Shown: positions 1 to 64,000 of the stretch, piece by piece
How positions within the stretch are numbered: position 1 is the first letter of the stretch
Layout of the letters: every line of letters begins with the position of its first letter
Assembly (NCBI GenBank): GCA_027063645.1
Contig: JAMORK010000036.1
Location: 1 to 64,000 of the forward strand
DNA from: Sulfurimonas sp.
GTDB taxonomy: Bacteria; Campylobacterota; Campylobacteria; Campylobacterales; Sulfurimonadaceae
Direction: 5' to 3'
Length of the DNA stretch: 64,000 nucleotides
Program-made: the position numbers and the translations under genes
The notes under the pieces: generated by a model
Told to the model about the DNA's origin: nothing
Database searches by the model: none
The model's input: the letters and a program-made list of their open reading frames with translations, nothing else

Positions 1-1084
1 AATCACCTGCTTTTAAGTCATCAAGCATAATAGAGCTTTTTCTTCGACGGCGTTTTTTATCTGGTTTATTTAAAGAGATAATAAGCTCATCAGGAGTAAT
101 AATATTTAGAATATATCCAGCTTTTACTTGTGTTATATTGGAAGTATCATATAAACCCACTTGTTTAAACGAAGCTGCAGATGCAGCAATAATAGTAACT
201 TTTTTGTCTGTATGCACACGAAGGAGTTGTGCAACATCGGCTACAACCAACTCCTTAACATTTTCATTCTCTTCTAGTATCTCAAGATCAAATTTTTCTC
301 TACTTATTTTTGGATCATTAATCCCATATGCATCTTTGAGTGTATGATCAAGGTTTCGAGAAAGCATCACTTTTTTATCTTGCATAAAATTTTCTGCCAT
401 CTCTTCTAAATGCCAAAAGCCTAAAGAAGCTACATCTTTTTGCATTGCATCAAAAGGGGAATTTTCTACCTTTTCTTGCAGTTGGTTGAAAGATGTTTCA
501 TCTAAGGAGTAAAATGCAGGTGTTAATGTGTAAGTATCAAGTTCTTCACCCAGAGTTCTTTGTGTTTCAAGGGAAAACTCTTTTATTTGTTCAATCTCAT
601 TATCGAACAAAGAGATTCTTATAGGATTAGCAGTTGCTGGAACAAAGATATCGATGATATCTCCACGATGAGAAATTTCCCCCTCAACTTGTACCATATC
701 TACAAAATTGTAACCCCAAAAAAGCATCTTTTCTTTAAAAGACTTTAGCTCTAAAACCTCTCCAAAATCTAATGAGATACTCTCAAGTAGATCCTCTTTT
801 GGTAAGGGGAATAGTAAAGTTTTTAAAGGGGATATAATAAGTGGTTTCTTTTTCGCTTTATAATAAGTTCTTAAAGATGAGAGAAGTTCATGTAACTCCT
901 CTTTATAAGAGCGAAGATCATCCCCAAAACTTGGACGAAAGTCTGGGAAAAGAACTACATCTCTTTGAAAAAAATGAGCTACAGCTTCAAGCTCATGTGC
1001 CTCTTTTATATTGTCACATATAAGAAGGTCTAACTCATCTGTTGTATGAGTTTTAAAATAGTGAAATAAAGAGGCTTGTGACAT
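1..1084 (-). CDS. mfd: Transcription-repair coupling factor Mfd, N-terminal part (gene runs off the left edge)
   Basis: Minus-strand open frame from ATG at 1084 down to 1; translation includes MSQASLFHYFKTHTTDELDLLIC...VQVEGEISHRGDIIDIFVPATANPIRISLFDNEIEQIKEFSLETQRTLGEEL, typical of the Mfd UvrB-like N-terminal module. Not in the ORF track because it is truncated. Confidence 0.85.
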   Translation of the reverse strand, partial: MSQASLFHYFKTHTTDELDLLICDNIKEAHELEAVAHFFQRDVVLFPDFRPSFGDDLRSYKEELHELLSSLRTYYKAKKKPLIISPLKTLLFPLPKEDLLESISLDFGEVLELKSFKEKMLFWGYNFVDMVQVEGEISHRGDIIDIFVPATANPIRISLFDNEIEQIKEFSLETQRTLGEELDTYTLTPAFYSLDETSFNQLQEKVENSPFDAMQKDVASLGFWHLEEMAENFMQDKKVMLSRNLDHTLKDAYGINDPKISREKFDLEILEENENVKELVVADVAQLLRVHTDKKVTIIAASAASFKQVGLYDTSNITQVKAGYILNIITPDELIISLNKPDKKRRRRKSSIMLDDLKAGD

Positions 1085-1134
1085 GAGTTTCCTAGGGTAG
1101 TTTTAATGGTGACATTTTACCCTAAGAAGTTTAG

Positions 1135-1533
1135 TTAAGATTTAGAAAGATCTGTAGCTTTGTTTTTTTTAGAGTCTTTAACAATACTATTTCCTTCAAA
1201 AATACCTCTAGACTCAATCACAAGCTCTAAAGAAGAGATTTCACCCTTAACATGACCAGCAGCTTTAATCTCTACTCTATCAGCATTAATAGTACCCTCA
1301 ACTAAACCTTGAACAACAAGTCTTTGAGTATTGATCACCCCTTTAACCTGACCGTTTTTGCCGATATTTACCTCTTTTTTAGAGTGAATTTCTCCCTCTA
1401 ATGCTCCATCAATATAAAGGTTACAGTCTAATTCTATTTCCCCTTTGATTCTTGCACCTGCTGTGATGATGGTAGTGTTTGAGTCGGTTTGAGTACTTTT
1501 ATGTTCGCTGTCGCTGCTACTAAAGATTGCCAT
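1135..1533 (-). CDS. ccmA: Bactofilin (polymer-forming cytoskeletal protein, CcmA-like)
   Basis: 132 aa with repetitive beta-helix pattern IKGEIELDCNLYIDGALEGEIHSKKEVNIGKNGQVKGVINTQRLVVQGLVEGTINADRVEI; next to M23 peptidase. Confidence 0.85.
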   Translation of the reverse strand: MAIFSSSDSEHKSTQTDSNTTIITAGARIKGEIELDCNLYIDGALEGEIHSKKEVNIGKNGQVKGVINTQRLVVQGLVEGTINADRVEIKAAGHVKGEISSLELVIESRGIFEGNSIVKDSKKNKATDLSKS

Positions 1534-2393
1534 GGTATTTTCTTCTCCTTTTTAAATATTTCATTATAATTTTCCATACTCCATTTTATAAACCAAAATG
1601 GATTGACTACATTATGGATAAAACGTATCTCATAATGAAGATGGGGACCATTACTCATACCAGAGTTTCCAGTATAGGCGATTAAATCCCCTTTTTTTAC
1701 AAACTTCGTTGATTTTATCACAATTTTGTTTAAATGTCCGTAGTAGGTTCTAAAGCCAAATGCATGTTGAATAATCACTAAACGACCAAAACCACTCTTT
1801 TTATGGTTTCCAGCATATTCGATTATCCCATCAGCAGGTGCATACACAGGAGTATTCATTTTTGCTTTCATATCACTACCACGATGAAACTCGCGTCTTC
1901 CAAGTGTTGGATGGATTCGATAACCAAACTTACTTGTGATACCATGGTACTCAATAGGTGAACCACTTGGTATAAGTTGTAACATTGTAGCCATATGCTC
2001 AGAGTTCATCTTTGTAAAATTGACTCTATCTTGTAAAGAGATCTCATTTGAAACAGGATTCATCCCTATCATAGTTTCTATCTCTGTTAAGGAATCTGAA
2101 AGTTCATGAAGTTCTTTTTTCTTCTCTTGCAAAGATGACTTTGTGGTTTGCATAATTGCTTGAAGCTCTTTATTTTGTTTTTTGAGTTTTTTATATGCAA
2201 GTTCTACTGAGCTTCTCTTTGTTTGCATATCTTTAACACTTGAACTTAAATACAAGATAACAGCTACACCTAAAAAACTCACGACAACTAAAAATACAAG
2301 AGCATACAAGATAACTCGTTTGACAAACTTATGAAGATTTATCTGCTTTACACCACTATCATCATGAATGGTGATCGTAAAATGGTTATCCAA
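1434..2393 (-). CDS. M23 family metallopeptidase (Csd1-like), N-terminal TM and coiled coil
   Basis: LytM motifs HRGSDMKAKMNTPVYAPADG, HLHYEIR; TM segment then coiled coil; overlaps bactofilin by 100 nt. Confidence 0.88.
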   Translation of the reverse strand: MDNHFTITIHDDSGVKQINLHKFVKRVILYALVFLVVVSFLGVAVILYLSSSVKDMQTKRSSVELAYKKLKKQNKELQAIMQTTKSSLQEKKKELHELSDSLTEIETMIGMNPVSNEISLQDRVNFTKMNSEHMATMLQLIPSGSPIEYHGITSKFGYRIHPTLGRREFHRGSDMKAKMNTPVYAPADGIIEYAGNHKKSGFGRLVIIQHAFGFRTYYGHLNKIVIKSTKFVKKGDLIAYTGNSGMSNGPHLHYEIRFIHNVVNPFWFIKWSMENYNEIFKKEKKIPWQSLVAATANIKVLKPTQTLPSSQQVQESKGK

Positions 2394-3534
2394 TATATCC
2401 CTTTAAAAATGCCTCTACCACACTGAACGATCCAAAAATCAAGTATTTTTTATCGTTTTGCAAAGCTGTAAAATCTTTATAAGAGAACCCTAGATTTTCT
2501 AAAACTACTTGCATATTCTCTCGTGTTTCTATTCTCTCTTCATCAACTTTTATAATATATACATCTTCTATTATTGGCTGAAGAATCTCAAGTATCTCTT
2601 TATAATTCTTATCTTTGTAACTATTATAAACTAAAATATACTTGTCTTCTCTTAAACTCTCCAATATTCTTTTCGCGGCAAGGGTATTGTGTCCCACATC
2701 CACTAAAACATTTTCTTGCACACAACTCAATCTACCAAATAATTTCGCATTATGAAAAATATCTTTTTGAAAGGGTATTTGAAAAAAATGAAGTGCAGCC
2801 ATAGCAAGTGAAAGATTTTCAAGTAAATAGGGGGCTAAAGAGAGCTCCTCTTGCAAAATCTCAAGTATCTCTTTATCGCTCTTTTGGATAAAATAATCTA
2901 AGGTATAAAACTCTTTATCTTTCTCTTTAGCCAAGAGAGATGCTATTTCATAAACCTTGTCATAACTTTGTTTTGCCAATATCGCATAGTTTTGAACTGC
3001 ATTGAGCTTTGTAGTGGCAATACTCTCAATGCTATCTCCTAGAAAAGCCTCATGGTCTTTATCTATTGGAGTCACTAAGGTTAAACTTTTTGGAAATACA
3101 GCCGTTGCATCATGCTCACCACCAAGCCCAGCTTCAAGTACAACATAATCACACTCTGCATAAAGAAGCATCGCTAAGAGTGTCGTATACTCAAAGTAAC
3201 TCAAAGCATCCCTATCTTGTGTATCTAAGATCTGCAGTAATTTCTTATGCATGTTCTCTAAGAGTTCATCATTAACATCTTCTCCATTAAGCCAGATACG
3301 TTCGTTAAACTCTAAGATATGGGGAGAGGTATAATGACCAACTTTATAACCTAGTTTATTGAGTGCAGAGGCTAAAAAGCGTCCCGTTGTGCCCTTGCCA
3401 TTTGTGCCTATAAGATGGATTATTTGAGGAGTTTTGAAGTGATGCTTTATCTTTGTATATACCCTTGGCATACGGGCATAGTCAATTTCATCATAATAAA
3501 GTGGTTTCTTGTTTAAAAAAGTCTCTAGTAGCAT
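2386..3534 (-). CDS. folC: Folylpolyglutamate synthase / dihydrofolate synthase
   Basis: IHLIGTNGKGTTGRFLASALNKLGYKVGHYTSPHILEFNERI and VLVDVGHNTLAAKRIL motifs of the FolC family. Confidence 0.9.
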   Translation of the reverse strand: MLLETFLNKKPLYYDEIDYARMPRVYTKIKHHFKTPQIIHLIGTNGKGTTGRFLASALNKLGYKVGHYTSPHILEFNERIWLNGEDVNDELLENMHKKLLQILDTQDRDALSYFEYTTLLAMLLYAECDYVVLEAGLGGEHDATAVFPKSLTLVTPIDKDHEAFLGDSIESIATTKLNAVQNYAILAKQSYDKVYEIASLLAKEKDKEFYTLDYFIQKSDKEILEILQEELSLAPYLLENLSLAMAALHFFQIPFQKDIFHNAKLFGRLSCVQENVLVDVGHNTLAAKRILESLREDKYILVYNSYKDKNYKEILEILQPIIEDVYIIKVDEERIETRENMQVVLENLGFSYKDFTALQNDKKYLIFGSFSVVEAFLKGYIG

Positions 3535-3536
3535 CT

Positions 3537-5081
3537 TTATTTATATGCTACTCTATTTCTACCATCATGTTTGGCCTTATAAAGATACTCATCAGCCGAG
3601 TTTAAAACGGCTTGAAGAGAAACATGACGAGCACGTTCAGAAACACCAACAGAGACTGTAACATCAATTCTTTGACCCTTATACATAAAACGTGATTTTT
3701 GAACATGTTTACGTACTTTCTCTGCAAATATCACTCCACCTTTCGTATCGGTATCGCTCAATATCGCCAAAAATTCTTCACCACCAAAACGTCCTATAAT
3801 ATCTACACTTCGTGATTCTTTTTTCAAGATTCCAGCAAATGCAGCAAGCACAGCATCTCCAGCTTCATGTCCATAGGTGTCATTTACTTTTTTGAAATGA
3901 TCTAAATCAAACATAGCAACAGAAAAATTATGTCCATGGCGTTTAAATTCAGCCTCTTTTCTCTCTAAATGTTCATCTAAACCACGTTTATTATAAAGTT
4001 TTGTTAGAAAGTCTTCTTTTGTTTCTTTTTTAGCAGCTTCTAGTTCTTGTTCTAGTTTTCTCACCTTTTTACTTAAAAGTGTCACCTCTTGAGAATGGCT
4101 TTTTAAGTCATTACTTAAAAGCTGCGTGTTCTCTTCGAGCGCTACAGCTATGGTAAAAAGTTTTTTATGTGCAGTTTTAAAATTTGTACTTGAGAGTTCA
4201 TTATAACTCTCTAGTTCCACTTTAATTTTTTGGATCTCAACCGTAGATGCATCAGAGCTTTCAATCATATCTATAAGACGTAGACTAAGTTTATCTAAAA
4301 CGCCATCAAGAGACTCTACCATATCTTTAACACTCTCTTTATCAAGTGCTATACGAAGGAGTATTGCTGTTTTTATCTCAGCCTCAATGCTGTTTTTTTC
4401 TAAAAGTTCTGGGTTGGAACGTATCTTTTGACTAATATCAGCGATCTTCTCATTCACACTAGATGCTATTGATGGAACAAAAGAAGCAACAAGAAGAGAT
4501 GCAATCTTTGAAAGATCCATATCTTTTGAAAGAACTTTTCCCTCAGTATGAAGATGAAGGTTTTCTATACTAGCCTTTAAATCATCGCTGTCTATATCAC
4601 CCAAGCTTTTTAAACTTTGTAAAAATGTATCATCATAAGTGGTTATAAAATTGACCCATAATTGGCGAAATTGATCTATTTGAGCAACTGAGGGGGAGTT
4701 ACTTATAAGATCCAAACTTCTATTTGCCAGTTCACTAGCCTCTTTATTGTGTAAAACACCTATAACCTGTAACACTCTTTTTAAAAGTAGTGTTTGTGCT
4801 TCTAAAGTTTCTGAGCATATTGTTGAACTTGTACGATTGAGTTTTGAGATTAAAAATCGTACCAGTTCATTCATAGTCTTGATACGGTAACTTTTTAGAT
4901 CTTTTTGCAGATCACTATTGAGTTTAGATTTAAATTTCTCAAGATGCGAGCAATCTTCTACTTGCATATTTGCTTTTGTAACTTCTTTACAAAAAGCTTC
5001 TGCATAAAAATCAGGTGTAAGAAGTTTTCCCTCTAACTCTAATCTTTTGACAGCTTTTTTGATGATGCTTTGTATTGTCAT
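3537..5081 (-). CDS. Diguanylate cyclase with C-terminal GGDEF domain
   Basis: DFLTKLYNKRGLDEHL...FDLDHFKKVNDTYGHEAGD...GRFGGEEF; RSVD I-site five residues upstream of GGEEF. Confidence 0.93.
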   Translation of the reverse strand: MTIQSIIKKAVKRLELEGKLLTPDFYAEAFCKEVTKANMQVEDCSHLEKFKSKLNSDLQKDLKSYRIKTMNELVRFLISKLNRTSSTICSETLEAQTLLLKRVLQVIGVLHNKEASELANRSLDLISNSPSVAQIDQFRQLWVNFITTYDDTFLQSLKSLGDIDSDDLKASIENLHLHTEGKVLSKDMDLSKIASLLVASFVPSIASSVNEKIADISQKIRSNPELLEKNSIEAEIKTAILLRIALDKESVKDMVESLDGVLDKLSLRLIDMIESSDASTVEIQKIKVELESYNELSSTNFKTAHKKLFTIAVALEENTQLLSNDLKSHSQEVTLLSKKVRKLEQELEAAKKETKEDFLTKLYNKRGLDEHLERKEAEFKRHGHNFSVAMFDLDHFKKVNDTYGHEAGDAVLAAFAGILKKESRSVDIIGRFGGEEFLAILSDTDTKGGVIFAEKVRKHVQKSRFMYKGQRIDVTVSVGVSERARHVSLQAVLNSADEYLYKAKHDGRNRVAYK

Positions 5082-5092
5082 ACTCTACCCCT

Positions 5093-5611
5093 TTATTTTT
5101 TTCTAGAACCCTCTGCAGATACAGTTGCAACGAATGAAGCAATTGCTTTTATGGAAGAAAATTTAATAGCATCAAATCTATCTTGATCCGTCACAACAGC
5201 ATTTGGAGCGATTGAGAAATCATATGTTCCACTTGTTTTATAATTTTTAGTAGTTTTACCCGTTTGTCTTTGTATTACTAAGCTAATTGTAGCACGATAC
5301 CCTACTACATAACCATCAGCATTATATTGAATAGGTGCATACCTTGGAGGAGAGATACTTATAGTTAAGTGTGTATCAGAGTAATCTTTAGTAGTTAATG
5401 AAGCATGAAATATCTCTACAATTGCAGCATCAACAGCATCTTTAATAATCACCGTATTTTCAGGATCTTGTGCTGAGATAATAACACTTGTACTAATCTT
5501 CTCACCAACTACTTCACGAGAGTACTTTGAACTTGGTTTATAACCACAACCAACTACAAGTAAAGATAAAACACTTAAAAGAAGAAACTTTAGAACAAAT
5601 ATCTTTCTCAT
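5093..5611 (-). CDS. Lipoprotein, LPS-assembly LptE-like
   Basis: Lipobox LLVVGCGYKPSSKYS, small secreted protein directly downstream of leuS; LptE position/size match by inference. Confidence 0.6.
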   Translation of the reverse strand: MRKIFVLKFLLLSVLSLLVVGCGYKPSSKYSREVVGEKISTSVIISAQDPENTVIIKDAVDAAIVEIFHASLTTKDYSDTHLTISISPPRYAPIQYNADGYVVGYRATISLVIQRQTGKTTKNYKTSGTYDFSIAPNAVVTDQDRFDAIKFSSIKAIASFVATVSAEGSRKK

Positions 5612-5613
5612 TT

Positions 5614-8067
5614 TTATCCTTTTATAACTAAATTCACTAGCTTACCTGGAACAACAATCTCTTTAACTATTGTCTTATCTTCCAACCATTTAGCAACTTC
5701 AGCTTTTGCAAGTTCTAAGATCTCCTCTTTAGTTGCATCTTTTGCAACTTCAATCTCACTACGGCGTTTCCCATTGACTGAAACAGCTAAAGTGATACTA
5801 TCTTCTACAAAAACCTCTTCAATTATCTCTTGTGGAGCAAGATTTTTCAGTTTAAAATATTTCTCTGAAATCTCCCAACAAGTATGTGGAATAACAGGTT
5901 CCATTATGGAGCTTAAAATCCAATAACCCTCACTCCATACATCAGCATTATCTTGAGCATTAAGTGCATTCATCGCTTCCATAACACCTGCAATCATAGT
6001 ATTAAAAGTGTAGCGTTCATCAAAAACATCGTTTGAACGAACAAGTGCTTCATACACTTTTTTACGAGCAAATTTTTCCTCTTTTGAGAGTGAAGCATGG
6101 TCTATAACAGGTTTTACATCAGTTGCTACAATATTTGAGCTTCTGTCATAAAAACGTTTTATAAACTTATAAGCCCCATCAACTGCTGAGTCATTCCACT
6201 CAAGTTCTTGTGTTGGAGGTGCTGCAAAAAGGATAAATAAACGTGCTGTATCTGCACCATATTTCTCTATGATAGCATCAGGATCAACAGTATTACCTTT
6301 AGATTTAGACATTTTTGCACCATCTTTAAGTACCATACCTTGAGTAAGAAGTTTATCAAATGGTTCATCAAACTCTAAGTATCCTAAATCACGAAAAACT
6401 TTTGTAAAGAAACGTGCATATAAAAGGTGTAAAATAGCATGTTCAATCCCACCAATATAGTGATCAACACCCATCCAGTATTTAATCTGTTCAGCTGAAA
6501 ATGCCTCTTTTTCCCAATTTTGTGGTGATGCACAAAAACGCAAGAAGTACCAAGAAGACTCTACAAAAGTATCCATAGTATCTGTTTCACGAATTGCATC
6601 TTTACCACACTTAGGACAAGAACAGTGTTTCCATGTTGGATGGTTTTCAAGTGGACTTCCCTCACCATTAATCTCTACATCATCAGGAAGTGCAATTGGA
6701 AGATTCTCTTTTTTCTCCATCACAAGACCACAATCTTCACAATGGATAAAAGGTATAGGAGCACCCCAGTAACGCTGACGACTTACACCCCAATCTTTAA
6801 GTTTATAGTTGGTTGTTTTCTTTCCTAAGCCCTTATCTTCAAACATCTTAATGATGTTATATTGGCTCTTTTTAGAGTCCATACCATCAAATTCACCAGA
6901 GTTAAAAAGAACACCTCTCTCTGTATAAGCTTTCTCACTTACATCAACATCACCATCTTTTGGTTTAATCACAGCATTTATAGGAAGATCATATTTCTTT
7001 GCAAAATCGTAATCTCTATCATCATGAGCAGGTACTGCCATAACAGCTCCACTACCGTAATCCATAAGTACAAAATTTGCTATCCAAACAGGGATAGTTT
7101 TCCCTGTTAAAGGGTGAACTACATTAAGTCCAAGAGGAAGTCCAGCTTTCTCTTTTTGTCTATCAATAGAAGAAGTACTTTTCATCTTGTTAATTTCAGC
7201 AATAGTTGCCTCATCTAAAAGCTTGTTTTCAATCATGTAAGTAACAATCGCATGTTCAGGAGCAAGTGCTGTATAACTTACACCATAGATAGTATCAGGG
7301 CGAGTAGTAAACACATCAAAACTCTCAAACTTCCCATCAAGTTTTGCTTTAGAATCTGCATCAAAGAAAAGATCAAACGCGAGACCGTTTGATTTTCCTA
7401 TCCAGTTCTCTTGCATAGTAAGCACTTGTTTTGGCCAACCATCTTCAAGCTGTTTTAAGTCATCTAACAGTTCATCAGCATACTGAGTAATTTTAAAATA
7501 GTACTGATTCATATCTTTTTTCACAATCGGAGTATCACAACGCCAACAACAGCCATCTATCACCTGCTCATTTGCAAGAACAGTTTGGTCATGCGGGCAC
7601 CAGTTTAGCAGCCCTTTTTCACGATAAAGAAGCCCTTTGTTGTACATATCTATCATAAAAGCTTGCTCAAACTTTGTATAAAGCTCATCCGATGTTGCCA
7701 TCTCACGTTTACGGCTAAAAGAGAAACCTAAAGAGTAAAACTCATTTTTCATATAGTCGATGTTATCGTATGTCCAACCCTTGGGATGGCTTCCGTTTTT
7801 AATCGCTGCATTTTCAGCAGGCATACCAAAAGAGTCAAATCCAATAGGATGAAGTACATTCATCCCCTGTTGACGATAATAACGAGCAAAAGCATCAGAG
7901 ATTGAGTAGTTTCTTACATGTCCCATATGTAAACGTCCACTTGGAAACGGAAACATACTTAAAATGTATTTTTTCTCTTGTGTAAAATCTTCACTTGGTT
8001 CAAAACTATCGTTTTGTTTCCAATACTCTTGCCATTTTTTTTCTATTTCTTTTGAACTATATTCCAA
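5614..8067 (-). CDS. leuS: Leucyl-tRNA synthetase
   Basis: 817 aa with [20 protein letters not shown] (HIGH) and [12 protein letters not shown] (KMSKS). Confidence 0.98.
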
Positions 8068-8087
8068 TTTGTTTTTTCCTATAAATA

Positions 8088-8426
8088 TTAATATTCTTCG
8101 TGTGTTTTTGAACTCTCAATGTAAACAAGACCCATTGAGAAGATATTTGCTATAAGTGCACCAATTGCAAGTGCGATAGCCCAGCTGTCATTATTTAAAA
8201 TCACTAAAAAGATAAAAGCTGGAATCAGATGTAAATCTGCGACTAAAGAGGAAGCTAGAAGCTCTGCTGAGAGAAGGTTTCGCACACCTATCTTTAAAAT
8301 GGTACTCACAAGGTTTAAACTCGCAGCAACAAACAATGAGATTGCAGTATTTTCATAAAGAAAACCTGCAATCGATGTTAAACTCATCAATGAAAAAAAT
8401 ACGTATACTACTTTACCCCAATCCAT
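8088..8426 (-). CDS. Small multi-TM inner-membrane protein, unknown function
   Basis: 112 aa, several hydrophobic segments, tightly packed between leuS and secF. Confidence 0.7.
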
Positions 8427-8472
8427 ATCTAACTTCCTTTAATTAATTGTATGCAAACATTATAGCAATATT

Positions 8473-9444
8473 TTACATAACTCCTGATTCAAACTGATCA
8501 CGCATTCTTTGCTTTTCAGCCTCACGTTTTGCTTTTTCTGCTAGCTTATTATGGTAATTTTTCACATCAAAGCCAAACCATAAAAGGATAGGCGATGCTA
8601 CAAAGATAGATGAGTATGTACCAACAACAACACCCACTAAAAGTGTAAATGCAAAGGCATGAATAATCTCACCACCAAAGATAAAGAGTGTAAAGACCAC
8701 AAAAAATGTTGTTAAAGAGGTAAGTGTTGTACGCGCTAATGTTCTCGTAATTGACTCATTAATCGTCTCTTCTAGTTCCACATTTTTAGATCCTGTTACA
8801 CCCTCACGGATACGGTCAAAAACAATGATAGTATCATTAAGTGAGTACCCAAGAATTGTAAGGAGTGCTGCTAAAACATCAAGATTAACATCTACACTAA
8901 AGAGTGCAACTGCACCAAGAGCGATACTCACATCATGCACAAGTGCAACGATAGAAGCAACCGCAAAACGCCACTCAAATCTAAATGCAACATAAACCAA
9001 GATCCCTAAAACAGCTAAGAGAAGTGACATTATCCCCTTCTCTTTAAGCTCGGCACCAACTGTTGGACCAACTATGTCAACACGACGGATCTCGAAGTTT
9101 CCAGTTCCCTTTAGTGCGACTCGTGTTTCATCTCCAATATCTTGTGTAACATTCCCTGTAGTTGTTTTCATACGAATCACAACCTCATCAGGTGAACCAA
9201 ATTCACTTATAGAAGCTCCATCAAAAAGTACATTATCTTTAAGAGCTAAACGCATCTTTTTTATTGGTGCATCAGTATCGTATTTTACTTGAACAATTGT
9301 TCCACCAGCAAAGTCTACACCATAGTTAAGACCCTTTGTTGCTAAAATAGCATACGAACTCACCACTAAAAGTATAGAGATAATCATCGCTATCTTTGAT
9401 TTACCCATAAAATTAAAGGTTCTAGTATATTTAAAAAATTCCAT
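8473..9444 (-). CDS. secF: Protein translocase subunit SecF
   Basis: GLNYGVDFAGGTIVQVKY, LTILGYSLNDTIIVFDRIREG. Confidence 0.97.
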   Translation of the reverse strand: MEFFKYTRTFNFMGKSKIAMIISILLVVSSYAILATKGLNYGVDFAGGTIVQVKYDTDAPIKKMRLALKDNVLFDGASISEFGSPDEVVIRMKTTTGNVTQDIGDETRVALKGTGNFEIRRVDIVGPTVGAELKEKGIMSLLLAVLGILVYVAFRFEWRFAVASIVALVHDVSIALGAVALFSVDVNLDVLAALLTILGYSLNDTIIVFDRIREGVTGSKNVELEETINESITRTLARTTLTSLTTFFVVFTLFIFGGEIIHAFAFTLLVGVVVGTYSSIFVASPILLWFGFDVKNYHNKLAEKAKREAEKQRMRDQFESGVM

Positions 9445-9447
9445 TAC

Positions 9448-11031
9448 TTACCCCTTAATCCCAAACCAAAGTTTGTTGTTTTTACTTTTTGCAATCTTAT
9501 TCTCTAACATTTGATAAATTCCATGTGTTCCTAAAATTGCTGTAAGCATAGAAGCTAAAATACCTATACTCATAGTGATAGCAAAACCTTTAATAGCTCC
9601 AGTACCATAAGCATACAGCACAACTGAAGCGATTAAAGTTGTGATATTTGCATCTAAAATAGCTCTCATCGCGTTTGCATAACCATCTTCAATAGCCTTA
9701 TGCATCGATTTACCCTCATAGATAAGTTCCCTTATCCTTTCAGAGATAATAACATTGGCATCCACTGCCATACCAACGGTTAGGACGATTCCGGCCATAC
9801 CTGGAAGTGTCAATGTTGCACCAAAAAGACTCATAACTGCTAAGAGTATAAAAAGATTTGCGATCAGTGCAATATTTGCAATCACACCAGCTAAACGGTA
9901 GTAAAACATCATAAAGAATATAACAAGTACAAAACCACCTGTAAGAGCAACCATACTTGCACGAATACTATCAGCACCCAGACTTGGACCAACTGAGCGT
10001 TTTTCCATAAGGTAGATTGGAGCTAAAAGAGCACCTGAACGTAATGCAATAGCTAAATCTTTTGCTTCAACAACTGTGTAGTCTCCAGAGATCTGACCTG
10101 AACCACCACCAATACGCTCATTAATATTTGGAGCCGAGAATACCTTGCCATCTAAAACAATAGCAAGACGTTTTCCAACATTAGCACCGGTAAAGTCACC
10201 AAAGATCTCTGCACCCTCTGCATTGAGTGTAAAGTTAATCACTGGACGGTTATTTTTGTCAAAACCAACACTTGCATTTGTAAGCATTCCACCATCTAAG
10301 ATAGGGATCTCATGTACAAGATATTTATGCTCTGGATTTTTCGCATCTGGAAGGATGATATCACCATAAGCAGCAGCATCACTCTCACTCATCACAGAAA
10401 CTCTTGCATCTCTTGCTTCATCTACAGCCATAAGCTCTAGTTTTGCAGCACGACTTATAAGCTCACGAGCACGTTGCTCTTCTGCTTGTGTTTTAATCCC
10501 TGCAAGTTGTACTAAGATTTTCTCAGCACCTTGACGAGCAACAACAGGTTCACTCAGACCAAATTGATCAAGTCTATTTCTGATAGTCTCAATCGCCTGA
10601 TCTACAGCTTGCTTTTCAGTCTTTTTAACCTCTTCTTGAGTAAGAGAAACTGAAACTATAAGATTGTTATCTTGAACAACTGTCCCTTCAATCCCTTTGA
10701 GATACTCTTGCATTTTAGGAAAATCGTCATTATCTAAGAGTTCAAATTTCACACCTGTTTCATCAAATGTCAAGCCATCAATTAAAATATCATTGCGTTC
10801 TGCAAAATGTTTAACACTCGCAGCAATAGACTTGATACGACTTTTTGTAGCCTCCTCAGTTTTCACACCAAGAAGCATATGCAAACCACCTTGAAGATCA
10901 AGTCCAAGTGTAATTTTTTTACCATCCTCTGTTTGAAGGAGTGATGGCATAGAAAAACTTACACCAAAAATTATCGCTAAAGCGAAAATTACTATGCGAT
11001 AATTAAGCTTCATCCTCATACTTCTTTGCAA
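9448..11031 (-). CDS. secD: Protein translocase subunit SecD (true start probably a few codons inside at MKLNYRIV)
   Basis: LGLDLQGGLHMLLGV, GMAVDANVIISERIREL; upstream of secF. Confidence 0.96.
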   Translation of the reverse strand: MQRSMRMKLNYRIVIFALAIIFGVSFSMPSLLQTEDGKKITLGLDLQGGLHMLLGVKTEEATKSRIKSIAASVKHFAERNDILIDGLTFDETGVKFELLDNDDFPKMQEYLKGIEGTVVQDNNLIVSVSLTQEEVKKTEKQAVDQAIETIRNRLDQFGLSEPVVARQGAEKILVQLAGIKTQAEEQRARELISRAAKLELMAVDEARDARVSVMSESDAAAYGDIILPDAKNPEHKYLVHEIPILDGGMLTNASVGFDKNNRPVINFTLNAEGAEIFGDFTGANVGKRLAIVLDGKVFSAPNINERIGGGSGQISGDYTVVEAKDLAIALRSGALLAPIYLMEKRSVGPSLGADSIRASMVALTGGFVLVIFFMMFYYRLAGVIANIALIANLFILLAVMSLFGATLTLPGMAGIVLTVGMAVDANVIISERIRELIYEGKSMHKAIEDGYANAMRAILDANITTLIASVVLYAYGTGAIKGFAITMSIGILASMLTAILGTHGIYQMLENKIAKSKNNKLWFGIKG

Positions 11032-11269
11032 TGGAGTCTTTCGTGATTTTCACGATAGTGTCTTTGTTCATATCAACACTTAAAAATTTCTCTTCAACTT
11101 TGTGAATAACAACGATAAATCCACCATTGGTGATAACCTTGTCACCCTTTTTCAGAGACTCGATCATCTCTTTTTTAGCTTTTGCCTCTTTTTGTTGTGG
11201 ACGGATAATCACAAAATACATAATTGCGATTAGAAATACGAACGGTAATAGTTGAGAGATAATTTCCAT
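11003..11269 (-). CDS. yajC: Preprotein translocase subunit YajC
   Basis: 88 aa, FVIIRPQQKEAKAKKEMIESLKKGDKVITNGGF; adjacent to secD. Confidence 0.95.
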   Translation of the reverse strand: MEIISQLLPFVFLIAIMYFVIIRPQQKEAKAKKEMIESLKKGDKVITNGGFIVVIHKVEEKFLSVDMNKDTIVKITKDSIAKKYEDEA

Positions 11270-11351
11270 ATCTTAACTTCCTTATTAAATAAAATTGTGG
11301 CGATTATACAAAAACTATACTAATAAACCTCTAAATTGAGTACAATTTCAC

Positions 11352-12560
11352 ATGAATAAAATTTTACAAACCTTTTTACTCGGTATTATCACTGCACTTT
11401 TTTTTAGTGCTTTTATCTATTTTGAGGAGTATCACCTTACAAATAAACTACTCAACACCTTTTTTGGGCTCTCTTCACTTGCTCTTTTTCTTTATATACC
11501 AAAACGCTCCATTTTAGTTGCTGGTTTTTTTATAGGGCTCTTTTGGTTTTACTGGATTGGCTATAGTTTTGAGTATCAGGGGGTTGGGTATATGTCTCCC
11601 ATTATCACCCTTGCTTTTGGCTTTATCTATCTTCTATTTTTTCTTCCTCTTTATTTTACTAATAAACCATATATTCGAGCTATTTTACTTTTTGGACTCA
11701 GTTTTGTTGAGCCCTTTAACTGGAACTGGTTACAGATAGAACTTCTTTTTGTAGAGAGCTATTTTGGAGTTTACAAATACCAACTTTTTCTCATTTTAGC
11801 CTCCCTTGCTCTGCCCTCTTTTTTCAAAAAAATGCCGTATAAAATTCTCCCTTTATTACTACTACTTGGTGCTATTAACTATGGTTATCCTCTTCAAAAG
11901 GATGCCCCACTCAAGATAAAGCTCGTTCAAACTGAGATTCCACAAGAGTATAAATGGACAAAAAAAGCTTTTTATCCAACGATTAAAATGGTTTTTCGAG
12001 AGATAGACAAGGCAAAAAAAGAGCATTATGATCTCATCGTTTTACCAGAATCTGTACTTCCCCTCTATCTCAATAAAAATCCAATCCTTGTACAAAAACT
12101 TCAAAAAGAATCTAGAGATATTAGTATACTTTTAGGCACTCTTTTACAAGAAAATCATAAAAGTTATAATGTGAGTTATCTTTTTGAAAATGGAAATTAT
12201 ACCATTGCAAAAAAGCTTGTATTGGTCCCATTTGGTGAGTATATCCCCCTTCCAAAATTTGCACAAGAATTTATCAATGATACTTTCTTTAGTGGAGCAA
12301 GTGATTTTTTAGCAGCAAGCCATCCAACAGATTTCACCATCAAAGGGGTAAAGTTTCGTAATGCCATCTGCTATGAAGCAACATGCCAAGAACTTTATGA
12401 GGGGGATGTTAGATATCTCCTTGCCATCAGTAACAATGCGTGGTTTACCCCCTCCATTGAGCCTACCCTGCAAAAGCTTTTACTTAAGTACTATGCCCGA
12501 AAAAATGGTGTTACTATTTATCACTCTGCTAACTATAAAGGGAGTGGTATAATCAAATAA
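11352..12560 (+). CDS. lnt: Apolipoprotein N-acyltransferase
   Basis: Multi-TM N-terminus then nitrilase fold: LIVLPESVLPLYL, LVPFGEYIPLP, NAICYEATCQELY, AISNNAWF. Confidence 0.9.
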   Translation: MNKILQTFLLGIITALFFSAFIYFEEYHLTNKLLNTFFGLSSLALFLYIPKRSILVAGFFIGLFWFYWIGYSFEYQGVGYMSPIITLAFGFIYLLFFLPLYFTNKPYIRAILLFGLSFVEPFNWNWLQIELLFVESYFGVYKYQLFLILASLALPSFFKKMPYKILPLLLLLGAINYGYPLQKDAPLKIKLVQTEIPQEYKWTKKAFYPTIKMVFREIDKAKKEHYDLIVLPESVLPLYLNKNPILVQKLQKESRDISILLGTLLQENHKSYNVSYLFENGNYTIAKKLVLVPFGEYIPLPKFAQEFINDTFFSGASDFLAASHPTDFTIKGVKFRNAICYEATCQELYEGDVRYLLAISNNAWFTPSIEPTLQKLLLKYYARKNGVTIYHSANYKGSGIIK

Positions 12561-12612
12561 TAAACTCATTTAGATATAATTAAAAAAATTATTTATCATT
12601 GGACATATATTT

Positions 12613-14709
12613 ATGCTAAATCTTAAAAATCCAAATTTATATATCAACCGTGAACTCTCATGGCTTCAGTTTAATACTAGAGTACTCAAACAAGCACAAG
12701 ATAGATCTCTTCCACTCCTTGAACGCTTAAAGTTTCTTGCCATTTATGGAACAAATCTTGATGAGTTTTATATGATTCGTGTAGCTGGACTGAAAAAACT
12801 TTTCTCTGCAGGAATTATAGTCTCAGGTGCAGATAAGCTGACACCTCTGCAACAACTCAAGGAGATACGCTCTTATCTTCACCAAGAACAACAAGTAGTA
12901 GAGCATTGCCGTAGTGAAATTCTTAAAGAACTTGAACCAGAGGGTATGAGTGTTAAAAGTTACGATGAAGTCAATCAACATCAAAAAAATTACCTCAATA
13001 AATTTTTCAATGATAACATCTACCCTGTTATTATCCCTATCGCTATCGATTCAACACACCCTTTTCCACATCTTAATAACTTAAGTTTTGGGCTTATCGT
13101 AAAACTCAGCGACAGTGATGATGCTAGCATTGAGCGTTTTGGAATTATACGTGTTCCTCGCGTTTTAGATAGATTTGTAGAGCTTGGTAATGGAACTTAT
13201 GTGCCGATTGAAACCATTGTTACACAACATGTTGACAACCTTTTTCCTGGCTATACACTTTTAAAATCTGCTGCATTTAGAGTGACAAGAAATGCAGATA
13301 TCGCTATAGAAGAAGAGGAAGCAGATGACTTTATGGAGATCCTTGAAGAGGGTTTAAAACTTCGTCGTAAGGGTGAGATGGTTCGTCTTGAAGTTGGGAG
13401 TAATGCCGATGATGAGATTATCAATTTCTTCAATCGCCATACCAATGTTTACAAAGATGATATCTACAAATTCCATACTTTTTTAAACCTTTCAAGTCTC
13501 TGGCAGATTGTGGGTAACAAAGATTTTGCCCATCTTTTAGCACCACCATTTAAACCTAAAAATCTTCCACCTTTTGATAATGGAGAGAATATCTTTACTA
13601 CACTTGAAAAGCAAGATGTACTGATGTACCATCCTTATGAGAGTTTTGAGCCTGTTGTAAAACTGATCCAAGATGCAGCAAAAGACAGTGATGTTGTTTC
13701 GATTAAAATGACACTGTATCGTTCAGGAACAAACTCCCCAATAGTGAAAGCCTTAATGGATGCAAGTGAGAGTGGAAAACAAGTGACAGTAATGGTTGAG
13801 CTTAAAGCACGTTTTGATGAGGAAAATAATCTCATTTGGGCAAAAGCACTTGAGAAATCAGGAGCTCATGTAATTTACGGTATCAAAGGGTTTAAAGTAC
13901 ATGCCAAGGCAACACTTATCACTCGCCGTAAAAATGGAAAACTCAAACAATATGCACATCTTGGTACTGGAAACTACAATCCATCTACAGCAAAGATCTA
14001 CACAGATATGTCTTATATGACAAGCAAAGATGTTATAACAAATGACCTAACAAGATTTTTTCACTTTTTAACAGGCTTTAGCAAAAAAGGAAAGCTTAAT
14101 GAGCTTTATATGGCACCAACACAGATAAAGCCAAAGATACTCTCCCTCATTCAAAATGAAGCCCGTCAAGGTAAAAATGGTCAAATAATTGCGAAGGTAA
14201 ACTCACTTGTTGATGAAGATGTGATCCGTGCACTTTATAAAGCAAGTCAAGCAGGTGTTAAAATTGAGCTTATTGTACGTGGAATCTGCTGTTTAAAACC
14301 TGGTATCGAAGGGGTCAGTGAGAATATCAAAGTAGTTTCTATTTTAGGAAAATACTTAGAACATCCACGTACTTTTTACTTTAAAAATGATGCATCACAG
14401 GTGTATATCTCTAGTGCAGATTGGATGCCTAGAAACTTAGTACGTCGAATTGAGCTTCTTACTGCCATTAAAGATAATGCTTCTAAAGAAAAAATTATCC
14501 AGATATTGCAACTTCAATGTGCAGACAATATGCTCTCACATGAACTGCAAAGTGATGGCTCATATATAAGACTTAAACCTGAAAGTACAAAACATATAAA
14601 CAACCATAAACTGATGGAAGATTATGTCAACCGTATCGCAAAAGCGACAAAAAAAGAGAGCTCAAGTTCTGTAGCACAACTCGCTTCACGACTCTATAAG
14701 GAAAGCTAA
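12613..14709 (+). CDS. ppk1: Polyphosphate kinase 1
   Basis: INRELSWLQFNTRVL, IYGTNLDEFYMIRVAGL, HAKATLITRR, AHLGTGNYNPSTAKIYTD. Confidence 0.97.
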   Translation: MLNLKNPNLYINRELSWLQFNTRVLKQAQDRSLPLLERLKFLAIYGTNLDEFYMIRVAGLKKLFSAGIIVSGADKLTPLQQLKEIRSYLHQEQQVVEHCRSEILKELEPEGMSVKSYDEVNQHQKNYLNKFFNDNIYPVIIPIAIDSTHPFPHLNNLSFGLIVKLSDSDDASIERFGIIRVPRVLDRFVELGNGTYVPIETIVTQHVDNLFPGYTLLKSAAFRVTRNADIAIEEEEADDFMEILEEGLKLRRKGEMVRLEVGSNADDEIINFFNRHTNVYKDDIYKFHTFLNLSSLWQIVGNKDFAHLLAPPFKPKNLPPFDNGENIFTTLEKQDVLMYHPYESFEPVVKLIQDAAKDSDVVSIKMTLYRSGTNSPIVKALMDASESGKQVTVMVELKARFDEENNLIWAKALEKSGAHVIYGIKGFKVHAKATLITRRKNGKLKQYAHLGTGNYNPSTAKIYTDMSYMTSKDVITNDLTRFFHFLTGFSKKGKLNELYMAPTQIKPKILSLIQNEARQGKNGQIIAKVNSLVDEDVIRALYKASQAGVKIELIVRGICCLKPGIEGVSENIKVVSILGKYLEHPRTFYFKNDASQVYISSADWMPRNLVRRIELLTAIKDNASKEKIIQILQLQCADNMLSHELQSDGSYIRLKPESTKHINNHKLMEDYVNRIAKATKKESSSSVAQLASRLYKES

Positions 14710-14710
14710 A

Positions 14711-15244
14711 ATGATTATGAAATTTAAAAACTATACTCCAAAAATTGGAAACGATACTTGGATAGCACCCTCTGCTGATGTTATTGGTGATGTAGAGATT
14801 GGTGAAGATTGCTCCATATGGTTTGGTACAGTTGTTCGTGGTGATGTTCACTCCATTAGAATTGGGGACAGAACAAGTGTTCAAGACTTGAGTATGGTAC
14901 ATATTACTCACCACAAAGGTGAAGTTCGCGGTGTTGAAGGGGATGGAAGCCCTACTATCATCGGTAATGATGTCACTATTGGGCATCGAGTTATGCTTCA
15001 TGGTTGTATCATTGAAGATGCTTGTCTTATAGGGATGAGTGCAACTATACTAGATAATGCTGTTATAGGCAAAGAGTCTATAGTAGGGGCTGGAAGCTTA
15101 GTTACAAAAAACAAGAAGTTCCCACCAAGAAGTCTCATTATGGGGAGTCCTGCTAAAGTAGTAAGAGAATTAACAGAGGATGAAGTCAAAGAGCTTTATG
15201 CCTCTGCTTCAAGATATGTCGCGTTTAAGAACGAGTATCAGTAA
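14711..15244 (+). CDS. Gamma-carbonic anhydrase-like left-handed beta-helix protein
   Basis: Hexapeptide repeats GDVEIGEDCSIWFGTVVRGDVHSIRIGDRTSVQDLSMVHITHHKG...VTIGHRVMLHGCIIEDACLIGM. Confidence 0.9.
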   Translation: MIMKFKNYTPKIGNDTWIAPSADVIGDVEIGEDCSIWFGTVVRGDVHSIRIGDRTSVQDLSMVHITHHKGEVRGVEGDGSPTIIGNDVTIGHRVMLHGCIIEDACLIGMSATILDNAVIGKESIVGAGSLVTKNKKFPPRSLIMGSPAKVVRELTEDEVKELYASASRYVAFKNEYQ

Positions 15245-15250
15245 ATATTT

Positions 15251-15275
15251 TGCAGACTATGTTCTATAGTCTGCA
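15251..15275. terminator. Bidirectional hairpin between convergent gamma-CA gene and argJ
   Basis: TGCAGACTAT-gttct-ATAGTCTGCA perfect 10-bp stem, followed on + by TTTATTTTT; argJ stop (CTA, 15257-15259) lies in the stem. Confidence 0.8.
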
Positions 15276-16435
15276 TTTATTTTTACATACTCATAACCAA
15301 GATCACAACCGTAAGCATTAAATGCTCCATCTGCAATACCTAAATCACAAGCGATAGTAAAACTATCGAGTTGCATCACTTTAGAGGCTTTTTCTTCCAT
15401 CTTTTCATCAAAGTAAAGTTTTCCTGAGTCATACACACATAGATCGTTAAAAGAGATCTTGAGAGTCTCTTCGCTACACTCTACTCCACTCGCACCAACA
15501 GTAGAAGCAATACGTCCCCAGTTTGGATCTTCACCATAGAGTGCAGTTTTGACAAGTAATGAATCAGAGAGTGCTTTAGCTACTTTTTCAGCTTCTACAT
15601 CATCTTTAGCACCTGTAATCTCATAGGTTACAAGCTTAGTAGCACCTTCACCATCTCTCACCATCTCACGAGCAAGAAAGTTCATAATAGTATAGAGGGC
15701 CTCATGAAAGGCCTCTGCATGAAATGCACCAGACTTTTTATTACTCAAAAGGAGGACGGTATCATTTGTAGAGGTATCACCATCTACACTTGCCGCATTA
15801 AAGGTGATCTTTGTTGTAACATCAAGGATCTCTTGCATTTTTGCTTTACTTACATCTGCATCGGTAGTTATAAAACAAAGCATCGTAGCCATAGCAGGAT
15901 TTATCATCCCAGCTCCCTTTGCCATCGCTCCAATATTAAAACTATTACCATCCTCAAGCTCAACTCTTAGAGAGATCTCTTTAGAAAAACTATCTGTAGT
16001 CATAATCGCTTTTGCAGCATTATGAGGATTTTTCTGACCTATATCAAAAAGTTTTGCTCCAGCTATAAGTTTCTCTTTTGGAACTCTCACACCGATAACA
16101 CCAGTTGAACTCATAACAGGATTTTTCACATCACTTGGCAGAGTTGCAAGAATCTCTTTAATATCTTCAATACCAGCTCTTCCAGTCATAGCATTTGCAT
16201 TTTTAGAGTTAATAAGTACAAAATTTGTCTCAAACTCCCCCATCTCTCGAAAGTGTCTTATAGGTGCAGCAGTCATCTTGTTTGTTGTAAAAACAGATGC
16301 TATTTCACAAGGTGTATCTGAATAGATAAACGCCATGTCAAGTGCTCCATTTGGTTTCAAACCAGCACTTATACCATCAGCATAAAAACCATCAGCACAA
16401 CAAACACCACAACTTGTTTGAACTATCTTATACAA
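15257..16435 (-). CDS. argJ: Bifunctional ornithine acetyltransferase / N-acetylglutamate synthase
   Basis: [41 protein letters not shown]. Confidence 0.96.
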
Positions 16436-17558
16436 ACTTCAACTCCTTTGGTTTTACTCTTTTTCTGATAAGGTCTCTTGTCATTTTAATACCCTCATGT
16501 GTTCCAATCACAAGAAGTTTACACTCACTTGTTACAAGCACATCACCCTTAGGCATACTCATAAACTTTCCATCTTTTTTAGTAATTCCAACGATAGAAC
16601 AGTTTGTAATTTGGCGGATGTGTGTTTCTTTTAACTTTTTGAGTACTGCCCATGAGTATTTTGGAACAACAATATCTTCCATATCTAATGGGTTATCACT
16701 CTTGTACAAGAACTCTTCTAAAAGATTTTCCATATCTGGACGAGCAGCCATTGCACTTACACGTTGTGCTGTCAGTTTTGTTGGACTTACAACTGTATCT
16801 GCACCAAGCTTTTTGAGTTTTTCAACATCACTCATAGATTCAGCAGAAGAGATCACATAGTAAGGACGAGGTAAGAAGTGCTCTTTTTCAAAAAGTCTTA
16901 CAGAAGCGATAAGTGCAATATTATCAGCAATAGAAGCAGACAATGTTATAAGACCTTTTGCAGAGGAAAGGTGAGCTTTAAGCATTGCAAGCTCTGCATG
17001 AGGTTCTGCTTGAAGATAAGCTGGATACTTATGTTCTTGTGCCCATTCATGAATCTCTTTTCTAGGATCAATCACAACAAAAGGGATATGATTGAGACGC
17101 AACTGCTGTGTGACTTCTATCGTGTAATCATTATGATAACAAACAACAAAATGTTTTTTAAGTCTAGCGATCTTATATAACATTCTTCTCTCCTTGAGAA
17201 TAGCAATAATATTACCTCTGTTTAATTCTGAAACTAAAATACCCACTGCGGATGAAAAAACTGCAAATCCAGAAATAATAAGTGTAATAGTGAAAATTCT
17301 ACCTGCATCAGAAACAGGAGCAATCTCTCCAAAACCAACAGTTGTAAATGTAATACCAGTTTGATATATGGCATCCATGACAGTAAAATCATCTATGACA
17401 ACATAGCCAATTGTTCCAACTAACATCGTTAGTACTGTTAAGATAAGGGGTAAACGAAATGCTTTGAGGTGAGGGTAAACTTCAGGAAGAAGCTTTACAT
17501 CGGGTTTGGGAGCAGTCTCCCAATTGAGGAATTTACGAATCCTTTCTAAAAGATTCAA
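16428..17558 (-). CDS. Two-TM potassium channel with C-terminal TrkA-N/RCK domains
   Basis: Pore [21 protein letters not shown] followed by [17 protein letters not shown] Rossmann domain and TrkA-C-like tail. Confidence 0.9.
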
Positions 17559-17574
17559 AACAATTCCCTAATGC

Positions 17575-17763
17575 TTACGAATTTTTCTTAAGTGTGCGTA
17601 ATTCTCTTGCAGAAATCTTAATTTTTTTCGTTGTACCATCTTCTAATGTGATACGCACTGTTCGTAGGTTTAATAAAAAACGACGCTTTGTTCTGTTTTT
17701 TGCATGAGAAACATTGTTCCCACTCATAGGGCCTTTGCCACTAATAGCACATCTTCTTGCCAT
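17575..17763 (-). CDS. rpmB: 50S ribosomal protein L28
   Basis: [38 protein letters not shown]. Confidence 0.97.
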
Positions 17764-17931
17764 CTTAGGTTCCTTGTTTAGGTTTTTAAAGTTGCGAATT
17801 GTACCAAGTTAAAGCAAAACTTCAACTTAAGCCAACTAACTTTTATAAACTTCTGATAAATTTATATTTCTTTTATGATTATACAGCTAAAATATACAAT
17901 ATTCAACAAATTCACATAAAAGATAGACAAT

Positions 17932-18729
17932 TTGATAACTAAAGATAAAATTGATACCTATATAGAGAAGATTCCCCCCTCTTCAAAAGTTTTACAAGTA
18001 ACGATAAAACTACTTAATGATGGGGAACTTGCTAAGGCAGCACAGATTGCATCTCAAGATTTGGCCCTAAGTGCTTATCTTAAGGACTTAGTCAATAAAC
18101 CTATATATGGTTTTAAGACTGAGGTGAAAGATATCAATCAAATCTTTGGAATTTTGGGAGTTGCAAAGTCTCAACAAACTGTCTATAACTATATGATCAC
18201 TCTTTTATCTCCTGCGAAATGGAAACTATTTCAACTTAACAAAACATCTTTTTCAAACTTACAAGCAGAACTCTCAGCATCTTGGCAAAAGATACTGAAA
18301 CATCTTCATACTGAAGATAAAGAGCTTGAGAGTGCTATCGCTTTATTACCCGCTAGTATTATCGTTTCAGAAGCTCTATTTAGTGAAAAGATAGAAGATG
18401 TGAATCTCCTTCGTAGTGTCCACTCTATAGATTTAAATACCATACTACAACGTTTATGTAATGTGGATCTTTTTGATATCTGTGAACAAATAGCAAATAA
18501 ATGGGAGATGAGCCCAGAGATTGCACAGATAGTTCAAGCAGCTTCAGGGGTCAAGCCTTCAGAAGATGAAAAGCTCAATATGCTTGGAAAATGGATGCAC
18601 CTTCTTCTTTTTTACACCCTTTCTCAACCTGCTTATATAGAAGCAGAACTCAATGACTTTATAGAGTTTCAGATTGAGTATGTTGGTGATATCTATGATG
18701 ATTTTGCAATGCTAATGGAGATCTCATGA
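17932..18729 (+). CDS. HDOD-domain protein (TTG start)
   Basis: EKIPPSSKVLQVTIKLLNDGELAKAAQIASQDLALSAYLKDLVNKPIYGFKTEVKDINQIFGILG resembles HDOD N-terminus; immediately upstream of CheX-like gene with 4-nt overlap. Confidence 0.75.
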   Translation: MITKDKIDTYIEKIPPSSKVLQVTIKLLNDGELAKAAQIASQDLALSAYLKDLVNKPIYGFKTEVKDINQIFGILGVAKSQQTVYNYMITLLSPAKWKLFQLNKTSFSNLQAELSASWQKILKHLHTEDKELESAIALLPASIIVSEALFSEKIEDVNLLRSVHSIDLNTILQRLCNVDLFDICEQIANKWEMSPEIAQIVQAASGVKPSEDEKLNMLGKWMHLLLFYTLSQPAYIEAELNDFIEFQIEYVGDIYDDFAMLMEIS

Positions 18730-20120
18730 GAGCGGTAGTCAAAGATGGTATGGGGATTTTTACCCCGCAAGGTTTTCTTGATGGAAATAATAGTGCTAGT
18801 TTTTTAAGTATAGAAGATATAGAAGCGACGACAAAACTCAATGCAGATATGATCCTTGTTTCTTTGAAAAAAGTAGTATTTTTCAATCGTAACGGATTAG
18901 ATGCCTTTGTCAAGATGTTTATGAGAGTGCGTTCAGCAAGCCATGCTACAGTCGGTTTTTGTGATTATAATGAAAAAAAGTTCAAAGCAATTGGTAATTT
19001 CTATAAAGACGATTTAAATTTTTCTCTCTTTCTTACACAAGAAGTTGCTTCACTTTTTGCTTCAAGTTTTAAAAACCAAAGTAAAAATGTTCTTCTTTAT
19101 AGCGAAGATAAATCTCAACGGGCAGCAATGGCCATAGAGCTTCATGACAATGGGCACAATCCAATCATCACCCAAACATATGAAGAGTTTCAGGAAAAAG
19201 CAAAAGCTGAGAATGCCTACGATGTGATTATAGAGAACACTTATCTTGGACAGATGGGGCAACAAGTAGCAACCCGTGTTACAGGAAACGCCATCATCTA
19301 TACAGTATCATCTTTTTTAGATACAGAGATAGGATCTACTTTCAATATAGCTTACCATAACAACTCACTTAATGTTGGTTTTCGACTCTTTATCTTTGAT
19401 GCCTATAAAGTGGTAAGTATGAATGTGCATGCACTCAACTTTTTCTCTAAACTTGCAAGCTCAAGTGCTGAATACAATGCAACTATCTGCTTTGTTGGGA
19501 TGACTTTTGAGAAAACTCCTATAGAGTTTAAAGAAACACTTGAAGATTCTGGAATTATGTTTTTTGAGCAGATGGATGATATTTTACAAAATAAAGAGTT
19601 ACTTAATGAACTTGGAGCAAGCAGTGCTGCAAGTGTAAAAAACAAACGAGCAATTAATAAGGTTATGGTTACAGAATTACCAAACTTTATTGATGCAACG
19701 GTGGCTACTATAGAGATGATGACAAACTCACAAGCTATTAAAGAAGCAGCTAAAGTTGACAAGATAGAGATTTCAGATAAAGAAAATAAAATAGCAAGTT
19801 CCATAGGTTTTTATGGCGATATGGATGGGATGGTGATGCTTGTTTTTCCTGTAGAGATTGCAAAAAAAGCTTGTGAACTTCTTATAGGGGAAGAGACTGA
19901 TGATATTGAGATGATTTTAGATACCCTTGCTGAACTTGTCAATATTGTAGGGGGAAAAGTAAAAACTCTTCTCTCTGAACAAGGGATAAATGTAGATATT
20001 ACACTTCCACGTACCTACCCAAATGTAGATGCCCTTTTAGAGATTGCACAAGATAAAAAAGGTGTTCAGGTTGATTTATCTTTTAGTGGCGACAACTTCT
20101 TATTTTTCTTAACAAGATAA
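18726..20120 (+). CDS. Multidomain protein with C-terminal CheX-like chemotaxis phosphatase domain
   Basis: C-terminus IASSIGFYGDMDGMVMLVFPVEIAKKACELLIGEETDDIEMILDTLAELVNIVGGKVKTLL is CheX/CheC-like; N-terminal part looks STAS-like, middle looks receiver-like. Confidence 0.75.
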   Translation: MRAVVKDGMGIFTPQGFLDGNNSASFLSIEDIEATTKLNADMILVSLKKVVFFNRNGLDAFVKMFMRVRSASHATVGFCDYNEKKFKAIGNFYKDDLNFSLFLTQEVASLFASSFKNQSKNVLLYSEDKSQRAAMAIELHDNGHNPIITQTYEEFQEKAKAENAYDVIIENTYLGQMGQQVATRVTGNAIIYTVSSFLDTEIGSTFNIAYHNNSLNVGFRLFIFDAYKVVSMNVHALNFFSKLASSSAEYNATICFVGMTFEKTPIEFKETLEDSGIMFFEQMDDILQNKELLNELGASSAASVKNKRAINKVMVTELPNFIDATVATIEMMTNSQAIKEAAKVDKIEISDKENKIASSIGFYGDMDGMVMLVFPVEIAKKACELLIGEETDDIEMILDTLAELVNIVGGKVKTLLSEQGINVDITLPRTYPNVDALLEIAQDKKGVQVDLSFSGDNFLFFLTR

Positions 20121-20167
20121 AAAGCTAGTTTTTTCTATAATTTCAAAAATAAAACTAGGAACATAAT

Positions 20168-20812
20168 ATGATGCAAGTAGCACCAAGTATTTTATCTGCT
20201 GATTTTGGGAATCTTCAACATGATGTTGAGGAGATTTGTAATGCTGGGTGTGACCTAGTTCATGTAGATGTCATGGATGGACACTTTGTTCCTAACTTAA
20301 CAATTGGGCCAGTCGTTGTATCTGCAGTAGCCAAATGTGCTACAAAACCTTTAGACATCCATCTTATGGTTGAAAACAATACCTTTTTTGTAGAACTTTT
20401 TGCACCTCTTCAACCTCAATATATCTCTTTTCACATAGAAGAGGAGAAACATCCCCATAGACTTATACAAAAAATTCGTTCTTTAGGGATCAAGCCTGCT
20501 ATCGTTTTAAACCCACATACACCTCCAGAATCTGTCGAGTTTTTACTTCAAGATTTAGATATGGTACTCCTTATGAGTGTGAACCCTGGTTTTGGTGGAC
20601 AAAGCTTTATACCGAGTGTTATTGAAAAGGCATCGCGTTTAAATGAGATGAGAAATAGACTCAACCCAAATTGTCTTATAGAAGTAGATGGTGGAGTAAG
20701 CGACAAAAATATACAATCTCTTAAAGATGCAGGTGTAGATGTTGTAGTTGCAGGAAGCTATGTCTTCAAACATGAAGATCGTCAAAAAGCTATAAAAAGT
20801 TTACAAATCTAA
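20168..20812 (+). CDS. rpe: Ribulose-phosphate 3-epimerase
   Basis: APSILSADFGNLQHDVE, HVDVMDGHFVPNLTIGP, MSVNPGFGGQSFIP. Confidence 0.97.
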   Translation: MMQVAPSILSADFGNLQHDVEEICNAGCDLVHVDVMDGHFVPNLTIGPVVVSAVAKCATKPLDIHLMVENNTFFVELFAPLQPQYISFHIEEEKHPHRLIQKIRSLGIKPAIVLNPHTPPESVEFLLQDLDMVLLMSVNPGFGGQSFIPSVIEKASRLNEMRNRLNPNCLIEVDGGVSDKNIQSLKDAGVDVVVAGSYVFKHEDRQKAIKSLQI

Positions 20813-21396
20813 TGCGCACGAAAATTTGTGGTATCACATCTTATAAAGATGCTATGGTAGCTATCAATGCAGGAGCAGATGCTCTTGGCTTTGTTTTTTA
20901 CGATAAATCTCCACGTTGTGTTACAATAGAACAAGCAAAAGAGATCATCTCTGCACTCCCCCCTTTTGTAGAAAAAGTTGCCCTCTTTGTCAATGAAGAT
21001 GCCAAAAGCATAGATACCACTTGTCAAGCTGTTGGTGCTACATTAGCACAACTTCATTTTGAAGCTTCAGATCAACTCTATAACTCACTTCAAACACCAC
21101 ATATTAAAGTTATTAGAGCAAAATCTAAAGAGGATATACTCAGATATCAAGATGAGTATAGACTTGTCGATGCTTATTGTGAAGCTTATGGTGGAGCAGG
21201 TAAACGGATCAATATAGAATGGTTTGAAGATGTAGATTGTTCCAAAATCATTCTAGCTGGTGGATTAGATGACTCAAATGTAAGTTCACTCAAAGCTTAT
21301 GGATTTTACGGTGTTGATGTGAGTAGTGGTGTCGAGATAAGTCATGGGAAAAAAGATAGTTCAAAAGTTCGAAAGTTTATAGCCAATGCTCAATAA
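20812..21396 (+). CDS. trpF: Phosphoribosylanthranilate isomerase
   Basis: KICGITSYKDAMVAINAGADALGFVFYDKSPR, ILAGGLDDSNV, GVDVSSGVE. Confidence 0.95.
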   Translation: MRTKICGITSYKDAMVAINAGADALGFVFYDKSPRCVTIEQAKEIISALPPFVEKVALFVNEDAKSIDTTCQAVGATLAQLHFEASDQLYNSLQTPHIKVIRAKSKEDILRYQDEYRLVDAYCEAYGGAGKRINIEWFEDVDCSKIILAGGLDDSNVSSLKAYGFYGVDVSSGVEISHGKKDSSKVRKFIANAQ

Positions 21397-22180
21397 AACT
21401 TTCCCCCTAGACCATAAAAGTGTCTCTCTTCTTACTACACGGGGCCTTACATTAGAAAAAATAAAAGAACAGATAGATGAAAGCTTAGACTTTTTTCTTG
21501 AACTTTCCCGTGCACAAGGACTCAATATCATAAAACGCCAAGGGCACTACTTTTTTCAAACAAAATTTACAAAACTTGAAGATGCAGAGTTTTGTATCGT
21601 AGATATAGAAACAAATGGCTCTAAGATTGAGAGACATCAAATCATAGAGATTGCTGCGATCAAAGTAAAAAATGGCAAAATTATAGATAGCTATGAATCA
21701 CTTGTTCACACAAAAGAGATTAACCCTCATATAACAGAGATTACAGGGATAAAAGCATCTGATACAAAAAATGCACCCTCTTTAAAAAAAGTGCTCCAAG
21801 AGTTTAAAACATTTTTAGGTGATGCTATATTTATCGCTCATGATGTAAAGTTTGATTATAATTTTATCTCTGCGAGTTTAGAAAAATGTGGCTTTGAATC
21901 ACTACTCAATAGAACACTGTGTTCGCTTAGCTTTGCAGAGCGCAGTATTAGCTCTTACAGATATGGACTTTCGTATCTCAACGATTCACTCAACTTAAAC
22001 CCAAATGCGACACACCATAGAGCTATGAGTGATGTAATGACAACATATGGACTTTTTATACACTGTATGGATAGATGTGATGCAAGTTTGAATAATGTAG
22101 AAGATCTTATAAAGTTTTCAAGAGAAGGGAAAAGACTTAAAAGGCCAAAACTTGACCCTTTAAAAGTAGATGAAAAATAG
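21386..22180 (+). CDS. DnaQ-like 3'-5' exonuclease (DNA Pol III epsilon-type)
   Basis: FCIVDIETNGSKIERHQIIEIAAIKV, FIAHDVKFDYNFI, HHRAMSDVMTT (DEDDh). Confidence 0.9.
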   Translation: MLNKTFPLDHKSVSLLTTRGLTLEKIKEQIDESLDFFLELSRAQGLNIIKRQGHYFFQTKFTKLEDAEFCIVDIETNGSKIERHQIIEIAAIKVKNGKIIDSYESLVHTKEINPHITEITGIKASDTKNAPSLKKVLQEFKTFLGDAIFIAHDVKFDYNFISASLEKCGFESLLNRTLCSLSFAERSISSYRYGLSYLNDSLNLNPNATHHRAMSDVMTTYGLFIHCMDRCDASLNNVEDLIKFSREGKRLKRPKLDPLKVDEK

Positions 22181-22183
22181 AAG

Positions 22184-23119
22184 CTACTCTTTAAAAGCAC
22201 CTGGCTTTATAAGTTTAGCATAACGAGCATCCATACGCTCATCTTCACTCATAGCTTTAAGTTTTGTAACTTCTTCTAAGAAGTACTCTTTTATTGCTGT
22301 AGCGGCTGCATCTTTATCGCGATGTGCACCGATAAGTGGCTCATTGATGATATCATCAATAAGATCAAGTTCAAGAAGGTCTGATGAAGTAATTTTCATC
22401 GCGTTTGTTGCTGCTTCAGCCTTTTTAGGATCATTCCATAAAATTGCAGAACAACCTTCAGGTGAAATAACACTAAATACAGAGTAACGCATCATTGCAA
22501 ATTTATCTGCAACACCAATAGCAAGTGCTCCACCTGAACCACCCTCACCTATAACGATAGAGATAGTTGGTGTTTTGATATCTGCAAGTTCTAGTAAGTT
22601 TCTAGCGATTGCTTCTGATTGGTTACGCTCTTCAGCACCAAGACCAGGGTATGCACCCGGTGTGTCCACAAGCATCAAAATTGGCATACCAAATTTTTCT
22701 GCCATTTTTGCTGCTCGCAGTGCTTTTCTATACCCTTCAGGATGTGGCATACCAAAGTTACGTTTGAGCTTATTTTTCGTTCCACGACCTTTTTGCTCAC
22801 CGATAACCATCACTTTTTCATCGCCAATATAACCCATATAGCAGATAATAGCAGGATCATCACGGAAATGACGATCACCATGAATCTCATACTTATCTTT
22901 CATGATAAGATTAATATAATCAAGAGCATAAGGACGATCAAGATGACGTGCAAGTTGTAACTTTTGAAAGTCTGAAAGATTTTTGTAAATCTTTTCTACT
23001 GTCTTATCTAACTCTTTTGTAAGTTCTGCAACTCTACCTTCATCGTGACGAACACGTGCAGAGATTATGTCTTCTTGAAGAAACTTAATCTTGTGTTCAA
23101 AATCTAAATATGTAGCCAA
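22184..23119 (-). CDS. accA: Acetyl-CoA carboxylase carboxyltransferase subunit alpha
   Basis: [69 protein letters not shown]. Confidence 0.98.
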
Positions 23120-23135
23120 ATTAAATCCTTGTCAA

Positions 23136-24356
23136 TTAGATTTTTTTGAAAATCAGAACACCATTAGTTCCACCAAATCCAAATGAGTTACTCATAACAA
23201 CATTTAAATCTGCTTTTCTAGCACCCTCTGTAACATAATCAAGGTCACAATTTTCATCAGGAGTTGTATAGTTAATCGTTGGTGGAATAACACCATCACG
23301 CATTGCCATAAGACAAGTAACAGCTTCAATACCACCAGCAGCACCAAGACAGTGACCGATTTGACCTTTGATAGAACTCATTGGAGGACATCCAGCTTCA
23401 GAGTCACTAAGAAGTTCTTTTACTGCTGCTGTTTCGTTTTTATCATTTACTGGTGTTGATGTTCCATGTGCATTTACATAATCAACATTTGGTTCACCTG
23501 CCATTTTATAAGCAGCTCTCATAGCACGAGCAGGACCATCAAGAGATGGAGTCGTAATATGGTTTGCATCACCACTTTCACCAAAACCAATAATCTCACC
23601 ATAAATGTTAGCACCGCGAGCTACTGCTGATTCATACTCTTCAAGTACAAGCGCAGCTGCACCCTCACCCATAACAAAACCATCACGATCTGCATCAAAT
23701 GGACGTGATGATGTTTTAGGATCATCATTTCTTGTTGAGAGTGCTTTCATAGCAGCAAAACCACCAATACCAACACCAGTAATAGCAGACTCAGCAGCTA
23801 CAACAAGCATCTTTTCAGCACCATTACACATAATTGTTTTACATGCTTCACTTATTGCATGAGTACCAGCAGCACAAGCTGTTACAGAAGAGAGGTTAGG
23901 TCCTTTTGTTCCATGTTCAATAGAAACAAAACCACCGAGCATATTTACAAGTGCTCCGGGGATAAAAAATGGTGAGATACGACGAGGCCCACGATTTTCT
24001 AAAATAACAGAGTTTTTCTCAATAGATGGAAGACCACCAATACCGCTACCAGCAGAGATACCAAATCTTTCCATATCAGTATCTTCACCAAAGTTTGCAT
24101 CAGCCATAGCTTCTTGCGCAGCTTTAAGACCAAGATGGATAAATCTATCTGCTTTTTTTACTTCTTTAGGAGCCATTACAGTAGCAGGATCAAAATCTTT
24201 TACCTCACCTGCAATTTTCACACTGTAATTTTCAGGATCAAATATAGTAATCGTGTCAATTCCACATTCACCATCACAGATTGCTTTAAATGCGCTCTCT
24301 TTATCGTTCCCTACTGAGTTTATCATCCCTAAACCTGTTACTACTACTCTTCTCAT
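23136..24356 (-). CDS. fabF: Beta-ketoacyl-ACP synthase II
   Basis: MRRVVVTGLGMINSVGND, SSVTACAAGTHAI, NAHGTSTPVND, SNSFGFGGTNG. Confidence 0.97.
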   Translation of the reverse strand: MRRVVVTGLGMINSVGNDKESAFKAICDGECGIDTITIFDPENYSVKIAGEVKDFDPATVMAPKEVKKADRFIHLGLKAAQEAMADANFGEDTDMERFGISAGSGIGGLPSIEKNSVILENRGPRRISPFFIPGALVNMLGGFVSIEHGTKGPNLSSVTACAAGTHAISEACKTIMCNGAEKMLVVAAESAITGVGIGGFAAMKALSTRNDDPKTSSRPFDADRDGFVMGEGAAALVLEEYESAVARGANIYGEIIGFGESGDANHITTPSLDGPARAMRAAYKMAGEPNVDYVNAHGTSTPVNDKNETAAVKELLSDSEAGCPPMSSIKGQIGHCLGAAGGIEAVTCLMAMRDGVIPPTINYTTPDENCDLDYVTEGARKADLNVVMSNSFGFGGTNGVLIFKKI

Positions 24357-24426
24357 AAATGCGTCTCCATAAAATATAAAATACTTTTAAAAATCAACGT
24401 GAAAATTCACTTCTAAAAATATTTAG

Positions 24427-24447
24427 CTGTCAAGACAAGCTTGACAG
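24427..24447 (-). promoter_or_regulatory. Intercistronic hairpin between acpP and fabF
   Basis: CTGTCAAG-acaag-CTTGACAG, 8-bp perfect stem, followed on the minus strand by CTAAATATTTTT. Confidence 0.5.
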
Positions 24448-24468
24448 TTAAAATTTGCTAATTATTTA

Positions 24469-24696
24469 TTATTTGCTTTCTATATAAGCAACAACATCAG
24501 CAACAGTTTGAATCTTTTCAGCTTCATCATCTGGAATTTCGATGTCAAATTTTTCTTCAAGAGCCATTACTAGTTCAACTACATCTAGGCTATCTGCACC
24601 TAAATCTTCTACGAATTTCGCATCTTCTTTTACTTCATCAGCGCTTACGCTTAATTGTTCTACAACTACTTCTTTAATATCGTCTAATAGTGCCAT
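24469..24696 (-). CDS. acpP: Acyl carrier protein
   Basis: 75 aa with [31 protein letters not shown]. Confidence 0.98.
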
Positions 24697-24773
24697 TATA
24701 GCTCCTGTGTTTAAGTTTAAAATCGTGTAATTATAGCATAAGTATCTTAATCAAATAAAAAATGAAGAACTTT

Positions 24774-25520
24774 TTATGCCATATTCATTCCACCATTTAC
24801 CTTTAAAGTCTCCCCTGTAATATAGGAAGCATGATCAGAGAGTAAGAAAGCTGTAGCCTCTGCAACCTCTGAAGCTGCCCCCATTCTATTCATTGGGATT
24901 TTCGCATTGATACCATCTTTTATCTCATCACTAAGTATCTCTGTCATTTCAGTAGAGATAAATCCCGGTGTTAAAGAGTTGTAACGTATACCACTTGTAG
25001 CCGCTTCAAGTGCAAATGATTTTGTCATCGCAATCGTGCCACCCTTACTTGCTGCATAGTTTGTTTGTCCTGCATTTCCAGTCTCACCAATGATAGAGGC
25101 GATATTTACGACTGAACCAAACTTTTTCTTTCTTGCTGCTTTAAAAAACTCACGACAACCTATAAATGTAGAAGTAAGATTTGCATTAATTACAGACATA
25201 AAATCCTCTGTTTTCATACGAAGTGCAAGTTTATCGTTTGTAATTCCTGCATTGTTAACAAGATAACTCAACTCGCCATCACTGTCAATAATAGTCTTTA
25301 TAGCATCTATGTATGCAGCTTCATCACTTACATCAAAGCCAATCACTGCTGCGTTTCCACCAGCCGCTTCAATCGCATCTTTTACTGCATCTGCCTCAGC
25401 TGCTCCACTACGATAGTTTACCCATACTTTGAGACCAAAACCCGCTAAAGTTTTTGCAATCTCTGCACCAATACCACGACTTGAACCTGTTACTAAAACA
25501 TTTTTACCACTAAATTTCAT
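24774..25520 (-). CDS. fabG: 3-oxoacyl-ACP reductase
   Basis: NVLVTGSSRGIGAEIA, NNAGIT, YAASKGG; next to acpP/fabF. Confidence 0.96.
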   Translation of the reverse strand: MKFSGKNVLVTGSSRGIGAEIAKTLAGFGLKVWVNYRSGAAEADAVKDAIEAAGGNAAVIGFDVSDEAAYIDAIKTIIDSDGELSYLVNNAGITNDKLALRMKTEDFMSVINANLTSTFIGCREFFKAARKKKFGSVVNIASIIGETGNAGQTNYAASKGGTIAMTKSFALEAATSGIRYNSLTPGFISTEMTEILSDEIKDGINAKIPMNRMGAASEVAEATAFLLSDHASYITGETLKVNGGMNMA

Positions 25521-25539
25521 ATTAAAGAATTTCCTTTTA

Positions 25540-27030
25540 TTAGATTAAACTATGATCCATCTCAGATGGAATATCAAGACCCATAAGTTTTAAAACTGTT
25601 GGAGCTATGTTGTTGAGCCCTCCAGCTTCCACTTTACTTACACCTTCAGCTTCAACAAAACACCATACTTTACCAACTGTATGGTTTGTAAGAACATGAC
25701 CTTCATCATCTTTCATCTCTTCACAGTTTCCATGATCTGATGTAATCACTAAAGAGTAATCCTTCTCTTTTGCTTTTTCACGAATAAGTCCAAGCTCTGT
25801 ATCTACCGCTGTAACTGCTTTTTTTGCAGCTTCAAAATCACCCGTGTGTCCTACCATATCGCCATTAGCAAAATTTACTACTATAAAGTCATACTCTTCA
25901 TCCATCGCTTTAAGTACGGCAGCACCAACTTCTGCTGCACTCATCTCAGGCTTCATATCGTAAGTTTTTACATCTGGAGATGGGATAAGTACTCGCGTTT
26001 CATTTGCATATGGCTCATCAATACCACCATTTAAGAAAAATGTTACATGAGCATATTTTTCTGTTTCTGCAGTATGAAGTTGACGAAGACCTGCATTGGA
26101 GATCACTTCAGCTAAAGTATTTTTTGGTGGCTCTTTTTTAAAAAGTACTGGGTAGGTAAAACTTTTGTCATACTCTGTAATAGTGGCAAGATTTACTTTT
26201 ACTTCACGACGAGCAAAACCATTAAAATCTTTTGCACCAAGTGCAGTCACCATCTCACGCATTCTATCACTTCTAAAGTTGATAGTGAGTACACTATCCC
26301 CATCTTGCATGCCATCGTAGCCGTTAAATGCTACGGGATCAACAAACTCATCTGTTTCACCTAAAGAGTAAGAATGTCCTACATATGCAGCAGGATCAAA
26401 GTCTGTTTTTGGAGTTGCTTCTACTATAGCTCTATAGCCACGTTCTACTCTCTCCCAACGATTATCTCTATCCATAGAGTAAAAACGCCCTGAGATAGTT
26501 GCAATACTTACATTCTCATTTAAGTGTTTATTTACTATTTCTATATATTTTTGTGCAGAAGTTGGAGAAACATCACGCCCATCTGTTATAAGATGTAAAA
26601 ACACTTTTTTGCCATTTTTTGCTGCAATATCTGCTATACCCATAAAATGATCTATATGAGAGTGAACACCACCATCGCTCATAAGTCCTATTAGGTGCAG
26701 TCTGTCTGATTTTGTGAAAAGCTCTTGAAGTACTTCATTTGATTCTAATGTATTCTCAGAAAGTGCCAAAGAGATTTTGACCAAATCTTGATATAAAACG
26801 CGACCACTTCCTATGCTCATGTGACCCACTTCTGAGTTACCCATTTGCCCCTCAGGCAATCCTACACTTAGACCAAATGTATCTATAAGTGCATGGGGTA
26901 CCTCAGCAAAAAGTTTGTCGTAAGTTGGTTTTATAGCATTATAAAAAGCATTTGACTCTGTTTTTGCAGAGTAGCCTATACCGTCTGTTATCACTAAAAT
27001 CGTTTTTTTACCCAATTTAATTCCAATCAA
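25540..27030 (-). CDS. gpmI: 2,3-bisphosphoglycerate-independent phosphoglycerate mutase
   Basis: GLPEGQMGNSEVGHMSIGSGRVLYQDL, HLITDGRDVSP, ITSDHGNCEEM. Confidence 0.97.
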   Translation of the reverse strand: MIGIKLGKKTILVITDGIGYSAKTESNAFYNAIKPTYDKLFAEVPHALIDTFGLSVGLPEGQMGNSEVGHMSIGSGRVLYQDLVKISLALSENTLESNEVLQELFTKSDRLHLIGLMSDGGVHSHIDHFMGIADIAAKNGKKVFLHLITDGRDVSPTSAQKYIEIVNKHLNENVSIATISGRFYSMDRDNRWERVERGYRAIVEATPKTDFDPAAYVGHSYSLGETDEFVDPVAFNGYDGMQDGDSVLTINFRSDRMREMVTALGAKDFNGFARREVKVNLATITEYDKSFTYPVLFKKEPPKNTLAEVISNAGLRQLHTAETEKYAHVTFFLNGGIDEPYANETRVLIPSPDVKTYDMKPEMSAAEVGAAVLKAMDEEYDFIVVNFANGDMVGHTGDFEAAKKAVTAVDTELGLIREKAKEKDYSLVITSDHGNCEEMKDDEGHVLTNHTVGKVWCFVEAEGVSKVEAGGLNNIAPTVLKLMGLDIPSEMDHSLI

Positions 27031-27094
27031 TACTGTTTTCGTTATTATACAATAAGTTTGACAACCTATCTAAAAGAGAGTAAAATTACCGCTC

Positions 27095-27766
27095 ATGATA
27101 GAGCTTAAAAATATAACTAAAAAATACGAAATCAATAAAAACAATACTGTCACAGCCTTAGATGGAATAAGCCTCAAAATACAAGAAGGTGAGCTTGTTG
27201 TTCTTAAAGGTGCAAGTGGAAGTGGAAAGAGTACTATACTCTCACTCATTGCGGCACTCTCCAAACCTACAAGTGGCGAAGTTATAGTCGATAAAAAGCA
27301 GATCTCAAAACTCAGTGACAACTTTGCTTCTATATATAGAAGAGACAACATTGGCTTTGTCTTTCAGAAGTACAATCTAATTCCTGAACTCTCAGTCAAA
27401 GAAAACATTTTACTTCCACTTGTACCACTCAACTTAGAAGAGAAACTTGTTGAAGAAAAGCTTCAAAAAGTAATGAAACAGTTTCACATTGAACATAAGG
27501 CTGAGAATCTTGTTAAAAACCTCTCTGGTGGAGAGCAACAACGTACTGCCATAGCTCGTGCAAATGTCAATCAGCCAAAAATTATCCTGGCAGATGAGCC
27601 AACAGCAAATCTCGATAAAAAACTCTCTTTACATTTTATAGAGATACTTCAGGAGTTAAAGTCTGAGGGAAAAACCATAGTGGTTGCTACACACGACCCT
27701 CTTTTCTTTGACTTAGATTTTATAGATAGAACTATAGAGATGCACCAAGGGAAAATAGTAGAGTGA
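27095..27766 (+). CDS. ABC transporter ATP-binding protein, LolD/MacB type
   Basis: Walker A GASGSGKST, signature LSGGEQQRTAIARA, Walker B IILADEPTANLD. Confidence 0.95.
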   Translation: MIELKNITKKYEINKNNTVTALDGISLKIQEGELVVLKGASGSGKSTILSLIAALSKPTSGEVIVDKKQISKLSDNFASIYRRDNIGFVFQKYNLIPELSVKENILLPLVPLNLEEKLVEEKLQKVMKQFHIEHKAENLVKNLSGGEQQRTAIARANVNQPKIILADEPTANLDKKLSLHFIEILQELKSEGKTIVVATHDPLFFDLDFIDRTIEMHQGKIVE

Positions 27767-28722
27767 TACTCCTGCCTGAAGTTTTAGCCATCTTTATACT
27801 AGATATTATCTTTGTACTTTTTTGTACCATTGCATTTATCAATGCACTAAAGATATATCTACGATGGGATGCAGATGCTACGACTACTGAACAATACAAT
27901 TTAGAGAAAAAAAGCTACTTGAGTGCAACAATAATCAAGTTTGTCTTTATGGTAAAAGTACCCCTCTTTTTATTTTTTATCTTTTCACTCGATAAAATCT
28001 CAGACATACTTACCGGAGCTATGTGTGGGGCTGGTGTTGTTGATGCGACTATCTACGGAAACTACCTTTTTGTCCTCAAGATTTTAAACCTTTACTTTTT
28101 TGCATACTGGCTAGCACTTAACAATGAAGATCTCAAACATGAAGTGCAACCCTATACCAAAGTAAAATTTGGTTTTTTCATACTTATCTATTTTCTTTTA
28201 ATGGCAGAGATATTTTTAGAGTTTATGATGTTTAGCTCTATAAATCTTAATGATGTTGTTGATTGTTGTGGAGCTATTTATTCTAGTTCATCAAGTTCTT
28301 ACTTCTCTTCTATACTCTCACTCAAACATTCTATAATCTTGGCTTTGTTTTACAGCAATTTTTTTCTTATCGCACTTTTTTACTATAAAAGATATGCCAA
28401 ACTATTTGCCTTTGCCAATATCTTTTTTCTTTTTATCTCCATCATTAGTCTTATCACTTTTTTTGGTACTTATATCTACCAATCACCCTCACACCACTGC
28501 CCATTTTGTCTTTTACAAAAAGAGTACTATTATGTGGGCTATTTCCTTTATACTCTTTTATTTTTAGGAACATTTTCAGGTATTTATGCAGGTTTTTTAA
28601 AGACTAATGAAAAAACTCAAACTAAAAACTACAAATCTTCTTTAATTTTCAATGGCTTGTATCTCCTTATAGTCAGTGCTTATCCACTCTTTTATTATCT
28701 TAAAAATGGTGTTTTGTTGTAA
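27763..28722 (+). CDS. Polytopic membrane protein with conserved-looking Cys motifs, unknown function
   Basis: 319 aa, about 8 hydrophobic segments; GAMCGAGVVDA, VVDCCGAIYSS, HHCPFCLLQKEYYYVGY; overlaps ABC ATPase gene by 4 nt. Confidence 0.8.
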   Translation: MILLPEVLAIFILDIIFVLFCTIAFINALKIYLRWDADATTTEQYNLEKKSYLSATIIKFVFMVKVPLFLFFIFSLDKISDILTGAMCGAGVVDATIYGNYLFVLKILNLYFFAYWLALNNEDLKHEVQPYTKVKFGFFILIYFLLMAEIFLEFMMFSSINLNDVVDCCGAIYSSSSSSYFSSILSLKHSIILALFYSNFFLIALFYYKRYAKLFAFANIFFLFISIISLITFFGTYIYQSPSHHCPFCLLQKEYYYVGYFLYTLLFLGTFSGIYAGFLKTNEKTQTKNYKSSLIFNGLYLLIVSAYPLFYYLKNGVLL

Positions 28723-28780
28723 AGAAAACCGCTATACACTATAATGTCATTTTTAATTTACTTATTATATAGGACAGATA

Positions 28781-29842
28781 TTGCTTTATTATTTACATGA
28801 ATATTTTGACATAAATCTTTTAGGCTATATCACCATTCGCGGTGGTATAGCTTTTTTTCTTGCACTCTTTTTTACACTTTTTTTACTACCGCGATTTATC
28901 CGTTGGGCACAAAGAACATCAAGTGTACAACCTATCAATGAGTGGGCACCTGAACGCCACCAAGCGAAAGCTTCAACACCAACTATGGGTGGTATTGTTT
29001 TTATAAGCTCTACTATTGTTGCTTCACTCTTCACAATAAAATTTAGCAATATGTATGCACTTGGTGCTATTTTGACACTTGTACTTTTTTCACTTATAGG
29101 TTTTCAAGATGACTTTGCAAAGATTAAAAAGAATGAAAACCTAGCAGGCCTTAAAGCTCGTACAAAACTTGCATTACAAATCCTTTCAGCCCTTGGTGTT
29201 GCTGCATTTTTATGCTTTTTTGCAGATTTCAATACAGACCTTTATGTCCCTTTCATTAAAAGTCCTATCTTAGATATGGGAGCTTTTTCTATCATCCTTT
29301 GGGTTCTTGTTATCATCGCTACATCCAATGCCGTGAATCTTACAGATGGTCTTGATGGGCTTGCTACGGTTCCATCTATTGCAGCCTTAGTCACGTTTAG
29401 TATCATCATCTACATCACAGGAAATGCAAAAATCAGTGCCTATCTTCTTATGCCAAACTTTGAAGTTGGAGAGGTGGCCATTATCGCTGCAGCTCTCATC
29501 GGTGCACTCACTGGTTTTCTTTGGTATAACTGTCACCCTGCCGAAGTATTTATGGGAGACAGTGGCTCTCTTACTATTGGTGCATTTTTAGGGTATCTTT
29601 CTATCATCTCTAAAAGTGAGATTCTTTTACTTCTTATAGGTTCTATCTTTGTGATTGAGACACTCTCTGTAATTTTACAAGTAGGAAGTTACAAGCTTCG
29701 TAAAAAACGCGTCTTTTTAATGGCACCTATCCACCACCATTTTGAGATGAAACAGTGGGCAGAGAACAAAATCATCGTTCGTTTTTGGATTATAGCTATC
29801 CTCTCAAATATCATCGCACTCATCAGTCTTAAAATCCGTTAA
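28781..29842 (+). CDS. mraY: Phospho-N-acetylmuramoyl-pentapeptide transferase
   Basis: TPTMGGIVFI, NAVNLTDGLDGLA, FMGDSGSLTIGAFLG, MAPIHHHFE. Confidence 0.98.
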   Translation: MLYYLHEYFDINLLGYITIRGGIAFFLALFFTLFLLPRFIRWAQRTSSVQPINEWAPERHQAKASTPTMGGIVFISSTIVASLFTIKFSNMYALGAILTLVLFSLIGFQDDFAKIKKNENLAGLKARTKLALQILSALGVAAFLCFFADFNTDLYVPFIKSPILDMGAFSIILWVLVIIATSNAVNLTDGLDGLATVPSIAALVTFSIIIYITGNAKISAYLLMPNFEVGEVAIIAAALIGALTGFLWYNCHPAEVFMGDSGSLTIGAFLGYLSIISKSEILLLLIGSIFVIETLSVILQVGSYKLRKKRVFLMAPIHHHFEMKQWAENKIIVRFWIIAILSNIIALISLKIR

Positions 29843-30405
29843 TGAAAAATTTAGCCATCCTAGCCTCTCATAACGGTAGTGGCTTTGATGCCATCTATAA
29901 AGCGATACAAGAGAAGAAACTCTTATGTAACATTACACTTGTTATCTCTAACAATACAAATGCTAAAGTGCTAAAAAAAGCAGAAGATGCCTCTTTAAAT
30001 AACTACCTTGTCAATGCGAAACATTATGAAAATCCAGATGAAAAAATCTATGAACTTTTACTACAAAACAACATTGAGTACATATTTCTCTCTGGCTACA
30101 TGAAAAAACTCCCTGCAAAAATCACACAAAACTTTCAAGTTATCAACTCACATCCCTCTCTTTTACCTCAATATGGTGGAGAAGGGATGTATGGAAGATA
30201 TGTCCACGAAGCAGTTATTGCAAATAAAGAAAAAGTAAGTGGTGTCACTCTCCATTATGTAGATGAAGTGTATGATTCAGGGGAGATTATCTTACAAAAA
30301 GAGATACAACTTTCAAAAGATGAAACGGTAGACTCTTTAGAAAAAAAGATAAAACAGCTCGAAGCATCTACTATTGTAGAGGGATTACAAAGATGTTTGA
30401 ACTAG
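29842..30405 (+). CDS. purN: Phosphoribosylglycinamide formyltransferase
   Basis: NLAILASHNGSGFDAI, INSHPSLLPQYGGEGMYG, VSGVTLHYVDEVYDSGEIILQ. Confidence 0.94.
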   Translation: MKNLAILASHNGSGFDAIYKAIQEKKLLCNITLVISNNTNAKVLKKAEDASLNNYLVNAKHYENPDEKIYELLLQNNIEYIFLSGYMKKLPAKITQNFQVINSHPSLLPQYGGEGMYGRYVHEAVIANKEKVSGVTLHYVDEVYDSGEIILQKEIQLSKDETVDSLEKKIKQLEASTIVEGLQRCLN

Positions 30406-30992
30406 CCGAATACATAGGTATCATCGCATTTAGTATGAGTGGATTTTTTGTAGGAGTTCGTAACCACTTAGATCTTCTTGGTGTTTTAATTGCTACCTTT
30501 TTAACAGCTTTAGGTGGCGGTATCATCCGTGATATTGGAGTTGATAAAACCCCTTTTACCTTTACAAACACCTACCCGGCTCTCATCGTTGTTATTGTTT
30601 TAGCTCTACTTATACTCTTTCGTTTTCATAAACGAAACTCTTTAGAAAATAAAGCTCTCTTTATCTGGAGTGATTCCATAGGACTTGTCTCTTTTAGTAT
30701 CTCTGGAGCACTTATTGCTATAGAGCATCATTTTAATCTTGCTGGTGTTGTTGCCATGGCGTTTACCACCGCAGTAGGAGGGGGAATTGTAAGAGATGTC
30801 ATCATTAATGAGGTTCCCTTTGTTTTAAAAACAGGCTTTTATGGCACTATCTCTTTACTTATAGGAATGACTCTTTATATTCTTGCACAATTTTCCTTGA
30901 TCTCTTTTAGTTCTATCTCTCTTTTATTTATCTTTGCATTTGTTTTGAGGCTTATAGCTTATTATAAAAAATGGGCAATTCCATTAAAATAA
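30393..30992 (+). CDS. TRIC-type (UPF0126/YadS) membrane cation channel family protein
   Basis: Internal repeat: ALGGGIIRDIGVDKTPF and AVGGGIVRDVIINEVPF. Confidence 0.9.
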   Translation: MFELAEYIGIIAFSMSGFFVGVRNHLDLLGVLIATFLTALGGGIIRDIGVDKTPFTFTNTYPALIVVIVLALLILFRFHKRNSLENKALFIWSDSIGLVSFSISGALIAIEHHFNLAGVVAMAFTTAVGGGIVRDVIINEVPFVLKTGFYGTISLLIGMTLYILAQFSLISFSSISLLFIFAFVLRLIAYYKKWAIPLK

Positions 30993-31055
30993 TGCTATAT
31001 AAGTTTCCTTTCAGTACAAAGTAGTATAATTTCACTTCTTTAACTACAAATGGCC

Positions 31056-31131
31056 GGCCAATTAGCTCAGTCGGTAGAGCAACTGACTGAAAATCAGTGT
31101 GTCCTTGGTTCGATTCCGAGATTGGCCACCA
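31056..31131 (+). tRNA. tRNA-Phe (GAA), CCA encoded
   Basis: Acceptor GGCCAAT/ATTGGCC, D-loop AGTCGGTAGA, anticodon stem-loop ACTGA-CTGAAAA-TCAGT, T-loop TTCGATT, 3' ACCA. Confidence 0.97.
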
Positions 31132-31225
31132 CTTCTTTATATCAAAACCCTTTTAACTTTTTAACAAAATAAAAACAGAAACTTTGATATAATTAAATAT
31201 GTTCTTAAAGAGCACCAATTATTAT

Positions 31226-31601
31226 GGGGACGATTTGGCTTCGACTGGAGCTGATGGTCTATGACTGCATGTCGGACTGAGCACTTCCGTTACACGGCTC
31301 ACAATTGCTTAAACGCAAACAATACAAATTATCGCCCAGCTTTAGCAGTAGCTTAAGTTTTACCCCCTCTTAGAGGACGGGCTGCTTCACCTATGGACTC
31401 TAGATAAGTAGGATTCGAAGTATAACCCCTATGTAGATATATATAAAGTCTGTCTCAGCTTTATACGAATCTTTGAGACTGGTCTTGTGTAGCTTTGCAA
31501 GTTGTGTGAAGCAAGATAAGATTTTAACAACTTCTCTAAGCATGTAGACGTTGTAGATAGTCAGCTTTAGGACTGCGGTTCGATCCCGCACGTCTCCACC
31601 A
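31226..31601 (+). ncRNA. ssrA: tmRNA; tag reads ANNTNYRPALAVA*
   Basis: 5' GGGGACGATTTGGCTTCGACTGG and 3' GGTTCGATCCCGCACGTCTCCACCA; tag ORF GCA AAC AAT ACA AAT TAT CGC CCA GCT TTA GCA GTA GCT TAA at 31315-31356. Confidence 0.96.
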
Positions 31602-31621
31602 TTAAACAATCACATCAATTT

Positions 31622-32290
31622 TTATTTATCATATTGTGTCAATTTATTATAACGAATCATACTAGCAAGCTCTTTTCCATAAGCGGCTCCAAGTTCTGAA
31701 TACTTATCTAATTTTTTCACAAGTTCATAGGGATCATTTGTTTTCATTTTTTCTACTCTAAACTGCTCAAACACTTTTCCTGTTGCAAGAATTCTATAAT
31801 AATCTCGAATAGAGTCAGCAATCGTTGTATATTTTTTTACATATACTGTTTTATTCCCTCTTTTTTGACTTGCTGGAACTCTTGGCTCATTTTTATTTAT
31901 GGACCATACACCAAAGACATTGTTTGCTTCTTGAAAAAATCTTGAAGTCCCCCATGCACTCTCCATCGCAGCCTGTGCTAAAGCGATACTTATAGGGTGT
32001 GGTTTCATTCTTTGTAAAAGATCTTGCGGATTCTTTGCAGCATACTTTTTCATAAGTTTTTGAATCTTTGTATTTTGTGGATCTTTTTTTACTAAAGATT
32101 GTGTCTCTACATATTCATTTTCCAATTCTCCATACACCTTTTCAACTGCTGGAACAAGTAAAGCAAAAAAGCGCTTTTTTTTCTCCTGAATACTTATGTT
32201 TTTTGGTATAACTGAAGCTGTATAATGAGCTTGTTTAGCATCCACTTTGTTTGCCTGAAGTAGTGTTGTAGTAAATAGTAGTACTAACAA
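31622..32290 (-). CDS. Glucosaminidase-domain (Bax-like) protein
   Basis: ISIALAQAAMESAWGTSRFFQEANNVFGVWSIN...YYRILATGKVFEQFR; hydrophobic N-terminus. Confidence 0.88.
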   Translation of the reverse strand: MLVLLFTTTLLQANKVDAKQAHYTASVIPKNISIQEKKKRFFALLVPAVEKVYGELENEYVETQSLVKKDPQNTKIQKLMKKYAAKNPQDLLQRMKPHPISIALAQAAMESAWGTSRFFQEANNVFGVWSINKNEPRVPASQKRGNKTVYVKKYTTIADSIRDYYRILATGKVFEQFRVEKMKTNDPYELVKKLDKYSELGAAYGKELASMIRYNKLTQYDK

Positions 32291-32524
32291 TGACGATAAA
32301 ATTATTCTCTTTTTGATAAAAAATCCTTTAATGATAAATCTATTTAACTATTTTATACTTATAAATTGAGTTTCATATAAAGAATTCATTTTTCTGCTTA
32401 TTTTCAATTGTAATTTAGTTACCCATAAATTAAGTATTATTAACTCTTATAATATCTACAGAATGTCAGAATTTTAACTTTTTTTAAAAATCAATAGTAA
32501 TCTTTATCATTTTAGTTCTTTTAT

Positions 32525-32553
32525 TGTATAATTAGATTATGAATAATTATACA
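32525..32553 (+). promoter_or_regulatory. Inverted repeat over -10 box and start codon of Fur/PerR-family gene
   Basis: TGTATAATTA-gattATGaa-TAATTATACA, 10-bp perfect arms (32525-32534, 32544-32553); TATAAT at 32527-32532. Confidence 0.55.
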
Positions 32554-32940
32554 GAAATATTAAGAGCACATAATTTAAAAGCAACACCACAAAGATTAGA
32601 GATAACTAATGCTTTATATACGAATGGACATATGAACATAGAAAATCTTTATGCAATGATGCTTGAGAAGTTCAACTCTATTTCACTCGCTACAATTTAT
32701 AAAAACATCAATATTATGCTTGAAGCTGCCTTTATACAAGAGGTAAAAATTCCAAATGCAAAATCTGTTTATGAGCTTACAAAAGCAAGCCATTCACATG
32801 CAGTATGTTCAAACTGTGGACATATTGAAGATATTACACTAGATCTATCTTCTATTCAAAACACTGCCATGGGTATTACAGATTTTAAAATAGAAACTTC
32901 CGATTTAGTTTTTTCTGGCCTTTGTAAAAAGTGTCAATAA
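32539..32940 (+). CDS. Fur/PerR-family transcriptional regulator
   Basis: LKATPQRLEITNAL, SLATIYKNINIMLEAAFIQEV, CSNCGHIED...CKKC zinc site. Confidence 0.93.
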   Translation: MNNYTEILRAHNLKATPQRLEITNALYTNGHMNIENLYAMMLEKFNSISLATIYKNINIMLEAAFIQEVKIPNAKSVYELTKASHSHAVCSNCGHIEDITLDLSSIQNTAMGITDFKIETSDLVFSGLCKKCQ

Positions 32941-33014
32941 GTTTTTCATTTTAACAACTCCTCAGAACAATAAGAGTATAATCGCGATATATATTTTTCC
33001 AAGAAGGAATTCCT

Positions 33015-33941
33015 ATGCGCGGTTATAAGATTTTTGCTGGTTCGGCAAGTGTTGATTTTGCAAAAGAGATTTGTAATGTTTTAGATGTTCCATTAGCGAA
33101 AGCTGATGTTAAAAAATTTAGTGATGGTGAGATTTCAGTACAAATTGCTGAAAGTGTTCGTGGTCGTGATGTTTTTATAGTACAAAGTACAGGTGCTCCC
33201 TCAAACGACAATTTAATGGAACTCCTTATTATGACAGATGCACTTAAGCGTTCATCTGCTTCAAGTATTACAGCTGTTGTTCCTTACTATGGTTATGCTC
33301 GTCAAGACCGTAAAGCAGCTCCACGTGTTCCTATTACTGCAAAACTTGTAGCAAATCTTTATGAAACAGCAGGAATTGACCGTGTTGTTACCATCGACTT
33401 ACATGCTGGGCAAATTCAAGGTTTCTTTGATATTCCAGTAGATAATCTTTATGGCTCAGTAACTTTTGAGCAATACATAAAAAGCAAAAATCTTAAAAAC
33501 CCTCTTATTGCTTCTCCAGATATTGGTGGAGTTGCACGTGCAAGATACTTTGCAAAACGTATGGGCTTAGAGATGGTTATCGTAGATAAACGCCGTGAAA
33601 AAGCAAATGAAGCAGAAGTGATGGGTATCATTGGTGATGTTGAAGGCTATGATGTAATTATGATTGATGATATGGTTGACACTGCTGGAACAATGGTAAA
33701 AGCTGCCACTGCCCTTAAAAATAAAGGTGCTACATCTGTTATGGCATGTGCTACTCATGGCGTTTTAAGTGGTAAAGCATACGAAAACCTAGAAAATGGT
33801 GAGCTTGATGAGCTTATTATTACAAATACACTCGACACTAAAGAGCATAAAAAAATAAAAGTACTTACAGTAGCTCCACTTTTTGCTGAAGTTATTCGTC
33901 GCGTTTATCATAATGAAAGTGTTAATTCACTTTTTGCATAA
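33015..33941 (+). CDS. prs: Ribose-phosphate pyrophosphokinase
   Basis: KKFSDGEISVQIAESVRGRDVFIVQS, VVPYYGYARQDRK, VMIDDMVDTAGTMVKAA. Confidence 0.98.
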   Translation: MRGYKIFAGSASVDFAKEICNVLDVPLAKADVKKFSDGEISVQIAESVRGRDVFIVQSTGAPSNDNLMELLIMTDALKRSSASSITAVVPYYGYARQDRKAAPRVPITAKLVANLYETAGIDRVVTIDLHAGQIQGFFDIPVDNLYGSVTFEQYIKSKNLKNPLIASPDIGGVARARYFAKRMGLEMVIVDKRREKANEAEVMGIIGDVEGYDVIMIDDMVDTAGTMVKAATALKNKGATSVMACATHGVLSGKAYENLENGELDELIITNTLDTKEHKKIKVLTVAPLFAEVIRRVYHNESVNSLFA

Positions 33942-33966
33942 TAAAAACTTTTCAACAGGAATATAA

Positions 33967-35757
33967 TTGAAAAACATTAGAAACTTCTCTATTATTGCAC
34001 ATATTGACCATGGTAAAAGCACTCTTGCTGACCGTATTATTCAAGAGTGTGGTTCTGTAACTGAACGTGAAATGTCAACACAGATGATGGACACTATGGA
34101 CATCGAACAAGAGCGTGGAATTACCATCAAAGCTCAATCTGTTAGACTTGACTATGTAAAAGATGGACAACACTACATCCTTAACCTTATAGACACTCCG
34201 GGACATGTTGACTTCTCTTATGAGGTAAGCAAATCTCTTGCCTCTTCTGATGGTGCACTCCTTATTGTAGATGCAGCACAGGGTGTTGAGGCTCAAACTA
34301 TTGCCAATGTTTACTTAGCACTCGATAATGACCTTGAACTTATCCCTGTTATTAATAAAATAGACCTCCCTGCTGCTGACCCAGACAAGGTGGCTGAAGA
34401 GATAGAGACCTCTATTGGCATCGATGCTACTGATGCTTGTTTAGTCTCTGCAAAAACTGGTGTTGGGATTCGTGAGCTTATTGATGCTATTGTAGATAGA
34501 GTTCCTTCCCCTGTTGGAGACCCTGAAGCTACTACAAAAGCCATCATTTATGACTCTTGGTTTGACCAATACTTAGGAGCACTTGCACTTGTACGTGTTT
34601 TTGATGGTCAGGTTAGAAAAGGGCAAAATATCAAGCTTATGTCTAATGGTGAAGAGCATCAGATTCTTGATCTGATGTACCCGCACCCAATGAAAAAGAT
34701 TAAAACTAACACTATTGAGTGTGGTGAGATTGGTATCGTTGTACTTGGGCTTAAAGAGGTAAGTGTTATCAATGTTGGTGATACTGTCACCGATGCTAAG
34801 AACCCAACAAGCGAACCTGTTGGGAAGTATGAACCAGCTAAACCATTTGTATTTGCAGGAATCTTTCCAATAGATACAGATAAATTTGAAGACCTACGTG
34901 ATGCACTTGATAAACTTCGTCTCAATGACTCGTCTCTCTCATATGAGCCCGAAACATCAGTAGCACTTGGCTTTGGTTTTCGTGTTGGATTCTTAGGAAT
35001 GCTTCATATGGAAGTTGTAAAAGAGCGTTTAGAGAGAGAGTTTAATCTTGATCTTATTGCTTCTGCTCCATCAGTTATCTATAATGTATACTTAAATAAT
35101 GGTGATTTTATAAATGTTCAAAATCCATCTGAACTTCCAGAAGTAAATAGAATAGATAGAATTGAAGAACCATATGTAAGAGCAACGGTAATTACTCCAA
35201 GTGAATATCTTGGAAATATTATAACCCTTCTTATCAACAAACGCGGTACACAAACGAAAATGACTTACCTGAATGAAGATAGAGTTATGCTTGAATATGA
35301 GATCCCAATGAATGAGATAGTTATGGATTTTTATGATACTTTAAAATCAATCTCTAAAGGGTATGCTTCATTTGATTATGAGCCAATTGAGTTTAGAGAG
35401 GGTGACCTTGTTAAACTAGATATTAAAGTAGCTGGTGAAGCTGTAGATGCACTAAGCATCGTAGTCCCACGAACACAAGCACTTTCACGTGGCCGTATTT
35501 TAGTTAAAAATATGAAAGAACAAATCCCGAGACAACTTTTTGAGGTTGCAGTTCAAGCCTCTTTAGGTTCTCAGATTATCGCTCGTGAGACTGTTAAGTC
35601 TATGGGTAAAAATGTTACTGCTAAGTGTTATGGTGGAGATATTACTCGTAAACGTAAACTCTTAGAGAAACAAAAAGCAGGTAAAAAACGTATGAAGTCT
35701 ATAGGTAAAGTACAGCTTCCACAAGAAGCCTTTATGTCTGTACTTAAAATGGACTAA
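33967..35757 (+). CDS. lepA: Elongation factor 4 (LepA)
   Basis: [31 protein letters not shown], LepA-specific C-terminus [28 protein letters not shown]. Confidence 0.98.
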
Positions 35758-35770
35758 TAAGTTTTAGCTT

Positions 35771-36346
35771 ATGAAATGTATGATGTGCGAGAACTACTCT
35801 CTCACTCATATATGCCCCTCATGCCAGAAAAACTTTCTCTCGCCCTCTCTTTATAAACGCCAACTCAAAAATGGAATCGAAGTTTATTCTTTTTATAAAT
35901 ACAAAGAGATCAAAGAGCTACTTTTTACAAAACATACTGATATAGGTTTTTATATTTATACACTCTTAGCAAATAATAGTTTCAAAAAATTTGCACAAAA
36001 CTTTTTCTTTGATTCACCCCTTGTTTCAGTTGCTGTTGATGAAAATGTGGAGAGTGGATACTCCCATACAGCTATACTCAATAAAGCTCTTCAATCAAAA
36101 AATATCACACCTCTCTTTGCTTCCCTTCGTGCAAAAAACAAAGTGAACTATTCAGGAAAAAGTAAAGCTTTTAGAGTTGCAAATCCAAGAGATTACACAC
36201 TAAAGAAATTTCCACAGAAGCAAGTGATTATTGTAGATGATATTATAACTACAGGAAGTACATTACTAGAAGCATGCAAAGTACTTGAAGCTGAGGGGAA
36301 AGAGGTACTCTTTTGTCTGACTCTTGCTGATGTACAAAAAAAATAA
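35771..36346 (+). CDS. ComF-family phosphoribosyltransferase
   Basis: MKCMMCENYSLTHICPSCQKNF zinc finger and PRTase VIIVDDIITTGSTLLEA. Confidence 0.92.
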   Translation: MKCMMCENYSLTHICPSCQKNFLSPSLYKRQLKNGIEVYSFYKYKEIKELLFTKHTDIGFYIYTLLANNSFKKFAQNFFFDSPLVSVAVDENVESGYSHTAILNKALQSKNITPLFASLRAKNKVNYSGKSKAFRVANPRDYTLKKFPQKQVIIVDDIITTGSTLLEACKVLEAEGKEVLFCLTLADVQKK

Positions 36347-36348
36347 AG

Positions 36349-36921
36349 CTACCAGATAATGATATGCCCTCTTGTGCGTTTGAGATTTTTATAATCAGTT
36401 ACCCAAAATGCATCAACTACATCAGAGACTCTAAAAACTGTTTTTTCTAATACCCTATCATAGACATACATCTCACGAGTTTTTTGATCTACATGAAGCA
36501 ATAGTGCTCCAGCAACACTATCTTCTCTTTGCTTTTGAAATGATGGAACAACACCATTACTTACTGTAAATACTTCATCTACAACAGTAGTTAATGGATG
36601 CCAAATTCTTAAGCGATACACACCATCCATCTTTTCATAAAAAGCTAAAACAAAGTTTTTATCTATACTCTCTATATAATCCGAAACAACCCAACCCTTT
36701 CTTCCATCACTAAACTTTACTTCAGACCAATGATACCCCTTCGCCTCTAACTCTTGAAGTATAGTAATACCACTTGCCCCCTTAGGCAGGGTAAATAAAA
36801 TATTATCTCCAATTTCAACAGAAGATCTAACATTCACATTTTTTACAATGTAATGAATCTCCTTTTGACTTGCATATATAGATACACTTAAAAATAATAT
36901 AATAAAAAGTTTTAACATCAT
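36349..36921 (-). CDS. Secreted SH3-domain protein
   Basis: Signal peptide; VKNVNVRSSVEIGDNILFTLPKGASGITILQELEAKGYHWSEVKFSDGRKGWVVSDYI. Confidence 0.8.
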   Translation of the reverse strand: MMLKLFIILFLSVSIYASQKEIHYIVKNVNVRSSVEIGDNILFTLPKGASGITILQELEAKGYHWSEVKFSDGRKGWVVSDYIESIDKNFVLAFYEKMDGVYRLRIWHPLTTVVDEVFTVSNGVVPSFQKQREDSVAGALLLHVDQKTREMYVYDRVLEKTVFRVSDVVDAFWVTDYKNLKRTRGHIIIW

Positions 36922-36927
36922 TGGCTC

Positions 36928-38937
36928 TTAAAATAGACCTTTAAAGAGTTTGTTTATCTCTTTTTTCACAGCTTTTTCTGCTTGTTTTTTCACTATCTTA
37001 TTTGCATCTACACCAATTTTAGGTGCATTTACATTCCCTCTCACTGTTACACTCAAAGGATTTCCATTTGCATTAATCTCAATTTTTGAGTCAATTATTT
37101 GAGTTTTAGAGTTTAATTTTGTATTTTTTGTGATGATTGAGGACTTGTTAGATTTTAAATCTAGTGAAGCTAAAATATGTTCTTTGTTTATTTTAGCATT
37201 TACATCACCTACAAACTTCTCTTTGTAAAGATTTATTCTTGCATACTGTTTTACAAGGTCAAGCACTTGGTTTCGTGTAAATGTACCATCACTAAGTTTC
37301 CCATCGAATGTACCTTTTTGTGCAACAAGATTATAGTTTAAAACGCCATCAATACTTGATTTAAACATCTTCGGGTATATAAGAATATCTAAGATGTCAA
37401 GTGTTTGAAGTGAAGCTAACTTAGCACTAAAATCATCATTATGTAGTTTTGCATCAAGTTTACCACCCGCTATATCACTATGCATAGTAAAATCTAAATC
37501 TTTTGCTTTTTTTAGCTCACCAGTAGCCACAATGCCACCTTTAAGATGTCTTTGAGTAGCGAAGTAAAGCTTATTGAGGTCTTTTACACTTACCTTATAG
37601 TCACTTACTAAAGAGGCATCTTTTGTATCAAATCTAGCCTGTTTTATATCAAAATTTGCTAGATTAGAATTAAAAATTACTTTTGTATCTACAAGATTCT
37701 TATTGAGTTTTGTGAGTGTTTTAGCATTAAATGCAGTATATGGCATTTTCGATTTAAATTTATACTCTTTTGTTACAAACTTTGTATCTACAATCCCTTT
37801 AGATATAGTTGAGACCACCGTTCCTTGAAGATTATTGGCATCTGCATTAGTGATATCTACATCCATATCAAAGATACCATCTGCATAATGTGGTTGTTTC
37901 ACCATGTAGAGTGCATTTTCTAAACGCAGTCCTTGAATTTTCGCTTTTACACTTGCTGGTGTAAAATCTTTTAAAAGTGCCACAAATGTTGTTTTTGAAT
38001 CTGCAATATCACTACGTCCATCCACTACTAACTCTGCTTTATCACCTTTTACTGTCCCGTTTAAACGTAAAGGACCTCTTAGATCTGCCCCAGTTATAGG
38101 TTTAAGTACCGCTAACTCTTTTACATTCACACCATATTTTATATCTGTTTTTAATGGTTGGGGAACGACTGTACCACTTGATGAGAGTGTTGCAAGATTG
38201 GAGTTGAGAACATACTTATAGTTAACATCATCCCCAGCTAATATCGCATCAAGATTCATTACAAATGCTGTTGCAGGAATCGTGATATTAAAATCTTTTT
38301 TCATAACAGCAGAGTTAAGTTTACCATCTACAGTACGAAGTTTTATCTCTCCATCTAGTTTATGTGGTGCAATATTTTTAAAATCTACATCAACATTAAC
38401 ATCAGCACTTGCATACGATTTTTGATTGAGCATATAGAGTAATGCTTCAAGATCTAAAGTATCTACTTTTGCGATGATAGAGGTAGGATTTAGATCTGTA
38501 AGCTCTATATGGTAAGTGGTACTACTTTTTGCTACATCACTTTTTCCATCTACTTTTAAAAATGCCATATCTCCAACAACTCTACCATCAGTATGAAGAG
38601 AACTTTGAAGCTGTGTTTGAGTAAGTGCTTTTAATGTTTTGAGCTCCTCAAGGTTTACACTGTAAGAGATATCAAAAGATTGAGCAAATAATGAATACTC
38701 TCCCTTAAGATGAATCGTATTGTTTTTATTTAACTCAAGAACAATCTCAAAATCACTCATTCCAAGATGAAATGTTTGGAGCTTAGATGGCAGTTTTGTT
38801 TGTGCTTGAATCTTCGCTTCAATAGTAGGCTGAAGAAGTGAATTTCCAAACGATGTAAACGCGACAGTATAAACTGCCACAACAAGAACAAAGACTAAGC
38901 CTAAGAGATAAGATACTATTTTCATATAACTCTCCAT
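36928..38937 (-). CDS. Large periplasmic AsmA-like protein with N-terminal TM anchor
   Basis: 669 aa, single N-terminal TM then repetitive beta-rich sequence with repeated units (e.g. STTYHIELTDLNPTSIIAKVDTLDLEALLYMLNQKSYASADVNVDVDF vs KTTFVALLKDFTPASVKAKIQGLRLENALYMVKQPHYADGIFDMDVDI). Confidence 0.7.
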   Translation of the reverse strand: MESYMKIVSYLLGLVFVLVVAVYTVAFTSFGNSLLQPTIEAKIQAQTKLPSKLQTFHLGMSDFEIVLELNKNNTIHLKGEYSLFAQSFDISYSVNLEELKTLKALTQTQLQSSLHTDGRVVGDMAFLKVDGKSDVAKSSTTYHIELTDLNPTSIIAKVDTLDLEALLYMLNQKSYASADVNVDVDFKNIAPHKLDGEIKLRTVDGKLNSAVMKKDFNITIPATAFVMNLDAILAGDDVNYKYVLNSNLATLSSSGTVVPQPLKTDIKYGVNVKELAVLKPITGADLRGPLRLNGTVKGDKAELVVDGRSDIADSKTTFVALLKDFTPASVKAKIQGLRLENALYMVKQPHYADGIFDMDVDITNADANNLQGTVVSTISKGIVDTKFVTKEYKFKSKMPYTAFNAKTLTKLNKNLVDTKVIFNSNLANFDIKQARFDTKDASLVSDYKVSVKDLNKLYFATQRHLKGGIVATGELKKAKDLDFTMHSDIAGGKLDAKLHNDDFSAKLASLQTLDILDILIYPKMFKSSIDGVLNYNLVAQKGTFDGKLSDGTFTRNQVLDLVKQYARINLYKEKFVGDVNAKINKEHILASLDLKSNKSSIITKNTKLNSKTQIIDSKIEINANGNPLSVTVRGNVNAPKIGVDANKIVKKQAEKAVKKEINKLFKGLF

Positions 38938-39092
38938 TTTTTTACTATAATCATACTCTCATAAACTTTAATTTTTGTATAGTTGAGTATCACATTTTGC
39001 AATTAATATTCATTTTATCACTTTTTTTTCTTTTTATCACAAAAAGATGATATTATAAGAAACTTTTATATTTACAAAGGTTTTTTATCTCT

Positions 39093-40760
39093 ATGCGTTT
39101 ACTTCTTCTTTTTACTTTACTCTTTAGTTTTGCTTATGCAAAAAGTAAAGACACCTGTTACACTGTCCAGCTGACAAGTTTTAAATTTAAAAAAAACTCT
39201 AGCTATAATTTTACAAAAAAGGGATATCCTGATTCTTGTAAACTCATCTCTTTTACCAACATCAATGCTGTACGTTGTGGTTGTTATGAAAACTATGCAG
39301 ATGCTTTTGAGGAGAAAAAAAAGCTTCAAAAAACCTATAGATCTGCCTTAATTACTACTACTTATAAGTATAGATTTGCTCCGACGATGTCTCTAGCTAC
39401 AAGAGTAACACAGACATACCATGAGAAGAAAGCTCTCCAAGAAACAAAAAAGACAGAACAAATAAAACCTCAAAACACAAATGAAATAACAACCCCCAAA
39501 GAGGAGCAATCTCCTGAGATTCAAGAGGAATCTTTTTATGATAACCTTAGTGTACAAGGGAATATTGACCTTACTACTCAATTTTATCTTCAACGTCCAA
39601 AAGATAAACATGCAGATAATTACACAGCTTCAACAGAACTTGAATTAGGCTATATTAAAGACGATATAGAGTTCAAAACAAAACTCTCTGCACAACAAGA
39701 CTACTATGACCTCAAAGGAACACAGCACCAAACACAAAGAAGTTTTCTCCGTCTTGATGAACTCTATCTTCAATATGAGATGGAAAATGATCAGGTTAAA
39801 GTGGGAAAAGATATCAAATTTTGGGGAGCCTTAGAGGTAAGAAATATCACCGATGGATTTAATCCAACAGACTTAAGAGCAGATCCTTTTTATACCGATA
39901 AGCTTGGGGTATGGAATGCCTCTTTTACACATTACACAGAGAGTGGTGAAGTCTCACTTATTCTTAAAGCCTATGAGCAGAGTCGTGATATGAGTGCCTT
40001 TCCTTATGTCTACTACTATTTTCCAGAAACAATGAACACAAATTTTGGAGCAGTTCCACTACACTATAAAGATGAACTTATCACAGAAAATGCAAAAACA
40101 CGACCAACTCTTTATCTTAAATACTCAGGCTCAACTGATACAGAGTATCCACTTGATTTTGCTATCATTTTACAAAATGGTTACGATTCTCAACGCTACT
40201 ACTCAACAGATTTCTCCCCTGCCACAGGAGATTTTCAAGCAAAAGAGAATGCTTATATTGTCAATAAAATCATAACTTATAATACACTTGTAATTGATAG
40301 CACTCTTTATAAGTTAGAAGCTGTCTATGCCAATGTCAAAAGCTCCAATGAAAATAACATCTCAGACTATATCCATCTAGGTCTTGGAGTGGAACATACT
40401 CTTACTCAGGTTTACAAGGAAGCCGATTTGGGTTTAATCGCTGAGTACTACTACTATGATACTTTAGAAAAAGGGAAGAAAACTGATCTTGAACTCTTTG
40501 AACTTTTTCAAAACGACCTCTTTTTAGGTCTTCGTTATAGCTTTAATGAAGGAAATGATGCAAGTATTATTACCGGTGCTATTTTTGATCTTGATTATAA
40601 TGAACAAGTATATTATTTTGAGTATGAATCCCGTATTGCTGAGATTGTCAAGCTAAATTTTGACTACCGTTACATCCAACCATCTCCAACAAAACCAACT
40701 GCATTTCATCTTATGGGTGCACACGAAAGACTGAGCTTAAAGCTTGGTTACTACTTCTAA
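39093..40760 (+). CDS. Outer-membrane beta-barrel protein with N-terminal SPOR-like region
   Basis: Signal peptide; CYTVQLTSFKF...CGCYENYADAFEEKKKLQ resembles SPOR; alternating amphipathic strands and terminal aromatic (LSLKLGYYF). Confidence 0.72.
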   Translation: MRLLLLFTLLFSFAYAKSKDTCYTVQLTSFKFKKNSSYNFTKKGYPDSCKLISFTNINAVRCGCYENYADAFEEKKKLQKTYRSALITTTYKYRFAPTMSLATRVTQTYHEKKALQETKKTEQIKPQNTNEITTPKEEQSPEIQEESFYDNLSVQGNIDLTTQFYLQRPKDKHADNYTASTELELGYIKDDIEFKTKLSAQQDYYDLKGTQHQTQRSFLRLDELYLQYEMENDQVKVGKDIKFWGALEVRNITDGFNPTDLRADPFYTDKLGVWNASFTHYTESGEVSLILKAYEQSRDMSAFPYVYYYFPETMNTNFGAVPLHYKDELITENAKTRPTLYLKYSGSTDTEYPLDFAIILQNGYDSQRYYSTDFSPATGDFQAKENAYIVNKIITYNTLVIDSTLYKLEAVYANVKSSNENNISDYIHLGLGVEHTLTQVYKEADLGLIAEYYYYDTLEKGKKTDLELFELFQNDLFLGLRYSFNEGNDASIITGAIFDLDYNEQVYYFEYESRIAEIVKLNFDYRYIQPSPTKPTAFHLMGAHERLSLKLGYYF

Positions 40761-40769
40761 AGAGAGTTC

Positions 40770-43061
40770 ATGAAAAAATTTATAGACCTTATTATAAAAC
40801 TGCGATGGATTATTGCCATTGCTATCCCTATCATCACCATCCTTTTTGCTTTTCAATTTAAACATATCCAATTTGATGGCTCCTATAGAATCTGGTTTGG
40901 TGAGAACTCCAAAACACTTAAACAATATGATGAGTTTCGCGATATCTTTGGAAATGACGATGCTATTATTATTGTTTTTCATGATGAAGATGGAGTACTC
41001 AACAAAAAAGCTCTCGGTGTTATTGACAGACTCACAGAAAAACTTTGGCAAACAAAGTACATCGCCCGTGTAGATTCACTTACAAACTACCAGTATATCC
41101 ATGCTGATGAGGAGTACCTCGATGATATTTTGGTAGAAAACTTCATCGAAGATTATACCTCCCTCTCACCTCAAGAGCTCAAAGAAAAAGAACACATTGC
41201 TGTAAATGAAACAATGCTAGTTGGAAAAATCATCTCAAAAGATGCAAAAACAACGATGATAGTGGGGCGACTCGTTCCAAAGGCAAGTACTACACTTGGC
41301 TCATCCAAGTTCATTAAAAATGCAGTTGATGGCTACTTAGCTGAGGAGAAGCAAAGTGGCTACAAATTTCACCTAGCCGGTGGACCTGTAGTCAATCAAA
41401 CATTTTCCTCTTTAGCAAAATACGACATGACCACCTTTACTCCTCTTGTTATTTTAATGGTGATGCTTCTTTTATGGCTTATCTTTAAACGGGCATCGGG
41501 GATGTTTTTGAGTATTAGCATTGTTGTTTTTACCTTTATTATAGTCTTAGCAACACAGGTACTTCTTGGCTACAAACTCAACAACTTCACAGCTAATATG
41601 CCTGTTTTTATCATCGCTATTGGGATTGCAGATGCTACTCACCTTTTTTGGATATACCTCTTAGCACGAAAAGATGGACTTGAAAACTATGCTGCAATCC
41701 ATTACAGTGTTGAAAAAAACTTTTTGCCAATTTTACTCACCTCTTTAACAACAGCAGTGGGTTTTGCCTCTCTTGGAATCTCTGAGATTGTCCCTATCAA
41801 AACACTAGGTATCGCTACAGCAAATGCAGCACTCCTCGCCTTTGTCTTAACTATACTTTTCATCCCTGCACTTCTCGCCATTCTGAATCCAAAAATCACT
41901 CCAAGTGAAAAAAATTTAAAGGACGAGATTAGCACTAGCATCGCCTCAAGATATGCCGCATTTATCATTAAAAATGACACGAAAATCATTTTCACTTCTA
42001 TTGTGGTTTTTGGTTTTATATCTTTAGGACTTTTCAAACTTCAGGTAGATTCTAACTCTATTCGTTATTTTCGTGAAGAGGTACCTTTTCGCTCAGCGGT
42101 AACTTTTATACAAAATAACCTCACCGGTCCTATGGCTTATGAGATAGTGATAGACTCAAAAGCCAAAGATGGGATTAAAAACCCTGCCTTTATGAAAGAG
42201 GTGGAAAAGTTTGAAAAAGAACTCAAGGCAAAATTTCTAGATGCTAGACACACCTCATCCCTTATAGATGTTGTCAAACGCTTCAATGAGATTATGCTTG
42301 GCAAAAATGAGGTACCTAGCTCCAATGAGATTATCGCTCAGTATCTGCTTCTTTACTCCCTCTCTCTCCCTCAAGGGATGGAGATAAATGATAGAATGGA
42401 CATCGATGAAAGACTGCTTCGTTTAACAGCATCCATGGATGTAGTTAACACCTCTTTAGACTTAGAGATGATAGAGTGGATAGAAAACTGGTGGAGAAAC
42501 TCCCCCTACTCAGCACAGGTAAATGGGCAAACGACAATGTTTGCCCACATGCAATCAGATATCACAGATACACTTATACAGTCTATCACTTTGGCTATTA
42601 GTGTGGTCTCTTTAATGATGCTCTTTATCTTTAGAAAAATCAAGATGATTCCACTCTTTGTGATTCCAAATATTTTACCTATTATCTTAGTGCTTGGTGT
42701 TATGGGATGGCTTGGGATTACGATTGACATAGGTGTAGCCATCTCTGGAGCTATTATTATAGGGGTTGCTGTTGATGATACCATCCATTTTTTAGTGAAA
42801 TATAAAGAGGCACGACTTAAGGGATATAACTTCCACGATTCTTTAACTTACATCATGAAGTATGCTGGATCTGCCATTATATTTACTACAGTGATTTTAA
42901 GTACCTCATTTTTGATTTTTAGATTTTCAGACTTTATGCTCAATGTAAATTTTGGTATTGTCACAGCCATTGCACTTATCATCGCCGTTTTAGTTGATCT
43001 TTTTATGCTTCCTGCAATTTTAAGTAAATATGATGGCAAAGAGAAAAGCTTTCTCAATTAA
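40770..43061 (+). CDS. RND/MMPL-family exporter
   Basis: 763 aa; GIADATHLFWIYLL and GVAVDDTIHFLVKYKEA motifs, two 6-TM halves, 9-nt gap after the barrel gene. Confidence 0.9.
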   Translation: MKKFIDLIIKLRWIIAIAIPIITILFAFQFKHIQFDGSYRIWFGENSKTLKQYDEFRDIFGNDDAIIIVFHDEDGVLNKKALGVIDRLTEKLWQTKYIARVDSLTNYQYIHADEEYLDDILVENFIEDYTSLSPQELKEKEHIAVNETMLVGKIISKDAKTTMIVGRLVPKASTTLGSSKFIKNAVDGYLAEEKQSGYKFHLAGGPVVNQTFSSLAKYDMTTFTPLVILMVMLLLWLIFKRASGMFLSISIVVFTFIIVLATQVLLGYKLNNFTANMPVFIIAIGIADATHLFWIYLLARKDGLENYAAIHYSVEKNFLPILLTSLTTAVGFASLGISEIVPIKTLGIATANAALLAFVLTILFIPALLAILNPKITPSEKNLKDEISTSIASRYAAFIIKNDTKIIFTSIVVFGFISLGLFKLQVDSNSIRYFREEVPFRSAVTFIQNNLTGPMAYEIVIDSKAKDGIKNPAFMKEVEKFEKELKAKFLDARHTSSLIDVVKRFNEIMLGKNEVPSSNEIIAQYLLLYSLSLPQGMEINDRMDIDERLLRLTASMDVVNTSLDLEMIEWIENWWRNSPYSAQVNGQTTMFAHMQSDITDTLIQSITLAISVVSLMMLFIFRKIKMIPLFVIPNILPIILVLGVMGWLGITIDIGVAISGAIIIGVAVDDTIHFLVKYKEARLKGYNFHDSLTYIMKYAGSAIIFTTVILSTSFLIFRFSDFMLNVNFGIVTAIALIIAVLVDLFMLPAILSKYDGKEKSFLN

Positions 43062-43098
43062 TTACTTATAGTAACGCTATGGGTAATTATCATTTTTT
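43059..43098 (+). terminator. Hairpin and T-tract after the MMPL gene
   Basis: TAATTAC-tt-ATAG-taacg-CTAT-gg-GTAATTA then tcaTTTTTT; stem begins with the MMPL stop codon. Confidence 0.65.
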
Positions 43099-43168
43099 GT
43101 GATAATATTGTGATAATATTGTAGCTTTTTAGACTATACTTATATAATTATTTATTATAAGGGTATCT

Positions 43169-44953
43169 ATGTTCGACATACAAAAAGCATTTCATAAAAA
43201 CTTTCCTAAGCTTGTGAAGAGACTACCAAAACCTCTCACTCAGAAAATTATTAATACATTACGAAAAATATTTCATGAAGAAACCTTTCAAGCTATCCAT
43301 GAAAAAAATCACCATCTTCGTGGACTTGATTTTGTCGATAGTATGCTTGAAAACCTTAATATTAAATACACCCTCCAATATAATGAACTAAAAAATATCC
43401 CATCAGAGGGAAGACTCCTTGTAGTGGCAAACCATATTACTGGAGCAAGTGATGCTTTTGCTCTTGTACAACTCCTTGGAACCTTACGTGATGACAAAAA
43501 AGTACGACTCTTAGTTAATGGGATGCTTATGGGTGTGGAGCAAGCCTCAGAGATTATTATCGGAGTTGACAACATCAATGGAGCTATCACAAAAGAGAGC
43601 TTTAAAGAGATAAATAATGCTCTTAAAAATGATGAGGCTGTAGTTGTATTTCCCTCAGGTATTGTCAATAGATTCTCTTTTTTTAGAGGTCTCAAAGACA
43701 CCCCATGGAAACCAAGCTTTTTAAAGATGGCAAAACGTACCAACACTCCAATCTTACCAGTAAGGATAAAAAGCCGTAACTCTATACAGTTTTATATCCT
43801 CTCAATGCTTCTTCCTAAAAAGCTTACTGGATTTATGCTTCCTCATGAGTTTGCAACTGCAGGAGAGCAAAAGCCTCTCCATTTTCATATAGGAAATGTA
43901 ATTCCTGTGAAAACATTTTCAGATAAAAATATATCTTTAGATACATATGTCAAAATGTTTTACAATCACCTCTACACTCTAGGTACAGATAAAAAACCTG
44001 TCCTTCAAACAGAGATTACAATCTCCAATGCTCACAATAAAATGATGCTACGTGAAGAGGTACGAGCAGCAACCTTTTTAGGTAATACTATAGATGGAAA
44101 AAGAATCATCTTAGCAGATGCCCTTAGTTCTCCATTTCTAACACGAGAACTTGGACGTGTAAGAGAGATCTCTTTTCGTGCAATTGGTGGAGGAACTGGT
44201 ACAGCTCAAGATAATGATCTTTATGATAACTACTACCGTCATCTTATCTTATGGGATAATGATGACTTTGAAATTGTTGGGGCTTATAGAATTGGTGAGG
44301 TCAAAGGGATACTTAAAGATAAAGGGATGCCTGGTCTTTATACCTATAACCAATGTAATTTTAATGAACACTTTAACAGCTACTGTGACAACTCTGTAGA
44401 GCTTGGACGTAGTTTCATCCAACCAAAGTATTGGAACTCCCGTGCTCTTGACAACCTCTGGCAGGGTGTTGGAGCCTACCTAGCAAACAATCCTCAAATC
44501 CGTTACACCTATGGAGTTGTTACCATCAATGCTAACACTCCAAAAAAAGCAGTGGCTGCACTTGTATACTTCTACTCTCATCACTTTTCATGCCATACAA
44601 ATATGATGGAAGCAAAAGAGCCTTACTATATGAGTTATGAGGACTCTAAAGAGTTTAAATATATGTTTAATCATCTCTCTTATAAAGAGGGCTTTGTTGT
44701 TCTTAAAAAATATCTCAAAACATTAAACACTACAGTTCCTACTCTCTTTAAACAGTATGCTGAACTTTATGAAGAGGGTGCTGTACGTTTCTTTGACTTT
44801 AGTATCAATGAAAAACTTCATGGTGTAGTTGAAGGCTTTATCATAGCAGACAATTCAAGAATGAAAGAGGCTAAACGTAAACGCTATATTAAAAATTTTC
44901 AAAATATAGATGAAGATGAGATATCAGAAGAGTCTCTTCAAACTGCTTCATAA
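43169..44953 (+). CDS. Fusion acyltransferase: N-terminal PlsC-like domain plus C-terminal OlsB/GNAT-like domain (ornithine-lipid synthase OlsF-like)
   Basis: PlsC half VVANHITGASDAFALVQLL...VVVFPSGIVNRF; OlsB-like half ILADALSSPFLTRELGRVREISFRAIGGGTG...LGRSFIQPKYWNSRALDNLWQGVGAYL. Confidence 0.8.
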   Translation: MFDIQKAFHKNFPKLVKRLPKPLTQKIINTLRKIFHEETFQAIHEKNHHLRGLDFVDSMLENLNIKYTLQYNELKNIPSEGRLLVVANHITGASDAFALVQLLGTLRDDKKVRLLVNGMLMGVEQASEIIIGVDNINGAITKESFKEINNALKNDEAVVVFPSGIVNRFSFFRGLKDTPWKPSFLKMAKRTNTPILPVRIKSRNSIQFYILSMLLPKKLTGFMLPHEFATAGEQKPLHFHIGNVIPVKTFSDKNISLDTYVKMFYNHLYTLGTDKKPVLQTEITISNAHNKMMLREEVRAATFLGNTIDGKRIILADALSSPFLTRELGRVREISFRAIGGGTGTAQDNDLYDNYYRHLILWDNDDFEIVGAYRIGEVKGILKDKGMPGLYTYNQCNFNEHFNSYCDNSVELGRSFIQPKYWNSRALDNLWQGVGAYLANNPQIRYTYGVVTINANTPKKAVAALVYFYSHHFSCHTNMMEAKEPYYMSYEDSKEFKYMFNHLSYKEGFVVLKKYLKTLNTTVPTLFKQYAELYEEGAVRFFDFSINEKLHGVVEGFIIADNSRMKEAKRKRYIKNFQNIDEDEISEESLQTAS

Positions 44954-45139
44954 GTTCTCTTTTTCACTCCCCTAACTTTTCTTAATATTCTAGCATTTTG
45001 CTAGATTATAACAAATTACACAGCTTTTTTCCTATCTATTTTTCTTCTCAAATCCTCTTAGTTGTCCTAAATCAGGGATTAAAACACATAGTTTAGTCTA
45101 TAGCTATCAAGTTGATTAACAAAATAGACTAAATATATA

Positions 45140-45169
45140 CTTGACATTGTTACACTCAATATGTATAAT
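45140..45169 (+). promoter_or_regulatory. grpE promoter with overlapping HAIR-like element
   Basis: TTGACA (45141-45146), 17-nt spacer, TATAAT (45164-45169), both consensus; CTTGACA-N7-ACTCAAT at 45140-45160 resembles HspR HAIR CTTGAGT-N7-ACTCAAG at 11 of 14 positions. Confidence 0.65.
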
Positions 45170-45206
45170 ACTTCTATCTTTTTAAAAAAGGAGTCATTTA
45201 ACTATT

Positions 45207-45770
45207 ATGTCTAGAGAAGAAATGAAAGATGAAACTCTTCAAAATGAAGAGCAAATAACTGAGAACGAAGAACTTACTTCTGATGAAGCTGAGGCTGAAG
45301 CAGAAGCAGTTGAGAATGAGTTTGAGCTTTTAGAAGCAGAGCTTAATGCACTCAAAGATAAATATGCTCGTGTTCATGCAGATTTTGATAATATCAAAAA
45401 AAGACTTGAACGTGAAAAATATACAGCTGTTGAGTATGCAAATGAAAAATTTGCAAAAGATATGGTACCTGTTATGGATTCACTCCAAGGTGCACTTAAC
45501 TCAGCAAATAGCGATGCAGATAAAGCAGAACTATTTGATAAACTAAAAGAGGGAATTGAGCTTACATATAAGCAGTTCCTTACTGCACTTGAAAAACATG
45601 GTGTAACAATGGTATCTCATGATGAGCCATTTGATCCAAATATTCACAATGCAGTTCAAAGTGTGGATAGTGAAGATGTTGAAAGCGGTCAAATCGTTCA
45701 AACATTCCAAACAGGTTACAAGTATAAAAATCGCCCACTTCGTGAAGCGATGGTAATCGTAGCCAATTAG
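45207..45770 (+). CDS. grpE: Nucleotide exchange factor GrpE
   Basis: YARVHADFDNIKKRLEREK, VMDSLQGAL, VSHDEPFDPNIHNAVQ, YKNRPLREAMVIV. Confidence 0.96.
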   Translation: MSREEMKDETLQNEEQITENEELTSDEAEAEAEAVENEFELLEAELNALKDKYARVHADFDNIKKRLEREKYTAVEYANEKFAKDMVPVMDSLQGALNSANSDADKAELFDKLKEGIELTYKQFLTALEKHGVTMVSHDEPFDPNIHNAVQSVDSEDVESGQIVQTFQTGYKYKNRPLREAMVIVAN

Positions 45771-45825
45771 TATTAGTACGATAAATGGAACTTGTGCCAC
45801 TTAGGTGGCATAACTTATTTGCAAA

Positions 45826-45845
45826 ACAGCGTATAATTTCGCTGT
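45826..45845 (+). promoter_or_regulatory. -10 box framed by inverted repeat, upstream of dnaK
   Basis: ACAGCG-TATAATTT-CGCTGT; TATAAT at 45832-45837. Confidence 0.5.
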
Positions 45846-45873
45846 AACAAAAAATAAACATTTATAAAATTAA

Positions 45874-45984
45874 GACACAAGGTGTCGCGGGCTTCCTGCC
45901 AAAGGAAACCTAGCGTTAGCGTAAATGGCGGAATTACTTCCGACATTGTGACAAAAGGGAATGAAAAGCTTCCCTTAAATTTTT
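45874..45984 (+). other. Structured dnaK leader or candidate small RNA, ending in a terminator-like hairpin
   Basis: GACAC-aag-GTGTC; alternative CACAA(gg)TGTCG / CGACATTGTG closing stem; GGAA-ttac-TTCC; AAGGGAA-tgaaaagc-TTCCCTT followed by AAATTTTT. Confidence 0.45.
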
Positions 45985-46006
45985 GAAAAAATTAAAGGAA
46001 TGAAAA

Positions 46007-47893
46007 ATGAGCAAAGTAATAGGTATAGATTTAGGAACAACAAATTCATGTGTGGCAGTTTATGAGGGTGGTGAAGCGAAAATCATCCCAAATGCAGAGG
46101 GTAAAAATACAACTCCTTCAGTTGTAGCATTTACAGATAAAGGTGAGGTTTTAGTTGGTGATCCAGCAAAACGTCAAGCAATTACAAACCCTGAAAAAAC
46201 AATCTCTTCTATTAAGAGAATTATGGGTCTTATGATGAATGAGGAGAATGCAAAAGCTGCTCACGACAAAGTAACATATAACATCGTAGATAAAGATGGT
46301 GCTGCTTGTGTTGATGTAGCTGGTAAAATATATACTCCACAAGAAATTTCAGCGAAAATTCTTACAAAACTAAAAGAAGATGCTGAAGCATACCTTGGTT
46401 CAACTGTAACTGATGCTGTTATTACAGTTCCAGCTTACTTTAATGATAGCCAACGTAAAGCTACTAAAGATGCAGGTACAATCGCTGGTCTTAATGTTCT
46501 TCGTATCATCAATGAGCCAACTGCTTCTGCACTAGCTTATGGATTAGACAGTAAACAAGAAGAAAATGTACTTGTTTATGACCTTGGTGGTGGTACATTT
46601 GATGTAACAACATTAGAGATCTCTGATGGTACTTTTGAAGTTCTTTCAACTGATGGTAATGCATTCTTAGGTGGTGATGATTTTGATAATAAAATTGTTG
46701 ACTTCTTAAATGATGAGTTCAAAAATACTCACGGTATTGAACTTAAAAATGACAAAATGGCATTACAACGTCTTAAAGATGCAGCTGAAAATGCTAAAAA
46801 AGAGTTAAGTTCTGCAACTGAGACAGAAATTAACCTTCCGTTCATTACTATGACAGAAGCGGGACCACAACATTTAGTTGTAAAACTTACTCGTGCTAAA
46901 TTTGAGGGTATGATTTCTGGTCTTATTGATGAGACTATCTCTCACATTAAAACTGCGATGAAAGAGGCAGATTTAGATAACTCAGATATTAAAGAGATTA
47001 TTATGGTTGGTGGTTCTACTCGTGTTCCAGCAGCTCAAGAAGCGGTTTCTAAATTCTTCGGAGGAAAAGACCTTAACAAAAGTGTAAACCCTGATGAAGT
47101 TGTTGCTGCAGGTGCTGCAATTCAAGGTGGTGTATTACGTGGAGATGTAAAAGATGTTCTTCTTTTAGATGTTACTCCTCTAAGCCTTGGTATTGAGACT
47201 TTAGGTGGTGTTGCAACTAAAATCATCGAAAAAGGAACTACAATTCCTGTTAAAAAATCTCAAATCTTCTCAACTGCAGAAGATAACCAACCAGCTGTAT
47301 CTATCTCAGTTGTACAAGGTGAGAGAGAATTTGCTAAAGATAACAAATCTTTAGGTTTATTTGAGCTTACTGATATCCCAGCAGCTCCTCGTGGTGTGCC
47401 TCAAATTGAGGTTACATTTGACATCGATGCGAATGGTATCTTAACTGTTTCTGCAATGGATAAAGGAACTGGTAAAGAGCAAAAAATTACTATCTCTGGT
47501 TCTTCAGGATTAAGTGAAGAAGAGATTGAAAAAATGGTTCAAGATGCAGAAGCTCACAAAGCTGAAGATGAAGCAAGAAAAGCGATGGTTGATTTACGTA
47601 ACCAAGCTGATGCATTAATCGCTCAAACAGAAAAATCTGTTGAAGAGATGGGTGATAAATTAGATGCTGAAGAGAAAGCTAAAATCGAAGCTGCTGCAAC
47701 TGATCTTAAAGAAATTCTTAAAGATGAAAATGCAACAAAAGAGCAAATCGAAGAGAAAGTAAAAGCTCTTACAGAAGCTGCTCATAAAATGGCAGAAGAG
47801 ATGTATAAAAAAGAGCAAGGTGGTGAAGCTGGTGAAGCAAACCAAGCGAAGAAAAAAGATGACGACGATGTTATCGATGCTGAGATAGAGTAA
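46007..47893 (+). CDS. dnaK: Chaperone DnaK
   Basis: [46 protein letters not shown]. Confidence 0.99.
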
Positions 47894-47904
47894 GACTCTA
47901 TCTC
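47882..47904 (+). terminator. Hairpin with dnaK stop codon in the loop
   Basis: GAGATAGAG-TAAGA-CTCTATCTC, perfect 9-bp stem; TAA is the dnaK stop. Confidence 0.6.
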
Positions 47905-47920
47905 CACACCTTCAAAAATA

Positions 47921-47948
47921 GGCTCTTAAAAGATATCTTTTAAGAGCC
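47921..47948. terminator. 28-nt perfect palindrome between dnaK and the convergent HD-GYP gene
   Basis: GGCTCTTAAAAGATATCTTTTAAGAGCC equals its own reverse complement; contains HD-GYP stop codon (47926-47928). Confidence 0.65.
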
Positions 47949-49026
47949 ACTCCATAATTTTTCCCCTTTTATTTTCCAACTTAATATGTTTTTTCTCAGT
48001 AGTATCTTTTGCATAAAAATTATGTATTTTTATAAACTCATCTATATTTGCGAAAAAGGTATCAATAAGCTTAGGGTCAAAATGTTTACCCCTCATATCT
48101 TTCATATAAGAGAGTACCTCATCTAACTCCCAACACCTCTTATAAGCACGCTGAAAACAAAGTGCATCAAATACATCGGCTATAGCTACAATTCTTGCAT
48201 AAATATGGATATTACCCGCTTGAAGACGTCTTGGATATCCTGTTCCATCATATTTTTCATGATGCTCTTGTGCAACAATTTTAGCCACTTTAAACACTGG
48301 TAAATTAGAGCCTTTTAAGATCTCCACCCCAATATCTGTATGTGTTTTCATAATATCGTATTCTTTGGAAGTTAATACACCATTCTTATGAAGTATATTG
48401 TCAATAATTCCCAATTTACCTATATCATGTAAGGAGGAAGCATTTTTTAAAAGGATAGCCTCTTTCTCATCCATCCCATAAAGTTTTGCCAGTTTATAAG
48501 TAAAAAGAGAGACCCTTCTTACATGGTTATATGTTTCAGTTGAGTGTCCCTCAGCGATACCTCCAAGAGTATTGAGAAGTTCTACCTGAGTTTGTGCAAT
48601 CTCTTGTGTTCTTGTCTCTACTTTATGTTCAAGCTCTTTTTCATACTCACGAAGTTTAATTCTTGCATCAACACGAGCAAGAAGCTCCTCTTTAAAAAAA
48701 GGTTTACGAATGTAGTCTGATCCACCAACATTATATGCTTTGATAAGAAGTTCTCTCTCTGTATTTGCTGTTAAAAAGATAACAGGGATTGAGGCACTTT
48801 GAGGTTCCGCTTTTAGATATCTGCAGGTTTGAATCCCATCCATAATAGGCATCATAATATCTAGTAAAATAAGATCAAATTCAATCTCTTTTACAAGTCG
48901 TAATGCAGTTAATCCATCAGGTGCTATTTTAGTGGTATAGCCCACTTTCTCAAGTATAGTTTTAACAATTCTCTGATTATCTTCTACATCATCAACAATG
49001 AGTATATTGTAGATTTGTTCACTCAT
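47926..49026 (-). CDS. Response regulator with HD-GYP phosphodiesterase domain
   Basis: Receiver VDDVEDNQRIV..LILLDIMMPIMDG; HDIGKLGI, HHEKYDGTGYPRRL. Confidence 0.95.
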   Translation of the reverse strand: MSEQIYNILIVDDVEDNQRIVKTILEKVGYTTKIAPDGLTALRLVKEIEFDLILLDIMMPIMDGIQTCRYLKAEPQSASIPVIFLTANTERELLIKAYNVGGSDYIRKPFFKEELLARVDARIKLREYEKELEHKVETRTQEIAQTQVELLNTLGGIAEGHSTETYNHVRRVSLFTYKLAKLYGMDEKEAILLKNASSLHDIGKLGIIDNILHKNGVLTSKEYDIMKTHTDIGVEILKGSNLPVFKVAKIVAQEHHEKYDGTGYPRRLQAGNIHIYARIVAIADVFDALCFQRAYKRCWELDEVLSYMKDMRGKHFDPKLIDTFFANIDEFIKIHNFYAKDTTEKKHIKLENKRGKIMEWLLKDIF

Positions 49027-49032
49027 ATAAAC

Positions 49033-49593
49033 CTAAAAATCTTCTTTTGCTTTCTCTAAAGCAGCTCTAAAGTCCATAATTTCACCACCATGTTTCTTTT
49101 GAAATGCTTTTGCATCTTCTAAAGAGGAAAAAGCATATTTACTTACTCTACTCATTGTTCCTTTAAGATCACTACCTACTACATAATAAGCTTCTAGAAC
49201 TGGAATAAATTTTAAACTTGTCACATCAACAACTTGTGGATTTTTCACCTCTGCACCACTATTGAGATGATCTTCTAAACAGTGTATAGAACAATATTGA
49301 ACTTCTTTATCTCCATAAGTAGCTATATGGCTTGTTTTATAAAATTTTGTAAGATTCATTCCACATATTACACACGCATTTTTTCCCTCACCCTTTTGTA
49401 CTAGGATTGCATCTTTAGGATCTACTGTCTGAAACATTTTCATCTTCATTGGTTTTTTCATATTTTTTTGTTTTACTATTTTTTGTTTCATTACCTGTTT
49501 ATTTTGCACTTGTTTAGCAGGTGCAGGTTTTACAGTTTGTGTACATGCTGAGAGTGCTATCATCACGACGATTGCTGAAATTATTTTTATCAT
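49033..49593 (-). CDS. NosL-family lipoprotein (copper-binding type)
   Basis: Lipobox ALSACTQ; K/M/Q-rich linker; ACVICGMNLTKFYKTSHIATYGDKEVQYCSIHCLEDH. Confidence 0.85.
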   Translation of the reverse strand: MIKIISAIVVMIALSACTQTVKPAPAKQVQNKQVMKQKIVKQKNMKKPMKMKMFQTVDPKDAILVQKGEGKNACVICGMNLTKFYKTSHIATYGDKEVQYCSIHCLEDHLNSGAEVKNPQVVDVTSLKFIPVLEAYYVVGSDLKGTMSRVSKYAFSSLEDAKAFQKKHGGEIMDFRAALEKAKEDF

Positions 49594-49679
49594 TTACTTA
49601 TTTCCTTCGATTATATTCTTCGCTATATTATCATATCTGTTTTAAATCTGACTATAATTATAAACAATAAGGAAAATAT

Positions 49680-50177
49680 ATGAAAAAAAAACTACTCCAT
49701 TATATAAAAGAAACACTCTTTTTTATTCTTTTTATTACACTCTTTGCGAATGCTATCAGTTTTTATAAAAGTACTGATCTTAATAAAGAGAGTCTTTCAC
49801 TTCAAAAAGTACAGCTCATTAATGGGAGTTTTGAATTTATTGATGAAAAGAAGCCACTCATCATACACTTTTGGGCTACTTGGTGTCCAACATGCAAACT
49901 TGAAGCCCAAAATATTGAGTATCTTTCTCACCATTATAATGTACTTAGTATTGCTGTAAATTCTGGCTCAAATGAAGATATAAAAAAGTATATGAAAGAG
50001 CACTCATTGACATTTAAAGTAGTAAATGACCAACACTCTATCTATGCAAAAGAGTTTCATATAGGAGCATACCCTACAACATTTATCTATGACAAGGGAA
50101 AAAAGTTAGTTTTTTCAGAAGTTGGTTACACAAGTACTATTGGGTTATTTTTAAGAATGTTATGGTTGAGTTTATAA
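49680..50177 (+). CDS. TlpA-like thioredoxin-family protein
   Basis: N-terminal TM; IIHFWATWCPTCKLEAQNI; GAYPTTFIYDKGKK. Confidence 0.92.
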   Translation: MKKKLLHYIKETLFFILFITLFANAISFYKSTDLNKESLSLQKVQLINGSFEFIDEKKPLIIHFWATWCPTCKLEAQNIEYLSHHYNVLSIAVNSGSNEDIKKYMKEHSLTFKVVNDQHSIYAKEFHIGAYPTTFIYDKGKKLVFSEVGYTSTIGLFLRMLWLSL

Positions 50178-50208
50178 TTTCACTCCAGGAAAAGATCCTA
50201 GAGCGGAG

Positions 50209-50232
50209 TATCAAAGAGATTAATCTTTGATA
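50209..50232. terminator. Hairpin between convergent tlpA-like gene and Mo-oxidoreductase gene
   Basis: TATCAAAGA-gattaa-TCTTTGATA perfect 9-bp stem; oxidoreductase stop (tta, 50220-50222) is in the loop. Confidence 0.6.
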
Positions 50233-53200
50233 GAAACAGCATATGCTTTGTCAGAGAGTGGAACCCACGGACGTTTGATATGCTGAGGACGACGTAATTT
50301 GTCGTTTGCATTAAGTGGACGAGTCAATTGATCTCTCCACCCTTGGTAAATTTTGAAGTTATTTTCATAATTCACATAGATATCACCTATTTTATCACCA
50401 GCTTGTGCAGGCTCTAAAATAACTTTTTGATGCCAACAATGCATACCAGAAATTGGATCTGGATGAGCAGCAGCTACAGCATTTTGCCATGAACCACTTA
50501 AACCATCCCACCAGATATTTCCAGAGTCACGGTTATACTCAGCAAAACGCTCAGTATGGAAAGGATGGATACCCTCAACATATTTAAGTTTACCCTCTTT
50601 ACCATCCATTTGCATTTCTGCAGTTGGAACACCAAAGCTATTGATTCCACTTGTTCCATCATAATCTTCGATTTTGATTTGACCAGCAGTAGTACCAGCA
50701 CCCTCTACAGCAGCAGCCATAAATTTAGGGTCATTCATATTACGTTCAACTGGTTGAGAATCAACTTTACCATCACTAACGCCATTAGGGATAGTTACAG
50801 AGTTTACAAGTTTCCATCTACCACCATGGTGTGAACATGCAAGTGTACCAGGAAGAACACCTTCAGTTGGAACAGCCATAGCAACAAAGTAACCAGACTC
50901 AAGGCCTGTTACACTATCTGTAATTCTAACACGAATAGCATCACCACGTTTGAAACCTTGACGAGCCGCATCTGGAGTTGAGATCCAAATTGGGTCATGA
51001 TTTTGTGAGATCTCCATAAGATGTTTAGAGTTCGCAGAACGTGTATGAATATTATACGGTAAACGGAATACTGTATTTAATGCATACGAGTTCTCTTCAG
51101 TCATATAAGAGTGATCTACATGAGATACGATATGCTCCATACGTTTTTTCTCTTCTGGTGTTCTTGGGTAGAATGGAATTGCATACTCTGGCCATTTCCA
51201 ATCATCAGCAAGCCACTCACAGAAGAAGTCAAGTTTCTTATCAAGTGTAGCGAAACCTTCCATCTTTTTACCATCGATCTCAATACCGATAGATTTTTTC
51301 TTACCATGATGTTCAGCTGTCATAACACCTGTACGTTTATCAATAGTTACATCGCGTTTGTCATATTTATGACCATGAGCAATATAATCATTACCCTCTT
51401 CTTTGATCTCACGCTCTTGTGCAGAATAGATTTTATTCTCTTCCATCCAAGCACCATGATCTCTCATATACTCATAAACTGGGTATTCTTTATCTTTGTA
51501 ACGTGCATCAGAAGTTGCAGTTGCTTTAAGATTTGGTAAGTTGTCACCAAATGCAGCATCATACCACTCAGATATAGTAACAGGTTTACCAGGATTCTTT
51601 TTAGATTCCCACATTTTCTTGATACCAAGCTTACCAGTTGGATCGATGTAGTTCACACACATATCAAACCAGAACTCATTCTCTTCCCAAACTTCACCAA
51701 GACCAGCTTTGATGTGTGCTTCAAGTGTAGCACGGTTAGGGTTTGTTGGTTTCCATCCTGATTTCTCAAGAGCAACACGCATTACCGGTTGACGGAATGA
51801 TGTCCAACGAGCAGGCATTGTAGCTTCTGAATGTTGATCATGTCTCTCACCAGCAAGTCCAACCGGTAAAATATAGTCAACATACCAGTTTGTCTCAGAC
51901 CAAGTAGGAGACAAGTTAAATGTAAGCTCCATTTTAGACTCATCTTTAATCGTTTCAATCCATCTAAAACCATCTGGATTGATCCAAACAGGGTTATACA
52001 TACGTGGAATCCAAACAGCAAGTTTTGTAGGAACATTAAGCCCTTTTGCTTGCCATTTTTGTTGCCACTGTGTATCTGAAAGTAAGTGAGGTAATAGGAA
52101 CGACATCTCATAAGTTGAGAGTGGCCATTCTGGTGGCCATGTAAGTTCATTGTACACATCAACTTTAGGAATATTAGCACCACGTTTACCTTGACCAACA
52201 GTAGAACTACCACCCTTACCAGCTACAGAGATAACATGGAAGTGGTGGAAGAATGTACCACCTTCAGGACCAATAGCACCACGAAGAGCAATTGGTAAAT
52301 AACCTGTACGACCACTCATCCATCCACCACGGTTACCAGCAGCAGTTGCACGCCAGAAATATGAAGATATAGAAGTTCCAGCCCAGATGAACATGTCATA
52401 AAGTTCTTCTAGTTTATATGCAGGAACATGTGTTTCTTTTGCTACATGCTCTAATGTATATGGTGTATAAAGCTCTTGAATAGTATCTAAGAATGCATCA
52501 AAATCGTTCTTTGAAGGTACTTTAGAGATATAACCTTTGCTTACCATATATTCTAAATATTCTTTATTGTCTAAGAATACTTCCCAGTTCATCCATTTTT
52601 TCACAAAGTCACGATCAACTTTACCTTCATTTAGGATTCTTTGAGTTAAATATAAATAGATTAAAGGTTCAGTACCTGGCCATGCAGCGATCCAGAGATC
52701 AGCCATACCAGCAGAGTTAGACATACGTGGATCCATAACTACAAGTTTTGCACCCTTTTGTCTAGCATCAGCGATAAATGAAGCTGATTGTTGGAAGTAG
52801 TGACCAGCATCTGCAGCATGAGAAGAGTTAAGGAAGATTAACTTCGCATTAGCCCAATCTGGAGATGTTCTATCATCATTTGCCCATTGAATAGTCGGAG
52901 TACGACCACCTGAAGAACAGATATTTGTATGTGAGTTAAATGCATCACAACCAAGTGTATGCCAAACTTTACCAGTAAATCCATTTTCATTTGGACGACC
53001 AACATGGAACATTACTGATTTTTTAGATAAATCATCACCTTTTTCAAGTGTATCTCCCATCTTCTTACCGATAGTAGTCATAGCTTCGTCCCAAGTAGTA
53101 CGAATCCATTTACCTTCACCACGAGCAGAACCAGGAGCACGCTTAAGTGGAAATGCTATACGATCTGGATCATACATTTGAGATTGTGTTGCATAACCTT

Positions 53201-53612
53201 TTGCACAGTTTCTACCACGAGAAGCTGGATGCAGTGGGTTACCCATATACTTTTTCACTGTAAAAGTTTTTTTATCGATCCATGCTGTTAAACCACAAGA
53301 TGCCTCACAGTTTGAACATGCAGTTGGAACGATCATATAGTCGTTTACTTCGATACCGTCTGGATTAGTATCACTTCTTACACCGTGGCGTTCAATACCA
53401 CCACGTTTCCAGTCATTTCCATCTAACTCTTTAAAGTCAGCCCATTCTTCCATTGGAGGATAGAATGATAGTGAATCTGGAGTATTAGTAAACTTACTCT
53501 CCTCAACAGACTCAGCAATTACATCGGTAGTAAATACTCCCTTTGCAATAGCGGCACCAGCAACAGTAAATGCGGCACCTTTTAAAAATGTTCTTCTACT
53601 TTGTAAATACAT
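50220..53612 (-). CDS. Molybdopterin-dependent oxidoreductase catalytic subunit, TAT-exported, substrate unknown (Psr/Phs/Ttr-like superfamily)
   Basis: SRRTFLKGAAFTVAGAAIA twin-arginine signal; CSNCEASCGL..GRNCAKGYA [4Fe-4S]; NICSSGGR putative Mo ligand region; 1130 aa. Confidence 0.9.
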   Translation of the reverse strand: MYLQSRRTFLKGAAFTVAGAAIAKGVFTTDVIAESVEESKFTNTPDSLSFYPPMEEWADFKELDGNDWKRGGIERHGVRSDTNPDGIEVNDYMIVPTACSNCEASCGLTAWIDKKTFTVKKYMGNPLHPASRGRNCAKGYATQSQMYDPDRIAFPLKRAPGSARGEGKWIRTTWDEAMTTIGKKMGDTLEKGDDLSKKSVMFHVGRPNENGFTGKVWHTLGCDAFNSHTNICSSGGRTPTIQWANDDRTSPDWANAKLIFLNSSHAADAGHYFQQSASFIADARQKGAKLVVMDPRMSNSAGMADLWIAAWPGTEPLIYLYLTQRILNEGKVDRDFVKKWMNWEVFLDNKEYLEYMVSKGYISKVPSKNDFDAFLDTIQELYTPYTLEHVAKETHVPAYKLEELYDMFIWAGTSISSYFWRATAAGNRGGWMSGRTGYLPIALRGAIGPEGGTFFHHFHVISVAGKGGSSTVGQGKRGANIPKVDVYNELTWPPEWPLSTYEMSFLLPHLLSDTQWQQKWQAKGLNVPTKLAVWIPRMYNPVWINPDGFRWIETIKDESKMELTFNLSPTWSETNWYVDYILPVGLAGERHDQHSEATMPARWTSFRQPVMRVALEKSGWKPTNPNRATLEAHIKAGLGEVWEENEFWFDMCVNYIDPTGKLGIKKMWESKKNPGKPVTISEWYDAAFGDNLPNLKATATSDARYKDKEYPVYEYMRDHGAWMEENKIYSAQEREIKEEGNDYIAHGHKYDKRDVTIDKRTGVMTAEHHGKKKSIGIEIDGKKMEGFATLDKKLDFFCEWLADDWKWPEYAIPFYPRTPEEKKRMEHIVSHVDHSYMTEENSYALNTVFRLPYNIHTRSANSKHLMEISQNHDPIWISTPDAARQGFKRGDAIRVRITDSVTGLESGYFVAMAVPTEGVLPGTLACSHHGGRWKLVNSVTIPNGVSDGKVDSQPVERNMNDPKFMAAAVEGAGTTAGQIKIEDYDGTSGINSFGVPTAEMQMDGKEGKLKYVEGIHPFHTERFAEYNRDSGNIWWDGLSGSWQNAVAAAHPDPISGMHCWHQKVILEPAQAGDKIGDIYVNYENNFKIYQGWRDQLTRPLNANDKLRRPQHIKRPWVPLSDKAYAVSIKD

Positions 53613-53625
53613 TTATAATTTCTCC

Positions 53626-54531
53626 CTAACTCATTGGTAATAATTGTGGAATCATTAGCCAAACATGTTTAACTAAGAATAGACCCACTAGTGCTAAAAT
53701 CGCAGCTAATTTTAAAAGGCTTTCGCTTTTTGATGCACGTGAAAGTGCGATCAGAAGCATTGGCAATAGATATGCTATCCATTGACCTAACCAGAACATA
53801 ACAGTATATGGTCCATCACCTTTGATGTACTCTAGTACTGCTGCAACTTCTTCTGCTTTCATTGGTCCAAATACATACTCAGACATATATAAAGTAAACG
53901 CCATAAATGCACTTAAAGCTAAAATATTTGAAAGACTTCTATTTGCTTCCCAACCAAGTTTAGAACCAAATACTAAAATCATAAATGCAGAACCAGAAAG
54001 GAGTGCTGCAAAGATCATTTGTGCTGATTCAGTTGGCATTTGCCATAACTCACGTGCTGTACATTGAGACATAAGTCCCGCTGTATAAAGTGTTACAGGG
54101 ATTGCTAATGCAACTACCCATGGTAAAACTTTGTCAAACGATGCATTGTCTTTTTTTACAAAAGAGAGGAATGCTAAAAGAAATAAAAGACCAACAAAGG
54201 CAGTTGCCATCCATGCACCAACAGTAATTGCTGACGTTAAGTGTGGATAGAAAAAGATATGCCACATTCTAAATGGTTGATGAAGATCCGCTAAAGTAAA
54301 TAGTAAAAATATATGAATAAATATAATCGCTACAACAGTAGTTGGAAATCTTAAATTTTCTGCTTTTTCTGGATACTTTTTAAGTAAAAGCATAAGCATA
54401 AAAATTACACCTGTACCAATACTTTTCGCCCACATATTAACTGTAACTAACCAAGGCCATACTGTACCTGGTAATGCTACATCTAAAGTTACTACAGCAT
54501 TTGTAGCTGCTAAAATTTCATGTGCTGCCAT
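53626..54531 (-). CDS. NrfD/PsrC-like membrane quinone-interacting subunit
   Basis: 301 aa, about 8 TMs, adjacent to FeS and Mo subunits; FTLADLHQPFRMWHIFFYPHLTSAITVGAW. Confidence 0.88.
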   Translation of the reverse strand: MAAHEILAATNAVVTLDVALPGTVWPWLVTVNMWAKSIGTGVIFMLMLLLKKYPEKAENLRFPTTVVAIIFIHIFLLFTLADLHQPFRMWHIFFYPHLTSAITVGAWMATAFVGLLFLLAFLSFVKKDNASFDKVLPWVVALAIPVTLYTAGLMSQCTARELWQMPTESAQMIFAALLSGSAFMILVFGSKLGWEANRSLSNILALSAFMAFTLYMSEYVFGPMKAEEVAAVLEYIKGDGPYTVMFWLGQWIAYLLPMLLIALSRASKSESLLKLAAILALVGLFLVKHVWLMIPQLLPMS

Positions 54532-55169
54532 TAGTGGTGCCCTCCTACTGGAAGTGTTGTAATCTTGTTAAAGAGTGAATAGCCATCAACTCTATGAGAA
54601 GCAAGAGGATTAAGGTTAACATTACCACCACCAACATAATAATGATGAGGATTTGTTCCCTTCTCAGGTTTACGTACTTGTACTCCACCTTGGTTATCCA
54701 TAATATATTTAGAGATATTTGATTTTGGATCATCTAAGTCACCAAAAATATTTGCTTGAACTGGACATGCAACAACACAAGCTGGCATCATAGATGAAGC
54801 AACACGGTGTGCACAATAGGTACATTTATCAGCAGTTTGTGTTTGAGGATCGATATAGATCGCACCATATGGACAAGCCATAACACAACCAGCACAACCA
54901 ATACATCTTTCTTTATCGATATTCACAATACCATTTTCAATATAGTGAAGTGCAGATACTGGACAGATTCTCTCACAAGGTGCATTTTCACAATGATTAC
55001 ATCTTAGAGGTGTAAAAGTTCTTTTAGTTTCTGGGAATGTTCCCACATCTACATATTTAACACGAAGTCTCCATGTACTGAGTGGAACTTCATTCTCCAC
55101 CTTACATGCGATTTCACATCCTTTACAACCCATACACAGGTGTAAATCAACTAGGAAACCTAATTGCAT
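54531..55169 (-). CDS. 4Fe-4S ferredoxin-type electron transfer subunit (PsrB-like)
   Basis: CMGCKGCEIACK, CNHCENAPCERICP, CIGCAGCVMACP, CTYCAHR...ACVVACP. Confidence 0.95.
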   Translation of the reverse strand: MQLGFLVDLHLCMGCKGCEIACKVENEVPLSTWRLRVKYVDVGTFPETKRTFTPLRCNHCENAPCERICPVSALHYIENGIVNIDKERCIGCAGCVMACPYGAIYIDPQTQTADKCTYCAHRVASSMMPACVVACPVQANIFGDLDDPKSNISKYIMDNQGGVQVRKPEKGTNPHHYYVGGGNVNLNPLASHRVDGYSLFNKITTLPVGGHH

Positions 55170-55397
55170 ATATTCTCCTTTGGCCTTTAACGGCTATTTT
55201 AGATTTATAACTACGACTAATTAATATTAAAAGAAGCCCTTATGCACGGCATTAGAAGCTTTTTTTACTGTTCTTATACTAACTAATAATTCTTAAATAA
55301 GTTATAAAAGAGTGATATTTTTTTGATAAAATTTTTTTGTGGGTATATTTAGAAAAGTAATATTTGTGGAGATAATGTTAAGTATAAAATTTATTTT

Positions 55398-55432
55398 CTG
55401 TAAGTAAGATTACTTTAATCTTACTCTTACAG
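55398..55432 (-). terminator. Strong hairpin at the hisD 3' end
   Basis: CTGTAAGTAAGATTA-ctt-TAATCTTA-ct-CTTACAG: 15 paired bases with a 2-nt bulge; hisD stop (tta, 55410-55412) in stem. Confidence 0.6.
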
Positions 55433-56699
55433 ACTGCTCATGAGCAGTGAGACCTTCGGTGTTAGCGATAAGTGCACACTCCTCACCAATCTCATTAATA
55501 GCTTGTGCACTAAACGAGATAATAGAGCTCTTTTTCATAAAGTTTTCAACACCAAGTGGTGAATAAAACTTCGCTGTTCCACCTGTTGGCAAAGTATGGT
55601 TTGGTCCCGCTACATAGTCACCTATAGCTTCAGGAGTGTTATGCCCTAAGAAGATAGCTCCTGCATGTTTAATGTATGGTAAAAGCTCAAAAGGGGAAGC
55701 AGTAGCAACCTCTAAATGCTCAGGAGCAATATCGTTCATAAGTGAGATAGCCTCATCCATATCTGTTGTCGTGATAATTGCACCGCGTTCTTCAATAGAC
55801 TTTCTAGCGATCTCTTCACGTGGAAGCTTTTTAAGCCAGTTTTCTATCTCAATCTCTACCTCTTTTGCAAGCTCTTTTGAAGGAGTGATAAGAATAGAAC
55901 TTGCCATCTCATCATGCTCTGCTTGAGAAAGAAGATCAATCGCCAAATGGGATGCATTTGCACTATCATCAGCTAAAACGCCAATCTCTGATGGTCCTGC
56001 GATCATATCTATGTTTACTTCACCAAAAACCATCTTCTTTGCAGTTGCCACAAAGATATTTCCTGGACCTGTAATAACATCAACCTTTGGAATACTCTCA
56101 GTTCCATAAGCCATAGCTGCAATTGCACTTGCTCCACCAACTTTATATACTTCACTTACACCACAAAGATGACAAGCAGCTAAAAGAAGCTCATTTGGTT
56201 CATTATCTGGTGTTGGTGTACATACTACTATATTTTCTACACCTGCCACTTGAGCTGGAATCACATTCATAAGTAGAGATGATGGATAAGCTGCTTTTCC
56301 ACCAGGTATATAAAGACCAGCAGAATCAACCGGAGTTACTTTTTGTCCTAGTATTGTTCCATTTGCCTCTGTATCAAACCAAGATTTTGGCTTTTGTTTC
56401 TCGTGATATGCTCTAATTCTATCATAAGCTAAATGCAGAGAATCTAAAAGTTTTTTATCTATATTTTTATAAGCAGCAGCCATAGATTCTGTAGAGATTT
56501 TCAAATCTGCATCACTCGCTGGTGTCCAATTGTCAAACTTTGCTATATGTTGCTTAAGTGCACCATTTTTCTCTGTTTTGATCTCATCTATAATACCACC
56601 AACAATAGCTCCAACCTGAGCCATATCCATCTTTCCACGACCTAGTAACTCTTCAAAGTTTTCTTGAAAACTTGCATCGTTTACATCTATAAACATCAT
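55410..56699 (-). CDS. hisD: Histidinol dehydrogenase
   Basis: DSAGLYIPGGKAAYPSSLLMNVIPAQVAGV, DLLSQAEHDEMASSILIT, NHTLPTGGTAKFYSPLGV. Confidence 0.97.
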   Translation of the reverse strand: MMFIDVNDASFQENFEELLGRGKMDMAQVGAIVGGIIDEIKTEKNGALKQHIAKFDNWTPASDADLKISTESMAAAYKNIDKKLLDSLHLAYDRIRAYHEKQKPKSWFDTEANGTILGQKVTPVDSAGLYIPGGKAAYPSSLLMNVIPAQVAGVENIVVCTPTPDNEPNELLLAACHLCGVSEVYKVGGASAIAAMAYGTESIPKVDVITGPGNIFVATAKKMVFGEVNIDMIAGPSEIGVLADDSANASHLAIDLLSQAEHDEMASSILITPSKELAKEVEIEIENWLKKLPREEIARKSIEERGAIITTTDMDEAISLMNDIAPEHLEVATASPFELLPYIKHAGAIFLGHNTPEAIGDYVAGPNHTLPTGGTAKFYSPLGVENFMKKSSIISFSAQAINEIGEECALIANTEGLTAHEQSVRVRLK

Positions 56700-56701
56700 A
56701 A

Positions 56702-57145
56702 TTATTTTCCACCCTGTTTTATTTTTGTATTAAAATCTTTTTTGACTATCTCTAATAATTTTAAAAAATATTCTTTGTTGACTGCACCCATAATTGGAAA
56801 ATTTCTATCTACTGCATACATAGCTTCTCCATTTGGTTTTAAGAACCATATAGTTGGTGTTCCTGGTCTCCATAACTCTCTTGGTGTATAATCATTTTCA
56901 TCACTGTAAGAGATAATAGAGATAAAATTTTTGTTTAACTCTTTTGTTACCTCTGGCGTTTTAAGAGTTTGATTCTCTAAAATTACACAATACTTACATG
57001 AATGACGAGAAAATATAAAAAGTACTGGTTTGTTCTCTTTTTTTGCTTGGGCTATACCACTTTGAAAATCTTTTGCCCAATGTATCTCATTAGCCATAAG
57101 TGTTGTTGCAAATAAGGCAAGAGCCAATAGTATTATTTTATGCAT
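56702..57145 (-). CDS. Periplasmic thioredoxin-fold protein
   Basis: Signal peptide; KPVLFIFSRHSCKYCVILENQTL; GTPTIWFLKPNGEAM. Confidence 0.88.
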   Translation of the reverse strand: MHKIILLALALFATTLMANEIHWAKDFQSGIAQAKKENKPVLFIFSRHSCKYCVILENQTLKTPEVTKELNKNFISIISYSDENDYTPRELWRPGTPTIWFLKPNGEAMYAVDRNFPIMGAVNKEYFLKLLEIVKKDFNTKIKQGGK

Positions 57146-57653
57146 GTTTTTTTACCTTTTTTAAAAGTTCTTTAGAGCACTCAAGTGCACTTTTCTTTGT
57201 GACATCAATCACGATATCTGCAAGTTTTATATACTCTGGACGACGCTCATCATAAAGCTCTTTTGCTTTTTTTAAATCAGCTAAGAGTGGGCGTTTTTTT
57301 AGTTTTCTTGCTGCATTTGGATGTTTTTTGATTCGTTTAATAATCTCATCAAAAGGGGAATCAAGAAGTATCACTGTCCCTATTTTTTTAAGATTTTTTT
57401 GTTTGTAAAATCCACCACCAGTAGAGATGAGAGTATTTTGCACACTATTTTGAAGCCATTGTGCGACATTTTTCTCAAGGGAACGAAAATATGCCTCCCC
57501 CTCCTCTTCAAATATCTTTTTGATTTTACGGTTTTCCATCGACTCTATCAAATCATCCGTATCTATCGCCATATAATCAGAGTGCTTAATCACTTCACGA
57601 GCGACGCTACCCTTACCTACACCCATAAAGCCTATCAGTATTATATTTTTCAT
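57138..57653 (-). CDS. aroK: Shikimate kinase
   Basis: IILIGFMGVGKGSVAREV, AIDTDDLIE, ISTGGGFY. Confidence 0.93.
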   Translation of the reverse strand: MKNIILIGFMGVGKGSVAREVIKHSDYMAIDTDDLIESMENRKIKKIFEEEGEAYFRSLEKNVAQWLQNSVQNTLISTGGGFYKQKNLKKIGTVILLDSPFDEIIKRIKKHPNAARKLKKRPLLADLKKAKELYDERRPEYIKLADIVIDVTKKSALECSKELLKKVKKHA

Positions 57654-58933
57654 TTAAATGCACTCATATCAAAATCTGGTTTTGTTTTTTTAATCTTTGC
57701 ATACAATAATGCACAAGTGACGATATTATACTCTAAAATAACCATACTAATGATAAATGACAAGGCAAAAAACCATAAAAACTGTGGCATAAAAAAAGAA
57801 AACACAAAGCCTCCAAAAGAGAAAAGAAACATAAAAAACTGTAGTTTTGAGAGTCTTTTATCTATCATCTCATTCATTGTTGGTATGCTCATATACCCTG
57901 CACCATTAAGATGGAACCACACAAGAAATGGGATAATTTTATAGAGCATCCCCATCATGATAGAGAGTAAAAATCCCAAACCAAAAAACAACCCTACAAG
58001 AACTGTATATTGAGAATCAAAATACTCATCAAATATCCAAAAAAACGAACCAGTACTAAGAGAGATACTTGCAACTCTCCAGTACCAAATGGTGATATCA
58101 CTCACCTTGCGTTTACGTTTGTTAAGCTTAAGCCATGCCGTAGTAGCAAATGCCCAGAAAAAAGTTGCTATCCAGATCTTAGCCACAAGAGCATATGAAG
58201 GGATAAATAGGTTGAGTATCAACCAAAGCATAAGCCCCGCACTAATAATCTTAGCTACTTTTGAAAGGCAAAACTCTTTAAATGATGGTGCTACATAGAA
58301 CATAGGAAGTACTTGAAACGCCACCCCAATCAGAAGAATACCTGCAAAACCAAAGATCCCCCAGACACTATGTACATTTGCTAAAAACATATGGATAGAA
58401 CCAATCTCTTGACTTACATATTCCCCCAAGAGCATCAATCCTAACAACACACTTGTAAAAGCAAAAAAGAGAGAGATAGCCATATTTTTCACTGTTGGTG
58501 TAAAGTTTTTCACATCTTGCATAGAGAGTGCTATAAAACTGATTAAAGTTAAAAAGCCTACACCCAAACCTACCATAGCCAAAAGATAAAATAGTTTATT
58601 ATCATCGATAAACGCGAGAATAAAAAACACTAATCCAAAGACTAAAGAGAGATGTGTATACTTAGCCACCTTCTCTATGTTTGGAATTTTTACACCAGCA
58701 AGGACAGGAAGCATTTGAGTAAGTGCACCCAACATAACAAAACCAAAAAATCCAATGGTAATGGTATGCGTCACAGCAATACTCTCCAAGGCAAAACGTG
58801 TACGTAATATTTCAGGGTCACTAAAAAGGACTAAAAAACCTGCCAAAATTGCAAATAATGGTGCAGTAAGAAAAAAGCGTAATGGTGCTGATATCGGCGG
58901 TGCCTGATCTATTGAGAGACCGTTAAAATCCAA
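57650..58933 (-). CDS. NnrS / CcoN-like polytopic membrane protein (possible heme binder)
   Basis: 427 aa, about 12 TMs; VTHTITIGFFGFVMLGALTQMLPVLAG, NVHSVWGIFGFAGILLIGVAFQVLPMFYV. Confidence 0.65.
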   Translation of the reverse strand: MDFNGLSIDQAPPISAPLRFFLTAPLFAILAGFLVLFSDPEILRTRFALESIAVTHTITIGFFGFVMLGALTQMLPVLAGVKIPNIEKVAKYTHLSLVFGLVFFILAFIDDNKLFYLLAMVGLGVGFLTLISFIALSMQDVKNFTPTVKNMAISLFFAFTSVLLGLMLLGEYVSQEIGSIHMFLANVHSVWGIFGFAGILLIGVAFQVLPMFYVAPSFKEFCLSKVAKIISAGLMLWLILNLFIPSYALVAKIWIATFFWAFATTAWLKLNKRKRKVSDITIWYWRVASISLSTGSFFWIFDEYFDSQYTVLVGLFFGLGFLLSIMMGMLYKIIPFLVWFHLNGAGYMSIPTMNEMIDKRLSKLQFFMFLFSFGGFVFSFFMPQFLWFFALSFIISMVILEYNIVTCALLYAKIKKTKPDFDMSAFK

Positions 58934-58939
58934 AAAGCA

Positions 58940-59380
58940 CTACTCCACTACAATCGATTGCATCATATCAACAATACGTTCAGCTTCAGCACTCAGATGT
59001 TGTTGTGCCATTGGGTAGAGCATCTGTTCCTCTTTCATATTGTGCTGTTGTAAAAGTATCATCAATGTTTCAGAAGTTCCCATAAATTTATCTTTATTGC
59101 CCTCTTCTAAAGAGCTTAAAAGTTGTGCCATCAAACCTCGCATCTGCTCATGCTCATGACGCATCATTGCAGTTGGCCCTTGTGTCATCCCTGTTTTTTG
59201 TTCAAACTCTGCAAACATCACTTTCTCTTCCATCTGAAAATGGTGTTCCATATCAGTTACAAACTCTTGAGTAATCTCTTTTGCATCCTCTAGGTTTGCA
59301 TTTGCTTTTTCTTCCATAAGGGCAAAAATCTCATCACATCTTCTATGGTCTTGTGTCAAAAAATCTTTTATACTATTCAT
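58940..59380 (-). CDS. Hemerythrin-domain protein
   Basis: DFLTQDHRRCDEIF, MEHHFQMEEKVMFAEFE, HEHEQMRGLM, HNMKEEQMLYP. Confidence 0.93.
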   Translation of the reverse strand: MNSIKDFLTQDHRRCDEIFALMEEKANANLEDAKEITQEFVTDMEHHFQMEEKVMFAEFEQKTGMTQGPTAMMRHEHEQMRGLMAQLLSSLEEGNKDKFMGTSETLMILLQQHNMKEEQMLYPMAQQHLSAEAERIVDMMQSIVVE

Positions 59381-59510
59381 TTTTCTCTATCCTAATTTTT
59401 TTTGTATTATATAGAAATTTAATAAATCTGAAATAATCTTGCATCAATTTATCCATTATTTAACAACTACCGGTATAATATCTACTTTAAAATTTAGCTA
59501 TGGATTCTTT

Positions 59511-60821
59511 ATGAAAAACACAAAATTTATAACACTTGGATTTACTTCTGTTGCTCTTGCCCTTACTCTTTTTATGGGTTCATCTCTCTTTGCTGAGAGT
59601 TCAGTAAAAGATGCTGAATCATCACGTCTTCAATCACTTGCCAAATTCACCAAAGTTCTTAGCATTGTTGAGCAGTACGATGTTGATGAGATTACAATTG
59701 AACAACTTATAGACAAAGCACTTGATGGGATGATGAAAAATCTTGATGCTCACTCAAACTATCTTACAGCAAAAGATTATAAGCGTCTTAAAGTGCAAAC
59801 AAGTGGAGAGTTTGGCGGACTCGGTATCACTGTTGGTATGAAAGATGGTGCTTTGACAGTTATCGCTCCTATTGATGGAACGCCAGCAGACAAAGCAGGC
59901 TTAAAGTCAGGTGATATCATTCTAAAAATCGATGATAAATCAACACTTGGGATGACCATTGATGAAGCTGTTTCTCTTATGCGTGGAAAAGTTGGTGACC
60001 CAATTGACCTTGCTATCGTTCGTAAAGGGGAAAATAAACCTTTAGATATTCATATCGTTCGTGGCATCATTACCATTGAATCAGTTCATGCAAAAATGAT
60101 TGGAGAAGATATCTTATACCTTCGTGTTGCATCTTTTGATCAAAAAGTTGCTGCTGATGTAACAAAAGAGATTAAAAAACATAAAAAAACTACAAAGGGT
60201 ATTGTTCTTGATTTGAGAAATAATCCCGGTGGACTTTTAGATCAAGCAGTTGAGCTTGTAGATATCTTTGTAGATAAGGGAAAAGTTGTTTCTCAAAAAG
60301 GGCGTCATGAAAGTGATGACAAAACATATTCTGCAACATCTAGTGCTACGCTAACAAAGGTGCCTCTTGTTGTACTGATTAATGGTGGTAGTGCTAGTGC
60401 ATCAGAGATTGTAAGTGGCGCACTCCAAGATCATAAACGTGGTGTTTTAGTTGGTGAAAATACTTTTGGAAAAGGGAGTGTTCAAGTTGTACTTCCTATC
60501 ACAGATAAAGAGGCGATTAAACTTACTATCGCAAGATACTATCTTCCTAGTGGGAGAACGATTCAAGCTGTTGGTGTAAAACCAGACATTATCGTTGCTC
60601 CAGGAGAGGTTACAACACATAAAAATGAGTTTGCCATCAAAGAAGCTGACCTAAAACAGCACCTTCAAGAGGAGCTAGAGAAAGTTGATGGAAAAAAAGC
60701 TGAGAAAAAAGCTGAGAAAAAAGATAAAAAAGATATAATTACACCAGAAATGCTAAACAAAGATATTCAGCTTAAAGAAGCAGTTGATATTATCAAAGCT
60801 TTAGTAATCATAAAAGGATAA
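59511..60821 (+). CDS. ctpA: S41 C-terminal processing protease with PDZ domain
   Basis: [75 protein letters not shown]. Start set at ATG 59511 ([11 protein letters not shown] signal peptide) rather than the upstream TTG at 59439. Confidence 0.94.
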
Positions 60822-60828
60822 GAATACA

Positions 60829-61542
60829 ATGGAAAAAAGAGAGTTACTCTACGAAGGAAAAGCAAAGAAGATATGGTCTACTGATGATGAAAACCTTGTA
60901 ATTTCAGAGTTTAAAGATGACTTAACTGCATTTAATGGTGAGAAAAAGTCAAGTGAAGCTGGAAAAGGTGCACTTAACAATAAAATCTCAACTGAACTTT
61001 TTAAACTTTTAGAAGAAAATGGGATTCAAACTCACTTTGTTGAGATGCTTGATGACAACCATATGCTTCATAAAAAAGCAGATGTAATTCTTATTGAAGT
61101 TATTGTACGTAATATCGCAACAGGTTCACTAAGCCGTAACCTTGGAATAGAAGATGGAAAAGTACTTCCATTTACACTTGTTGAATTTGATTACAAAGAT
61201 GATGATTTAGGAGATCCTAAACTTAACGACCAACATGCACTTATCTTAGGTCTTGTTGATTTCCAAGATGAGCTAGATAAGCTTCGTCGTATGGCTCGTC
61301 AAGTGAATGATATCTTAAAACCTTACTTTACAGAAAAAGGTCTCAACCTTGTTGATTTTAAACTTGAGTTTGGAAAAGATAGTAATGGGAATATCATCCT
61401 TATTGATGAGATCTCACCAGACAATTGTCGTTTTTGGGACATAGAAAGTGGTGAAAAGATGGATAAAGATAGATTTCGTCAAGGTTTAGGTGGGCTCACT
61501 GTAGCTTATGAGCAAGTTTTAAATAGAATATTAGGAAAATAG
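60829..61542 (+). CDS. purC: Phosphoribosylaminoimidazole-succinocarboxamide synthase
   Basis: [53 protein letters not shown]. Confidence 0.98.
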
Positions 61543-61545
61543 ACA

Positions 61546-61788
61546 ATGATAACAGCAATCGTAAATGTATCTTTAAAAGCAGGAGTACTAGACTCTCAAG
61601 GAAAAGCTGTGCATCATGCACTTGATTCTCTTCACTTTAATGGTGTTGAAGATGTACGTGTTGGAAAACAGATCGTTCTTAAACTTAATACTGATGACAA
61701 AACTCAAGCTATGCAAGATGTTGAAAAAATGTGTGAAGAGATTCTTGCAAATACAGTTATTGAAGATTACTCTATCGAGCTTGTATAA
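61546..61788 (+). CDS. purS: FGAM synthase subunit PurS
   Basis: 80 aa; VSLKAGVLDSQGKAVHHALDSLHFNGVEDVRVGK; between purC and purQ. Confidence 0.95.
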   Translation: MITAIVNVSLKAGVLDSQGKAVHHALDSLHFNGVEDVRVGKQIVLKLNTDDKTQAMQDVEKMCEEILANTVIEDYSIELV

Positions 61789-62465
61789 TGAAAGTAGCTA
61801 TCCTTCAATTTCCAGGAACAAACTGTGAGTATGATACACAGCATGCTTTTGAATCTCTTGGTGCAACTACAGAGATAATCTGGCATAAATCTGAGACTAT
61901 CCCTGCCGATACTGACTTACTTGTTGTTGCAGGTGGTTTCTCTTATGGTGATTATCTCCGCTCAGGTGCTATTGCTAAATTTTCACCTGTTATGAAAGCA
62001 GTGAAAACTTATGCTAGTACCGGTGGTAAAGTTTTAGGTATCTGTAACGGCTTTCAAGTTCTTACAGAATCTGGACTTCTTCCAGGTGCATTAAAACGCA
62101 ATGAAGGGCTTCACTTTATCTCTAAACACCATCACCTAAAAGTAGAGAACAATGACAATATCTTTCTTGAAGAGCTCAATAACGGTGATGTAGTAAATAT
62201 CCCTATCGCTCACCATGATGGAAACTATTTTATTGATAATGCAGGATTAAAAGAACTACAAAATAATGGACAAATTCTTTTATCTTACACTGATGCAGAG
62301 GGAAATATCCAAAATCCTAATGGTTCAGTTGAATCTATCGCTGGTGTATGTAACAAAGAGAAAAATGTTTTTGGTCTAATGCCTCATCCTGAACGTGCTA
62401 TGGAGATGATTCTTGGTAGTGATGATGGTAAAGCTATGCTTCAAGGATTTATGAAGTCGTGCTAA
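61788..62465 (+). CDS. purQ: FGAM synthase subunit PurQ
   Basis: LQFPGTNCEYDTQHAFE, VAGGFSYGDYLRSGAIA, GICNGFQVL, MPHPERAME. Confidence 0.98.
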   Translation: MKVAILQFPGTNCEYDTQHAFESLGATTEIIWHKSETIPADTDLLVVAGGFSYGDYLRSGAIAKFSPVMKAVKTYASTGGKVLGICNGFQVLTESGLLPGALKRNEGLHFISKHHHLKVENNDNIFLEELNNGDVVNIPIAHHDGNYFIDNAGLKELQNNGQILLSYTDAEGNIQNPNGSVESIAGVCNKEKNVFGLMPHPERAMEMILGSDDGKAMLQGFMKSC

Positions 62466-63532
62466 AACTACTTTTACTTACTCTTCTCTTTTTTTCATCC
62501 CTTTATGCAAACAAGGTTATCTACCTTAGTTATGAAAAAACACCACAAAGAGTAGTAAAAGGGGAGATCTTTCCCATCACACTCAAAGCAATCTCTACTA
62601 TAAGAGATTTTGAAGATATTAAATACAAATTTAAAAACTATACTGGTCTTAAGATACTCAATAAAGTTCCTTATCGAAAGATAAAAGGAAAGTATTATTA
62701 TGAAACATTTTATCTCTTAGTAACAGCTTCAAGAGCAAAACTTCCAGATATTGAAGCATCTTTAGTAAGAACTCAATCAGCAGATTTACAAAGCAATCAA
62801 GAGCCACTACCTACAACATCACTTCTTGGGGAAAAGCTCAATGTGATTACACTCAATCCTAAAAAAGACTTCTCTAATGTGATAGCCAACTCTTTTGAAC
62901 TTCAAGAGTTTAAAACAACAAGTTATGATAAAAAGCACAACATCGTTGTTTTTGTCGCAACTGCAACTAACTCAGATATACATAAAATCAAATTTAAAAA
63001 TGTTTATAAGCAAGGTATAGAGTCTATTAACGATTCCTATTTTGATCCTAAAGTTACCTATTATGTAGTGATCTCTAAAAAACTAGAAAACTTCTCTTTT
63101 AGCTACTTTAATCTCTTAAAAAACAGATATATAAAGATCACTATCCCCATCGTTGTAGATGATGATAGTGTGGTAGCTCAAAGTGATTTAAAACCAAAAG
63201 ACCAATCAAAAGAGCAACTCAAGATGAGTATTGCTGCTATTGTTGCACTTATTGGTTTTTTATTTATAGTATGGAGAAAAAAGTATATCTATCTTATTCT
63301 TATCCTTTTTCCTCTTGCTTATATAATGTACCTTGCTATCCCTCAAAAAGATGTATGTGTGAAAGCAAACTCAGATATTCATCTTCTTCCAGTTGCCAAT
63401 GGGACTATCTTTGAGACAACCTCTGTAGAGCAAACGATGCAAAAAGAGGGAAGTGTCGCTAAGTTTGTCAAAGTGAAACTACATAACGATAAAATTGGTT
63501 GGGTGAAAAATGAAGATACTTGCTCACATTAA
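62459..63532 (+). CDS. Periplasmic/membrane protein: BatD-like N-terminus, central TMs, C-terminal SH3-like domain
   Basis: Signal peptide; beta-rich N-terminal region; hydrophobic segments; C-terminal CVKANSDIHLLPVANGTIFETTSVEQTMQKEGSVAKFVKVKLHNDKIGWVKNEDTC. Confidence 0.75.
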   Translation: MLKLLLLTLLFFSSLYANKVIYLSYEKTPQRVVKGEIFPITLKAISTIRDFEDIKYKFKNYTGLKILNKVPYRKIKGKYYYETFYLLVTASRAKLPDIEASLVRTQSADLQSNQEPLPTTSLLGEKLNVITLNPKKDFSNVIANSFELQEFKTTSYDKKHNIVVFVATATNSDIHKIKFKNVYKQGIESINDSYFDPKVTYYVVISKKLENFSFSYFNLLKNRYIKITIPIVVDDDSVVAQSDLKPKDQSKEQLKMSIAAIVALIGFLFIVWRKKYIYLILILFPLAYIMYLAIPQKDVCVKANSDIHLLPVANGTIFETTSVEQTMQKEGSVAKFVKVKLHNDKIGWVKNEDTCSH

Positions 63533-64000
63533 CTGGTTCTTTGCCACGGTAAATATCTTCATCTCTTTAGTGTTGATGATTATACTCTACCCTATTCTTC
63601 CTCGCCCTTATGCTCGCAAAATTGCAGCATGGTATGTGAGGATCACTATCTTTTTTTCAACAGAGGTCAAAGGGGAAGAGGATCCTGCTACACAGATGTA
63701 CCTTATCAATCATCAAAGTGACTTAGATATAGGTATACTTGAGACCATCTCAAAAAAAGATCTCTCCTGGGTAGCGAAAAAAGAACTTTTTGATGTTCCT
63801 TTTTTTGGCTTAGCTATGAGTATGCCAGAAGATATCCCTATAGAGAGAAAAAGCAAAACATCCCTTATTAGACTCCTTAAAAATGCAAAAGATAGACTCA
63901 ATAAGGGTCGTGTTATAACAATGTTTCCAGAGGGAACACGTTCACGAGATGGAAGAATGCTCCCCTTTAAAAGTGGTGCAAAAGTAGTTGCAGATAAGTA
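63510..64000 (+). CDS. plsC: 1-acyl-sn-glycerol-3-phosphate acyltransferase (partial, runs off right edge)
   Basis: ATG at 63510; MKILAHINWFFATVNIF...YLINHQSDLDIGIL...RVITMFPEGTRSRDGRMLPFKSGAK (NHxxxD and FPEGTRS). Confidence 0.93.
   Translation, partial: MKILAHINWFFATVNIFISLVLMIILYPILPRPYARKIAAWYVRITIFFSTEVKGEEDPATQMYLINHQSDLDIGILETISKKDLSWVAKKELFDVPFFGLAMSMPEDIPIERKSKTSLIRLLKNAKDRLNKGRVITMFPEGTRSRDGRMLPFKSGAKVVADK

Follow-up and report, generated by a model that had tools for sequence, protein, structure and literature searches.

Gram-negative bacteria have aminolipids in their inner as well as their outer membrane. A recent review of these lipids gives no account of their delivery to the outer membrane, and the words "transport" and "exporter" are absent from it (PMC11631085); in the open-licence literature, we found no report of an MMPL/LolA-like route for ornithine lipids. 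The closest described enzyme is OlsF (NF052615), which combines a PF19576 domain, containing an NHxxGxxD motif, with a GNAT domain in that order. A second OlsF per genome is known from V. cholerae, where it is the last gene of a four-gene operon (vca0649-0646) and is regulated separately from the phosphate-controlled copy (PMC12186959; PMC11573629). In the OlsF neighbourhoods on the large replicons of Vibrio sp. THAF191d and Photobacterium sp. GJ3, no MMPL-size gene was found directly upstream. On the transport side, HpnN, the BstA-type RND lipid transporters and the MmpL lipid exporters belong to the RND superfamily, and a counterpart in gene arrangement is a LolA_like/barrel/MMPL trio of Campylobacterota.

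The locus described here lies in a 64,000-nucleotide stretch of DNA from Sulfurimonas sp. (the window), part of an assembly that is 54% complete (G000). Three genes on the forward strand (39093-44953) encode an outer-membrane barrel of 555 amino acids (39093..40760), an HAE3-like MMPL/RND inner-membrane transporter of 763 amino acids (40770..43061) and a bifunctional aminolipid synthase of the OlsF type with 594 amino acids (43169..44953); they are preceded on the reverse strand by a gene for an AsmA-like membrane-anchored periplasmic protein of 669 amino acids (36928..38937). The initial annotation had called these four open reading frames, with 9 nt between barrel and pump, and had taken the three forward genes to encode a beta-barrel protein, an MMPL/RND transporter and an OlsF-like fusion acyltransferase; frames and spacing are correct, and the three assignments are borne out by the models and profiles discussed below. 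We put at roughly 55% the probability that this trio is a copy of a cassette for the synthesis of an aminolipid of the OlsF type, either ornithine lipid or something closely related, and for its delivery to the outer membrane.

The synthase matches the OlsF model over its full length (positions 1-570 of 570) with a marginal score of 621.6 bits against a cut-off of 620, and as it passes by only 1.6 bits, the amino acid that it uses is uncertain. The acyltransferase motif in the N-terminal PF19576 domain (43430..43453, forward strand) is intact, with N88, H89, G92 and D95 invariant across all aligned OlsFs, and the GNAT-type N-acyltransferase domain is recognized by PF13444 (2.1e-20; 44162..44464, forward strand). 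Thus, the window protein shares domain order, motif and curated cut-off with OlsF, whereas the cassette enzymes differ from it in forming a separate, divergent clade near that cut-off and in being encoded with a pump and a barrel. In the OlsF tree, this clade (SH-aLRT 100%) stands apart from the ordinary OlsFs, and its members score 622-653 bits with the OlsF model, against 754-767 for the ordinary enzymes. Most genomes with the cassette in our family-level survey encode an ordinary OlsF elsewhere, so that the cassette enzyme is an extra, specialised copy.

The barrel had no match in Pfam, nor in a profile search against PDB sequences. In an AlphaFold2 model that draws on 28 relatives (mean pLDDT 85.9), a disordered linker connects a small N-terminal domain to an outer-membrane barrel, for which Foldseek finds the best PDB matches in Campylobacter MOMP, OmpM1 and AlgE (E 1e-13 to 1e-9). 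The protein can be divided into a signal peptide, a SPOR-like module (residues ~21-95; 39153..39377, forward strand), the linker (~100-146) and the C-terminal beta-barrel (~148-555). The SPOR-like module is predicted to have a beta-alpha-beta-beta-alpha-beta succession, an order of strands and helices compatible with SPOR, and in the alignment it carries four invariant cysteines (C22, C49, C62, C64). Pfam SPOR is matched weakly by 4 of 17 homologues (best E 0.036) and is the commonest Pfam match among them; a profile search of the module against PDB sequences gave no match, and Foldseek of the isolated module returned ferredoxin-like folds only, none significant. The module is present in the barrels of the cassette and missing from those that are encoded with LolA and MMPL only. 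A connection to septal peptidoglycan, which the initial annotation had drawn from a SPOR-like domain on the barrel, would be conjecture.

The pump is a member of the MMPL family (Pfam 8.9e-30, 104.2 bits against a cut-off of 20.5). It matches TIGR00921 (HAE3) at 7.9e-59 with 199.4 bits, under the subfamily cut-off of 351.9, and misses both HpnN cut-offs (NF052374, 56.6 against 1100 bits; TIGR03480, 95.6 against 751.85 bits). Its likeness to the described lipid transporters is that of a common superfamily: the matches to the HpnN model (1.9e-27) and the BstA model (7e-7) are weak and far under the curated cut-offs, the PDB matches to HpnN and MmpL4/3 are weak as well, and in contrast to the cassette, the HpnN, BstA and MmpL transporters have other partners and other cargo.

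When the surroundings of these genes were surveyed, first in 120 genomes at the level of the order and then in about 200 genomes at the level of the family, two versions of the gene set emerged. At the order level, barrel and MMPL were adjacent and OlsF did not lie alongside, an apparent contradiction of the OlsF link. In the family-level survey, a SPOR-like barrel, MMPL and OlsF followed one another on the same strand of one contig in 15 of ~200 genomes besides the window, a count of carriers that does not equal a count of independent events; the full-length barrels are 52-61% and the window-clade OlsFs 56-73% identical to those of the window, with the MMPL gene between them. A periplasmic LolA-like carrier usually precedes the barrel in these relatives. 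We refer to LolA_like (PF17131)-barrel-MMPL, without SPOR module or OlsF, as version I, and to LolA_like-SPOR-barrel-MMPL-OlsF as version II. The genes of version II are closely spaced (barrel to pump -1 to 16 nt, pump to OlsF -47 to 118 nt) and occur in at least four settings, namely before dapA-fabI-like genes, beside efflux genes, by a trmE-like gene and by grpE, which indicates that version II travels as a unit, as a mobile cassette. In two loci (L213 and L215), an aryl-polyene-like context with a ketosynthase was considered for the downstream genes and rejected, as these resemble an ABC-type efflux set by sequence.

OlsF follows 17 of 18 pairs of SPOR-barrel and MMPL, and none of more than 40 pairs in which the barrel lacks SPOR. 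In the MMPL tree, the version II pumps that are followed by OlsF, including that of the window, group as one clade (SH-aLRT 100) that lies within the version I pumps of the same family; the sole SPOR-barrel locus without OlsF (L217) branches just outside this clade. To judge from these sequences, version II is derived from the older LolA/barrel/MMPL trio, and the branching order suggests that the SPOR module was gained first and OlsF second. Members of this trio from the same family share the three gene families and their order with the window, where MMPL directly follows the barrel after 9 nt (barrel 45-54%, pump 58-66% identity); unlike the window locus, they have neither SPOR-like module nor OlsF, and the LolA-like gene of the window's genome is on another contig.

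In the window, the gap of 155 nt between the starts of AsmA and barrel (38938..39092) has no room for a LolA-like gene. The genome does encode one (PF17131, 2e-56), on a contig (C3) that could in principle be misbinned in this incomplete assembly; it stands alone at the version I site, 67 nt from mgtE. Such divided sets are not confined to the window's genome. In the 20 genomes examined that have a version-II-type barrel, this barrel is single; a LolA that is 58% or more identical occurs exactly once in each, and MMPLs that are 60% or more identical occur at least once. Five of the 20 divide the parts between two loci, in three different ways. The window's genome keeps LolA at the version I site and has the genes for barrel, pump and OlsF in the window. 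At the version I site of three genomes (G267, G273, G285), LolA and pump are present and the barrel is missing; a lone version II barrel lies elsewhere. In SAG-AH-194-L11 (G305), the version I site has LolA and pump, and the version II site has SPOR-barrel, pump and OlsF but lacks LolA. The named collection contains four version I operons that lack the barrel; each of them is in a genome with a version II barrel, and together they represent perhaps two or three independent events. Such complementary loss between loci is expected if LolA, barrel and pump form one machine, with parts that can be exchanged between the versions. The three genomes with a lone barrel have also lost the cassette-clade OlsF, and their barrel reading frames (423-451 amino acids) are too short for the SPOR module; in L218, a visible deletion fuses the signal peptide and the first SPOR strand straight to the barrel. 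As the SPOR module is lost where the cassette pump and OlsF are lost, SPOR and OlsF stay or go with the version II pump.

If the cassette works as we propose, OlsF would N- and O-acylate an amino acid at the inner membrane, and the MMPL pump, driven by the proton gradient, would lift the resulting lipid from that membrane. The LolA-like protein, encoded on the other contig in the window's genome, would then ferry the lipid across the periplasm to the barrel, which would accept or translocate it at the outer membrane. The SPOR-like arm probably anchors the barrel to the wall or serves as a docking site for the carrier. Observed in this scheme are the gene order, its conservation, the common descent and the joint retention and loss of the parts, whereas the cargo, the direction of transport, the function of the arm and any control by c-di-GMP are inferred. 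S. gotlandica grown on nitrate has 40% ornithine lipid and two relatives have almost none (PMC9789136), which agrees with such lipids having a role in the genus and bears on the genus, not on the cassette.

The strongest competitor of this proposal takes the LolA-like protein, barrel and MMPL as a general exporter of hydrophobic compounds with another cargo, to which OlsF would have been recruited for membrane adjustment, such as stabilisation of the pump or replacement of phospholipids. The trio is older than its link with OlsF and common without it: version I is widespread in Campylobacterota, and near-complete genomes (G049 and G063) have the trio in the absence of any OlsF. OlsF lipids were thus not the cargo for which the transporter evolved, and it may carry another. 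A wider pairing of MMPL and LolA-like proteins is found on a Pseudoalteromonas plasmid. Moreover, the parts of both versions mix freely, which argues that carrier and barrel are not strictly specific for a cargo, and two OlsFs of the cassette clade outside cassettes (G068 and G179) lie beside TetR-efflux genes instead. However, with the exception of one locus, OlsF goes together with the cassette MMPL clade, and the cassette OlsF is kept as an extra copy despite an ordinary OlsF; we consider a general exporter rather unlikely as an account of the cassette.

A route in the opposite direction deserves mention, as barrel, LolA and pump could be importers. In Thalassolituus, growth on C28 alkane induces a related MMPL/LolA-like protein, which is accompanied by a porin-like neighbour and has been proposed to aid alkane uptake (PMC6304351), and BstABC-type systems are reported to move sterols (PMC10942540). 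The trio would then serve the uptake or retrograde transport of hydrophobic compounds, with OlsF using or sequestering the imported acyl chains. Against this, the gene order groups a biosynthetic enzyme with the pump, and no genes for fatty-acid or alkane degradation were seen in the cassette; we regard it as quite improbable.

Delivery of an aminolipid by the cassette was originally suggested to involve the AsmA-like protein as well. The initial annotation had grouped AsmA, barrel, MMPL and OlsF in one candidate set; the last three do recur as an operon in the 15 further genomes, with varied flanks, and it is AsmA that falls outside. In genomes of the same genus (L132, L133, L137), the order is lepA, comF, AsmA (reverse), grpE and dnaK, with nothing between AsmA and grpE, and in the window the trio is placed exactly between these two. 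In G063, AsmA and the trio homologue are on separate contigs. Since AsmA keeps its place between comF and grpE-dnaK in genomes that lack the trio at this site, and the trio is an insertion beside it, AsmA is a bystander from another, housekeeping neighbourhood, and its role as a cassette component is ruled out by synteny. PF05170 is matched by one of seven AsmA orthologues (2.8e-5) and not by the window's own protein, and a profile search with AsmA against PDB sequences gave no match. What lies at the AsmA-grpE site varies, since the window has an SH3 protein, G102 an unrelated MMPL-like gene and G034 a Pel operon, as expected if genes of unrelated function had met by chance at an insertion-prone site, a notion already contradicted by the same operon at other sites in 15 genomes and very improbable. 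The initial annotation mentioned neither this separate neighbourhood of AsmA, nor the LolA-like partner, nor the fusions described below.

Seven cassette OlsFs (L207, L210 and L212-L216) differ from described OlsF in a further respect, a C-terminal GGDEF domain. Its identity is clear in L207 (PF00990, 2e-26; TIGR00254, 67.6 bits against a cut-off of 37.4), and in all seven domains the catalytic GG(D/E)EF is lost and the inhibitory RxxD site (I-site) is kept at canonical spacing; the L210 copy contains an internal stop codon. A degenerate GGDEF domain with an RxxD I-site is the pattern of c-di-GMP receptors such as PelD (PF16963), in which the domain serves as a receptor via this site; in contrast to PelD, the domain in the cassette relatives is fused to an acyltransferase. 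We found no report of a combination of OlsF and GGDEF in the open-licence literature. Among the ordinary OlsFs listed in the surveys, none has an open reading frame that could accommodate the domain, which is also absent from the window OlsF, and a remnant was sought and not found in the 253 nt between OlsF and grpE (44954..45206). Loss of the domain by the window's OlsF was considered and set aside: the GGDEF-bearing OlsFs form one subclade in the OlsF tree (SH-aLRT 91), which makes a single gain simpler, although the MMPL tree splits the associated loci into two groups.

The degenerate domain of these relatives is predicted to be a c-di-GMP sensor that would, through its intact RxxD site, gate lipid synthesis. 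The fuller picture, in which an envelope machine places an aminolipid in the outer membrane and part of the family adds direct c-di-GMP control of the synthase, we put forward tentatively. The fusions point to c-di-GMP as a possible regulator of lipid composition, and a conserved operon in which carrier, pump and barrel accompany an aminolipid synthase makes the question of outer-membrane delivery directly testable. If true, the cassette would provide a transport route for aminolipids and an allosteric link of c-di-GMP to membrane-lipid synthesis, which in abundant marine sulfur oxidisers would connect the biofilm switch with a lipid of the cell surface.

With respect to expression, a scan of the window for promoters and terminators gave nothing decisive for the barrel-MMPL-OlsF trio. 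Control by phosphate found no support in a scan for Pho boxes of the C. jejuni type: with three mismatches, the window contained 27 matches, compared with an expectation of 18.8, and none lies upstream of the barrel. A perfect sigma-70-like site precedes grpE, not the trio. In the named collection, the loci closest to that of the window are mostly from Sulfurimonas.

Insertions accumulate in the comF-AsmA-grpE interval. The window carries a gene for an SH3_3 protein of 190 aa (36349-36921, minus strand) between comF and AsmA, which directly adjoin one another, without the SH3_3 gene, in same-genus relatives. Between the same two genes, G102, a genome of the window's family, holds an insert encoding a distant MMPL-like protein (696 aa) and a thioredoxin-like protein (154 aa; L134:7169-9729); this insert and the window's barrel-MMPL-OlsF trio share a neighbourhood but lie on opposite sides of AsmA.

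Upstream of version I operons (LolA-like, barrel and MMPL genes, without SPOR-like module or OlsF), a membrane protein of ~206 aa and an HTH_34 regulator of 92 aa are encoded at L118:7000-7925 and similar loci, and are probably the operons' own control module. The pair was seen within one family. In several Sulfurimonas genomes (L224, L231, L264), the version I site carries a homologue of the window's glucosaminidase gene (31622-32290, minus strand) immediately 5' of the gene for the LolA-like protein, and therefore the window's gene may have relocated away from such an operon.

OlsF of the cassette clade also occurs without barrel or pump, at L208:1801-8452 and L139:8638-16023, in genomes of two different families; judged by sequence, the adjoining efflux genes are TolC/HlyD-type and TetR-regulated. 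Directly 3' of OlsF-GGDEF, the cassette OlsF with a C-terminal degenerate GGDEF domain, two genomes of one genus encode ~405-aa proteins without a Pfam family (L214:13561-14778 and L216:12374-13582; 63% identical). Their HSxxDG motif resembles that of condensation/acetyltransferase enzymes, and the protein is perhaps a third acyltransferase.

AsmA in G034 has a Pel-type exopolysaccharide operon beside it (L135:1-17038), with PelF, PelG and PelD_GGDEF. The operon's Porin_O_P protein carries at its N-terminus the SPOR-like cysteine-rich module of the window's barrel, and a ~1040-aa protein of the operon likewise begins with it. A family-level survey also placed this module on many ~1030-aa proteins across the family.
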